Shown here piece by piece: positions 1-48,491 of a stretch of 48,491 nucleotides of DNA; the stretch's first letter is position 1; each line of letters begins with the position of its first letter. The DNA is from Meiothermus sp. (GTDB lineage: Bacteria; Deinococcota; Deinococci; Deinococcales; Thermaceae), in contig NZ_JANWVH010000010.1 of NCBI RefSeq assembly GCF_025056915.1, forward strand, positions 1 through 48,491, given 5' to 3'. Under the pieces are notes generated by a model. The model was given only the letters and a program-made list of their open reading frames with translations. It did not search any database and was not told where the DNA came from. A program made the position numbers and the translations under genes.

Positions 1-933
1 CACCGCGCTGAAAGGGGGGTAAGGGGCGTCCCATCCCGCCACCCGCACGATGGGGGCCTGCAGGTAGTCCAGGGCCTCCTCGGCGATGCGGGCCGCCACC
101 TCGGCCCCAAAGCCGCCGGTGCGCATGGCCTCGTAGACCACCACCGCCCGGCCTGTTTTCTGCACCGAAGCAAAAATGGTTTCGGTGTCGAGGGGAACCA
201 GGGTCTCGAGGTCCACCACCTCCAGCTCCACCCCTTCCCGTGCCGCGACCTCGGCGGCCTTCAGGCAGACCTCCACCATCCCCCCGTAGCAGAAGAGGCT
301 GGCCGCATCGCCTTCCCGCACCACTCGAGCCTTGCCCAAAGGCAGGGTGTAGTAGCCCTCGGGCACCTGGCCCTTCACGCCCCGGTAGAGCTTGATGGCC
401 TCCAAATAGAACACCGGGTCGGGGTCTTCGATGGCCGCGAGCAACAGCCCCTTGGCCCGCTCCGGCGAGGAGGGAATCACCACCTTCACCCCCGGCACAT
501 GCGAGAGGATGGCCTCCGGGCTATCGGCATGCTGTTCGGGGGTTTTCACCCCGCCGCCGTAGGGGGCTCGGATGACCATGGGCACCGTAAAGCGCCCCCT
601 CGTGCGGTGGCGCATCCGGCCCAGGTGCGAGAGAATCTGGTCGAGCGCGGGGTAGAGGAACCCGGCGAACTGAATCTCGGCCACCGGGCGCAGCCCGGCC
701 ATGGCCAGGCCAATTCCGAAGCCCACGATGCCCGATTCGGCCAGGGGGGTATCGAACACCCGTTGCTCGCCGTACTTCTGCTGCAAGCCATCGGAAGCCC
801 GGAAGACCCCGCCCATGCGGCCCACATCCTCCCCGAAGAGCACCACCCGAGGGTCTTGGGCCAGGGCCAGGTCGAGGGCTTCGTTGATGGCCTGGACGTT
901 GTTCAGCACCCGGGTCTCGCGCTCGGCAATCAT
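1..933 (-). CDS. pdhB: 2-oxoacid (pyruvate-type) dehydrogenase E1 component beta subunit, partial
   Basis: Read by translating the complement: it begins [20 protein letters not shown] and runs through a typical transketolase-like E1 beta ([35 protein letters not shown], then [12 protein letters not shown] and the C-terminal half with [15 protein letters not shown]). The beta subunit supplies the pyrimidine-side half of the thiamine diphosphate site and pairs with E1 alpha to decarboxylate a 2-oxoacid and acylate the E2 lipoyl domain. The ATG at 931-933 overlaps the alpha stop codon in an ATGA, so the two are translationally coupled. At the left edge 311 codons are in hand with no stop; the family is usually about 325 residues, so only the last 10-20 are missing. 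E2 probably lies further left. Pyruvate versus branched-chain oxoacid cannot be settled from this subunit. Confidence 0.9.
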
Positions 934-1964
934 GCTTCCCCCCTTAGGTAATTCCAGGCGGCTTGCTGGTCGGGCTGCATCTCCTGGTACACCTGCTCGA
1001 CAATTTCCCAGGGCCTGGGCTCCCTGGCCTGGTCGGCCTCTTCCACCGCGGCCAAAAACTCGCCCTCGAGGGTCTCGGTCAGCTCGGCTTCCTGCGCCTC
1101 GCTCCAGAGCCCCAGGTGCAGCAGGCAGTTTTTCATGCGCAGGAGGGGGTCGCGCTGCTGCCAGCGCAGGGTCTCCTCTTCGGTGCGGTAGCGGCTGGGG
1201 TCATCGGAGGAGGTGTGGGGGGCCACCCGGTAGGTAAGGGCCTCAATCAGGGTCGGGCCTTCGCCCCTGCGGGCCCGGGCCACCGCCTCCTTGGCCACGC
1301 TCCAGACCGCCACCAGGTCGTTGCCGTCCACCACCACCCCCGGAATCCCGTAGCCCTGGGCCTTCAGAGCGATGCGCGGCACCTTCATCTGCTTCTGGGT
1401 GGGCACGCTGATGGCCCAGCCGTTGTTCTGCACCACCACCAGAAGGGGGGCATTGAAAACCGCGGCGAAGTTGAGCCCTTCGTGGAAGTCCCCTTCGGAG
1501 GTGCCCCCGTCGCCGATGAAGACCGCGGCCACCGCGTCCTTGCCCAAAAGCCGCTGGGCATGGGCCACGCCCGCCGCCTGCGGAATCTGGGTGGCGATGG
1601 GGATGTAAAACTGCACCATGTTCACATCGGGCGGAGCACCCCAGCCCGCCGGGTCGGCCCGCCAGCTCAGAATCAGTTTGCTGATGGGCATGCCGAAGGT
1701 GAGGGCCGCCGCGCTCTCGCGGTAGCTGGGCAAAAGCCAGTCGTGGTCGGCCTTGAGGCAGAGGGCCACCCCCACCTGGGCGGCCTCCTGGCCCCGGAAG
1801 GGGGGGTAGACCCCCAGCCGCCCCTGCCGCTGCAAAACCAAAGCCCGCTCGTCGAAATGCCGGGCCCGCCTAAGGGCCCGGTAGCCCTTGAGTAACTCTT
1901 CGTTGCTCAGGGGTATGTCCCGCAACGGTTGACCGTGGTCATTTAGGTACTGAACTGTGTCCAC
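930..1964 (-). CDS. pdhA: 2-oxoacid (pyruvate-type) dehydrogenase E1 component alpha subunit
   Basis: 344 residues, full length for the family. The thiamine diphosphate motif is intact: GDGGTSEGD at residues 151-159 and the paired NN at 180-181. The N-terminal part ([22 protein letters not shown]) and the [11 protein letters not shown] phosphorylation-loop region resemble Firmicutes PdhA more than the branched-chain BkdA type, so pyruvate is the more likely substrate, but this is an inference. It forms an alpha2beta2 E1 with the overlapping downstream gene. The start is GTG at 1962-1964; a -10 hexamer TAAACT lies 7 bp upstream, which supports that start and suggests a leaderless mRNA. It is the first gene of its operon; the aminotransferase upstream has its own promoter. 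Confidence 0.88.
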
Positions 1965-1971
1965 GCTGCAC

Positions 1972-1977
1972 AGTTTA
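1972..1977 (-). promoter_or_regulatory. -10 element of the pdhAB operon (leaderless)
   Basis: TAAACT on the minus strand, 7 bp before the GTG of E1 alpha. This fits the TANNNT box placed just ahead of start codons in Deinococcus-Thermus leaderless genes. No convincing -35 was found at 16-18 bp. Confidence 0.5.
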
Positions 1978-2092
1978 GCCCAACCGCGGTTAGCTGGATG
2001 GGTTCAATCTGCGTCAGGTACAGAAATGCGTCTCAAACGATTTATCCTGAAGACGGGCACATGTGAACGCACTCGAGCCTTGCCCGCCCGGC

Positions 2093-3217
2093 TCAGGAGT
2101 GGACTTTTTTCAAATACCGCTCGAGCCGCTCCAAAGCCTGTTCAATCTCCGCTTCGGTCTTGCAGAAAGCAAAGCGGAAAAGGCCCTTGGGGGCGGGGTT
2201 CTGGATGTAAAACGCCGAGCCGGGGATGATGGCAACGCCGGCCTCGCGCACCAGGGTTTCGGCGTCTAGCTCGGGCAGCAAAGCGGTCAGAAAGTAGGTG
2301 CCGGCGGGGGCGAAGGTTTGCAGGCCCAGCGCGCGCAGGCCCTGCTCGAGCAAATCCTTGCGCCGGCCATAGCTTTCGCGGAGCTGGGCGTAAAGCCCCT
2401 CTTTGCGGGCCATGGGCAGCGCTTCGGCCACCGCGGCCTGCAAGGGGGCCGCCGAGCAGAAGCTGCTCCACTGGCGCATGCCCGCCACCTGCGGGGCCAG
2501 GCCCGGCGGGGTGACAATCCAGCCAATGCGCCAGCCGGTGGCCTCGAGGCGCTTCCCTGCCGAACCCACGGTAAAAACCCGTTCGGGTGCGAGTTCGCGC
2601 AGGCGAATGGGGGGCGGCCCGAAGTAAAGCTCGTCGTACACTTCATCGCTCACAATCCAGAGGTCGTGCTGGCGGGCCAGGGCCACAATCTGCTCGGCTT
2701 CGGCGCGGGAAAAAACCGAGCCGGTGGGGTTGTAGGGGTTGGTGAGCAGTAGGGCCTGGGTGCGTACCGTGATGGCCCGCTCCAGCGCCGGTAAATCCAC
2801 CTCCCAGCGGTCGGTCAGGCGCATGGGCACCATCACCGGCTCCGCTCCGGCAATGCGGGCCTGGGGGATGTAGACGTCGAAGTAGGGCTCCATCATCACC
2901 ACTTCGTCCCCCGGGCCATAAAGCGACAGGGCCAGCGCGTGCAGGGCTTCGGTGCCCCCCGCCGTGATGACCACATCCTCGGGGGCGGCCCCCAGGTCTT
3001 CGGCCACCGCCTCGCGCAGGCGCGGCAGGCCAATGGGCGGGGTGTACTGGTCTACCGTGCCAATGGCCCGGCGGGCCGCCTCCTGCAAGAAGGCCGGTGG
3101 GGGATTGGAAGGGAACCCCTGCCCCAGGTTGATGGCCCCATGCTGGACGGCCAGGCGGCTCATATGCGAGAAGATGCTCTCCCTGGAAAGCTGGGTTCGG
3201 GGGTGGAGGTTGGGCAT
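2093..3217 (-). CDS. Class I/II pyridoxal-phosphate aminotransferase
   Basis: 374 residues. Fold-type I aminotransferase: [11 protein letters not shown] near residues 30-40, TNPYNPTG at 159-166, SDEVYDELY at 190-198 and the Schiff-base lysine in [15 protein letters not shown] (K222). The GQGFP opening and the spacing place it in the methionine/glutamine-transaminase and kynurenine-aminotransferase-like branch (YbdL/KAT type), not aspartate aminotransferase proper; the amino donor is not readable from sequence. The open frame continues to 3766, but family proteins begin close to [11 protein letters not shown], so I take the ATG at 3215-3217, which has TAAACT 8 bp upstream. The extra upstream residues overlap the mliC-like gene antiparallel in frame only and are spurious. 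Confidence 0.88.
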
Positions 3218-3225
3218 GCCAGAAG

Positions 3226-3231
3226 AGTTTA
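3226..3231 (-). promoter_or_regulatory. -10 element of the aminotransferase gene
   Basis: TAAACT on the minus strand 8 bp before the ATG at 3217, with a possible weak -35 (TTATCT) 18 bp further upstream. It supports the short start. Confidence 0.4.
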
Positions 3232-3453
3232 CCGTAAGGAACGGGGCATAGATAAGGGGCCGTGGCGTGTACTCGAGGCCACCCGAGCAACCAGAGGATT
3301 CCGGCCTCTTCGTCCTCCAGCGCCCCCCCAGGCGAAGCCTGGCCTCGGGGAATCCGGCATCTGGGGCAGGGGGCGCAGGTGTACCGGATGCCTGCTCCAG
3401 TTCGGAATGCAGCCGGGGTTTGCTGACCAGACCGCCGGGATTCTTGCAGAGCT

Positions 3454-3774
3454 TCAGCGCACGAGCTTGCAGCCCTGGGCCAGAATCCTGCCGGTGCGCT
3501 CGCTCATCAGGAAGGCCTCTTCGGAAGCCCCACTGCCTCTGGTCCACCACGAAGCCCGGCCATCGGAATACTTGACCCCCGAGGCTGCCGCGACCTGGAA
3601 CAAGGGCCCGTAGGTCTGGTTGTTGAAGACCACCCCTACCCGGTCGAACTGGTTTTGGTAGGTGGCCCGGATCTGCACACCCCCGGCACAGCGGTAGGTT
3701 CGTTGCACCGAATCGGCGGCCTGGGCCAGGGCCACAGGGGAAGCAAGCAGCATGAGCACCATCCAAACACGCAT
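3454..3774 (-). CDS. Small secreted MliC-type lysozyme-inhibitor family protein
   Basis: 106 residues with an N-terminal signal sequence (MRVWMVLMLLASPVALAQA, predicted cleavage after AQA). The mature part has the MliC/PliC pattern: RTYRCAGGVQIRATYQN, then AASGVKYSDGRASWWTRG and a single late Cys (QGCKLV) to pair with the Cys of YRC. MliC proteins are small beta barrels that plug the active site of C-type lysozymes; here the real target could differ and the role is an inference from the family. No lipobox is seen, so it is probably soluble in the periplasm. A good ribosome site (AGGAGAG) precedes the ATG, and the gene starts 11 bp after the tpiA stop, so the two are probably cotranscribed. 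Confidence 0.72.
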   Translation of the reverse strand: MRVWMVLMLLASPVALAQAADSVQRTYRCAGGVQIRATYQNQFDRVGVVFNNQTYGPLFQVAAASGVKYSDGRASWWTRGSGASEEAFLMSERTGRILAQGCKLVR

Positions 3775-3785
3775 AGTCTCTCCTG

Positions 3786-4532
3786 TCAGGCGGTCAGCAG
3801 TTTGAGGTAATCGTCGAGCTTCAGGCTGGCCCCCCCGACCAGGCCGCCGTCTATGTTGGGCTGGGCGAAGAGGGCGGCGGCGTTGTCGGGCTTAACCGAG
3901 CCCCCATAAAGGATTCGCATGGCCTCCGCAAAGCCTGCGCCATAGCGTTCGACCAGCCAGCCGCGAATGGCGCGGTGCATGGCCTCGGCATCCTCGGGGG
4001 TGGCGGTTTTGCCGGTGCCGATGGCCCAGACCGGCTCGTAGGCAATCACCAGATGTGCGGCTGAGGGGGGGTTGACCCCCTCGAGGCTGCCTTCCAACTG
4101 CCGCAGGGTGTATTCAACATGGTTTCCGGCCTCCCGCACTGCTAAGGGCTCCCCTACACAAAGGATGGGGGCAATGCCTTGCTCCAGCAGGCGCCTGGCT
4201 TTTGCCGCTACCAAAGCATCGGACTCGGCATGATAGCTGCGCCGCTCGGAGTGCCCCACAATGGTGTACTTGCAGGCCAGGTCGGCCAGCATTCGGGCCG
4301 AAACCTCGCCCGTGTAAGCCCCCTCCGGGTGGGCCGAGACATCCTGGGCGCCCCAGGACACCCCGTGGCCCTCGAGCACTTCCGAGGCATAGGGCAGGTG
4401 GGTAAAAGGCACCAGCAGGGCCGGCTCGGCCAGGGTGGAGGGCAGTTGGTCAATCAGCTCCCGGAACCAATGGCGGGCCTCAGAGGGCGTTTTGTACATC
4501 TTCCAGTTTCCGGCTACCAGTCGTCGGCGCAT
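3786..4532 (-). CDS. tpiA: Triosephosphate isomerase
   Basis: 248 residues, the usual size. Catalytic residues are all visible: K11 in AGNWKMYK, H94 in IVGHSERR and E166 in the signature [12 protein letters not shown], followed by the phosphate-gripper loop region ILYGGSV and [10 protein letters not shown] near the C-terminus. It interconverts dihydroxyacetone phosphate and glyceraldehyde 3-phosphate in the cytosol. The open frame has an upstream ATG at 4568 giving 12 extra residues, but family alignment favours [11 protein letters not shown] at 4532. A TATGAT box 10 bp upstream could be its -10. The mliC-like gene follows directly. Confidence 0.97.
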
Positions 4533-4637
4533 AGCTGGGTCAATCATACGCCACCGAGGAACCCTCAAGCCTTGCCAGCATTGACGCGGAAGCCCAGCCT
4601 TGGCGAAATACCCCGCCCAAATGCCTTGAAGCCTGCA

Positions 4638-5096
4638 TCAATCGGGTTTTTCCTGCCCTCCCTCTTCGGTGATGCCCAGGCTAAGAACCAACCCCCGGAT
4701 CAACCCCTCCTGTTCAGCATCGGAGAGCCGGGCCTCAGGATGGGTGGGCAGGTAAATCCGTGGGGGCATGCTGCCCTCTCGAATGACTTCGGGAATATCG
4801 TCCAGCTCCTGTTTCGCACGGCCCCATAGGGAGAGGTTGAGCTTGCTGCGGCCCTCCTCCACATCGCGCTGAACCTGCCAGGAGATGGGAGCAAGGTGGC
4901 TGTACCAGGGCCAGCGGGTTTGGTTGCTGTGACAGTCGGCGCAGGCCCTGACGAAGAGCGCACGGGTCTGAGGGCTGTCCCAGGGAGGCTCGGCCACGAC
5001 CGGCGGATTCTGGTGATTGCGGCCATAGGGAACCAGTTGCATTGCCAGCAGCACCAGGGCCAGGGCCCCAAATGACCACAGAATTAGGCGTTTCAC
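4638..5096 (-). CDS. Haem-binding domain protein, membrane-anchored c-type cytochrome-like
   Basis: 152 residues. An N-terminal membrane anchor (about residues 4-23) is followed by one c-type haem motif, CADCH (C52, C55, H56), in the context CHSNQTRWPWYSHLAPISWQV that is diagnostic of the haem-binding domain family (PF14376). The second conserved block is IPEVIREGSMPPRIYLPTHPEARLSDAEQEGLI. It is probably periplasmic and anchored, with a redox or sensor role not established. I chose the GTG at 5094-5096 over the ATG five codons upstream because that ATG lies inside a GGAGG ribosome site at 8 bp spacing. Bacterioferritin ends 51 bp upstream on the same strand. Confidence 0.8.
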   Translation of the reverse strand: MKRLILWSFGALALVLLAMQLVPYGRNHQNPPVVAEPPWDSPQTRALFVRACADCHSNQTRWPWYSHLAPISWQVQRDVEEGRSKLNLSLWGRAKQELDDIPEVIREGSMPPRIYLPTHPEARLSDAEQEGLIRGLVLSLGITEEGGQEKPD

Positions 5097-5147
5097 AGGC
5101 AAAACCTCCATGCGGCTCGAGCAAACCCATCAGGCCCCCTGACAGCC

Positions 5148-5612
5148 TCAAACCTTGGTGGCCAGGTAATTCTCCAGACCCATCTGCTTGATCTGGTCCG
5201 ACTGCTGCTCGCCCCAGTCCACATGGCCCTCTTCATCTTTGAGGATGCCCTCAATCAGCTCGCGGGTTCCGTTGTCCCCGGCTTCGGTGGCCAGCCGGAT
5301 GACTTCGTTGTAGGCCCGCACCGCCTGGGCCTCACCGGCATGGTCGTTGATGACGATTTCCTGTACGGTTTTGCCCACCTTAATGGGGGCCAGCTTGCTC
5401 ACCTCGGGGTGGCCCTCCAGGAAAATAATTCGACCAATCAGAGCCTCGGCATGACGCATCTCGGTGCGGGCGATTTTTTCCAGCTCCTCGTGCAGCTTGC
5501 TGTAGCCCCAGTTCTCGGCCATTTCGGTATGAACCATGTACTGATTGATGGCTGCCAGTTCTTCGGAGAGGCGCTCATTCAAAGCTTCCAGGACTTTAGG
5601 GTTCCCTTTCAT
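5148..5612 (-). CDS. bfr: Bacterioferritin
   Basis: 154 residues, full length. All di-iron ferroxidase ligands line up with the family numbering: E18, E51, H54, E94, E127 and H130, and the haem-ligand methionine is present at M52 (RTEMRHAE). Bacterioferritin forms a 24-subunit cage that oxidises Fe(II) and stores it as mineral, with haem between subunit pairs. A GGAGGT site sits 6-7 bp upstream of the ATG, so this gene is translated from a leadered mRNA. The haem-binding protein downstream on the same strand makes a small haem/iron pair. I saw no clear Fur- or DtxR-like operator in the 143 bp before it. Confidence 0.96.
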   Translation of the reverse strand: MKGNPKVLEALNERLSEELAAINQYMVHTEMAENWGYSKLHEELEKIARTEMRHAEALIGRIIFLEGHPEVSKLAPIKVGKTVQEIVINDHAGEAQAVRAYNEVIRLATEAGDNGTRELIEGILKDEEGHVDWGEQQSDQIKQMGLENYLATKV

Positions 5613-5743
5613 GGCTTACCTCCAACCACAGCTTGGATGGGGCGGATTACCCAGGCATTACCGACTTTAGCGCCCGACCCATCTTTCCCAGGTAGCTGAT
5701 GTTTCATATCTAACGGAATCACAACCTACCGGCAAAAAAACGG

Positions 5744-5749
5744 TAGACT
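5744..5749 (+). promoter_or_regulatory. -10 element of the acyl-CoA carboxylase gene
   Basis: TAGACT 6 bp before the ATG at 5756, an apparent leaderless promoter. The 143 bp between bfr and this gene holds both divergent promoters. Confidence 0.5.
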
Positions 5750-5755
5750 TTTGGC

Positions 5756-7417
5756 ATGATTCAAAGCCACATCAGCTCGAAGGAGCGCGAATCCTCTCCC
5801 TTCAAGCAGAACAAGGACGCCTGGGTGCGCCTGATGGCCGATTTTCGCACCACCCTCGAGCAGGTGCGCCAGGGCGGGGGTGCCAAGGCCGTGGAGCGCC
5901 AGCACGCCCGGGGGCGCCTGACCGCCCGCGAGCGCATTCGGGCGCTGGTGGACCCCGGCAGCGAACCCGAGGAAATCCTGGGCTATGCCGGCTGGCAGAT
6001 GTACGCCGACTGGGGCGGTGCGCCCGGCGGGGGGGTGGTCACGGCGATTGGCCGAATCGCCGGGCGGGACTGGATGATCATCGCCAACGACGCCACCGTG
6101 AAGGCCGGGGCCTTTTTTCCCATCACCGCCAAAAAGGTGATTCGGGCCCAGACCATCGCCCTGGAGAACCACCTGCCCACGGTCTACCTGGTGGACTCGG
6201 CGGGGGTCTTTTTGCCCTTGCAGGACGAAGTGTTCCCCGACCAGGACGACTTTGGCCGCATCTTTTACCTGAATGCCCGCATGAGCGGGCTGGGCATTCC
6301 GCAAATCTCGGCCATTATGGGCAACTGCGTGGCGGGGGGGGCTTACCTGCCCCTGATGACCGATGCCCTGATCATGACCGAGGGCTCGGGGCTGTATCTG
6401 GCCGGCCCGGCCCTGGTCAAGGCGGCCATCGGGCAGGAAGTGGACTCGGAAGAGCTGGGTGGGGCGCGGATGCACGCGGAGGTCTCGGGAACCGTGGACT
6501 TCTACGAGCCCGACGATGCTTCGGCCATCGCGCGAATCCGCACCCTGGCGGGGCTGTATGCCCGGCCCGACCTGGCGCCCTGGGCGGCGGAGCGCAAAGA
6601 AGAGCTGGAGCCGGTTCACCCGCCCGAAGACCTCTACGGGCTGGTCTCGCCCGATGGCGCCCGGCCCTACGACGTGAACGAAGTGATTGCCCGGCTGGTG
6701 GACGGCTCGGCGTTTCACGAGTACAAAGCCAACTACGGCCAGACCATCGTTTGCGGCTATGCCCGCCTGGGAGGGTTTCCGGTGGGGATTGTGGCCAACC
6801 AGCGCCTGATTATCAAGAAGGCCGGCAAAATCGAGGTGGGGGGGGTGATTTACGCCGAGGCCGCCGACAAGGCCGCCCGGTTCATCCTCGAGGTCAACCA
6901 GCGCTTCATACCCCTCTTGTTCCTGATGGATGTGACCGGCTTCATGGTGGGCAAGGAGTCGGAGCAGCAGGGCATCATCCGGCGGGGGGCCAAGCTCGTC
7001 AATGCGGTCTCCAACTCGGTGGTGCCCAAAATCACCCTGATTACCGGCGGCTCGTTTGGCGCGGGCAACTACGCCATGGCCGGCAAGGCCTACGCCCCGC
7101 GCTTCATCTACGCCTGGCCCTCGGCCAAGTATGCCGTCATGAGCGGCAACGCCGCAGCCAAGACCCTGATGGAAATCGAGCTGGCCAAGCTCGAGCGCGA
7201 GGGGCGCAAACCCACCGAAGAAGACCTGGTGGAGCTTTACGAGCGCATCAAGGGCCGCTACGAGGAAACCCTCGACCCGCGCTACGCGGCGGCCCGCCTC
7301 TGGGTGGACGAGGTCATCTTCCCCCACGAGACCCGCGAGCGGCTCATCCGGAGCCTCGAGGTGTGCGCCCTGAACCCGCTGCGGGAGCCGATGCGGGTGG
7401 GGGTGTTTCAGGTGTAG
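5756..7417 (+). CDS. Acyl-CoA carboxylase, carboxyltransferase (beta) subunit
   Basis: 553 residues with tandem crotonase-like N and C carboxyltransferase domains. Recognisable blocks: ARGRLTARERIRALVDPGS near the N-terminus, the first acyl-CoA oxyanion loop GNCVAGGAYLPLMTD, YLAGPALVKAAIGQEV, the C-domain LFLMDVTGFMVGKESEQQGIIRRGAKLV and the biotin-site loop ITGGSFGAGNYAMAGKAYAPRFIYAWPSA. It transfers carboxyl from biotin to an acyl-CoA. The GAGNYAM...PRF.YAWP pattern is closest to 3-methylcrotonyl/geranyl-CoA carboxylase beta chains; propionyl-CoA cannot be excluded. No biotin carboxylase gene is adjacent, so the partner must be elsewhere. It ends 29 bp from the convergent VWA gene with no terminator hairpin between them. 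Confidence 0.88.
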   Translation: MIQSHISSKERESSPFKQNKDAWVRLMADFRTTLEQVRQGGGAKAVERQHARGRLTARERIRALVDPGSEPEEILGYAGWQMYADWGGAPGGGVVTAIGRIAGRDWMIIANDATVKAGAFFPITAKKVIRAQTIALENHLPTVYLVDSAGVFLPLQDEVFPDQDDFGRIFYLNARMSGLGIPQISAIMGNCVAGGAYLPLMTDALIMTEGSGLYLAGPALVKAAIGQEVDSEELGGARMHAEVSGTVDFYEPDDASAIARIRTLAGLYARPDLAPWAAERKEELEPVHPPEDLYGLVSPDGARPYDVNEVIARLVDGSAFHEYKANYGQTIVCGYARLGGFPVGIVANQRLIIKKAGKIEVGGVIYAEAADKAARFILEVNQRFIPLLFLMDVTGFMVGKESEQQGIIRRGAKLVNAVSNSVVPKITLITGGSFGAGNYAMAGKAYAPRFIYAWPSAKYAVMSGNAAAKTLMEIELAKLEREGRKPTEEDLVELYERIKGRYEETLDPRYAAARLWVDEVIFPHETRERLIRSLEVCALNPLREPMRVGVFQV

Positions 7418-7446
7418 CGCAAAACCCCAACGCCTGCAAAACGCGC

Positions 7447-8631
7447 TCAATGCACAATGCCAGACCGCCGCTCGAGGCGGCCCAGGGCCTCCACCAGCAT
7501 CTCCAGGCTGGAAAGGTTGTGGATGGGCAAAAAGTCGTCCATAAAGGGCATGGCGGCCACCAGGCCCCGGGTCAGGGGCTGGTAGCCGGGGGTACCGACC
7601 AGCGGGTTGAGCCAGATCAGGCGGTGGCAGGATTTTTGCAACCGCTCCATCTCGAAGGCCAGCAGTTCGGGTTCACCCTGGTCCCAGCCGTCGGAGATGA
7701 CCAGCACGATGGCGCCCCGGCCCAAGACCCGCTTGGCCCAGGTATGGTTGAAGGTATGCAGACAGGCCCCGATGCGGGTGCCGCCCGACCAGTCCTTGAC
7801 CTGCTGGCCGACCTCGGCCAGGGCCGCATCCACGCTGCGCTTTTTAAGGGTGCGGGTAATGCGGGTCAGGCGGGTGCCAAAGGTAAAGGTCTCCACCTGC
7901 CGCACGCCCTGGCGGGACTGTTGCAGGCTGAAAGCGTGCAAAAAGTGCAGCAGCATGCGGGCGTAGCGCTCCATAGAGCCTGAGACGTCGGCCAGGGCCA
8001 CGATGGGCCGGGGCTTGGGCTTGCGGGCGCGCTCCTCGAGCTTCAGGAACTCCCCCTGATGCTTGAGCGAGCGCCGGAAGCTGCGGCGCAGGTCGAGCTC
8101 TTCCTTGCCGCCGGGCTTCATGCGCCGGGTGCGGCGTTCGGGTGGGTTCCAAACAAACTCGTAGAGGAGTTTGCGGGCGGCCTCGAGTTCCTTCTCGCTC
8201 ATCTGGTCGAAGCGCTTTTGCCTGAGCACCTCGGTCTCGGAGAAGGTCAGGGCACGATCCACCACCGGCAGGGGCGGGGCGCCGGACTCCCCGGCAGAGC
8301 GCGGTTCGCGCCCCACCTCGCCGGGCCGGGCCTTTTGCTCTTTTCTGGGGGGGAGGGGGGTCTGTTGCAACAGCTCGCCGGGGAAGCGCTCCAAGCCCAG
8401 GTTTTGCCAGAACTGGCGGAACACCTCGGCAAACCGGGCCTGATCTTCCCGGCGGGTCACCAGCGAGCACAGGGCGGCATGGTAAAAAGCCACCGGATCG
8501 AAGATGGAAATCTCCCCCAAGGCCTGGGCGAAGGTGGCGGTTTGCCCGGGTGTGACCACAATCCCTTCCCGCCGCAGGCTCCGCACGAAACCGACCACCT
8601 GGCTCAGCAACTGTGCGGTGGGTGCGGTCAT
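7447..8631 (-). CDS. VWA domain protein, CoxE-like
   Basis: 394 residues. The N-terminal half is a CoxE-type helical region (SLRREGIVVTPGQTATFAQAL); the C-terminal half is a von Willebrand A domain with an intact metal-ion adhesion motif DVSGS (in VALADVSGSMERY) and the later T/D positions GTRIG and VISDGWDQG. It overlaps the MoxR gene in an ATGA. MoxR ATPase plus VWA pairs act as chaperones that insert metals or mature enzymes; next to coxSLM it likely matures the Mo/Cu or Mo hydroxylase, as CoxD/CoxE do in carboxydotrophs. That role is inferred from context. Confidence 0.87.
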   Translation of the reverse strand: MTAPTAQLLSQVVGFVRSLRREGIVVTPGQTATFAQALGEISIFDPVAFYHAALCSLVTRREDQARFAEVFRQFWQNLGLERFPGELLQQTPLPPRKEQKARPGEVGREPRSAGESGAPPLPVVDRALTFSETEVLRQKRFDQMSEKELEAARKLLYEFVWNPPERRTRRMKPGGKEELDLRRSFRRSLKHQGEFLKLEERARKPKPRPIVALADVSGSMERYARMLLHFLHAFSLQQSRQGVRQVETFTFGTRLTRITRTLKKRSVDAALAEVGQQVKDWSGGTRIGACLHTFNHTWAKRVLGRGAIVLVISDGWDQGEPELLAFEMERLQKSCHRLIWLNPLVGTPGYQPLTRGLVAAMPFMDDFLPIHNLSSLEMLVEALGRLERRSGIVH

Positions 8632-9533
8632 AGGGCGGTGGGCATCTGGGCTTTTGCCAGCAGATCGCGGGCCTGGTTTTTGGCCTTGACCACATCGTCC
8701 TGGTACTTGAGCAGCACCCCCAGGGTCTCCTCGACAACGTCCGAGGAAAGCTCGGTCTGGCCCAGGGCCAGGAGGGAGGAGGCCCAGTCCAGGGTCTCGG
8801 CCACGCCGGGGGCCTTGTACAGGTCTTGCTTACGCAGCTCCTGCACAAAGGCCACCGCCTGCTGGGCCAGTTTTTCCGGCACGCCGGGCACCTTCTCCTG
8901 CACGATGCGCAGCTCTTTGGCGAAGCTGGGGTAGTCAATCCAGTAGTACATGCAGCGGCGCTTCAGCGCGTCGTGAATCTCGCGGGTGCGGTTGGAGGTG
9001 ATCACCACCACCGGGGGCTTTTCGGCCCGAAAGGTGCCGATTTCCGGCACCGTAATCTGCCAGTCGGACAAGAACTCGAGCAAGAATGCCTCAAACTCCT
9101 CGTCGGCCCGGTCTAGCTCGTCAATCAGAAGCACCGGGGCTTTGCCGTTGGCGCTTTCCAGGGCTTGCAGCAAGGGGCGCTTGAGCAGGAATTCGGTGCC
9201 GAAGACCTCGTGCCGCACCTTCTCCTGGTCGCGCTCCCCGCTGGCCTCCAAAAGCCTAATCTGCATCATCTGGCGGGCGTAGTCCCATTCATACACCGCG
9301 CTGTTTAGGTCGAGCCCCTCGTAGCATTGGAGCCGGATCAGCCGGGTGGAAAGCATCTGGGCCAGCACCTTCACGATTTCGGTCTTGCCCACCCCAGGCT
9401 CGCCTTCCAGAAGCAGCGGGCGGCCCAGCCGGAGGGCCAGGAAAACCGCCACCGAAAGGCCCTTGTCGGCGATGTAATGGTGGGCCTCGAGGGCTTTTTG
9501 AGTCTCCTCGACGGATGCGGGAAACATGTTCAT
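8628..9533 (-). CDS. MoxR-family AAA+ ATPase, CoxD-like
   Basis: 301 residues. Walker A GEPGVGKTE, Walker B VLLIDELDRADEEFE, sensor I VVITSNRTREIHDALKRRC and the typical helical lid are present. The pattern matches the CoxD branch of MoxR ATPases, which in carboxydotrophs help to assemble the [CuSMoO2] centre of CO dehydrogenase. Starts at 9533 or at the ATG two codons later (9527); the choice is open and there is no strong ribosome site. A 10-bp perfect hairpin lies between this gene and coxM, so its level may be set separately from the structural genes. Confidence 0.9.
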   Translation of the reverse strand: MNMFPASVEETQKALEAHHYIADKGLSVAVFLALRLGRPLLLEGEPGVGKTEIVKVLAQMLSTRLIRLQCYEGLDLNSAVYEWDYARQMMQIRLLEASGERDQEKVRHEVFGTEFLLKRPLLQALESANGKAPVLLIDELDRADEEFEAFLLEFLSDWQITVPEIGTFRAEKPPVVVITSNRTREIHDALKRRCMYYWIDYPSFAKELRIVQEKVPGVPEKLAQQAVAFVQELRKQDLYKAPGVAETLDWASSLLALGQTELSSDVVEETLGVLLKYQDDVVKAKNQARDLLAKAQMPTAL

Positions 9534-9547
9534 ATCATTTCACGAAA

Positions 9548-9577
9548 GTGAGGGGCTTAATTGCCTCAGCCCCTCAC
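9548..9577 (-). promoter_or_regulatory. Intercistronic hairpin between coxM and moxR
   Basis: GTGAGGGGCT and AGCCCCTCAC form a perfect 10-bp stem around a 10-nt loop in the 66-bp gap. No T tract follows on the minus strand, so it looks like a processing or stabilising structure, or a weak attenuator, not a classical terminator. Confidence 0.55.
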
Positions 9578-9599
9578 AATTAACCTTATTGAACGACAA

Positions 9600-10436
9600 C
9601 TACAATCCAGCCGCCTGCATCAAGGCCCGCTTGGCCATCACGTCCACCAGGTGGGCGCGGTATTCCCTCGAGGCCACCAGGTCGTGGTTCAGGTGGTCGG
9701 GGGCGAGCAGCCCCTGGCAGGCCGCGCTGATGTTCTCGGTGGTCAGGGGTTTGCCGGCAAGGGCCTGCTCGAGCTTCGTCAGGCGCATGGCGTGTTCGCC
9801 AGCCCCGGTCACGGCAGCCCTGACCTCGGTGCCGTCCACCACCACCGCCACCCCCACCACCGCGGAGCGGCTGGCCGGGTGGGGGAACTTGGCGTAGGCC
9901 ATCCTGGCGCCGGGGCGGATGGGCAGGTGGATCTCGGTCAGGATTTCCCCTTCCTGCAGGGCCGTGCTGAACATACCGGTGAAGAACTGGTCGGCCTCCA
10001 CCACGCGGGCCCCGCTGGGGCCCTGGATTTTCATCTTGGCCCCCAAAGCCAGCATGGAGGCGGGCAGGTCGGCGGCGGGGTCGGCATGGGCCAGCGAACC
10101 CCCAATGGTGCCCTTGGCCCGCACCATGGGGTCGCCGATGTGATAGACGGCCTGGGGAATCAGGGGGCAGTGGGCCTTGAGCAGGTCGGAGGTCTCCAGC
10201 TCGCGGTAGGTGGTCATGGCCCCCACAACCAGGGTATCGCCCTCCCGGCGCACCCCGCGCAGCTCGGCAACCTTGGAGATGTCAATCAGGGCCGGCGGGG
10301 CGGCCAGGCGCAGCTTCATGGCCGGAATCAGGCTGTGGCCGCCGGCCAGCAGCTTGGCCTCGGGGTGCTGCTGCAACAGTTGGATGGCCTCGGCCACGCT
10401 GGTGGCTTTTTTGTAGGCAAATTCCGCTGTGTACAT
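9600..10436 (-). CDS. coxM: Molybdenum hydroxylase FAD-binding (medium) subunit, CoxM-like
   Basis: 278 residues. FAD-binding loops AGGHSLIPAMKLRLAAP near residue 35 and TIGGSLAHADPAADLPA near residue 110 are characteristic of the CO dehydrogenase/xanthine dehydrogenase medium subunit. It passes electrons from the [2Fe-2S] subunit to an acceptor such as quinone. A strong GGAGGA site stands just before the ATG. It is third in an S-L-M gene order, 21 bp after coxL. Confidence 0.92.
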   Translation of the reverse strand: MYTAEFAYKKATSVAEAIQLLQQHPEAKLLAGGHSLIPAMKLRLAAPPALIDISKVAELRGVRREGDTLVVGAMTTYRELETSDLLKAHCPLIPQAVYHIGDPMVRAKGTIGGSLAHADPAADLPASMLALGAKMKIQGPSGARVVEADQFFTGMFSTALQEGEILTEIHLPIRPGARMAYAKFPHPASRSAVVGVAVVVDGTEVRAAVTGAGEHAMRLTKLEQALAGKPLTTENISAACQGLLAPDHLNHDLVASREYRAHLVDVMAKRALMQAAGL

Positions 10437-10457
10437 GGTTCCTCCCAGGAAGCCCGG

Positions 10458-12827
10458 CTAGTCTGCGGCCTGGGCCACCGGCTTCGACCCGTGGATGGCC
10501 CGCCAGACCTTCTCCGGGGTGTAGGGCATGTCGAGGTGCACGATGCCAAAAGGCCGCAGGGCGTCCATCACGGCGTTGGCCACCGCCGCAGTGGAGGCGA
10601 TGGTGCCGGCCTCGCCGATGCCCTTGATGCCCAGGGGGTTGTGCGGGCAGGGGGTGACGGTGTGGTCGTGCTCGATCTGCACCATGTCGTCGGCGCGGGG
10701 CAGGGTGTACTCCAGGAAGTTGCCCGAGAGTATCTGGCCTTCCTTGTCGTAGACAGCCTCTTCCAGCAGGGCCTGCCCCAGGCCCTGGGCGATGCCCCCG
10801 TGCACCTGGCCGTCGGCAATCAGCGGGTTGATGACCGGGCCGCAGTCGTCCACCGAGAGGTAGCGCAGAAGCTTGACCTTGCCGGTGTCGGGGTCCACCT
10901 CCACCACCGCGATGTGGGTGCCGAAGGGGAAGACGAAGTTTTTGGGGTCGTAGAAGTGGGTGGCCTCGAGGCCGGGCTCGAGGTCGGCGGGGTAGTTGTG
11001 GGCCAGGTGGGCCATCAGGGCGATGTCGAAGAAGCTCTTGGCCTTGTCGGGCACCCCCTTGACCATGAACTTGCCGTCCTCGTGCACGATGTCGTCCGGG
11101 CTGGCCTCGAGCAGGTGCGCGGCAATCTTCTTGGCCTTGTCCACAATCTTGCGGGTCGCCAGCACAATGGCCGAGAGGCCTGTAGGCGCCGAGCGCGAAC
11201 CATAAGAACCCCAGCCATAGGGCATCCGCCCGGTGTCGCCGTGGACGATGACCACGTCCTCCACCGGAATCTGCAACTCATCCGCCACCACCTGGGCAAA
11301 GGCCGTCTCGTGGCCCTGGCCGTGGCTGTGGGTGCCGGTGAAGACCTCCACCTTGCCGGTTGGCATGACCCGCACCAGAGCGCTCTCCCACTGCCCGGCC
11401 TGTGCACCCAGGCTGCCCACCAGGGCAGAGGGAGCCAGCCCGCAGGCCTCGATGAACGTAATCACTCCAATCCCCAGGTAGCGGCCCTGCTTGCGCAGCT
11501 CGGCCTGCTGCCGGCGCAGCTCCTGGTAGCCCACCATCTGCAAAGCTTTGTCCAGGTTGGCCTCGTAGTTGCCGGAGTCGTACTGCAGGGCCACCGGGGT
11601 CTGGTAGGGGAAGGCGTCGGGGGGAATCAGGTTCTTGCGGCGAAACTCCACCGGGTCCATGCCCAGTTCGTGAGCCATCACGTCCACCAGCCGCTCCAGG
11701 AGGTAGGTGGCCTCGGGCCGCCCGGCCCCCCGGTAGGCGTCCACAGGGGTGGTGTGGGTGAAGGGCGCGGTCACGTGGCAGTAGATGTGCGGGGTGGTGT
11801 AGGTGCCGGCCAGCAAGCAGCCGTACAGGTAGGTGGGCACCGCCGGAGCAAAGGTGGTCAGGTAGGCACCCATGTTGGCGATGGTGTCCACCCGCACGGC
11901 GGTAATTTTGCCGTTCTGGTCTACGGCCATCTCGGCCACGGTCTCGTGGTCGCGCCCGTGGGAGTCGGTCACAAAGCTCTCCGAGCGCCGGGCCGTCCAC
12001 TTGACCGGGCGGCCCAGCTTCTTGGCCGCGTACAGAACGATAATCTCCTCGGGGTACTGGTAAATCTTGGAGCCAAAGCCCCCGCCCACATCCGGCGCAA
12101 TAACCCGCAGCTTGTGCTCGGGAATGCCCATGATGAAGGCCGCAATCAGGAGGCGATGGATGTGGGGGTTCTGGCTGGTGGTCCAGAGGGTGTACTCGTC
12201 CGAGGCTTTCAGGTACTGGGCCAGGCTGGCCCGGGGCTCCATGGCGTTGGGAACCAGCCGGTTGTTGCGCAGGGTGAGCTTCACAGTCTTGTGGGCGCTG
12301 GCAAAAGCCGCGTCCACAGCCGCCTTGTCGCCGATGCTCCAGGTGAAGCAGACGTTGTCGGGCACGTCGTCGTGCACGGCGGGGGCGCCGGGTTTGAGGG
12401 CATCGCTGCCCAGGGCCACTGCCGGGAGCGGCTCGTAGTCTACCTCCACCAGTTGCGCGGCATCCTCGGCAATCTGGCGGTTCTCGGCGATGACCGCAGC
12501 CACGATGTCGCCCACATGCCGGGCCTTGTCAAAGGTGATGGCGTAGTGGGGCGGGGTTTTGATGCCGGGGTGCAGCCAGCCGGTGGGGATGCTGTTGATG
12601 CCGGCATCCTTCATCTCCTGGCCGGTAATCACGGCCAGAACGCCGGGGTGGGTCAGGGCTTTGGAAGCGTCAATCTTCTTGATGCGGGCGTGGGCATAGG
12701 GCGAGCGCACCATGGCGGCTTCCACCATGCCGGGGAGGGTCATATCGTCGGTGTAGTGACCGGTTCCGGTGATGAAACGAGGGTCCTCGACCCGCTTCAT
12801 CGCCTTGCCAAAAAGTTTGTTGGCCAT
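10458..12827 (-). CDS. coxL: Molybdenum hydroxylase large subunit, form II CO-dehydrogenase-like
   Basis: 789 residues, full length. It binds molybdopterin cytosine dinucleotide and carries the active site; the end shows the conserved GIGEAG with the catalytic Glu. The active-site loop reads AYRGAGR, the form II signature, instead of the AYXCSFR with the copper-binding Cys that defines true form I aerobic CO dehydrogenase. The S-L-M gene order is also form II. Form II enzymes were proposed to oxidise CO poorly or to act on other substrates, so CO oxidation should not be assumed. The start follows an AGGGGG ribosome site. Cofactor insertion is probably served by the flanking MoxR, VWA and XdhC genes. 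Confidence 0.92.
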   Translation of the reverse strand: MANKLFGKAMKRVEDPRFITGTGHYTDDMTLPGMVEAAMVRSPYAHARIKKIDASKALTHPGVLAVITGQEMKDAGINSIPTGWLHPGIKTPPHYAITFDKARHVGDIVAAVIAENRQIAEDAAQLVEVDYEPLPAVALGSDALKPGAPAVHDDVPDNVCFTWSIGDKAAVDAAFASAHKTVKLTLRNNRLVPNAMEPRASLAQYLKASDEYTLWTTSQNPHIHRLLIAAFIMGIPEHKLRVIAPDVGGGFGSKIYQYPEEIIVLYAAKKLGRPVKWTARRSESFVTDSHGRDHETVAEMAVDQNGKITAVRVDTIANMGAYLTTFAPAVPTYLYGCLLAGTYTTPHIYCHVTAPFTHTTPVDAYRGAGRPEATYLLERLVDVMAHELGMDPVEFRRKNLIPPDAFPYQTPVALQYDSGNYEANLDKALQMVGYQELRRQQAELRKQGRYLGIGVITFIEACGLAPSALVGSLGAQAGQWESALVRVMPTGKVEVFTGTHSHGQGHETAFAQVVADELQIPVEDVVIVHGDTGRMPYGWGSYGSRSAPTGLSAIVLATRKIVDKAKKIAAHLLEASPDDIVHEDGKFMVKGVPDKAKSFFDIALMAHLAHNYPADLEPGLEATHFYDPKNFVFPFGTHIAVVEVDPDTGKVKLLRYLSVDDCGPVINPLIADGQVHGGIAQGLGQALLEEAVYDKEGQILSGNFLEYTLPRADDMVQIEHDHTVTPCPHNPLGIKGIGEAGTIASTAAVANAVMDALRPFGIVHLDMPYTPEKVWRAIHGSKPVAQAAD

Positions 12828-12839
12828 CGTTTTACCCCC

Positions 12840-13340
12840 TTAATCGTCGGCGGCCATTGCGACCTTTCCGGCCATCTTATCGGCGGCGTACTGTACGGCC
12901 CGCACGATATTGTGATAGCCGGTGCAGCGGCAGTAGTTGCCTTCCAGGGCGTGGCGAATTTCGGCCTCGGAAGGGTTGGGGTTTTTATTGAGAAGGTCTA
13001 CTGCTGCCATAATCATGCCGGGCGTGCAGAAGCCGCATTGAAGCCCGTGCATCTCCCAGAAACCCTCCTGCACGGGGTGGAGGCTGCCGGGGCTGCCCAG
13101 GCCCTCGATGGTGGTGATGCTGCAACCATCGGCCTGCACAGCGAACATGGTGCAGGATTTGACCGCCTGGCCGTCCAGATGCACGGTACAGGCCCCGCAC
13201 TGGCTGGTGTCGCAGCCGACGTGGGTGCCGGTGAGGCCCAGGGTTTCGCGCAGGTAGTGAACCAGCAACAGCCGGGGTTCGACCTCGTGATGGTGCTCGA
13301 CCCCGTTGACAACCACCGTGATGTGTACTTTATCTGCCAT
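12840..13340 (-). CDS. coxS: Molybdenum hydroxylase [2Fe-2S] (small) subunit, CoxS-like
   Basis: 166 residues. The plant-type [2Fe-2S] site is in [15 protein letters not shown] with the fourth Cys in KSCTMF; the second site, unique to this family, is [11 protein letters not shown] plus YCRCTGY. It relays electrons from molybdopterin in CoxL to FAD in CoxM. A near-perfect AAGGAGGAAGC precedes the ATG. This is the first gene of the cluster; the 407 bp upstream separates it from the divergent maturation gene. Confidence 0.96.
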
Positions 13341-13747
13341 GCTTCCTCCTTGTTGCAGGGTATGGATTGTCCAACAAGACGCAGAGCGATTCGACGATCA
13401 GGGTGGGCCCTGGTCGCTTCCTAGGTACCCTGGCAGGTCAAGTGCGATGCGATGGCCGGCCTTTTGCGGCACGAAGTGAACCATAGTTTGGGGATGCGGG
13501 CCGTTTGTGTGTGAGAAATGAAACAAAGCCTCACCTCGAGCTTTCTACCCAAAACGATTCCAGCCTGGCCAAACCAACCGCGTGGGTGCGAGTAACTTAG
13601 AATCTTTTAGACCCTACTATATTACCGGGACGATGAGAGTAGCAAGATTCCAGTTCTTTTGCCGATGGCAGGAAAACCTCTAAATGTGTGCTGCTGTCAA
13701 GGTTGGGAGCGGCTCGAGGGTGTATCTTAGAACAAGAGGAAAAGCCA
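13341..13747. promoter_or_regulatory. 407-bp intergenic region between divergent coxS and xdhC/coxI
   Basis: I see no gene here. For the plus-strand gene a TATCTT box lies about 20 bp before the ATG and a good AAGAGGA ribosome site follows. A GTGAG...CTCAC inverted repeat with a 14-nt spacer at about 13520-13543 is the only operator-like signal. No convincing coxS promoter was found. Confidence 0.3.
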
Positions 13748-14836
13748 ATGGCAAACGAGACCCCCCTCTTGCTAGTTGCCCTCGAGGCTGCCTGGGCCGA
13801 GGGCAAAGAGACCGCTCTGGCCACAGTAGTGCGTGTGATTGGCTCGGCCTACCGCCGCGAGGGCGCCAAGATGCTGGTGCGCGAAGATGGCGGCTCGGCC
13901 TGCATGATTTCCGGGGGTTGCCTGGAGCAGGAGATGATTGAGATTGCCATGCAAATCCTGGCGCGGGGCCGCCCCGAGCGCACCATCTTCGACTACAACG
14001 AGGACAAAACCTGGTGGCCCGGCTGTGGGGGTACGGTGGAGGTCTGGGTAGAGCCCGTTCAGCCCCAGGGGATGCTCCACCGCTGGCTACTGGAGAGCAC
14101 CGAGTCCGAACCCTCGGTGCTGGCGACGGTACTGGCTGGTGGGGAAGGGCGTGTTTGGCTAAGGCCCGACGGAACCCTCGAGGGCCAGATCTCGCCCCCG
14201 GAGCTTCACGAGCAGGTGGTACGCATGGCCCGGCAGATGCAAAGCGGCACCTCCCGCCCCACCACCCGCTACGTGCAGGAGGCCGAGGTTTTTTTCGATG
14301 TGAGCAGCCCCATTCCCGAGCTGGTTTTGTTTGGCGCAGGTCACGACGCCAAGCCCATGGCCAACCAGGCCCTGGTGCTGGGGTTCAAGGTCACGGTGGT
14401 GGATGCCCGCCCCGAGCTTTTGCACGCCTTCGAGGGCTGCCAGACCATTCAGGCCGCCCACGATGAATACGCTCAAAAGATTGCCCTGACCCCCCGGCAG
14501 CACGTGATTGTGATGAACCACCACCTGGACATAGACCGTCAGGCCCTGCGTTTTGCGCTGGAGTCGCCTGCTCGCTACGTGGGCATGCTCGGGCCGCGCA
14601 ACCGCCTGGAAAAAATCCTCGAGGCCCTGCGGGTCGAAGGCTTTGTGCCGAGCCCCGAGCAGATGGCCCGGCTGCGCAACCCCATTGGCCTGGACATTGG
14701 TGCGGAAAGCCCCGAGGAGATTGCGGTGGCCGCCCTGGCCGAGATTGTGGCCCTCCAGCGAGGCTTTGGCGGTGGATTCTTGAACGATAAGAAAACCGGA
14801 ATTCACGAGGCCGCCCTTGCTGGAGTGCTGGGCTGA
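13748..14836 (+). CDS. XdhC/CoxI family molybdenum-cofactor maturation protein
   Basis: 362 residues from the ATG at 13748, chosen over an upstream in-frame ATG because an AAGAGGA site directly precedes it and the family begins here. The N-terminal XdhC block has RVIGSAYRREGAKMLVREDG and ISGGCLEQEM; the C-terminal Rossmann domain begins LVLFGAGHDAKPMANQALVLGFKVTVVDAR. XdhC binds and sulfurates molybdenum cofactor and delivers it to its hydroxylase. Divergent position next to coxSLM makes that enzyme its probable client. Confidence 0.92.
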   Translation: MANETPLLLVALEAAWAEGKETALATVVRVIGSAYRREGAKMLVREDGGSACMISGGCLEQEMIEIAMQILARGRPERTIFDYNEDKTWWPGCGGTVEVWVEPVQPQGMLHRWLLESTESEPSVLATVLAGGEGRVWLRPDGTLEGQISPPELHEQVVRMARQMQSGTSRPTTRYVQEAEVFFDVSSPIPELVLFGAGHDAKPMANQALVLGFKVTVVDARPELLHAFEGCQTIQAAHDEYAQKIALTPRQHVIVMNHHLDIDRQALRFALESPARYVGMLGPRNRLEKILEALRVEGFVPSPEQMARLRNPIGLDIGAESPEEIAVAALAEIVALQRGFGGGFLNDKKTGIHEAALAGVLG

Positions 14837-14853
14837 GGAAGCCAGGCTCAACC

Positions 14854-14882
14854 TTGACGTGCTGGGGTTTCCCGCCTAAGAT
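14854..14882 (+). promoter_or_regulatory. Strong promoter of the tRNA-Met pair
   Basis: TTGACG (14854-14859), exact 17-bp spacer, TAAGAT (14877-14882); transcription should begin near 14889, about 28 bp before the first tRNA. This is the best sigma-70-type promoter in the window. Confidence 0.8.
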
Positions 14883-14916
14883 TGAGTTTGCGCTGGGGCC
14901 GACCCCCACCGAACGA

Positions 14917-14993
<77 letters not shown>

Positions 14994-14994
14994 G

Positions 14995-15071
14995 GGCTAT
15001 GTAGCTCAGCTGGTTAGAGCACACGACTCATAATCGTGGTGTCGGCGGTTCAAGTCCGCCCATAGCCACCA
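14995..15071 (+). tRNA. Elongator tRNA-Met (CAT)
   Basis: 77 nt with encoded CCA, one base after the initiator tRNA. Seven-base acceptor stem GGCTATG/CATAGCC, anticodon CAT, GGCGG/CCGCC T-stem. The whole body resembles known elongator tRNA-Met. A lysidine-modified tRNA-Ile2 also reads CAT in the gene; its usual acceptor stem differs, so I prefer Met. Confidence 0.88.
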
Positions 15072-15075
15072 AAGG

Positions 15076-15109
15076 GCCTCCTGGCCTGTGCCAGGGGGCT
15101 TGGTTTTTT
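15076..15109 (+). terminator. Rho-independent terminator of the tRNA operon
   Basis: Ten-bp stem (15076-15085 with 15090-15099, one G-T pair) with a CTGT loop, followed by TTGG and six T. It begins 4 bp after the second tRNA. Confidence 0.88.
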
Positions 15110-15343
15110 CGCTGGCCGGCTTCACCCAAGGGGGCTTGCGGGCGCAAGCGCGATGAGTTTGGCCGGGACCGTCAATGCTCTGAGGCTCGTGCCAACTTTA
15201 TTCATGGAAACGCAGCATGGGCGTGGGTGGTCGGCCTCCAGCAGCTGTCCACTATTCCCAAAGCCCTCTGCCCTGCCTCACCGCTTGCACCTTTTGCCTG
15301 GTCTTCAACTCGAGCGCCCTACTCCGGCAGGCCCCTTATGCGG

Positions 15344-15349
15344 TAGATT
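15344..15349 (+). promoter_or_regulatory. -10 element of the purine nucleoside phosphorylase gene
   Basis: TAGATT 7 bp before the ATG at 15357, leaderless arrangement. The 234 bp between the tRNA terminator and this box holds no gene that I can support. Confidence 0.5.
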
Positions 15350-15356
15350 TGGGGCT

Positions 15357-16178
15357 ATGAGTTCGACCTACGACCAGATTCAGCAGACGGTAAGCCATAT
15401 TCGTTCGCAGACCGATTTCGTGCCCGAGGTGGGCCTCGTGCTGGGTTCGGGCCTGGGGCCTCTGGGCGACGAGATAGAGGTGGTGGCCAGTTTTCCCTAC
15501 AGCTCGCTGCCCAACTTTCCCCAGTCCACAGCGCCGGGCCACGAGGGAAAACTGATTCTGGGCCGGCTCGAGGGCAAAAATGTGCTGGCCTACAAGGGCC
15601 GGGTGCACTGCTACGAAGGGTATTCCGCAGCGCAGGTCGCATTCCCGCAGCGGGTTGGGTTTTTCCTGGGGGCCAAAACCTTTCTCATCACCTCGGCGGC
15701 GGGGGGGCTCAACCCGGGCTGGAGTGCCGGGGAGCTGATGCTGCACAGCGACTACATTAACTTTGCCCCCTTATCGCCGCTGACCGGCCCCAACGATGAA
15801 CGGCTGGGGCCGCGGTTTCCCGTGACCTTTGATGCCTACGACCCACAGCTTCGCAGCCTGGCCCTTCAGGTGGCCCGAGCGCAGGATTTTCACCTGCGCG
15901 AAGGGGTGTATGCCTGGTGGCCGGGGCCGCAGTTTGCCAGTCGGGCCGAACTCAGGCTGCTGCGCACCCTGGGGGCCGATGCCATCGGGATGTCCACCGT
16001 GCCGGAAGTGATTGCCCTGCGGCACCTGGGGGCGCGGGTGCTGGGCCTTTCGACCATCACCGACATGGCCGTGCCCGAGCGCGACCACCACGCCACCGAG
16101 CAGGAAGTGCTGGCCACGGCGGCCAGGAGTGGGGCCTTGTTCCGCAGGTTTGTGCGGGGCATTTTGGCGGCTTTATAG
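15357..16178 (+). CDS. Purine nucleoside phosphorylase, trimeric class, with altered purine pocket
   Basis: 273 residues; phosphate-binding LGSGLG near residue 30, catalytic His in KGRVHCYEGYS, the SAAGGLNP block and GADAIGMSTVPEVI. It cleaves purine nucleosides with phosphate to base and ribose 1-phosphate. Two residues that normally read 6-oxopurines are changed: the GPxFET Glu is Ala (GPQFAS, A194), and the STxTN Asn is Asp (STITD, D236). In human PNP the Asn-to-Asp change (N243D) enables adenosine use, so this enzyme may prefer adenosine; that is a prediction. The start at 15357 is fixed by the TAGATT box; the upstream 68 codons of open frame are not family-like. It is cotranscribed with yggS 15 bp later. 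Confidence 0.92.
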   Translation: MSSTYDQIQQTVSHIRSQTDFVPEVGLVLGSGLGPLGDEIEVVASFPYSSLPNFPQSTAPGHEGKLILGRLEGKNVLAYKGRVHCYEGYSAAQVAFPQRVGFFLGAKTFLITSAAGGLNPGWSAGELMLHSDYINFAPLSPLTGPNDERLGPRFPVTFDAYDPQLRSLALQVARAQDFHLREGVYAWWPGPQFASRAELRLLRTLGADAIGMSTVPEVIALRHLGARVLGLSTITDMAVPERDHHATEQEVLATAARSGALFRRFVRGILAAL

Positions 16179-16193
16179 CCCGGATAGCGAAGC

Positions 16194-16838
16194 ATGAGCC
16201 TACCCAAAGTCGTGGAGCGCATTGAAAAGGCCTGTCGCCGGGCAGGGCGAGACCCCGGTGCGGTGCGACTGGTTGCCGTAACCAAAGAGCACACGGTGGC
16301 TGAAATCCAAGAACAGGTCTTGCGGTATGGCCCTTTTCCTTTGGGCGAGTCGCGCATTCAGGAAGCCCTGCCCAAGATGGAGGCGCTGAAGGCCGAGTGG
16401 CACTTCATTGGCCCGCTCCAGCGGAACAAGGCCAAGTTTGCGGTGCGCTTCGACCTGATTCACTCCATTGACTCGGTTCGCCTGGCCGAGGCGGTGGCCC
16501 GCAAGGCCCGCGAAAACGGGCGGGTGCAACGGGTGCTGCTCGAGCTCAACCTGGGCCGGGAGCCCCAGAAGCACGGTTTTCTGGAGGAGGAGCTGCCTGC
16601 CGCTTTGGAATTGATTCGGGGCCTGGAAGGGCTGCGGGTTGAGGGCCTGATGACCGTGGCCCCCTACACCCAAGACCCCGAGACGGTGCGGCCCATCTTT
16701 GCCAGGCTCTCGAGGCTGGCCGACCTGTACGGGCTGCCAGAGCGAAGCATGGGCATGTCGGGCGATTTTGAAGTGGCGGTGGAGGAGGGGGCCACTTTGG
16801 TGCGGGTGGGGCGGGCGGTTTTTGAACCCGACGCCTGA
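16194..16838 (+). CDS. YggS/PROSC-type pyridoxal-phosphate homeostasis protein
   Basis: 214 residues, a single alanine-racemase-like barrel. PLP lysine K31 in AVTKEHT; WHFIGPLQRNKAKF, then GLRVEGLMTVAPYTQDPE and SMGMSGDFEVAVEEGATLVRVGRAVF are family signatures. These proteins carry and buffer PLP and have no known catalytic turnover. The next gene is a DivIVA-domain protein; in many Gram-positives the yggS homologue (ylmE) sits in the same division cluster. Confidence 0.96.
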   Translation: MSLPKVVERIEKACRRAGRDPGAVRLVAVTKEHTVAEIQEQVLRYGPFPLGESRIQEALPKMEALKAEWHFIGPLQRNKAKFAVRFDLIHSIDSVRLAEAVARKARENGRVQRVLLELNLGREPQKHGFLEEELPAALELIRGLEGLRVEGLMTVAPYTQDPETVRPIFARLSRLADLYGLPERSMGMSGDFEVAVEEGATLVRVGRAVFEPDA

Positions 16839-16897
16839 GCCCCCGACCCTGCAACCCGCCTCGGCGTGCTGTGCTCAATGTTTCTGGGCGGGTGTAG

Positions 16898-16903
16898 TAG
16901 TCT
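16898..16903 (+). promoter_or_regulatory. -10 element of the DivIVA-domain gene
   Basis: TAGTCT 6 bp before the GTG at 16910; it decides that start over an in-frame ATG at 16922 and indicates a leaderless transcript separate from yggS. Confidence 0.55.
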
Positions 16904-16909
16904 AGGGCC

Positions 16910-17401
16910 GTGGACGAGCGCATGACGGGTGAGTTTCGGATGAGCAGCGAGCGAGGCGATCTCACACCTCTGGACATTCGCTACCAGGAATTTCGACTGG
17001 GGCTCAGGGGCTACTCGGTGGCCGAGGTGCGCGAGTACCTGGGCCGGGTGGCCGATGTGCAGACCGCTTTGATTGAAGAGAATGAGCGCCTGCGCAGCCA
17101 CATCCGCGACCTCGAGGCCGAGCTGGCCAGGTCCAGGGAGGGGGAGGCCGAACTCAAACGGGCGGTGGTGGCCGCCGAGCGCATCGCCCGCGAGATCAAG
17201 GCCCAGGCCGAGCGCGAGGCTGAGCTCATCAAGCGCGAGACCGAGTCGGAGCGACAGGCGGCCTTACAGGAATTAATCGAACAGATGAAGCGCATCAAGG
17301 CCGATATTGAGCAGGTTCGCAACGAACGCGACCTGTTTGTGGGTCAGTTCAGGGCCCTTCTGGAGGGATACCTGACCTCGCTGGACCGATTCAAACGCTG
17401 A
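16910..17401 (+). CDS. DivIVA-domain coiled-coil protein
   Basis: 163 residues. The N-terminal lipid-binding DivIVA motif is seen in LTPLDIRYQEFRLGLRGYSVAEVREYLGRVAD (residues about 17-48), followed by a long charged coiled coil to the C-terminus. DivIVA proteins bind negatively curved membrane and recruit partners for division-site choice or polar growth. Deinococcus and Thermus relatives carry such proteins. Preceded by yggS as in the ylm division cluster, but no sepF is present between them. The cell-division role is inferred. Confidence 0.87.
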   Translation: MDERMTGEFRMSSERGDLTPLDIRYQEFRLGLRGYSVAEVREYLGRVADVQTALIEENERLRSHIRDLEAELARSREGEAELKRAVVAAERIAREIKAQAEREAELIKRETESERQAALQELIEQMKRIKADIEQVRNERDLFVGQFRALLEGYLTSLDRFKR

Positions 17402-17545
17402 AGTTTGGCCCACTGTGCACGCCCCGCAGGGTGCGATGCAGCGGCGCCGCCAAAAAGCGACACCGCTTACTGCGATATCTTCTGCGCATGAGTGCTATGC
17501 CAACTGCGGGAACCAAGGGACAGAAAGCGGGGGTTTGGAGATATC

Positions 17546-17720
17546 GCGCTCTTCACAGACAGGGCCGCCCACCAAAACGAGAAGGGACAAAGAGACGTGC
17601 CCCACCGAGGTGAGGCACGCTTGTCTGCGTTCTGTCTGGGCCGAGACGCATGGGCGGCCACTGTTCTGTTCAGAACTAGGCTTTCTCGAACTCGAGTGGC
17701 TCGCAATATGTGAAGAGCGC
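17546..17720. repeat. Dispersed element R2, copy 1, with 12-bp terminal inverted repeats
   Basis: GCGCTCTTCACA (17546-17557) and TGTGAAGAGCGC (17709-17720) are a perfect 12-bp inverted pair. The interior shares long blocks with 29899-30058, including GAAGGGACAA and a TCTGGGCCGAGACGCATG hairpin. Copy 1 has about 30 extra bases forming a GTGCCCCAC/GTGAGGCAC hairpin. It could be a MITE or a structured RNA-encoding repeat. Confidence 0.75.
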
Positions 17721-17791
17721 TCCAAGGTACCTCTGGGCGCAATGACTCGACTTTCGCAGGAACTCGTGTGAATTGAGGGCCATGCCTAATA

Positions 17792-17886
17792 CCTTCCCCA
17801 ACCCTCCCTGCGCGGTAGGGAGGGGCTTGTGGGCTATCGCACTCTGGCATCTGTGGGCATGTATGGGCATCTTTACACCGGTGTGC
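17792..17886 (-). repeat. Half copy of MITE-like element R1
   Basis: In reverse orientation this matches the left part of the element at 46933: the palindrome CCCTCCCTGC-GCG-GTAGGGAGGG, TTGGGGA next to it, GGGCTATCGCACTCTGG and a CATG..GGG..TCTTT run toward the end. The second palindrome and other end are missing. Confidence 0.65.
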
Positions 17887-17908
17887 TAAATGCCTTCGGC
17901 CCTCTTGA

Positions 17909-18439
17909 CTATCGCACACCCAGGCGGGCCAAGACGGCCAGCCAGCTTTCGCGTTGCCAGTAGCTTTCCTTGAACTGACCCCGCACGGCAAATCCGGCGG
18001 CTTTCAGCCCCAGGTGTTCGGCCAGTATAAGCGCCCTCGGCAGGTGGGGTTCGTCGGTGACGATGATGGTTTTGGACTTGCCAATGACGGGCGCGATGTA
18101 GCTCAGGTTTTCCCAGGTGCGCCGGCTTTGCTGTTCACAGTACAGAACCGAACGGGGGACGCCCCGGGCCTGAAGGTAGCGGCAGCCCACCTCGCCCTCG
18201 CTGAAGCGGTCGCCGGGGCGGCGGCCCCCGGTCACGGCAATGCGAGGAGCGTAACCCTGGCGGTACAGCCGCAGGGCCGCCTCGAGGCGGTTTCTGAATA
18301 TTACTGAAGGTTCGCCGTTGTACTGGGCGGCCCCCAGCACCACAATCCAGTCGGCTTTTTGCAACGCGCTGGAGGCGGCTTTGGGGCTGAAATAAAGCAG
18401 CCCCAAAGCGAGCAACACCAGCGCCCAGATCCACCGCAT
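17909..18439 (-). CDS. YdcF/SanA-like DUF218 membrane protein
   Basis: 176 residues. An N-terminal membrane helix (about residues 2-18) followed by the DUF218 domain: ADWIVVLGAAQYNGEPSVIFRNRLEAALRLYRQG, ITVTGG-like IAVTGGRRPGDRFSEGEVG, then SRRTWENLSYIAPVI and TIIVTDEPHLPRALILAE. Members (SanA, ElyC, YdcF) affect envelope and peptidoglycan or lipid-carrier metabolism; the reaction is unknown. It follows the HAD gene by 9 bp but also has its own -10 box overlapping the HAD stop codon. Confidence 0.85.
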   Translation of the reverse strand: MRWIWALVLLALGLLYFSPKAASSALQKADWIVVLGAAQYNGEPSVIFRNRLEAALRLYRQGYAPRIAVTGGRRPGDRFSEGEVGCRYLQARGVPRSVLYCEQQSRRTWENLSYIAPVIGKSKTIIVTDEPHLPRALILAEHLGLKAAGFAVRGQFKESYWQRESWLAVLARLGVR

Positions 18440-18445
18440 AAGTAA

Positions 18446-18451
18446 ATTTTA
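18446..18451 (-). promoter_or_regulatory. -10 element of the ydcF-like gene, overlapping the HAD stop codon
   Basis: TAAAAT on the minus strand, 6 bp before the ATG at 18439. Its first three bases are the TAA stop of the HAD gene. Confidence 0.5.
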
Positions 18452-19030
18452 CCCCCAAGCTTGCTGAAGCGCCTGCAACAGCTCCATAGGGTACTCGAAA
18501 CGGGGGTGCAAAGTCGAGTTGTGCGGGGTGGCCAGAAACCACACCGGCAGGCCAATGGCCTGCGCCGCCTGTAAGTCCCCCTCCGAATCGCCGATGTAGA
18601 GGGCCTCGAGGGGGCTCAGGTCAAAATGGGCCAGGGCTCGCTGCAGCAGGGCCGGGCTGGGTTTGGGGGGGGCCTCCTCGCGGGTGAGCACCAGGGCAAA
18701 AGCCAACCCGTGCTTGCGCAGAGCGGCTTCGGTGGCCGCTCGGTGGTTGTTGGTGAGGAGCGCCGTACGGAGTCCCATGGCAACCAGTTCGCCCAGCAAC
18801 TCCCGCATGCCTTCGCGCAGTTCAGAACTGGCCGATAACGCCTGCTCGTACTGCAACAGCCGGCGGTGCAGGATGGCCTGTTCGTCTGGTGGGCGCCTGG
18901 CAATGCCATCCACAATGAGAAGGTTGGGCTCGAGGCCCTGACTTTTCTTGAACTCGGCCCAGGGGTTGAAGGCTCTGGGCTTCAATACGGTGTCATCGAG
19001 ATCAAAAAACACGGCCTTGAGGGTGCCCAC
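18449..19030 (-). CDS. HAD-superfamily hydrolase
   Basis: 193 residues. All four HAD motifs are present: FFDLDDTV (nucleophile and acid/base Asp), LLTNN, PPKPSP (Lys) and YIGDSEGDLQAA. The size and small helical cap resemble phosphoglycolate-phosphatase-like phosphohydrolases; the substrate is unknown. I choose the GTG at 19028-19030 over the TTG two codons upstream because TACGAT lies exactly 7 bp before the GTG. Confidence 0.88.
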   Translation of the reverse strand: MGTLKAVFFDLDDTVLKPRAFNPWAEFKKSQGLEPNLLIVDGIARRPPDEQAILHRRLLQYEQALSASSELREGMRELLGELVAMGLRTALLTNNHRAATEAALRKHGLAFALVLTREEAPPKPSPALLQRALAHFDLSPLEALYIGDSEGDLQAAQAIGLPVWFLATPHNSTLHPRFEYPMELLQALQQAWG

Positions 19031-19037
19031 GCTCAAA

Positions 19038-19043
19038 ATCGTA
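19038..19043 (-). promoter_or_regulatory. -10 element of the HAD gene
   Basis: TACGAT on the minus strand, 7 bp before the GTG at 19030; it selects this start. Confidence 0.45.
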
Positions 19044-19112
19044 CCTGATGGGCCCGGGCTGGTCGGGGGGGGGCTTGTGACGTTTATTATCTTTCCCTGA
19101 CCCTGCGTGTGC

Positions 19113-19197
19113 TATACTTGGGGCAAGTTGAGACCGCGAACCGCGCTCCTGAAGCCCACAACGGTGAAGGGAGCGGGTTTGTCTTTTTGGGCTCAAC
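19113..19197 (+). promoter_or_regulatory. hflX promoter and structured, attenuator-like leader
   Basis: A TATACT -10 box (19113-19118) is followed by an approximately 88-nt leader. CGCTCC (19144-19149) pairs with GGAGCG (19170-19175) just before a T-rich run (19176-19188), like an intrinsic terminator. GTTGAG (19127-19132) pairs with CTCAAC (19192-19197) around the whole. AGCCC (19153-19157) could alternatively pair with GGGCT (19189-19193). It matches no riboswitch class I recognise. Confidence 0.5.
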
Positions 19198-19212
19198 CTG
19201 GGTGATTGATTA

Positions 19213-20898
19213 GTGGAAAAAATCTTCGGACGCACCAACGGTCTCAAGCCTAGCGAGAAGAAACGCCTTGCCAACCTGTACAACCGCCGCGTGGGGGCCA
19301 ACCGGCTTCTGACCGCCGAGCTTGGCCGCACCCTGGCAGCCCTGTCGGCAGAGCTGGAAAAGCCCATCAGCCTGCTCTTCGACAGGGGAGGGCGGGTAAT
19401 CCGCGTGGCCGTAGGGGACGCCCGGGAACTGCCCGTACCTGAGTCGGCCCTGGTGGAGACCCGTCTGTCCGGGTATCGCGTGGTGCACACCCACTTAGGC
19501 CCGGGGGGGCTTTCGCGGCCCGACCTTTCGATGCTCTTTTTGCATCGGTTGGACGCTATGGCGGCCCTCGAGGTGGCCCAGGGCCACCCCGGGCGGCTGC
19601 ACCTGGCCCTGCTCTCGCCGCCCAGGGCCGACGAGGAAGACTGGCAGATTCTACCCTCCAGGCCTTACCACGAGTACCTTGAATGGGACGTGACGGCTGC
19701 GGTGGCGGCCCTCGAGGAGGAGCTTTCGCGCCAGGCGAGGGGCCTTGACCTGCGGGATGGCTCCGGTGAACGCGCAGTGCTGGTGGGGCTCGACCAGGGC
19801 GAGGGGGTGCAGGCTGAGGTAGACCTGGCCGAGCTGGCCGAGCTGGCCCGCACGGCGGGGGCCATCGTCGCCCACAAGGAGCTGGTGTTCCGCCCGAGCC
19901 TCGACCCCCGCTACGCGGTGGGGCGCGGCAAGGTGGAGGAGCTTTTATCCCAGGCCTATCACCAGAACGCGGGCACCCTTATTTTTGGCATCGAACTCAG
20001 CGCGGCGCAGGCCCGCGAGCTGGAGAGCATGACCGGCCTCAAGGTGCTCGACCGCACCCAGCTAATCCTGGACATCTTCGCCCAGCACGCCCGTACCCCC
20101 GAGGCCAAGGTGCAGGTGGAGCTGGCCCAGCTCAAGTACCTGCTGCCGCGGCTGGTCGGCAAAGGCAAGGACCTCTCCCGCCTGGGGGGCGGCATCGGCA
20201 CCCGGGGGCCGGGCGAGACCAAGCTCGAGGTGGATCGCCGCCGATTGCAGGACCGCATCGCCGAGCTCTCGCGCAAGCTGCACGAAATCGCGGGCCGTCG
20301 GCAGGAAACCAGACGCCAACGGGACAGATCGGGCCTGCCCCTGGTGGGGGTGGTGGGCTATACCAACGCGGGCAAGACCACCCTGATGCACGCCCTGGCC
20401 AAAAAGGGCGAGGAGGGCGAGAACAAGCTATTTGCCACCCTGCGCCCGCTGACCCGCCGGGGCTTTCTGCCCGGCCTGGGTGAGGTGCTGTACACCGATA
20501 CGGTGGGGTTCATTCGCCACATGCCCGCCGACTTGCTGGAGGCCTTCCGCTCGACCCTGGAAGAACTTCGCGATGCCGATGTGCTGCTGCACGTTCTGGA
20601 TGCTTCGCAGGAGGGGGCCCTGGAGCGCTACCAGGTGGTCGAGGCTCTGCTGGCCGACCTGGGGGTGGAAGCCCGGCGGCTTCTGGTGCTGTCCAAGGCC
20701 GATCGGGCCGGCGGCTACGACCTCGAGTTCCTCAAGGAGCGCCTGGGCGGCTGGCCGGTCTCGGCGCTCAGAGGGGAGGGCCTGCCGGAACTCAAGCAGG
20801 CTCTGGCCAGCACCCTTTTAGCCCAGGGCGTGCGCCCGGCGGCCTGGGCCTATGTGCCGGTGGAAGCCCCCACCGCAGCACCGGCCTCGGCAGACTGA
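19213..20898 (+). CDS. hflX: Ribosome-associated GTPase HflX, long form
   Basis: 561 residues against about 426 in E. coli; the extra length is an N-terminal region of about 185 residues before the usual HflX domain (ERAVLVGLDQGE). The glycine-rich linker GGGIGTRGPGETKLEVDRRR is intact, then G1 GYTNAGKT near residue 382, G3 DTVGF and G4 SKAD. HflX splits or rescues stalled 70S ribosomes, notably after heat or antibiotic stress. It starts at GTG 19213. Unlike most plus-strand genes here it is preceded by a long structured leader, which suggests leader-mediated control. Acylphosphatase follows convergently. Confidence 0.95.
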   Translation: MEKIFGRTNGLKPSEKKRLANLYNRRVGANRLLTAELGRTLAALSAELEKPISLLFDRGGRVIRVAVGDARELPVPESALVETRLSGYRVVHTHLGPGGLSRPDLSMLFLHRLDAMAALEVAQGHPGRLHLALLSPPRADEEDWQILPSRPYHEYLEWDVTAAVAALEEELSRQARGLDLRDGSGERAVLVGLDQGEGVQAEVDLAELAELARTAGAIVAHKELVFRPSLDPRYAVGRGKVEELLSQAYHQNAGTLIFGIELSAAQARELESMTGLKVLDRTQLILDIFAQHARTPEAKVQVELAQLKYLLPRLVGKGKDLSRLGGGIGTRGPGETKLEVDRRRLQDRIAELSRKLHEIAGRRQETRRQRDRSGLPLVGVVGYTNAGKTTLMHALAKKGEEGENKLFATLRPLTRRGFLPGLGEVLYTDTVGFIRHMPADLLEAFRSTLEELRDADVLLHVLDASQEGALERYQVVEALLADLGVEARRLLVLSKADRAGGYDLEFLKERLGGWPVSALRGEGLPELKQALASTLLAQGVRPAAWAYVPVEAPTAAPASAD

Positions 20899-20954
20899 GC
20901 GAATTTGGGGTCGGTTATCCGCTGCACGGGGCAGGCAAGGCTCAGGCGGGGCCA

Positions 20955-21221
20955 TCAGTAGGTCTGAAAACCCTTCAGGCCGGTGGCCTCGCTCCACTGC
21001 ACGTCCAGGTGCTCGACCCTGGCCCCCCGGGGCCCCTGCCGCAGAAGATAGATAAGGTGCTCGAGGTCGGTCTTTTCGCCCTCGGCGACCACCTCGACCC
21101 GCCCGTCGGACAGGTTTTCGGCGTAGCCACAGAGGCCCAGCTCGAAGGCCTTCCTGCGGGTGAACTGGCGGTAGCCCACCCCCTGCACCTGTCCACTGAC
21201 CAGCACGGTAATTCGTAGCAC
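20955..21221 (-). CDS. acyP: Acylphosphatase
   Basis: 88 residues, the normal size. The phosphate cradle [16 protein letters not shown] with its catalytic Arg and the Asn-bearing [18 protein letters not shown] block are intact. It hydrolyses acyl phosphates such as carbamoyl or 1,3-bisphosphoglycerate phosphate in the cytosol. It stands alone, convergent with hflX and divergent from the TamB-like gene. Confidence 0.95.
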
Positions 21222-21425
21222 GCCCTCAATCTACAACAAGGCATCGTTGAAGCCTGGCATGGCCGCCGGTAGGAAAGCGGGCAGGAGGGTTTCCTGAAGA
21301 GATCGCGGAGGGCATTGGTTGGGTGTGGCCGGTCGTTTTGGACTTGGCCCAAAATTAGGTGCCGCATACGGGGTTGGATTGGCTTGTGATGGGCATTTTC
21401 CTAGATTCCACTCAGACTCTTGGGC

Positions 21426-21431
21426 TAGACT
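21426..21431 (+). promoter_or_regulatory. -10 element of the tamB-like gene
   Basis: TAGACT 7 bp before the GTG at 21439. It places the start 40 codons inside the maximal open frame, directly before the signal-anchor sequence. Confidence 0.5.
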
Positions 21432-21438
21432 GGGGTTC

Positions 21439-24400
21439 GTGCGGTTTTGGCGCTGGCTCCCGGCCATCTTGCTCCTCCTGCTGGTGGGGTTGCCGGCCTT
21501 TCCGCCGCTCATTGATTACGCCCTCCGCGAGGGCCTTAAGGCCACGGGCTTTTCGGGCCGGTGGCAGGCGGTGGGGGGGTATTTGCTGGGGGGCCTCGAG
21601 CTGCGGGGGGCCCGGCTCGAGGGCCATGGGCTACGGCTCGAGGCCCAGCGCCTGCGGATTGGTTACAACCTGCTGAGTTTGCAGCGGCGGGAGCTCCCTT
21701 TGCGGATTTTCGCCGAAGAGGGCGATGTTTTTTTGCGCTGGGACGCGATTATTCCCGAACAGCGCCAGCCGGGGGCCCCTTCGCCCATCCGCCTGCGGGT
21801 GGACGAGCTGGTGCTGAACCGCGTCAGCGTGCAGATTGAACAAAGCCAGAAGTTTTTCCTGCCCACCCTGCGGGCGACGGTGCGGGGCAGCGGCCCCTAC
21901 CAGGTCTCGGTGGCGCTGCCGGACGGCAAGCTGAGCGGCACGGTGTGGCGCACCGGGCGTGAGTTTGAGGCCTGGAAGATTCAGGCCCGAGGCGACTTGC
22001 GGGCGGCCCGCTACTGGTTTGAGGGCTTCGAGGCGGGGGAACTCGAGGGCACCTGGACGATAGGCCCCAGGGTCAAGAACGGCATCCTGGGCAAGAACCA
22101 GATCAGGAACGCGCGGGTCAAAATCGTGGGCTTTAGCCTCAGCGATATTTTTGGCAGCGTGGATTTCGATGGACAGATGGTCACGGCCAACCTGGTGGGG
22201 CGGGGGCTGGAGGGCCCCCTCAGGGGTTCGGCCACGGTGGACCTGCCCAACCAGGAGTACCGCTTTCGCGTGGACGGCAACCCCACCCTGCCGGCCCTGG
22301 CCCAGACCTTTGGTCTGCGGCTGCCGGTGAGCGGGGGCGGGCCGCTGGTGCTCGAGGGCCGGGGCTGGCAGAACCTGGTGCTGAGCGGGCGCTACCGCGG
22401 CGAGGGCCGTCTGCTGAATGAGCCCCTGACCTACGAAGGCACCCTGGCCTTCGACCGGAAATTCCGCCTGGATACCGTTATAGATGGGGCTTTTTTCGAC
22501 CGCACGTTTCAGGCCACGGTGGCGCTGCGCAACACCGACGAGTACGCTGTAACGCTGCGCGACTCCTTTCGCAGCAACCTGCGCCTGAAGGGAAAGGGTT
22601 CCAAGACCCAGGCCGAGGGCGTCCTGGTCTGGCCCCGGCCCCTGCTGGGGGAAGCGGCGGTGCGTTTTTCCAGCACCGGGCCGCGCTGGGGTCTGGCGGT
22701 GCAGTCGGAAAACGTCAACCTGCCCACCGCCAGGCCCTTCAGCCTGTCGGGCAGCCTTCAGGGGGAGGGCGCAAAGGTGCAGGGCCGGCTGGGCGCGCTA
22801 AACCTGGCTGGCACCTGGGACGACCTAAAGATGCAGCTTTCGGGGCTGGAGCTTGTGGTCGGCCAGCTCAGCGGGCAGGCCGGCCTGAAGGCGGGGCGTT
22901 TCAGCGGCGACCTCAACTACGACTCGCCCTACACCCGCTTTCCCATTGCAGTCCGCCAGGAGGGCAATGCCTGGCGGCTTTCCAACCGCTACGCCGAGGG
23001 GCTCTATCGCAACGGGGTGTTTTCGCTGGCTGTACGCGATTTGCCCTTGCAAATCCTGGAAGCCTTCAAACTCTCGGGGGAGGTGCGCTACGCCGAAGGG
23101 AAGCTCTCGGGCGGCTGGAACCTGCAAAGCGAGCGGGTGGCGGTTGACGGGGAGCTCTACGACCTGGCCACCCGCTACCGGGGCGAGATACGAACCCCCT
23201 TGCGGGTTCTGCCCCTCAGCGGGACTGCCGACAGCAGCGGACTCAAGGCCCGGCTCGAGACCCTCGAGATCACCGCCGACGGAACCAACGGGCTGTCGCT
23301 GCGGGGGCCGCTTTCGCTGGGGCCGCAGATTCGCCTGGAGGCCAACCTGGGCTTGCAGGGTTCCCGCTACCGGGGCCAGGTGAGCTTTGCCTCACCCTGG
23401 CTGAAGGGAGTTGTGGAGGGGCGGGGGGCTACGCTCTGGGCCTCGGCGGATGGCTACGCCGAGCTGTCCGGCCCGGTCTGGCCCACCACCGCGCTGAAGG
23501 GTCGCCTGACCCTGCCGCTCTCGGGCGCGGTTGAAGTCCCCTCGGTGCCCCTCGAAGTGAGCCGAACCGAGGTGCGCTGGCCCGGGGGACGGGTCGAGCT
23601 GAAGGCCGGTCTTCCCTTTGAAGGTTCGTTGCCGCTGTTGTTGAACCGCGAACCCGGCCGGTTGCAGGCCCGGGGCAACCTCGAGCAAGGCAGTATGGAA
23701 CTGCGAACCCCCTATGGGGTGTTGAACGGGCAGGGGGCCTGGCGCAGCCTGGCGGTGCGGGGGCGCTTGAGTTACGCCGGCTACGCGGGCGAACTGCAAG
23801 GGCAGGCCGATCTGTTTGGGCTGGCCTACCAGGGGCGCCTGCGCCTGCCGCAACTGGAAGGCGGGCTGGAGTTCAGGGGCCGCAGCACCAGCCTGAGCTA
23901 CTCGGGGCTCTTTCAAAAGGGCCGCCTGACGCTGGCGGGGGATTATCGCCTGGTGGCGGGCAGACCCCTGGAAGGGTTGCGCCTGCGGGCGATTGCCACC
24001 GGTTACGACCTGCGCCGCTGGGGGCTGCCGGGAACCCTGACGGGCAACTGGTCGGAGCGGGGTGGTCGCTTGAGCCTGGAAACCCCCTACGGACAGGCCC
24101 AGGTTGCGGGGCGGGCCCTGCTGGGGCCGGTGAACCTGGAGGGCCAGAGCCCTTATGGTACGGTGCGCGGCGTGGTTGGTCTCGAGACCGTTGCCCTGCA
24201 GGGCAGGGTGCGGCTGCCCTATCTGAGCGGTACGGTAGAGGTGGCAGGGCCGTGGAACAACCTGGAAGCCAGCGGCCAGGGGCGCTACAACCTGCCCTAT
24301 CTGGAATCCCAGCCCTGGCGGCTCAGTGCGGACGTCCTGGGGCAAACCTGGAAGCTGGAAGGGCCGCTGGAACTGGAAGGAAAGGGGCTTTCCTACGCGG

Positions 24401-27400
24401 GCCGGGTGAACTGGCCCTACCGGTTGCTCGAGCGGCGCGGGGTTTTGCAGGGTAGCCTGGAGGGGGAGTGGCTGGCCGCGCAAGGGCGTTTTCGCACCAC
24501 CTTTGACAACCTGCCCCTGACCGCTACCGTGGAGGCCGATGGCGCCAGCCTCGAGCGGCTTCGAGTGGAGTTGAACCTACCGGAAGGCCGGGCCCGGCTG
24601 GAGCAGCTGCAACTGGGGTTTGACCTCGAGACCGCCCCGCTGGCCCGAATTTTTAACGCCGATGCGCAGGGGCGTTTGAGCGGGAGCCTGAACCTGGCAG
24701 GGCTGGTTCGGTCGGGCGGAGCCTCGCTTCTGGCGCCGGAGGGCGAGGCGGCGGGGCAGCTTTTGGTGTACGGGCAGCGGGTGGAGGTGGATTACAAAGA
24801 CCGCTCCCTGGCGGCTTTTTTGCCGCAGTACCAGGCCGGAGTGGTGCTGGAGCTCGAGCCCGGCAGCGACCCCCGCCTCCTGGGGGTGGGCGACCTCGAG
24901 GGCCTGCTCAGCCTGGGCGAGCAGCTTCAGGGCCGGCTGTCGTACCGCCTGCAGGATGTGAGGGTGGAGGCCCAGATTCGAGGCCCGCGCGGGCGGCCCG
25001 AGTTTGCCCTGACGGCCCAGACCCCAGTCGCCACGGTGGAGGCCCAGGGGAGCTATGCCTTGCAGCAGGGCCGGGGGCAGGCCCAGGTTCAGCTGGAGAG
25101 CCCCTATGCCCAGGCCAGCCTGGAACTATCCAGCACGGCTAGCAAGTACCAGGCCAGCGGGCGGCTGGCCAGTCTGCAATACCTGCGGCAAAACGGGCCG
25201 GTGCGCCTGAGCGGCGAAGGGGCCCGCTGGACCCTGGCCTGGGCTGCGCCCATGCGGGTAGAGGCTCAGGGCCAGGCGGCCCGTCTGGAGGAGGTGCGGC
25301 TTGCGGGGCAGGGGAGCCTCGAGGTGGCCGAACGCCGCTTTGCCCTTTCGGGCAACCTGGCCCTGAGCGGGGAAACCTTTACCGGGCGCATGCAGGCCCG
25401 AGGGGAGCAGGTGGCCCTGGAAATGCGGGGCGAGGGCTCGAGCCTGCTGGCGCAGGGAACCGCCTACGAAGCGCTGGTGGAGGCCCGCACCAACCGCCGG
25501 GGCGACCTGAGCGGCCAGGTGGCCTATAGCCGCACCCTGGCCGCCAGCACCCTAAGCGCACGGGGCACCCTGAGCGGAACCCTGTTCAAGCCCGTGCTGT
25601 TGGGCGAGGGCACCCTGGCGGGGCGCGGGGCCGAGGTGGCCCTCCGGTTTGGCTACCGGGAGCAGCTCTGGGCCGAAGCCGAGGGCGCCGGGTTGTCGGC
25701 CCGCCTGGCCGGGGCTCTGGTCAGGCTCCAGATGGACAGCGACCTCGAGCCTTTCGTGGGCCTGCCCCTGCGCCTTCAGGCTCAGGCCGAAGGCCCCTGG
25801 GAGACCCTGCGCCTGCCGCTGAGGCTGAGCGGCCCCAACCTCGAGGCCACCGGTACGGCCTTCCCGGCCCGGTTGCAGGCCCAGATTGGGGGCCGCTACG
25901 AGCAGCAACGTTTTGACCTGGGCTACGACGGCCAGCTGCAACTGCGGCTGGATGGCCCGTATGCCAGCGGCACCGCCCGCTGGGCGGGCGATGCGCCCAG
26001 GGGGTTGCTGCAACTGGATCTGCCGCTGCCGGGTGGGCGTCTGGTGGGCCAGGCCAGCCTGGAGGCGGGCCGGGTGGAACTCGAGGGCCGGGAGGGCTGG
26101 CAGGGCAGCCTGCGGGGGCAGTTGCGTGAGGGCTGGAGCCAGCCCGCCCGCTGGCAGCTCGAGGCCAACCTGCAAGGCCCCCTGCCGGGCCTGAGCCCCG
26201 CCGAAGCCAGTCGGCTTCGCTTGCAGGGCCGCCTCGACCTCGACGCCGCGCCGCTGGCCCTGCGGGGCAGCGCCGAGGTGCAGGTGCCGGAGTGGGGCGC
26301 AGTGCAGCTCAGGGCCCAGGGCAGCGAGATTGACCTGCGCGGCCTGGCCGAGCTGGCCCCGCTCACCGGAAGCCTGCGTTTGAGCCCCCTGGAGGTCAAC
26401 TGGTCGTATGTGGGGCCCCTGCCCCGGGGCCTGGGGAACCTCGAGGCCCGCGGCACCTATCCGGGCCGGTGGATGGTGGGCAAGTACCAGATAGCCGGCC
26501 AGAGCGCCCAGGTCGAAGGCCAGGAGGCCCGGTTGCGTTTGCAGGCCCCGGGCTTGGAGGCCACCCTGACCCCAGGCGGGCTCGAGGCCCGCCTTCAAAA
26601 CTACAACCTGAGCGGCCTCCGACTGAACGGGCAGGTCGGCGGCCCCTGGAATGGCCTGGAGGGCAGGCTCGAGTGGGATGCCCTGGGCCGCCGGGGTACC
26701 CTCCAGGCCACCTGGCAGCAAAACCGCTTGCAGGCCAGCCTCGAGGGAGACTTGCAGGGCACGCTGGGCTACGCCCAGACCTGGTCGGGGGGGCTGCGTT
26801 TCCGTGAGGGCAGGCTCGAGCTTTCCGGGGCCGGCATTCCCACCGTGGAGGGCGAGGTGCTGGGCCTGGCCCTGCGCCTGCGCTATCCCATGCTCCAGGT
26901 TGCCCCCAACCGCGAGAGCCTGGAGAGCCCAACCCCGGCCAGCACCCGCCGGGCCAGCAGCCTGATGATCAACCTCTCCGAGCGCAGCGCCTCCGGCGAA
27001 CTCGACGTGCGGAATGTGGAAGTGCGGGGCCAGGGGCCGGAGCTCGAGGCCGTGTATCCCTTTGCGGGGGGGCGCCTGGTCGCGGGCCTGGACTTGCAGA
27101 CCTTTGCCGTGCGCCTGTCCGCCCCCGAGCTGGGATCGGGAGAGCTTCAGTTCAGGCAGGGCCAGCTCAGCGGAGAGCTGGAACTTTCGGCCTACGGAAT
27201 GGGCCTGGCTTTGCAGGGCAACGGCGCCAGGGCCAATGTGCGCGCGTCCCACCCCGACTCTCCCTGGCTTCCCTGGAAAAACGGTGCATTGACCGGCCAG
27301 CTTGGTCTGGATGGGGGCTGGAAACTGACCTACCGCGATGGAGAAGAAAAGCAGCAGATTGAAGCCGAGGGACGCCTGCTGGATGCCGTCCTGAGCGCCA

Positions 27401-29793
27401 GGGGGCCCTGGCTTCAGGGCCAGATCCGATACTCCGGGCAGGGAGACTGGCAGGGCAACCTCAACATCAACCTGCCCCTGGAGCTGCTGGCCAGCCGGCT
27501 CCAGCTCGAAATTGAGGGGAAGGAAACCCTCACGGCCAGAGGCAGCCTCACCGGTGACCTGGGGGGCCTGGCCGTGGAAGCCAGCCTGGCCCGCGATGGA
27601 CTGCGGGCCCGTGCGGGCTTCAAGGAACTCGCACTGGAGGAAGTCCCGCTGGTCAGCAGCCGACTGCCCTTCCTGACCGGACGGGCGACCGGGTCGCTGG
27701 ATTACAGCCAGGGCCAGCTCGAGTTCAACCTGAGCAGCCCCGGCCTGCGGGTTAGGGGCGACGACCTGGCCCTGGCCACCCGCGCCCAGGGCTCCTTCAG
27801 CAACGGCTCGCTGCGGGCCGACCTTAGCTTCGAGCGCCCCATAGGCCTGGGCTCGCTGGGCGAAAACGGGGTGCTGGGCTCCAACCGCACCACCGCCCGG
27901 GTTCGGCTGGAAAATGGCATCCTGAGCGGGGAAGTTGCCGCTGCATCCTTCCCACTGCACTGGCTCTTTTCGACCTGGGCGGGCGACCTGGCGGGACAGG
28001 CTTTTTGGACGGGCCAGACCACCTTCAGCCTCAACACCCGCAACCCCTGGGCCTCCCGGGGCATCTGGGTAGGGGAGTACCTGCGCTTCCAGGGGGGCGG
28101 CGACACCCTGGTCGGCAGGGCTGCCCTGCGCTTTGAGCAGGAGCGGCTCTACATTGACCAGCTGGCCCTCTCGGGCAAGGGCACCTGGAGCGGCTCGGGT
28201 TACTATGGGCGGCAGGGCAGCAACCTTCGCCTAAACCTGGAAAACACCAGTTTCACCCCCGTTTTGCAGGTCATTCCCAACCTCAAACCCCTCACCCCCG
28301 AGGGCAGCGGAACCCTGCGCCTGGCCTCCAGCGGCCAGGTTTTCGACCTGACACTGGAAAACTTCAACTTCAAACTGGGGCCCATGCGGGCCGAAACCCC
28401 AAGGGCGGTGTTGCGGGTAGGCGAGACGGCCAGCGCGGAAGGGCGCATCCGGCTCACAGCGCCCTATCCTGCCGAAGCTCAGCTCTCCGGCGAGGGCAAC
28501 CTCAGCAACTTTACCGTGCGGGCGCGGGGCGCCGCCAACCTGCCGCTTCTGAGCCCCGATGAGCCGTTTGTCCTGAGCTTCAACTACCCGGCCTATACCG
28601 TGGACGCCAACCTGGAAAAGCAGGAAGCCCGCCTGTACGGAACCCTGTTTCCTCAGCTGATCCTGACCCTGCAAGGGGCGGTGCCGGTTCGGTACCCACA
28701 GTATTTTTTGCTCGAGGGTCTGCTCGAGACCAACCTGATCCTGCGCTACTTGCGGGGGGCCTACATTGTTCAGGGTTCTGCCGATGTGGTTCGGGCCCGG
28801 CTGGGGTTCCCCGAGGGGCAGCGCGAGGTGACCATTGCGGCCCCCCCGGAGCCGGGGGCCACCCGCGCAGCCAACACGGTTCCTGTGGAGTTCAACAACG
28901 TTCGCCTGCGGGCCGAGCGGGGCATCCTCATCCAGGAAACCCTGGCCCAGGGCGAGCTGGCCGGTGAGCTATTTCTCAACGGCGACTTTACCAATCCCTT
29001 CCTCTCCGGGGAGGTGGTGCCCCTCCGGGGCAACTTCAAGCTCTGGGACCGGGACTTCACCATTCGGGACCGTTCGCCGGAGGAACGCAGCTACGCCCGC
29101 TTCAGTCCGGCAGACGGCATCCTGCCCGATTTACAGATTGTGGCCGATACCCTGGTGCAAGACCGGGGCCAGGACAACCGGCGCATCCAGATCAACCTGA
29201 CCCTCAAAGGTGAGTTTGTGCGGCAGAACGGGCGCATCAAGGTCAACCTGACCCCCACCTTTGTGGCCCGTTTCAACAACGATACAGCCCGCAAAAACGA
29301 CGGTCAGCCCTATACCGATGCCGAAATCTATGCCCTGTTGTTGCTGGGCCGCTCCGACCTCTCGGCGTTGCCGGCGGACATCGCCCAGACCGGACTGCAA
29401 GCGGCGGTTCAGAACTTTATCGTGGGACAGCTCGAGCGCGAGCTGGCCAAAGCCCTGGGGCTCGACCAGGTCAGGGTCGAGATTCCGGCCCTGAACGGCG
29501 GCACCATCGAGGAGACCCGCTTTACCATCGGACGCTATTTGTCGCCCGAACTCTTCTTTGCCTACACGGTTGATCTGCGGGGCTACCAGACCATCTTTGC
29601 CGAATACCAGCAGGGCGATTACCGGCTTCGCTTCAGCAGCGAGATCTTCCCCCAACCCCGGCCCGAGCTCTCCTTCGGCTATACCATTCGCCCCATCGGG
29701 GCCGACCTGACCTTCGACATTGCGACCGGCATAGGGGATGGTTCCCGCACCGATGGGGTCAAGTTCGGCATTGGTTTTACCTTCCGCTTTTAG
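21439..29793 (+). CDS. Giant TamB-family translocation and assembly module protein
   Basis: 2,784 residues, about twice E. coli TamB (1,259). An N-terminal signal anchor (about residues 3-22, with LLLLLVGLPAF) is followed by a very long run of short beta-strand repeats rich in G, L, R and E, as expected of the hollow beta-taco groove of AsmA/TamB proteins. The last 250 residues fit the TamB C-terminal domain: LQIVADTLVQDRGQDNRRIQ, INLTLKGEF, the YTDAEIYALLLLGRSDL block, GRYLSPELFFAYTVDL, and a terminal aromatic residue (FGIGFTFRF). Family members span the envelope and move phospholipid, or assist outer-membrane protein insertion, with an Omp85 partner. Thermaceae have an outer membrane, so the role is plausible. 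I take GTG 21439 as start because of the TAGACT box and the anchor placement. No adjacent Omp85 gene is present. Confidence 0.88.
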   Translation: MRFWRWLPAILLLLLVGLPAFPPLIDYALREGLKATGFSGRWQAVGGYLLGGLELRGARLEGHGLRLEAQRLRIGYNLLSLQRRELPLRIFAEEGDVFLRWDAIIPEQRQPGAPSPIRLRVDELVLNRVSVQIEQSQKFFLPTLRATVRGSGPYQVSVALPDGKLSGTVWRTGREFEAWKIQARGDLRAARYWFEGFEAGELEGTWTIGPRVKNGILGKNQIRNARVKIVGFSLSDIFGSVDFDGQMVTANLVGRGLEGPLRGSATVDLPNQEYRFRVDGNPTLPALAQTFGLRLPVSGGGPLVLEGRGWQNLVLSGRYRGEGRLLNEPLTYEGTLAFDRKFRLDTVIDGAFFDRTFQATVALRNTDEYAVTLRDSFRSNLRLKGKGSKTQAEGVLVWPRPLLGEAAVRFSSTGPRWGLAVQSENVNLPTARPFSLSGSLQGEGAKVQGRLGALNLAGTWDDLKMQLSGLELVVGQLSGQAGLKAGRFSGDLNYDSPYTRFPIAVRQEGNAWRLSNRYAEGLYRNGVFSLAVRDLPLQILEAFKLSGEVRYAEGKLSGGWNLQSERVAVDGELYDLATRYRGEIRTPLRVLPLSGTADSSGLKARLETLEITADGTNGLSLRGPLSLGPQIRLEANLGLQGSRYRGQVSFASPWLKGVVEGRGATLWASADGYAELSGPVWPTTALKGRLTLPLSGAVEVPSVPLEVSRTEVRWPGGRVELKAGLPFEGSLPLLLNREPGRLQARGNLEQGSMELRTPYGVLNGQGAWRSLAVRGRLSYAGYAGELQGQADLFGLAYQGRLRLPQLEGGLEFRGRSTSLSYSGLFQKGRLTLAGDYRLVAGRPLEGLRLRAIATGYDLRRWGLPGTLTGNWSERGGRLSLETPYGQAQVAGRALLGPVNLEGQSPYGTVRGVVGLETVALQGRVRLPYLSGTVEVAGPWNNLEASGQGRYNLPYLESQPWRLSADVLGQTWKLEGPLELEGKGLSYAGRVNWPYRLLERRGVLQGSLEGEWLAAQGRFRTTFDNLPLTATVEADGASLERLRVELNLPEGRARLEQLQLGFDLETAPLARIFNADAQGRLSGSLNLAGLVRSGGASLLAPEGEAAGQLLVYGQRVEVDYKDRSLAAFLPQYQAGVVLELEPGSDPRLLGVGDLEGLLSLGEQLQGRLSYRLQDVRVEAQIRGPRGRPEFALTAQTPVATVEAQGSYALQQGRGQAQVQLESPYAQASLELSSTASKYQASGRLASLQYLRQNGPVRLSGEGARWTLAWAAPMRVEAQGQAARLEEVRLAGQGSLEVAERRFALSGNLALSGETFTGRMQARGEQVALEMRGEGSSLLAQGTAYEALVEARTNRRGDLSGQVAYSRTLAASTLSARGTLSGTLFKPVLLGEGTLAGRGAEVALRFGYREQLWAEAEGAGLSARLAGALVRLQMDSDLEPFVGLPLRLQAQAEGPWETLRLPLRLSGPNLEATGTAFPARLQAQIGGRYEQQRFDLGYDGQLQLRLDGPYASGTARWAGDAPRGLLQLDLPLPGGRLVGQASLEAGRVELEGREGWQGSLRGQLREGWSQPARWQLEANLQGPLPGLSPAEASRLRLQGRLDLDAAPLALRGSAEVQVPEWGAVQLRAQGSEIDLRGLAELAPLTGSLRLSPLEVNWSYVGPLPRGLGNLEARGTYPGRWMVGKYQIAGQSAQVEGQEARLRLQAPGLEATLTPGGLEARLQNYNLSGLRLNGQVGGPWNGLEGRLEWDALGRRGTLQATWQQNRLQASLEGDLQGTLGYAQTWSGGLRFREGRLELSGAGIPTVEGEVLGLALRLRYPMLQVAPNRESLESPTPASTRRASSLMINLSERSASGELDVRNVEVRGQGPELEAVYPFAGGRLVAGLDLQTFAVRLSAPELGSGELQFRQGQLSGELELSAYGMGLALQGNGARANVRASHPDSPWLPWKNGALTGQLGLDGGWKLTYRDGEEKQQIEAEGRLLDAVLSARGPWLQGQIRYSGQGDWQGNLNINLPLELLASRLQLEIEGKETLTARGSLTGDLGGLAVEASLARDGLRARAGFKELALEEVPLVSSRLPFLTGRATGSLDYSQGQLEFNLSSPGLRVRGDDLALATRAQGSFSNGSLRADLSFERPIGLGSLGENGVLGSNRTTARVRLENGILSGEVAAASFPLHWLFSTWAGDLAGQAFWTGQTTFSLNTRNPWASRGIWVGEYLRFQGGGDTLVGRAALRFEQERLYIDQLALSGKGTWSGSGYYGRQGSNLRLNLENTSFTPVLQVIPNLKPLTPEGSGTLRLASSGQVFDLTLENFNFKLGPMRAETPRAVLRVGETASAEGRIRLTAPYPAEAQLSGEGNLSNFTVRARGAANLPLLSPDEPFVLSFNYPAYTVDANLEKQEARLYGTLFPQLILTLQGAVPVRYPQYFLLEGLLETNLILRYLRGAYIVQGSADVVRARLGFPEGQREVTIAAPPEPGATRAANTVPVEFNNVRLRAERGILIQETLAQGELAGELFLNGDFTNPFLSGEVVPLRGNFKLWDRDFTIRDRSPEERSYARFSPADGILPDLQIVADTLVQDRGQDNRRIQINLTLKGEFVRQNGRIKVNLTPTFVARFNNDTARKNDGQPYTDAEIYALLLLGRSDLSALPADIAQTGLQAAVQNFIVGQLERELAKALGLDQVRVEIPALNGGTIEETRFTIGRYLSPELFFAYTVDLRGYQTIFAEYQQGDYRLRFSSEIFPQPRPELSFGYTIRPIGADLTFDIATGIGDGSRTDGVKFGIGFTFRF

Positions 29794-30290
29794 CGCCTGT
29801 CCCGGCGTTGGCTCCTGCAAAGGGCGGACTCTGTGCCAGGGTTGCGCAAACCCCAACTGCGGGGAACCCCTACAGCAACTTCGGGCGCACAAGCCATCGT
29901 GCTCTTCACAGACGTGGTGGCCCACGAAAAGGAGAAGGGACAAGTGTCTGCGTTGCGTCTGGGCCGAGACGCATGTTTTCGAGTTTCCAGGCCGCCTCTG
30001 TTCTGTCCAGGACAAAGCTTTCTTATAGTCGAATGACTCTAAATATGTGAAGACGGCTCTAAAACCCTTGTTGCTACCACAGTTTTCAAGTTCAAGCAAA
30101 CCGCGTTGGCGTTCCAAACACCTTGTTTGACCGAACCGTTCATGCAGGCTCCAGCCGTCCGGGCTAAAGAATCGGGCCTGGCCGAAGATGGCTGGGCTGC
30201 TCCTGGTGGCCGGGGTCTAGCCGAAACAAGGGCGGCTGGCCGGGGGGAAACAACCAGAGCGCTCTGAAAGTGGGCCGGCTTGGGGCAGGG
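29794..30290. other. 497-bp gene-free region holding element R2 copy 2
   Basis: I see no gene between the TamB-like and deacetylase stop codons. The central part is repeat R2 (29899-30058, with weaker similarity to copy 1 back to about 29850). From 30061 to 30290 I see nothing recognisable. Confidence 0.65.
29899..30058. repeat. Dispersed element R2, copy 2
   Basis: GTGCTCTTCACA (29899-29910) and TGTGAAGACGGCTC (from 30046) form an imperfect inverted pair with an 8-bp perfect core (TCTTCACA). Interior blocks match 17546-17720, including GCGTCT-GGGCCG-AGACGC, which folds as a 6-bp hairpin. It lacks the 30-base extra hairpin of copy 1. The gene pair downstream is convergent, so it lies outside coding sequence. 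Confidence 0.75.
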
Positions 30291-31460
30291 CTATCCCGGC
30301 TGATTCGCAGGCTTTGAACCGTACCGGCTCAGGATGGTCTCGCGGGTAATATAGACCACCTGCGCAGGCGCACTGAACAAATGGCGAGCAATTTCGCCCC
30401 GGTACAACCAGGCAAACCAGGCGGTGGTTATTTTGGACTGAAGCTCCATGGCCTTGGGCACCGGATGGGTTTGGAAACCCAGGGTCAGCGCACCCTGCCC
30501 CAGATAGCTGTAGCCGAACAGAAACTGCACCTCGGGGTGCTCCTCCAAAAACTTTGCGACCTCCTTGAAGGTTTCCCGGAAGGCTCGCAAGACCTGCATG
30601 GTGGACATGTCGGCCATGCGGGCCGACTCGAAGTGGATGTGGGCGCAGGGCGTTCCCCTGGGGTACTCGGGCAGGTCGGGGCCCGGATAGGCCTGGATTT
30701 CCAGGCGCAGGATGTGGTTGTACCGATGCCCTACCTTGATATTCCCCACCCTGCGGTCGTAGCGTTCCTCGTGGCCCTGGTTGATCCGGATCAGCCCCTG
30801 GCGCGGCCCCAGCGGCTTGAGGGCCAGCTCATTCATCGTGACGGCTTGATACCCGTTTTCGACCAGTTGAGGCAGGAGCAGCTCCAGCACCTTCAGCGAG
30901 CGGGCCGGGCCATCGTGCAGGAGCACCACAGAACCCCCCTTGAGGTAGAACATCATGCGATTGACCAGCTGTTCTGCGGGTTTCTCCAGCCAGTCCTGTG
31001 ACTCCAGATCCCACAGCGCGACCTGCTTGCCCAGCATCCGGGCAAACAGGCGGGTAAAGGGGGAGTGGATGCCCCAGGGCGGGCGGTAAAGCCGACCCGG
31101 GCTTTTTTGAATGTGCACCCACTCGGTCCAGGGGGCCATCAGCACGGCGGGGCGGTGCCAGTAGCCGTGGGCTTCAATCTGGTGGCCTGCGGCGGCGATT
31201 TTCTGAACCAGATCGGGTCGCTCTTCGGCCCGCTGTCCGGTCAGGAAGAAGGTGGCCTTGCAGTCATACCGCTGTAGCAGCTCCAAAATGGCCTCGGTTT
31301 GGTCGGAAGGGCCGTCGTCAAAGGTCAGGGCTACCCGAGGTTCGGCCCGGCTGCCCCAGGCGAGCGCACCTAGGCCCATCCATCGCCCCAGCACATCGGC
31401 CAGAGCATAGACCAGCAGAACTGCGACCAGCAGCGTGCTGATTAGGGTTGCGGTGTCCAC
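30291..31460 (-). CDS. Polysaccharide deacetylase with C-terminal YkoP-like domain
   Basis: 389 residues. A membrane anchor at residues 6-24, then a NodB-type carbohydrate esterase 4 domain with TFDDGPS, the HGYWH metal His pair, YRPPWG, LWDLESQDW and VVLLHDG (residues about 45-205). The remaining 180 residues form a second domain (HRYNHILRLEIQAYPGP, PCAHIHFES, VQFLFGYSYL) that looks like the YkoP-like accessory domain, with unknown function. It probably deacetylates a cell-wall or exported glycan outside the membrane. It starts with GTG and overlaps the MFS gene by 19 bp, so the two are cotranscribed. Confidence 0.85.
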   Translation of the reverse strand: MDTATLISTLLVAVLLVYALADVLGRWMGLGALAWGSRAEPRVALTFDDGPSDQTEAILELLQRYDCKATFFLTGQRAEERPDLVQKIAAAGHQIEAHGYWHRPAVLMAPWTEWVHIQKSPGRLYRPPWGIHSPFTRLFARMLGKQVALWDLESQDWLEKPAEQLVNRMMFYLKGGSVVLLHDGPARSLKVLELLLPQLVENGYQAVTMNELALKPLGPRQGLIRINQGHEERYDRRVGNIKVGHRYNHILRLEIQAYPGPDLPEYPRGTPCAHIHFESARMADMSTMQVLRAFRETFKEVAKFLEEHPEVQFLFGYSYLGQGALTLGFQTHPVPKAMELQSKITTAWFAWLYRGEIARHLFSAPAQVVYITRETILSRYGSKPANQPG

Positions 31461-32623
31461 CAGGGCCTCCAGAGCGCAAAAACGTAGAAAATGCTAAGCA
31501 GCAGCATGATAGTTCCCCCTGCAAAGAAGGGCGCATTGTTGGCGATGGCGGCGGCCAGCACCCCGCCCACCGCAGGGCCAATGGCGTGCCCCAGCCCTTC
31601 CACCGTCATCAGGGTGCCCCAGGCGGCGGCCCGATTGTTTTCGGGCAGCAGGCGCACCACCAGCGCATTCCAGGCCGGGCCAAAGCAACCGAAGCCCACC
31701 CCGCCTACCACCGCCAGCAGCAGCAAGGCCGGCAGCTCTGGTTTCAGGCCCAGCCCCATCATGGCCAGCCCGATGAGCAACAACCCCACAATCAGCAGCT
31801 CGCGGGGGCTTTTGCGGTCGGCGTAGCGGCCTGTCCAGATTAAAAGCACCATGGAGAGGCCCCCACCGAGGACAATCAGAACGGTGATCCAGAAAATACT
31901 CAGGCCCAGGCTCTGGGCATACTTGAGTATGTAGAAGCTGAACAGGGCCGGGGCGAAGGTCTGCCCGAAGGCGGCGGGGATAAACAGCAAAAGCCGCCGC
32001 CAGGGGTAAAGCTCCTGCCGCGGTGGCCGCACGCGCTCGGGGCGGAAGATGAGCGAGAGGCCAATCAGGATAACTGTTACCTGAATCCACTCGAGCACGC
32101 TCAGGGCCAGATTGGGGTTCACTTTGGTCAAAAAACCAATTCCGAGTACCCCAATCCCCGTCCAGGGGGCGGTCAGCATGTTGGTCAGGGTGACCGCCCG
32201 GCCCTCCCGGCCCTGCACCGCGACCTGGCTGCTCAGGGTCAGCAGGCCCGGAAATATCGCCGAGAGCGACACACCCCAGACCAGGCTCAGGGCAAACAGC
32301 AGCAGCGGAGATGAGGCCTGCGGGACAATGAGCAGTGCAACCAGCCCCACCGACCCCGCCGCCAGGGTGACGATGCCCATCCCCAGCTTTTGTGAGAGAA
32401 ACCCCCCCAGGCTTTTGCTAAAGCTATCGGACAGCAGGTGAATGCTCCAGGCGGTACCGATGACCGCCAGGGTGAAGCCCAGGTTTCCCCCGTGAATCGC
32501 CAGATAACCGGCATAGAAACCGTTGCGCACCCCTTCCAAAAGACCCCAGGCCAGGATGAGACGCCCAACCGCCGATAATCCTTTGAGGCGCCAGGGAGAA
32601 AGACGTTGTAACTTGAGGCGCAC
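31442..32623 (-). CDS. Major facilitator superfamily transporter
   Basis: 393 residues with about 12 hydrophobic segments and an MFS loop between helices 2 and 3 (SKSLGGFLSQKLGMG) and again in the second half (TGRYADRKSPRELL). No substrate can be named; the downstream overlapping deacetylase and the divergent glycosyltransferase suggest envelope glycan or lipid export. It starts at GTG 32623 with TATACT 7 bp upstream, and its -10 box physically overlaps that of the divergent gene. Confidence 0.85.
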   Translation of the reverse strand: MRLKLQRLSPWRLKGLSAVGRLILAWGLLEGVRNGFYAGYLAIHGGNLGFTLAVIGTAWSIHLLSDSFSKSLGGFLSQKLGMGIVTLAAGSVGLVALLIVPQASSPLLLFALSLVWGVSLSAIFPGLLTLSSQVAVQGREGRAVTLTNMLTAPWTGIGVLGIGFLTKVNPNLALSVLEWIQVTVILIGLSLIFRPERVRPPRQELYPWRRLLLFIPAAFGQTFAPALFSFYILKYAQSLGLSIFWITVLIVLGGGLSMVLLIWTGRYADRKSPRELLIVGLLLIGLAMMGLGLKPELPALLLLAVVGGVGFGCFGPAWNALVVRLLPENNRAAAWGTLMTVEGLGHAIGPAVGGVLAAAIANNAPFFAGGTIMLLLSIFYVFALWRPWWTPQP

Positions 32624-32636
32624 GGCTTAGAGTATA
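32606..32636. promoter_or_regulatory. Overlapping divergent leaderless promoters (MFS / GT2)
   Basis: Only 16 bp separate the two GTG start codons (32623 minus, 32640 plus). Plus strand: TTGTAA (32606-32611), 16-bp spacer, TAGAGT (32628-32633), 6 bp, GTG. Minus strand: TATACT (32631-32636), 7 bp, GTG. The two -10 boxes share three bases, and the plus -35 lies inside the MFS coding sequence. Confidence 0.6.
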
Positions 32637-32639
32637 CCT

Positions 32640-33323
32640 GTGCGAATCTCGGTGGTGGTTCCTGCCCGCAATGAAGAGGCCTTTATCGAAGGGTGTTTGC
32701 AAGCCTTGCAGGGCCAGACCCTTCGGCCCGACGAGATTATCGTGGTGGACAACGGTTCCACCGACGGAACGGCAGAGCTGGCGGTACGTATGGGGGCCAG
32801 GCTGGTCAGCTGCCCCACCCCTGGGGTGGCGGTGGCGCGACAGGCCGGCCTCGAGGCCGCCACGGGCGACTGGGTCGCCACCACCGACGCCGACAGTCGG
32901 CCCGTTGCGGGCTGGCTCGAGGCCCTGTACCCCCACATGGAACGAAGCGTGGCCCTGTACGGCCCCCTGCGCATGTTTGGCCTGCCGGCCTGGCAGGAAG
33001 AACTGACCGAGCTGGGCTACGGGGTCTTCCTCAAGCTGATGGGCTTACTGGGCCGGCCCAACCTGGCCGCGGCCAACATGGCCTTTCACCGCCAGACCGC
33101 TCTGGAATTGGGCGGTTATCCCCTGGTCGAGGCCCGGGAGGATGTGCTGCTGGGTTGGAAACTGATGGCCCGGGGCCCGGTGCGCTACGTGCGCGATGCG
33201 CTGGTGCTCACCTCGGCCCGGCGGGTTCGGGGGGGGTGGCTCAAATTCCTCTGGCAACAGGCCAGAAACCTTAGCGGGAATTCGACAGGCTACTTTGCGG
33301 CAGGCGAGGGAAGGGAATCTTGA
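32640..33323 (+). CDS. Family 2 glycosyltransferase
   Basis: 227 residues. GT-A fold: VVVPARNEEAFIEGCLQALQGQT, VVDNGSTDGTAELA, the metal-binding DAD in TTDADSRP (about residue 80) and a later EDVLLGWKL acidic block. No transmembrane segments, so it acts on the cytosolic face. The acceptor is unknown; envelope neighbours suggest a glycolipid or surface glycan. It starts at GTG 32640, supported by the 16-bp-spaced promoter. Its last 53 bp overlap the convergent glycosyltransferase gene. Confidence 0.88.
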   Translation: MRISVVVPARNEEAFIEGCLQALQGQTLRPDEIIVVDNGSTDGTAELAVRMGARLVSCPTPGVAVARQAGLEAATGDWVATTDADSRPVAGWLEALYPHMERSVALYGPLRMFGLPAWQEELTELGYGVFLKLMGLLGRPNLAAANMAFHRQTALELGGYPLVEAREDVLLGWKLMARGPVRYVRDALVLTSARRVRGGWLKFLWQQARNLSGNSTGYFAAGEGRES

Positions 33324-34470
33324 GGCGCCGGGGCTCAAACTCGACCAGCCGGGTGGCCTCGTCGTAGATGGTTACAATCTGTTCTGCAACCCGGCGGGCG
33401 GTGCGCCGGTCGGCAAACTTGCGGGCTCCTTCGCTAAAGCGCAGCCGCAAGCCTTCATCGCGCAGCAGTTCCAGGGCTCGCTCGGCCATGCTGCGGTAAT
33501 CGCCCGGTTGCACCAGGTAGCCGCTGCTGCCCACCTCAACCCCCTGCAAGGTGCCCTCGGCCCCCACCGCCACCACCGGCACCCCCACCGCCTGGGCCTC
33601 CCAGATGACGAGCCCCTGGGTCTCGGTCTCGCTGGCAAACAAAAATAGCTCGGCCATGCGGTAATAGCCCCCGATTTTCTCGTAGGGCACTGGCCCCACA
33701 AAGGTCAGGTGCTCATGCACCCCCAGCGCATGGGCCAGCTGGGTCAGCTCTTCCTGGTCGGGCCCCATGCCCACCAGGGCCAGGTGGGCGTCCGATTCCT
33801 TGCGAATCTCGGCTAGGGCCCGGATCACCACATCCACGCTTTTTTCCTTGCCCAGCCGCCCCACGTGCAGCAGGCGGCGCTTGCCGGCGGGCCAGGGCGA
33901 AACCGGGTCGGGGGCGGCTTGCAGGATGTCGGTATCAATGCCGGTGGGGATTACTTTTATCTCTCGCTCAATTTCGTAGCTCTCGGCCAGCTTCTTGACC
34001 GGGTCGGTGGGGGCGATGACCACGTCGGCGCGGTTGTAAAAAGCCTGACAGACCTTTTGCATGATGCCCACGTACTTGTCCAGCATGGCCACGCCAGGGA
34101 TGTAGTGGGCGTATTTTTCCAGGTGGGTGTGAAAGGTCGAGACGTGAGGCAGGCGGTTGCGGTAGGCCAGCCGGGCCCCCCAGATGCCAATAAACAGGGG
34201 GGTGTGGGTATGGAAAATCTCGAACTCGGTGGGCAGCAGGCGGCTGCTGGGCATGGCCAGCCGCTGGTTTTCGAAGAAGGGGTAGGGCACGCTGGGCACC
34301 CGCACCACCCAATCCTCCCTGGGGTCGGCGTCGGGCATCTCGGGGGCCAGCACCCAGGCCTCGTGGCCCATGCGGCGCAGCTCGCGCTTGAGTAGATAGA
34401 CGCTGGTGGCGACCCCGTTTGGCCCTGGCAGGTAGGTGTCGGTAAACAGGCCAATGCGGTATAGGCGCAC
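33271..34470 (-). CDS. Family 4 glycosyltransferase (diacylglycerol glycosyltransferase-like)
   Basis: 399 residues, GT-B fold. N-terminal GIFTDTY-like GLFTDTYLPGPNGVATSV, HTHTPLFIG and FHTHLEKYAHYIPG (resembling 1,2-diacylglycerol 3-glucosyltransferases), then the C-terminal nucleotide-sugar domain with VGRLGKEKSVDVVI and the EX7E motif in ETQGLVIWEA. It is a retaining transferase; a membrane glycolipid acceptor is a reasonable inference because Thermaceae make abundant glycolipids. It starts at GTG 34470 with TAACAT 6 bp upstream. Confidence 0.88.
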   Translation of the reverse strand: MRLYRIGLFTDTYLPGPNGVATSVYLLKRELRRMGHEAWVLAPEMPDADPREDWVVRVPSVPYPFFENQRLAMPSSRLLPTEFEIFHTHTPLFIGIWGARLAYRNRLPHVSTFHTHLEKYAHYIPGVAMLDKYVGIMQKVCQAFYNRADVVIAPTDPVKKLAESYEIEREIKVIPTGIDTDILQAAPDPVSPWPAGKRRLLHVGRLGKEKSVDVVIRALAEIRKESDAHLALVGMGPDQEELTQLAHALGVHEHLTFVGPVPYEKIGGYYRMAELFLFASETETQGLVIWEAQAVGVPVVAVGAEGTLQGVEVGSSGYLVQPGDYRSMAERALELLRDEGLRLRFSEGARKFADRRTARRVAEQIVTIYDEATRLVEFEPRRLKIPFPRLPQSSLSNSR

Positions 34471-34476
34471 GGGTCT

Positions 34477-34482
34477 ATGTTA
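34477..34482 (-). promoter_or_regulatory. -10 element of the GT4 gene
   Basis: TAACAT on the minus strand, 6 bp before the GTG at 34470; leaderless. Confidence 0.45.
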
Positions 34483-34549
34483 GCACAGCCTTCAATTGTG
34501 GCTTTTCGAGGGGGTTTCGCACCTCACAAGGGCTGGCAGGGGCGCATTT

Positions 34550-35428
34550 TCAGTATTTTGGAGGGGGATTGCGAAGTCCCTCGAGCCACCCCTTCAGGAT
34601 TATTCTCGCGCCCCCCAAGCCCCGCCCACGCAGTCGGGCCAGAAAAACCCCCAGGCTGTTGAGCGCCCAGAAGGCTTTTCCCAGCGGTCCGAAAGCATCG
34701 GAGCGAACCAGCCAGGCCCGGTTGCGGGCCTCGAGGTAAAACTGCTCGTCGGTAGCAGTGACCGCCGAGCTAAAGGGGTTCCGGGTCTTGTGCACCACCA
34801 CGCTGTCCGGAACCAGGAAGCCCAGGCCCCGTCGCAGAAGCCTTCCCGAGAACTCGAGGTCGTCGTTCCAGAGAAAGTAGTCCTTGGTCGGCAGCGGGTG
34901 TTGTAGGGCCGCAGTACGGCTGACCAGCATGGAAGCGTAGGTGCCAAAGCGAACCGGCATCAACTTGTGCTCCCTGGACTTCATCAGCAAGGCCGGACGA
35001 CGAAGGTCGGGCCAGGGAATGCCCATGGGGTGTACACGTCCGTCGGTCCAGAGCAGCCGGCTCAGAAGCAGGTTGGGCTCAAGGCCCATCCTCCGCACTC
35101 GAGCGAGGCCCTCGAGCAACCGTAAAAGACTGTCTGGCTCGGGGTGCGCGTCGTCGTCGAGCAGCCAGATCCAGTCGTATTCCAGGCCCCTGGCCAGGGC
35201 CAGGCCGTGATGAAAACCGCCAGCAGCGCCGGTGTTTTCCGGCAGGCGGACGTACCGGAAGGCCGGAAACTGCTCGAGCACCATCTCCTGGGTGCCATCG
35301 GTGGAGGCATTGTCCAGCACCAGCACCCCAGCTGGTGGGTGGGACTGTTGTGCCACGCGGTGTAGACATTCCTCGAGAAGGGTCTTGCGGTTGTGGGTGA
35401 CCACCAGAACCAGCACGCTATCCGGCAT
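34550..35428 (-). CDS. Family 2 glycosyltransferase, rhamnosyl/galactofuranosyltransferase-like
   Basis: 292 residues from ATG 35428. GT-A core: LVVTHNRKTLLEECLHRV, VLDNASTDGTQEMV, LPENTGAAGGFHHGLALA and the triple-Asp metal site WLLDDDAHPEPD; then WNDDLEFSGRLLRRG, the acceptor-loop pattern of the GlfT2/rhamnosyltransferase group. The start codon lies 11 bp inside the preceding COG4370 gene, so it is translationally coupled. An in-frame ATG 14 codons upstream is not family-like. It is the last gene of the pcp operon. Confidence 0.88.
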   Translation of the reverse strand: MPDSVLVLVVTHNRKTLLEECLHRVAQQSHPPAGVLVLDNASTDGTQEMVLEQFPAFRYVRLPENTGAAGGFHHGLALARGLEYDWIWLLDDDAHPEPDSLLRLLEGLARVRRMGLEPNLLLSRLLWTDGRVHPMGIPWPDLRRPALLMKSREHKLMPVRFGTYASMLVSRTAALQHPLPTKDYFLWNDDLEFSGRLLRRGLGFLVPDSVVVHKTRNPFSSAVTATDEQFYLEARNRAWLVRSDAFGPLGKAFWALNSLGVFLARLRGRGLGGARIILKGWLEGLRNPPPKY

Positions 35429-36617
35429 GGACACCCCGTAAAGCCAGCACCTGGCGAATCTCCTGGGCAATGTGGGGCAAGGCCCCCCTGGGCCCGTTGC
35501 GCTCGAGGCCCTCTTTTCGCGCTGCCTCGCGGGCTTGCTCGTCCGTCAAAAAAGCCCGCACGGTTTCTGCCACCACCTCGGTCTTCGGTTGCACCAGGCG
35601 CAAAGCCTTGCCCAGCAACCGGCTTTGCCGCAGGGCGTTGGGGTAGATGTACTGCGGGCCGGGGGTGGGGAAGGCCACCACCGGAATCCCCATCCCGGCG
35701 GCCTGTTCGTTGGCGGTGCCGGCGGTGCCGATGGCCACCTGCCCCACGTGCAATATGGCTGAGAAAGCACCCCGCAACAACCAGACCCGGTGCGGGCCTT
35801 GCTGGGCAAGGGCGGTGTGGTCGTCGAGTACGCTGAGCGACCAGCCCTCTGCCAGGGGCACCTGGGAAAAATCGCCCGCCCAGGCCACCAGCCCCTGCAT
35901 CTCGGGCAGCAGGGCGGCGCTTTGGAGCATCAGCGGCAGGCTAAAGCGCACGTCGCCGCGGGTGCCGGGCAGCAAGACCAGCACCGGCCTGCCGTCCAGC
36001 AAGCCGCTTAAGTCGCGTTCGGGTGGGGGCAGGGTGTCCATGGCCATGCTGCCCACAAAGCGGGCTTTGTGCAGGCCCAGCCGGTGCGCCCGTTGCTCGC
36101 TTAGCGGGTCGCGCACGTACACCGCCCGCACGAAGCGGTGCATCCAGCGCTCGTAGAACATGTAGTCCTCGGCGGCGAACTGGTTGGGCTGCCTGAGCCG
36201 CTCCCACACACTCCGGCCCCCCCAGTAGTAGTGCGAGATTTGGGGCTGGAGGTGAAAGAGCGGTAGCCGCCCCCAGTTGGAGGCCAGCACCCCGATGGCC
36301 AGGGCGTAGGCATCGCCGACCACGGCCACCGCCCGCACCTCGCGGCGGGCCAGCTGGGCGGCTTGAATCTGGCGGAGGATTTCCAGGTGAAACCCCGCCC
36401 TCAGGTCGGCCAGCAGGTTGTCCAGGCTGTTGAAGGGGAAGCCCCCCGAGGGCATCTGGGTGCGGGGGCCCAGGATGCGCTCCACCCGGCCCTCGTAGCG
36501 CCGCCCGGCCCCCACCAGCGGGAGGGCCGCCAAGGACAGGCCCTCCAGGTGCTGGCAGAGGGTGGCGCCAATCAGGTCTTCGGCGTTGCCGCCCGAGATG
36601 ATGAGCAGGTCGGTCAT
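35418..36617 (-). CDS. Lipid-A-disaccharide-synthase-related glycosyltransferase (COG4370)
   Basis: 399 residues, GT-B fold with MTDLLIISGGNAEDLIGATL at the start, AVVGDAYALAIG, YVRDPLSEQRAHRLGL, VLLPGTRGDV and the nucleotide-sugar site GTAGTANEQAAGMGIPVVAFPTPGPQYI. This LpxB-like family is found in cyanobacteria and Deinococcus-Thermus. Thermaceae lack classical LPS, and no lpxA/C/D genes are near, so it probably glycosylates another lipid or polymer. ATGA overlap with pcp upstream and an 11-bp overlap with the GT2 downstream. Confidence 0.82.
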   Translation of the reverse strand: MTDLLIISGGNAEDLIGATLCQHLEGLSLAALPLVGAGRRYEGRVERILGPRTQMPSGGFPFNSLDNLLADLRAGFHLEILRQIQAAQLARREVRAVAVVGDAYALAIGVLASNWGRLPLFHLQPQISHYYWGGRSVWERLRQPNQFAAEDYMFYERWMHRFVRAVYVRDPLSEQRAHRLGLHKARFVGSMAMDTLPPPERDLSGLLDGRPVLVLLPGTRGDVRFSLPLMLQSAALLPEMQGLVAWAGDFSQVPLAEGWSLSVLDDHTALAQQGPHRVWLLRGAFSAILHVGQVAIGTAGTANEQAAGMGIPVVAFPTPGPQYIYPNALRQSRLLGKALRLVQPKTEVVAETVRAFLTDEQAREAARKEGLERNGPRGALPHIAQEIRQVLALRGVHAG

Positions 36618-37231
36618 GCCAGTGTTGCCGGGGCCTGCATCTGCTCCAGGGTCGCCTGCAAGGCCAGCTCAATGGCCTGGGCCTGGGTGCGAAGCGGAAC
36701 GAAGGGCTGGGGCTTGTGCAGGGCCAGGGTCTCGTCCGGGGGCAGGTGGATGAACCCGGCGGGCACCTCAGATGGCAGGGAGGAAAGGGCCAGGTACATC
36801 ACCTGGTTGCACAGGTACAGCCCCGCGCTGTTGCTGATCACACCGGGAATGCCGGCCTCGGCCCAGCGGGCCAGGATGACCCGGAGGGGCAGGCGGGTGT
36901 GCAGGGCCAGGGGCCCCCCAGGCAGAATGGGGGTGTCTTGCAGGCGGTGCCCGCCGTTGTCGGGGATTTCAAAGTCGAGCAGGTTGACCGCCAGACGCTC
37001 GAGCGAGAGTAGCGCCCGGCCCGCGGCCAGCCCCAGGTGCAGCACCAAGCTCGGTCGGTGTTGCCGATAAAGCTCATCCAGAGCCGCTGGAACCCGGCGG
37101 GCATCCACCGGGAGGGTGGCCCGCACCAGGGGGGCGGTACCCAGGCGCTCGGGGAGGTGCTCGAGCAAAGCCTGGCTGGGGTTGTGCGGCCACCCCGCAA
37201 AAGGCTCAAAGCCAGTCACCAGAATCTTCAC
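36614..37231 (-). CDS. pcp: Pyroglutamyl peptidase I (pyrrolidone-carboxylate peptidase)
   Basis: 205 residues. The catalytic triad is visible: Glu in SLERLAVN, Cys in SNSAGLYLCNQVMY and His in GFIHLPP. It removes N-terminal pyroglutamate from peptides in the cytosol. The open frame extends to 37873, but family proteins start MKILVTGFEPFAGWPHNPS, and TACACT lies 6 bp before the GTG at 37231. It heads an operon with two envelope glycosyltransferases, a surprising association; it may simply share their promoter. Confidence 0.93.
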   Translation of the reverse strand: MKILVTGFEPFAGWPHNPSQALLEHLPERLGTAPLVRATLPVDARRVPAALDELYRQHRPSLVLHLGLAAGRALLSLERLAVNLLDFEIPDNGGHRLQDTPILPGGPLALHTRLPLRVILARWAEAGIPGVISNSAGLYLCNQVMYLALSSLPSEVPAGFIHLPPDETLALHKPQPFVPLRTQAQAIELALQATLEQMQAPATLA

Positions 37232-37237
37232 GCTGAT

Positions 37238-37243
37238 AGTGTA
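37238..37243 (-). promoter_or_regulatory. -10 element of the pcp operon
   Basis: TACACT on the minus strand, 6 bp before the GTG at 37231; it fixes the start. It lies 34 bp from the divergent mfd -10 box. Confidence 0.5.
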
Positions 37244-37254
37244 ACAAGTCCCGC

Positions 37255-37312
37255 TTTGGGGGCCGGTGAGTGGCGGTAGACTACGGTGCTTCCCCAGGGT
37301 CGGCCCTGGGGA
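37255..37312 (+). promoter_or_regulatory. mfd promoter and leader hairpin
   Basis: TTTGGG (37255-37260), 16-bp spacer and TAGACT (37277-37282) are a plausible promoter. A perfect 9-bp hairpin with TCGG loop (37291-37312) begins within a few bases of the likely transcription start; a GGTTTT stretch follows. Leader about 53 nt. Confidence 0.5.
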
Positions 37313-37342
37313 AGGAATTGGTTTTGTGAAAAAAGACCCTTT

Positions 37343-40333
37343 ATGCAGACCGCTGCTTTGTCCATCCTGAACCACTATCTGCCCGGCCTGCCCCAGGTGG
37401 CCCGGGCTCTGCTCTTTGCCCAGGGCCAGGGCCCCCGGGTGTTGCTTTGCCCCCCGGAGCGGCTCAAGCTCTACGCCAACCTGGGGGCGCTGGGGGTTTC
37501 GGCTTATGTGAACCCTGGCCTGGAAGCCATCGGCGAGGCGCAGGTGGTGGTGATGAGCTACCCCGAGGCCCTTGCCCCTTTTCCCGCCCAGCCCGAAGCC
37601 TGGCGGCTGGTGCTGGAGGTGGGCCGGCGCTACCTGCGCGAAGACCTGCTCGAGCGCCTTTTCCGCATGGGCTACCTGCGCGAGGAGGACTACCGCGTGC
37701 AGGGGGATGTGCTGGAGCTCGAGGCCCCCGGCCCTGGCGCACCGCCGGTTCGCCTGGAGTTCTTTGGCGACGAGATCGATGGCCTCAAGGTGGCGGGCGA
37801 GTCCAGGTCGCGCTATGTCCTGACGGCCCGCGAGGGCAAGGCCGAGACCTGGGACTCCCACAAAATTCTGCACTTCCCCGGCACGCTCTTCCTAGATACC
37901 CCGGCCCTGGCCCCCGAGGCGCTCTGGCCCCTCATTTCGGGTCGGGAGCGGGTCGCTTTCGGCCTGGGCGGGCCCGAGCTGCCGCCTCTAAGCCTCTCCC
38001 TCCAGCCGCTTCCCCCCTACCGGGCCCGCCTCTCGAAGTTTGTGGAGGACGCACGGGCCTGGATGCAGGCCGGTTTTGCGGTGGTGTTTTTCTACCGGCA
38101 TCCCAAAAGCCGCAGCTATCTCTTGAAGAAACTGCAAGAACCCGGGAACGCCCTGCCCCAGGACGCCCTTCGCTCCACCCCCCTCCTGAAGCCCCAGCCC
38201 GCGACCCTCAACCTGGTGCCCGCGCCCTTCGAGGGGGCCTTCTTAGACCCCGAGCAACGCACGGTATATCTGAGCGAAGCCCACCTGTACGCCTTTGGGG
38301 GGGCGGAGGTGCTTCGGCGGCGGGTGGTGGGGGGCGAGGTGGCCGACCCGGGGGGGCTCTCGGCGGGCGACTACCTGATTCACCCCGAGCACGGAATCGG
38401 GCAGTACCTGGGCCTGGAGACCCGCGAGGTGCTGGGGGCCAAGCGCGACTACCTGGTGCTGCGCTACGCCGGGGAGGGCCGGATGTACCTTCCGGTGGAG
38501 CAGCTCCCTTTGCTTAGGCGGCACCCCGGCACCACCGACGACCCCCCGGCCCTCTCGTCGCTGGGCAAGGGCGAGTGGAAGCGCACCCGGGAAAAAGCCC
38601 AGAAGGACGCCGAGGAGCTGGCCCAGCGGATGCTGGTGCTGCACGCCAAGCGCGAGGCCACGCCGGGCCGGGCTTTTGGCCCCCTGCCGGACTGGGACGC
38701 GCTGGTGGCGCAAAACTTCCCCTACGAGCTGACCCCCGACCAGCACAAGGCCCTGGAAGAAACCCTGCGCGACCTCGAGGCCCCCCGCCCCATGGAGCGC
38801 CTGATCTCGGGGGATGTGGGCTTCGGCAAGACCGAGGTGGCCCTCCGGGCTGCCTTCCGGGTGGTGGGGCACGGGGCGCAGGTGGCGGTGCTGGTGCCGA
38901 CTACGCTTCTGGCCGAGCAGCACACCCAGACCTTCCGGGCCCGCCTGGAGGGCCTGCCGGTGCGGGTGGCGGGCCTCTCGCGCTTCACCTCCGAGAAAGA
39001 GGCGGGCGAGATTCTCGCTGCTCTGGCCTCGGGCCAGGTGGACATCGTCATCGGAACCCACCGCCTGCTCTCGCCCGACGTGCGCTTCAAAGACCTGGGC
39101 CTATTGGTGGTGGACGAGGAGCACCGCTTTGGGGTGGGCCAGAAGGAGCGCATCCGCGAGCTAAAAGAAGCCGTGGACACGCTCTTTCTGTCGGCCACCC
39201 CCATCCCCCGCACGCTTTACAGCGCCCTGGTGGGCCTGCGCGACCTAAGCAGCATCCAGACCCCCCCTCCGGGCCGCAAACCCATCCAGACCGTGCTCTC
39301 GCCCTACGACCCCGCCCTGGTGCGGCAGGGCATCATGGACGAGCTCGAGCGCGGCGGCAAGGCCTTTTACGTGCACGACCGGGTGGCCACCATTTTGGCC
39401 CGGCGCAAATACCTGGAAGCCCTGGTGCCCGAGGCCCGCATCGGGGTGGTGCACGGGCAGATGAACGAGACCGCGGTGGAGGAGACCATGCTGGCCTTTG
39501 CCGAGGGGGCCTTCGACGTGCTGCTGGCCACCACCATCATCGAGAGCGGGCTGGACATCCCCGAGGCCAACACCATCCTGGTGGAGCGGGCCGACAAGCT
39601 GGGCCTGGCGGCCCTCTACCAGCTGCGCGGGCGGGTAGGGCGCAGAAAAGAGGAAGCCTACGCTTACCTGTTTCACCCCCTGCGCCTGACGGAAGGGGCC
39701 GAACGCCGCCTGGCCGCCATCGCCGACCTCTCCGACTTAGGCTCGGGCCACCTGCTGGCCGAAAAAGACATGGAAATCCGCGGGGTGGGCAACCTTCTGG
39801 GGCCCGAGCAGCACGGCCATATTCGCGCAGTGAGCCTGGAAATCTACACCGAGCTTTTGTCGGAGGCCGTCCGCAAGCTCAAGGGGGAGAAGGTAGAGCC
39901 CCCGCGCCACGTCACCCTCGACCTACAGCTCTCGGCCCGCCTGACCCCCGAGTACATCCCCAGCCCCGCCGCCCGCAGCCGCTATTATGGCCGCCTGGCC
40001 GAGACCCGCAACCTGGCCCAGCTTTCGCGCATCGCCAGGGAACTCAAGGAGCGCTACGGCCCCGCGCCCGAGGAGGTGGAAAACTTCCTGGCCCTCAGCA
40101 AACTTCGGCTTCTGGCCGAGTCCAGAGGGGTGGTCTCCATCACCGAGGACATGCTCCACCTGCAAATGGCCTTCCAGACCCCCCGCCTCGACTACGACGC
40201 CAAAGCCCTGCGGGCCCTGCCCTTCCGGGTCGAGCCCACCCAGTACCCGCCGGGGTTTCGCATTCCCAAAAAGGGGCTGGCCCCTGGGGAATACGTTCAG
40301 GCCATCAGCGAGGTGCTGTATCTGGTGGATTAG
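37343..40333 (+). CDS. mfd: Transcription-repair coupling factor Mfd
   Basis: 996 residues against 1,148 in E. coli; Thermus relatives are also short, the saving being in the N-terminal UvrB-homology part. Order: reduced UvrB-like region (about 1-320), RNA-polymerase-interacting CarD-like domain beginning [17 protein letters not shown] (about 340), RecG-like translocase with Walker [10 protein letters not shown] (about 490) and DEEH box [11 protein letters not shown] (about 590), motif [19 protein letters not shown], and C-terminal autoinhibitory TRCF domain. It pushes stalled RNA polymerase off lesions and recruits UvrA. I start at ATG 37343, 19 codons inside the maximal frame; no clear ribosome site precedes it. 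Confidence 0.96.
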
Positions 40334-40508
40334 CCGAGTCCGGCGCCCTCCAGAGCCGCAGGATTAGGGCCTGGATTCCTGGCCCGGATGTGCTTTGCCT
40401 GGGGCGGCAGATAGCCTTGCGCGGCCATCGGCTCGACTGGGGAGACTCGATTGGGCCTGCGAAGGGCCGGGTGTCAAGAAGGCTTTCGGCCTCGACGGCT
40501 GGCATAAG

Positions 40509-40985
40509 TCAAACCCTGGTTCCTTCGCTGCCCCAGCTCGAGTACGCATAAAAGCGGCCCCGCTCCCCCCGCAGGTAGTCCATCAGGGGCTCCAGGAGGG
40601 GGCGGTGCTCATCCAGCTTGACGGCGACCTCCTCGGCGTTGAAGAAGCGGGCCTCCACAATGTGCCCGTCGGGGTCTTTGGGGTTGAGCAGGCCTTCGTA
40701 ATCGGCGCGGAAGGCCATGGCGATGGTGCGCTCGCCCTTGCGCGCGTCCTCGACCTGAATCACATAGGCCAGGTGTTGAATGCCCTTGACCCGGAGGCCC
40801 GTTTCTTCCTGTACTTCTCGCACGATGGCGGCCAGAATGGTCTCTCCGGCCTCGACGACGCCCCCCGGCAGCGTATAGCGCACCTTGCCCCGCCGGCTCC
40901 AGTCGTTGGCAACCAGCAAGACCCGCCCCTGCCGGTCCATCAGGATGGCCGCCGCTACCAATAGGTCACGCCGCAACCCATGCAT
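40509..40985 (-). CDS. Nudix hydrolase
   Basis: 158 residues from ATG 40985. A complete Nudix box spans residues 42-64 (GVVEAGETILAAIVREVQEETGL, i.e. GX5EX7REUXEEXGU). The N-terminal LLVAAAILMDRQGRVLLVAND and C-terminal extension are typical of small nucleotide-diphosphate pyrophosphohydrolases; the substrate is unknown. It lies 19 bp after prfA on the same strand and is probably cotranscribed with it. The longer open frame reads through prfA in another frame and is spurious. Confidence 0.9.
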   Translation of the reverse strand: MHGLRRDLLVAAAILMDRQGRVLLVANDWSRRGKVRYTLPGGVVEAGETILAAIVREVQEETGLRVKGIQHLAYVIQVEDARKGERTIAMAFRADYEGLLNPKDPDGHIVEARFFNAEEVAVKLDEHRPLLEPLMDYLRGERGRFYAYSSWGSEGTRV

Positions 40986-41004
40986 ATGGCCCGCCTTTCG
41001 CGTC

Positions 41005-42081
41005 CTAGGCGGACTTGGGTGCGCTGGAGAGGGCCTCGAGCTGGCGTTCCTGGTCGGCTTTGCGCAGGGCTTCGTGCAGCTTGGACAAATCGCCCGAGAG
41101 CACCCCTTCCAGGTCGTGGGTGGTAAAGCCAATGCGGTGGTCGGTCACGCGTGACTGGGGGAAGTTGTAGGTGCGGATTTTCTCCGAACGCTCCCCCGCG
41201 CCAATCTGGGCCAGGCGATCCTCGCGGCGGCGGGCGGCCTCCTCGGCCCGTTTAATTTCGAGCAGCCTCGAGCGCAGGATGGCCAGGGCTTTTTCCTTGT
41301 TCTTGATCTGGCTGCGCGACTCCATGCAGGAGACAATCATGCCGGTGGGCTTGTGCAAGACCTGCACCGCCGAGTCGGTGGTATTGACCCCCTGGCCCCC
41401 CGGCCCGGAGGCCCTGGAGACGGTAATTTCCAGGTCGGCAGGGTCGAGCTGCACGTCCACCTCCTCGGCCTCGGGCATCACCGCCACGGTGGCGGTGGAG
41501 GTGTGAATGCGGCCCTGGGTCTCGGTGGCGGGCACCCGCTGCACCCGGTGCACCCCGGCTTCGTACTTCAGGTAGCCATAGGCCCCCGGCCCGGTCACCT
41601 CAAAGGAGACCTTGGAGACCCCCCCCAGGTCGGTGAGCGAGGTGTCCAGCAGCTCCACCCGGTAGCCCCCTCGCCGGGCGTACTCCATAATCATGTCGCG
41701 CAGCTCGGCGGCAAAGAGGGCGGCCTCCTCCCCCCCGGTGCCGGCGCGAATCTCCACAATCACGTTCTTCTCGTCAATGGGGTCGCGGGGCAGGAGCAAC
41801 AGCTCGAGCTCGGCCTCGAGGGCCTTCACCCTGGGTTCCAGGGTGGCGATGTCGGCCTGGGCCATCTCGCCCAACTCGGGGTCGAACTGCAACTCACGGG
41901 CCTCCTCGAGGTGGGCTAGGGTCTCTTTGTAGGCGCGGATGGTCTCCACCAGATGCCCCATCTCGGCATAGCGCTTGCTGATGCGCTGATACTCGGAGGG
42001 GTTGCCGAGCACTGCCGGGTCGGCGAGTTGGTGCTCGAGCATCTGGTACTCGGCTTCTAGGGCTTGGAGTTTCTCTAGCAT
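41005..42081 (-). CDS. prfA: Peptide chain release factor 1
   Basis: 358 residues, full length. The peptidyl-hydrolysis motif GGQ is in SRASGPGGQGVNTTDSAVQV (about residue 228), and the RF1-type stop-codon recognition tripeptide PAT is in RVPATETQGRIHTS, distinguishing it from RF2 (SPF). It terminates at UAA and UAG. Starts at ATG 42081; a TAACAG box about 9 bp upstream may be its -10. Confidence 0.97.
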   Translation of the reverse strand: MLEKLQALEAEYQMLEHQLADPAVLGNPSEYQRISKRYAEMGHLVETIRAYKETLAHLEEARELQFDPELGEMAQADIATLEPRVKALEAELELLLLPRDPIDEKNVIVEIRAGTGGEEAALFAAELRDMIMEYARRGGYRVELLDTSLTDLGGVSKVSFEVTGPGAYGYLKYEAGVHRVQRVPATETQGRIHTSTATVAVMPEAEEVDVQLDPADLEITVSRASGPGGQGVNTTDSAVQVLHKPTGMIVSCMESRSQIKNKEKALAILRSRLLEIKRAEEAARRREDRLAQIGAGERSEKIRTYNFPQSRVTDHRIGFTTHDLEGVLSGDLSKLHEALRKADQERQLEALSSAPKSA

Positions 42082-42188
42082 ACACGGTCACTGTTAACCA
42101 GAATAACCCGGATGCCGCGCGACTGATAGGTGATGCCCTACCAAGCGAAGGCTCGGCCCTTGCGAAAACCATGCTGGGCTTTCGACAT

Positions 42189-42800
42189 TCAGCTTTTGGC
42201 TTCGTCTTTCGGCTTCAACCGGATGGGGCTTTGCTTGCTGGGGTCGCGGCCTGTTTTGTCGGCGTAAAAATGCCGGATTTGCTCAAAGTCGGCCTCAATC
42301 TGGCCGGTAGGGGTGAAATAGCCGCCAATGCCCACCTCTTTGCGGGGGTAGTCAATGTAGGCCAGCGCAATGGGTACTTTAGCTTCCAGGGCCATGTAGT
42401 AAAACCCAGTCTTCCAGTACGGGGCCCGGCTGCGGGTGCCTTCAGCCGCCACCACCACCCAGAGGTTGTCGTGCCGGTCAAAAATGCGGGCCACCTGCTT
42501 AACGAAATCGCCACCGGCTTTGGAGCGGTCGACCGGGATGCCCCCCAGCCAGCGCATCACCGCCCCCAGCACCGGGGGAAAAAGCTCCTTCTTGCCCACC
42601 CAGCGAAAGCGCGTGCCCGAGGCCATGCCCCACAAGAGCGCATAGAGAAAGTCCCAGTTGGAGGTGTGGGGGTAGCCCACCAGCACGAACTTGTTCCCTG
42701 GGGGTGGGGCCATCACCGCCGTCCAGCCCAGCCTTTGCAAGGCCCAAACCCCAAAACGCTGCCAGGGCGTCTGAGGGTGTATCGCATACGGATGTGCCAT
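42189..42800 (-). CDS. PlsC-family lysophospholipid acyltransferase
   Basis: 203 residues. Catalytic HX4D in GYPHTSNWDFLYALL (about residue 44), RWVGKKELFPPVLGAVMRWLGGIPVDRS as the acceptor-binding block, and EGTRSRAPYWKTGFYYMA as the EGTR motif. It most resembles glycerol acyltransferases that use 1-acyl-glycerol 3-phosphate or a related lipid; the exact acceptor is uncertain since it is shorter than typical PlsC. Starts at ATG 42800, only 40 bp from the divergent DinB gene. Confidence 0.86.
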   Translation of the reverse strand: MAHPYAIHPQTPWQRFGVWALQRLGWTAVMAPPPGNKFVLVGYPHTSNWDFLYALLWGMASGTRFRWVGKKELFPPVLGAVMRWLGGIPVDRSKAGGDFVKQVARIFDRHDNLWVVVAAEGTRSRAPYWKTGFYYMALEAKVPIALAYIDYPRKEVGIGGYFTPTGQIEADFEQIRHFYADKTGRDPSKQSPIRLKPKDEAKS

Positions 42801-42808
42801 TGACTACT

Positions 42809-42835
42809 GGTATACCACACCGGGCGGAGTATCCT
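42809..42835. promoter_or_regulatory. Divergent promoters between the plsC-like and dinB-like genes
   Basis: The whole gap is 40 bp. Minus strand: TATACC 8 bp before the ATG at 42800. Plus strand: TATCCT (42830-42835) 5 bp before the ATG at 42841. Both genes appear leaderless. Confidence 0.45.
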
Positions 42836-42840
42836 CTGGT

Positions 42841-43338
42841 ATGAACCATGACCTGCGGGTTTTCTACGGCTGGGTGCGGCGCTCCCGAGAAATTCTTTTT
42901 GGCTACTGCGCTTCGCTGCCCCCGGAAATTTACCTCCGGGAGCACCCCGATTTTGCCTTTGGCAGCATCCGCAACCTGCACGCCCACGTGGCCGACTGCT
43001 ACCTGTGGTGGGTGGGTACGGTGGGCCTGGGCCAACCCCCGACTGGCATCCGGGGGTCGGAGGTGCCCGATGTAGCTACCATGCGGGCGGTTTTTGCCCA
43101 AGCCGATGCGGTGGTAGAAGAGGCCCTGCAAACATTCAACCAACTTGACCGGGTATACGAGTGGACGCACCCGGTTCGGGGCTGGAAGGCTCGGGTGAGC
43201 CAGCGCTGGCTGCTGCTGCACCCCATCACCCACGAATTCCACCACAAGGGCCAGATTACGGCCCTGGGGCGGGTGCTGGGATACCCGGCGGTGCTGGGGC
43301 CAGGGGTGGACACCGACCTGGTCAATCCCGAGTTTTGA
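42841..43338 (+). CDS. DinB/YfiT-like four-helix metal protein
   Basis: 165 residues. The DinB-type helical bundle with a His triad: His in SIRNLHAHVADCYLWW, and the HEFHHKGQI motif near residue 141. Families of this fold often hold a metal and include thiol-dependent S-transferases; the reaction here is unknown. The stop codon lies 17 bp inside the convergent ion channel gene. Confidence 0.85.
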   Translation: MNHDLRVFYGWVRRSREILFGYCASLPPEIYLREHPDFAFGSIRNLHAHVADCYLWWVGTVGLGQPPTGIRGSEVPDVATMRAVFAQADAVVEEALQTFNQLDRVYEWTHPVRGWKARVSQRWLLLHPITHEFHHKGQITALGRVLGYPAVLGPGVDTDLVNPEF

Positions 43339-44194
43339 CCAAGGCCTCGAGCATCCCCTGTGCCTCGCGCAGCCTGGCCTGTACCTCCTGTAGCTGCTGC
43401 TCGAGGCTTTCGGGCGGGGGGAGCCGGGTTTCTTGCAGATTTTTTCGCATCTCGTCCATGCTGTTGACCACGATGCCCACCAGCAGGTTCAGAAAAATTA
43501 GCGTGCCCAGCAGCACGAACGAGACCATGTACCCCACCGCCAGCAGGGGCTGAGCTGTTGGTTGGGTACACAGGGCGGGGTCCGGCAGCTCGAAGCGATT
43601 GCAGCCAAAATACTGGATGCGAAAAATTTCTACCCAACCCTCCAGGGTCAGGATGCTGAACAAAGTCAGCAGGGCGGTGTGCAGGTTGCCGAAGTGGAAG
43701 GGGTCGCCCTGGCCAAACAAAAACACCCCGGCCACGGCGTAGACATAAAGCAGCAGCACCATCAAGACCAGCACCCAGCCGATGGAGGGGATGCTCCGCA
43801 GCAAGGCGCCCAGAATAACCTGAAGGTCGGGCAGGGTGCGGATAAGCCGCAGCACGCGCAAGAGCCGCAGCAGGCGGGCCGCCACCGCATACGTTCCCAG
43901 CCCTGGCAGCAGGCTAAAGGCCACAATGGCGAAATCGAACACGTTCCAGCCGCTCTGAAAATAGCGCAGGGGCCGGGGCCAGAGGGCCGCCATGCGGAGC
44001 AGTACCTCGAGGGCAAAAACAGCCAGCACCAGTTGGTTGAGCAGGTGCAGGGTGGGGCCGTAGCGCTCCATCAGGGCCGGGTAGGTCTCGAGGCCCACCA
44101 GCACCGCCGCAAACAGGATGACGGCGGTCACGAAGCGATTGAACGGTTCCGATTCCACCAGACGGGCGAGGGTATTGGGTACAGAACGGCTCAC
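43322..44194 (-). CDS. Voltage-gated cation channel, CavMr/NaChBac-like
   Basis: 290 residues from GTG 44194, chosen by family length and a TATACT box 8 bp upstream; an in-frame ATG 30 codons earlier reaches into the repeat. It has six transmembrane segments, a voltage-sensor S4 with Arg every third residue (RLLRLLRVLRLIRTL), and a one-domain pore that must form a tetramer. The selectivity filter reads TLEGWVE; sodium channels of this family have TLESW. From memory, the native calcium channel CavMr of Meiothermus ruber has a Gly at the same site. A two-Cys turret (CNRFELPDPALC) follows the filter, and the C-terminus is a coiled coil (ESLEQQLQEVQARLREAQ). Confidence 0.9.
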   Translation of the reverse strand: MSRSVPNTLARLVESEPFNRFVTAVILFAAVLVGLETYPALMERYGPTLHLLNQLVLAVFALEVLLRMAALWPRPLRYFQSGWNVFDFAIVAFSLLPGLGTYAVAARLLRLLRVLRLIRTLPDLQVILGALLRSIPSIGWVLVLMVLLLYVYAVAGVFLFGQGDPFHFGNLHTALLTLFSILTLEGWVEIFRIQYFGCNRFELPDPALCTQPTAQPLLAVGYMVSFVLLGTLIFLNLLVGIVVNSMDEMRKNLQETRLPPPESLEQQLQEVQARLREAQGMLEALVKTRD

Positions 44195-44202
44195 ACCTGA
44201 AG

Positions 44203-44208
44203 AGTATA
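44203..44208 (-). promoter_or_regulatory. -10 element of the ion channel gene
   Basis: TATACT on the minus strand, 8 bp before the GTG at 44194. It lies just outside the R1 element, whose inner edge is 28 bp further on, so the insertion is immediately upstream of this promoter. Confidence 0.5.
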
Positions 44209-44236
44209 GGCGGTTCGGTCTGGGGACGGTATTCAA

Positions 44237-44509
44237 TACAGCGTCGCAAAGATGCTTGTACAGTTGCTTAGGGGCATCATTCAAGGGCTATATCAAGCCC
44301 CCTACTGTTCATCAACGAAAGCCCCTGTTGTTCCTCCCCTACAGCGTAGGGGAGGTCAGGTGGGGTTGCCGACCTGCACCTTTACGCTGCCTGCCATTTC
44401 AGGGCCCGACCAAACACCCTCCCCCACCCTCTCTACGTGGTAGGGAGGGGGCCCAGGAGCCATCGCACACGGAAAGCTGGAGGTGGATAAGCTTTTATAC
44501 GACTGTGTA
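44237..44509. mobile_element. MITE-like element R1, copy A (273 bp)
   Basis: Ends TACAGCGTCG and CGACTGTGTA are imperfect inverted repeats (8 of 10). The direct repeat TTCAA flanks both sides (44232-44236 and 44510-44514; the match extends to GTATTCAA if the end bases are shared). Inside are two palindromes: CCTCCCCTAC-AGC-GTAGGGGAGG (44333-44355, perfect) and CCCTCTCTAC-GTG-GTAGGGAGGG (44427-44449). No transposase gene is present. Inverted relative to copy B. It lies between the channel promoter and the SDR gene. Confidence 0.72.
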
Positions 44510-44664
44510 TTCAACCTGGTCAGCCAACGCTTTTTTACTGTTTGACAACCTGTCGGATTCCGCAAAGCCTGGAGCCGAAATCCGGGAGCGCGGTCAGTGG
44601 CGGCTCGAGACCTGCGCCACCCGCAGGGGATGTTGTCAGTGCTGGTTTGGCTCTGGAAGGCCCT

Positions 44665-45333
44665 TCACCCCTGTCCCTGGTAGACCACCTCGGTCTTCCA
44701 CCTGCCGGGCGGCTGGTCGTGCAGCTCCCAGAACTTTTCGGCGATCAGGTCGGGGTCGAAGGGGGTGTTGCGCCTGACCTGGCCCGCAATGGTCACGGTG
44801 GCCACATGGATGCCTTCGTGATAGAGCTCCTTGCTGAGCGCACCCACCAGGGCGCGCAGCGAGGCTTTGCCAATCGAGAGCGCGGCCAGCTCGGGCGCGG
44901 GGTTCAGGGCCAGGCCGCCTCCGGTAAAGAGGAGGGTGCCCTTGCGGCGCGAGAGCATGCCGGGGATCACCAGCTGGGCCGCCACCAGCGCTCCATAGAG
45001 GTTGACCTTGAGGGTGTCCTCGAGGGTCTCCGGGCTGAGTTCCGAAGCCCGGCCCCCTGCCGAGGCATAGGCGTTGTAGACCAGCACCTCGATGGGGCCG
45101 AGCTGCTTTTCGGTTTCCCTCACCGCTGAAATCAGCTGGGGGGTGCGGGTGATGTCGGCGGGGAAGCTTCTGACCATGCAGCCATCGAGCTCGAGGGCGC
45201 TGGCGTAGTTTTCCAGGCTGGCTACGCTGCGGGCAACCAGGCCCAGCCGATACCCTCCCCGCCCAAAGCGCCGGGCCACGCTGAGCCCGATGCCCCGCCC
45301 CATGCCCACCACCAGACACGCCTTCGGTTTCAT
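44665..45333 (-). CDS. SDR-family protein lacking the catalytic tyrosine
   Basis: 222 residues. A Rossmann fold with VVGMGRGIGLSVARRF as the nucleotide site and NAYA in place of NNAG. The expected YXXXK active site reads ALSIGK: the Lys remains but the position of Tyr is Leu, and the preceding Ser loop is GGGLALNP. It therefore looks like an atypical or non-catalytic SDR; a binding or regulatory role, or a different chemistry, is possible. Starts at ATG 45333; an upstream ATG seven codons earlier exists. The longer open frame to 45849 is spurious. Confidence 0.82.
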   Translation of the reverse strand: MKPKACLVVGMGRGIGLSVARRFGRGGYRLGLVARSVASLENYASALELDGCMVRSFPADITRTPQLISAVRETEKQLGPIEVLVYNAYASAGGRASELSPETLEDTLKVNLYGALVAAQLVIPGMLSRRKGTLLFTGGGLALNPAPELAALSIGKASLRALVGALSKELYHEGIHVATVTIAGQVRRNTPFDPDLIAEKFWELHDQPPGRWKTEVVYQGQG

Positions 45334-45583
45334 ACAACAAGCGCATGGTAACATCAAGGATGCTGTTTGTGGATTTGGGTAACGTTCTCCAGCCGACCCC
45401 GACCCTGCGCCCGAAGCCCCCTCACCCGGCAACCCCTGGTTGCTCTTTTGTGGGCTGTGCGGCAAGCTCGAGTCCAGAAAATACGGTATCGCCCCGCCCT
45501 CAAGCGACGGGCAGAGGGTAAATGGCCACGAACGAGGGCTTGGGCGGGCCGAGTCTGTGCCTGAAGCGAATGCGAGAGGAACT
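45334..45583. other. 250-bp intergenic region between the SDR-like gene and der
   Basis: I see no gene. The der ribosome site (GAGAGGA) is at its right end, and a TACGGT-like box near 45483 is the only promoter hint for der, too weak to call. No hairpin stands out. Confidence 0.4.
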
Positions 45584-46924
45584 ATGTACCGAGTGGTGAT
45601 TGTGGGTCGCCCCAATGTGGGCAAGTCGAGCCTGTTCAACAAACTACTGGGATTGCGGACTGCACCCGAGAAATCTGCCAGGGCCGGGAGCCAGTTTGCG
45701 GTGGTGGCCGACGTACCGGGGGTCACCCGCGACCTCAAAGAAGGGGTGGTCGAGAGCGAGCAGGGCCGCTTCAAGCTGGTGGACACCGGGGGCCTGTGGT
45801 CGGGGGACGTGTGGGAAAAGAAAATCAAGCAAAAGGTGGAGCGGGCCATTCAGGACGCCGACCTGGTGCTGTTTGCAGTGGATGGCCGCAGCGATATTGC
45901 GACGGCAGACCTCGAGGTCGCCGACTTTCTGCGCCGCCAGGGCAAACCGGTGCTTTTGGTCGCCACCAAGATAGACGACCCCAAGCACCAGGCCTACCTG
46001 GGTGACTTTTACGCCCTGGGCTTTGGCGAGCCCGTCCCCACCAGTGCGGCCCACAGCCGGGGTTTCGACGAGCTTTTAGAGCGCATCTGGGCTTTGCTGC
46101 CGGTGCGCCAGGGCGAGAGCGAGCCGGAGGTGGTACCCATCCGCCTGGCCATTGTGGGCCGCCCCAACGCGGGCAAGTCCAGCCTGCTCAACGCCATTCT
46201 GGGCGAGGAGCGGGTGATTGTCTCGGAAATCCCCGGCACCACCCGCGACACCATTGACGTGGAGTTCGACTACGGGGGCAGCAAGTTCTTGCTGGTGGAC
46301 ACCGCCGGCATCCGCAAGCGCCCCGAAACGGGGGTCGAAGAGCAGGCCATTGGACGCGCCCACCAGGCCATTCTGGATGCCGACGTGGTGTTGCTGGTGG
46401 TAGACCCCAAGGAACTCGGCGACCACGAGCTCAAGCTGGCCAACGAGGCCCTGGACGCTGGCAAGCCGGTGATCGTGACCATCACCAAGTGGGACCTGAT
46501 TCAAAGCAAGGAAGAAGCCAGGCGGGTGCGGGCCGACCTGGCCCTCAAACTGTCGCACATCCAGCACCTGCCCATCCTCTATGTTTCGTCCGTCACCAAG
46601 CAGAACCTGCACAAGCTCTTGTCGGAGGCAGCGCGGCTCTACGAGCTGGCTCGAGTGCGCTTCGAAACCGCCGAACTCAACCGATGGCTCTCGGTCTGGA
46701 GCACCCAGACCATGCTGCCCAACTTCAAGGGCAAGCCCCTCAAGCTCTTTTTCCTGACCCAGCCCGAGGTGGCCCCGCCCACCTTTGTCTTTTTTTGCAA
46801 CTACCCCCAGTTCGTGACCCGGGCCTTCGAGGGCTTCTTAAGGAACCGCATCGGCGAGGACCTGGGCCTGCGCGAAATTCCCTTTCGGATGGTCTTTCGG
46901 GGCCGCCGGGGCGAGGCGGTCTAG
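45584..46924 (+). CDS. der: Ribosome biogenesis GTPase Der (EngA)
   Basis: 446 residues, two GTPase domains in tandem and a KH-like C-terminus. Domain 1: GRPNVGKSS (7-15), DVPGVTRD, DTGG, TKID. Domain 2: GRPNAGKSS near residue 190, PGTTRDT, DTAGIRKR, TKWD. It assists 50S maturation. Domain 1 has about 14 extra residues (GLRTAPEKSARAGSQ) between the first helix and the AVVADVPG switch I, compared with what I recall of the usual NRLL..R.AVV spacing. ATG 45584 follows a GAGAGGA site; the 48 extra upstream codons are not family-like. Confidence 0.96.
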   Translation: MYRVVIVGRPNVGKSSLFNKLLGLRTAPEKSARAGSQFAVVADVPGVTRDLKEGVVESEQGRFKLVDTGGLWSGDVWEKKIKQKVERAIQDADLVLFAVDGRSDIATADLEVADFLRRQGKPVLLVATKIDDPKHQAYLGDFYALGFGEPVPTSAAHSRGFDELLERIWALLPVRQGESEPEVVPIRLAIVGRPNAGKSSLLNAILGEERVIVSEIPGTTRDTIDVEFDYGGSKFLLVDTAGIRKRPETGVEEQAIGRAHQAILDADVVLLVVDPKELGDHELKLANEALDAGKPVIVTITKWDLIQSKEEARRVRADLALKLSHIQHLPILYVSSVTKQNLHKLLSEAARLYELARVRFETAELNRWLSVWSTQTMLPNFKGKPLKLFFLTQPEVAPPTFVFFCNYPQFVTRAFEGFLRNRIGEDLGLREIPFRMVFRGRRGEAV

Positions 46925-46932
46925 CCGATTAG

Positions 46933-47185
46933 TACACAGTCTCAAAGAGACCCATGCACACCCAGAAATTCCAAAGAGTGATAGCCCTCGAGCCCCTCTC
47001 TACCGCGTAGGGAGGGTTGGGGAGGGCATCGGACAAGACCCCCAACCTGATGGTTGCGTCAAGGGCCAGGTCAGCGGCCCCACCTGGCCTCCCCTACGGC
47101 GTAGGGGAGAGCGAGTCCAGGCAAGGATTGACTTGATTCGCTCAGCGTGCGGCTGTGGTTGCACGGGCTTTTATGCGACACAGTA
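46933..47185. mobile_element. MITE-like element R1, copy B (253 bp)
   Basis: Left end TACACAGTCTC, right end GCGACACAGTA, flanked by ATTAG (46928-46932) and CTTAG (47186-47190), a four-of-five target duplication. Two palindromes: CCCTCTCTAC-CGC-GTAGGGAGGG (46994-47016) and CTCCCCTAC-GGC-GTAGGGGAG (47089-47109), the same pair as copy A in inverted order. The GTCGYATAAAAGC block next to one end is shared with copy A. It fills the gap between the convergent der and PrcB-like genes. Confidence 0.72.
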
Positions 47186-47186
47186 C

Positions 47187-48230
47187 TTAGTTGCCCGCCG
47201 CCAGCAACTGCCCCGCAGTGTCCACAAACTCGACCCGCCCAAAGCGCCCCGGCACCTCCAGCATCACAAAAGGGCTGGTGAGGGCCTGGGTCAGAATGGC
47301 TCCTGGCGCCGGGCTGTTCAGGCGCAGCGTGACCCTGAGGGTACTGCCCGAAAGCTGGCTGCTCACATACTGCACGCTGTAGCCGCCGGTGGGTTTCTGG
47401 CCCCAGAAGAAGGCCACCACCCGGCTCAGGTTGAAGTCCACGGCTGGCGTGGCCGGCTGGGGAATCTGGTTGCCCGTAGCCAGGCGCCAGAGGGTCACCA
47501 GCTGGCTGGTGTTGCTGGCGAGGAAGGCCGCCGGGTTCGGGGCGGTGTAGGCGGACTGGCCGCCTTGTTGCAGGACGCGCGGGGTGGGGTTGGGGGTGGG
47601 GGGCATAAGGGTTAGCTCCGTCTCGAGGCCATACTGCACTGCTACAGCCGCCACCCGGCTTTGGCTGGGGGCTGGCTCAAAGCGGTTGGGTTCCAGGGGA
47701 GGCTCAATTTCGTACACCACCACCGGACGCCCCCCTCGGCGGCCCAGGATTTCCCGCAGCAAGGCCTCGTTTTCGGCTTCCGAGAGGGAGGCCAGCCGGG
47801 GGCTGCCAGGGCGGTTTTCAACCACCTGGGCCGCGTTGCCGGCAATGGCCCCGCCCAGCCGCGACCAGCCCCCATCGAACAGCCAAGCACTCTGCACGCT
47901 GCGGCTGGTTCGCACCACGAACTGCAAACCGGGGAAGGTGCGGGTGGTCTGGGCCACGCGGGGCAGGGCCGGGCTAATCTCCCGGTAGAGGGCCTCTCCC
48001 CCCACCAGCAGGGCGTCGGCCACGGCCAGGGGACTTGCCGAGACGCCCCGGGTCAGGGCCAGACTGCGTTCCCCCAGCCGCACGGCCTGGGGTTCTCCGT
48101 AAAAATACGTCCAGCGCTCGGTATTCTCGGCGAAGAGCACCTGAATCTCGCTTAGTTGATAAGGTTGCTGCCCCGGTTGGGGTACACAACCGGCCAGGAT
48201 CAACATCGCTAGGCCCACCCATGGTTTCAT
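47187..48230 (-). CDS. Lipoprotein with C-terminal PrcB domain
   Basis: 347 residues. The lipobox LAGC (MKPWVGLAMLILAGC) predicts lipidation at Cys15 and envelope anchoring. The last 95 residues match the PrcB C-terminal domain (VDFNLSRVVAFFWGQKPTGGYSVQ...RVTLRLNSPAPGAILTQALTSPFVMLEV); PrcB was named from a Treponema protease complex. The first 200 residues are unrecognised (AVADALLVGGEALYREI, GRRGGRPVVVYEIEPPLEPN). ATG 48230 has TAAGAT 6 bp upstream. The TAA stop lies in the CTTAG flank of element R1, so the insertion sits exactly at the end of the gene and may have altered its C-terminus. Confidence 0.8.
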   Translation of the reverse strand: MKPWVGLAMLILAGCVPQPGQQPYQLSEIQVLFAENTERWTYFYGEPQAVRLGERSLALTRGVSASPLAVADALLVGGEALYREISPALPRVAQTTRTFPGLQFVVRTSRSVQSAWLFDGGWSRLGGAIAGNAAQVVENRPGSPRLASLSEAENEALLREILGRRGGRPVVVYEIEPPLEPNRFEPAPSQSRVAAVAVQYGLETELTLMPPTPNPTPRVLQQGGQSAYTAPNPAAFLASNTSQLVTLWRLATGNQIPQPATPAVDFNLSRVVAFFWGQKPTGGYSVQYVSSQLSGSTLRVTLRLNSPAPGAILTQALTSPFVMLEVPGRFGRVEFVDTAGQLLAAGN

Positions 48231-48236
48231 GTCTCC

Positions 48237-48242
48237 ATCTTA
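48237..48242 (-). promoter_or_regulatory. -10 element of the PrcB-like lipoprotein gene
   Basis: TAAGAT on the minus strand, 6 bp before the ATG at 48230; leaderless. Confidence 0.45.
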
Positions 48243-48491
48243 GCGGCTTTGGGTGAGCGAAGGGCCTTGGGTGAATCTTTGCTCAAAAGGTGGGGGGTGG
48301 GGTTGGGTTGGGATGAGAAGCGGGTAAAGGTACAGCGTGGAATCAGGGAGTGCAAACAGGTGCTTGCTGTGAAAGCTATTTTTTAGCGGAACGGCGTTTT
48401 TGAAGCACTACAAGTCAAGAGATTGAACTGTAGTGAAAAGTAGTGAAAAAAGGGCATAAACTTAGGCTGAAAGGATAGAATGCTCGGTCAA
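48243..48491. other. Right-edge region without a recognisable gene
   Basis: From 48400 the base composition becomes A-rich. CACTACA (48406-48412) and TGTAGTG (48429-48435) are an inverted pair with a 16-nt spacer, and GTAGTGAAAA is repeated in tandem (48430-48439, 48440-48449). These could be an operator for a gene beyond the edge. No promoter is certain. Confidence 0.35.

Follow-up and report, generated by a model that had tools for sequence, protein, structure and literature searches.

A predicted adenosine phosphorylase of the PNP II type in Meiothermus and the pairing of two purine nucleoside phosphorylase families in Deinococcota

The window, a 48,491-nucleotide stretch of DNA from Meiothermus sp. 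(genome G000; 3.02 Mb in 191 contigs), contained an intact open reading frame for a purine nucleoside phosphorylase (PNP), running from an ATG at position 15357 to a stop codon ending at position 16178 (Table 1). The encoded protein scored 285.6 bits against TIGR01697, the trimeric PNP/XapA family, for which the membership cutoff is 197.1 bits, and 159.4 bits against PF01048; it missed the equivalog cutoff of TIGR01700, the inosine/guanosine-specific PNP I model (283.4 versus 293.35 bits). Named relatives with 80 to 93% identity were from Meiothermus and Calidithermus species. A longer version starting from the ATG at position 15153 was rejected, as alignments with Meiothermus orthologues begin at residue 1 of the shorter protein. 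In the interval from 15344 to 15357, the sequence TAGATT, a possible -10 element, ends 7 bases 5' of the ATG, and no Shine-Dalgarno sequence was evident; this arrangement suggests that the transcript may be leaderless.

The PNP gene is followed by genes for a YggS-family pyridoxal phosphate (PLP) protein and a DivIVA-domain protein, and the two upstream tRNA genes mark the boundary of the gene block. The PNP-yggS order was found at all 30 loci with enough flanking sequence (L006 to L035) and at the majority of more distant loci in Deinococcota, usually with divIVA as the next gene, and this conservation points to vertical inheritance of the PNP gene. The molybdenum hydroxylase subunit gene and the XdhC-family gene adjoin the PNP gene in only some Meiothermus genomes and are probably unrelated to it. 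Antisense to the molybdenum hydroxylase region, there was a 1,287-codon open frame on the plus strand (positions 9561 to 13424), which is probably an artefact of high G+C content and not a gene.

Table 1. Genes and codons at the PNP locus and the hexameric PNP gene of the same genome
Feature	Coordinates	Strand	Basis or remark
Predicted PNP II-type purine nucleoside phosphorylase CDS, 273 aa	15357..16178	+	ORF; TIGR01697; PF01048; 77% identity to 6TK9
Ala194 codon GCC (human Glu201 position)	15936..15938	+	alignment
Asp236 codon GAC (human Asn243 position)	16062..16064	+	alignment
Glu248 codon GAG (human His257 position, ribose 5'-OH side)	16098..16100	+	alignment
YggS-family PLP protein, next gene downstream of PNP	16194..16838	+	TIGR00044 above cutoff
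DivIVA-domain protein	16910..17401	+	PF05103, 106 bits; synteny
Two tRNA-Met (CAT) genes, outside the system	14917..15071	+	
Molybdenum hydroxylase iron-sulfur subunit	12840-13340	-	closest model glyceraldehyde dehydrogenase gamma, below cutoff
Divergent XdhC-family maturation factor	13688-14836	+	
Hexameric DeoD, Asp204/Arg217 (L036)	G000:C125:63358-64062, outside the window		E. coli/Bacillus-like by sequence

Residues were matched to human positions by alignment to human PNP through the 2a0y sequence, an engineered variant with Asp at position 257, where the wild-type enzyme has His. The alignment bore out the two substitutions named in the original prediction: the canonical 6-oxopurine contacts Glu201 and Asn243 are absent, and Ala194 and Asp236 stand in their places. 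Two further differences had been missed, namely, Glu248 at the position of human His257, a 5'-OH contact, and Ser195 aligned with human Thr202. The equivalents of the phosphate and ribose residues Ser33, Arg84, His86, Tyr88, Glu89, Phe159, Phe200, Met219, and Ser220 are all kept, as would be expected of a catalytically competent enzyme with a changed base pocket, and the protein is 45% identical to human/bovine trimeric PNP. An (Ala/Ser)/Asp pair is present in all 18 genomes of the genus, which rules out a frameshift or sequencing artefact, and in 101 of 103 trimeric PNPs of the phylum, so that the pair cannot be put down to chance either.

The comparison with the Thermus PNPs that the original prediction had proposed came out in its favor: the best match in the PDB was 6TK9 (1.5e-137; 77% identity), in which Ala, Asp, and Glu likewise occupy the positions of human residues 201, 243, and 257. 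The 6TK9 protein is 99% identical to the sole trimeric PNP of genome G075, the hexameric PNP of that genome has a listed identity of 100% to 1ODI, the hexameric enzyme from Thermus, and a 179-kDa hexamer fits subunits of about 271 residues; from these findings we infer that 6TK9 is Thermus thermophilus PNP II (TthPNP II). The hexamer masses listed for the two Thermus enzymes are 153 kDa (TthPNP I) and 179 kDa (TthPNP II) (PMC8073115), and TthPNP II is reported to act on adenosine, with a KM of 383 μM and a kcat of 483 per s, and to have no inosine activity (PMC11430614, a 2024 paper). The term “trimeric” applied earlier to the Meiothermus enzyme therefore holds as the name of its family (TIGR01697) but is doubtful as a description of its oligomeric state. 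Furthermore, an engineered human PNP, Glu201Gln:Asn243Asp, which is changed at the same two positions, cleaves adenosine-type substrates that the wild type does not (PMC2799393), although it has Gln instead of Ala at position 201 and His instead of Glu at position 257.

Based on close orthology to TthPNP II, with which it shares sequence, pocket residues, fold family, and presence as a single copy per genome, the Meiothermus protein is very probably, like that enzyme, a trimeric-family phosphorylase of the PNP/MTAP fold for adenosine and, probably, 2'-deoxyadenosine. The adenosine preference predicted from the two replaced contacts appears well supported by this orthology and by the engineered human enzyme; such a preference is known biology for PNP II-type enzymes, and the prediction was essentially right but not new. 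Counting against this reading, the nearest NCBIfam models are of the “inosine/guanosine/xanthosine” type. The protein would be a further natural adenosine PNP on a 6-oxopurine-specific scaffold, with a possible use in nucleoside synthesis.

The reaction would convert adenosine (probably also 2'-deoxyadenosine) and phosphate to adenine and (deoxy)ribose-1-phosphate. Replacement of Glu201 by Ala would take away the carboxylate by which 6-oxopurines are held at N1-H and the 2-amino group, Asp in place of Asn243 could serve as a hydrogen-bond acceptor for the 6-amino group and as a donor to N7, as in methylthioadenosine (MTA) phosphorylases, and Glu248 probably still contacts the 5'-OH in place of His257. 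From the comparisons above, we infer the specificity, the atomic role of each residue, and the physiological route described below.

A relaxed enzyme using both 6-amino and 6-oxopurine nucleosides would also agree with the substrates gained by the engineered human PNP, and the loss of Glu201 need not shut out inosine; this reading is nevertheless unlikely, given that TthPNP II, 77% identical and with the same pocket, is reported to be without inosine activity. It is more improbable still that the protein is a phosphorylase for MTA (MTAP) or another 5'-modified adenosine. MTAPs belong to the same fold superfamily and, like the Meiothermus protein, combine a small residue at position 201 with Asp at position 243; the base-site motif of the Meiothermus protein, FASRAE/TD, resembles that of MTAP, and the protein gave a weak match to TIGR01694. 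The score of that match, 59.4 bits, is far under the equivalog cutoff of 274.85 bits, and MTAP membership was rejected; the genome also encodes a separate MTA/SAH-nucleosidase-like protein (L003). In addition, MTAPs have a hydrophobic methylthio pocket, whereas the Meiothermus enzyme has the polar Glu248 on the 5' side, and the probable engagement of the 5'-OH by this residue makes unsubstituted adenosine, not methylthioadenosine, the expected substrate.

In the proposed route, the PNP II-type enzyme would release adenine from adenosine, which adenine deaminase would convert to hypoxanthine. The adenine deaminase Ade (TIGR01178) was found above cutoff in the Meiothermus genome (518.6 bits), and 31 of 41 genomes searched had such a match. 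No match to PF00962, the adenosine/adenine deaminase family, was above cutoff in any of these 41 genomes, and adenine is for this reason placed as the substrate of deamination. The Meiothermus genome also encodes a PF02578 protein; this family includes adenosine-active enzymes, and the protein could therefore add an adenosine activity, such that the PNP-Ade route may not be the only one.

The Meiothermus genome encodes five PNP_UDP_1 proteins, assigned by eye from sequence as PNP II-type, hexameric DeoD, MTA/SAH-nucleosidase-like, uridine-phosphorylase-like, and futalosine-hydrolase-like. The second PNP, which the original prediction had suggested looking for, is thus the hexameric DeoD on contig C125. 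Hexameric DeoD enzymes such as that of E. coli belong to another PNP family (235 aa) and catalyze the same reaction, with chemistry at Asp204 analogous to that at Asp236. Separate guanosine- and adenosine-preferring PNPs had been anticipated from Thermus; the adenosine-type orthologue is present, but its partner is an Asp204/Arg217 DeoD, unlike the inosine-type, 6-oxopurine Asn204 hexamer that accompanies PNP II in Thermus. Adenosine phosphorolysis in this genome is probably shared by the two PNPs and not partitioned as in Thermus. Because the Asp204 DeoD is predicted to be adenosine capable and the PF02578 protein may be as well, a special need for the PNP II-type enzyme is not proven.

A survey of 111 Deinococcota genomes yielded 105 trimeric-family and 103 hexameric-family sequences that were read at the diagnostic positions. 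Positions 201 and 243 could both be read in 103 trimeric PNPs and were Ala/Asp in 100, Ser/Asp in 1, and Glu/Asn in 2; two further fragments were readable at only one site. The Ala/Asp change is common to nearly the whole phylum, and the possibility that it is peculiar to this species was rejected. In the outgroup sample, which comprised PDB matches and 13 proteins from Actinomycetota, Bacillota, Pseudomonadota, and Bacteroidota, the 13 proteins were Glu/Asn except for one Glu/Asp protein of Bacteroidota. Asp with Glu201 kept occurs in this protein (Phocaeicola L115) and in PDB 4M1E, and Asp at position 243 alone is therefore no marker of adenosine use; the base preference of these two proteins would reveal the effect of that single change. 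In the tree, the sampled (Ala/Ser)/Asp proteins formed one clade (support, 100/99), apart from the outgroups and the two Glu/Asn proteins, and within it the Thermus and Meiothermus PNPs, including 6TK9, formed a clade with support of 99/97.

The hexameric PNPs of most Deinococcota, among them Thermus, Calidithermus, and M. granaticius, had Asn204, and Arg217 was missing in 79 of these 80 Asn204 proteins. Asp204 took its place in 16 of the 18 Meiothermus genomes and six family f3 genomes, in every case with Arg217 (22/22). In a tree with an outgroup of only five sequences, the Asn204 proteins formed one clade (100/100), and those with Asp204 fell into two separate clades, one of Meiothermus and one of f3, among the DeoD proteins of Enterococcus, Bacillus, and E. 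coli. This separation suggests two replacements of the hexameric PNP, one in Meiothermus and one in f3, both probably by horizontal transfer.

When genomes with both enzyme families read were compared, Asn204 hexamers were accompanied by an (Ala/Ser)/Asp trimer in 75 genomes and by a Glu/Asn trimer in none. Of the genomes with an Asp204 hexamer, 17 had an Ala/Asp trimer, 3 had a Glu-type trimer (a fragment in one case), and 2 yielded no trimer. Fisher's test comparing hexamer and trimer states returned a P value of 0.008, to which little weight is given, since the genomes are not independent. A trimeric PNP was not found in four Asn204 genomes, three of which are 64 to 72% complete; the fourth, Thermus genome G066 (L238), is listed as 100% complete and is possibly a real exception to complementarity, which would lack an obvious adenosine phosphorylase.

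The change to (Ala/Ser)/Asp in the trimer and the opposite change, Asp204 to Asn204, in most partner hexamers imply that the two PNP families may have exchanged roles. On balance, we favor an exchange early in Deinococcota, in which the trimeric enzyme would have become adenosine specific (Ala/Asp) and the hexameric enzyme 6-oxopurine specific (Asn204, with loss of Arg217). The complementary pair would then have been stable except where an Asp204 DeoD was acquired, in Meiothermus and one f3 branch, after which the trimer could disappear or give way to a canonical Glu/Asn enzyme. Meiothermus likely represents a natural stage of this process, with its hexameric partner replaced and the adenosine enzyme kept. 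The phylum-wide pattern, a clean and testable case of two enzyme families swapping substrate roles, and the Meiothermus exception are the modest new element here; no paper on either was found in a search of mainly open-access literature.

An ordinary inosine/guanosine PNP with functionally neutral contact changes would suit the generic TIGR01697 annotation but is scarcely credible in view of the TthPNP II kinetics and because both residues are fixed throughout the phylum and linked to the opposite change in the hexameric partner. The adenosine assignment suggests that, for most of Deinococcota, automatic naming as “inosine/guanosine PNP” or the like is incorrect.

Within family f3 (L105, L106, L108, L109, and L110; genomes G100, G099, G086, G077, and G110), the Asp204 DeoD occurs with a canonical Glu-type trimer in three genomes, one of these trimers being a fragment read only at Glu, and without a trimer in two.
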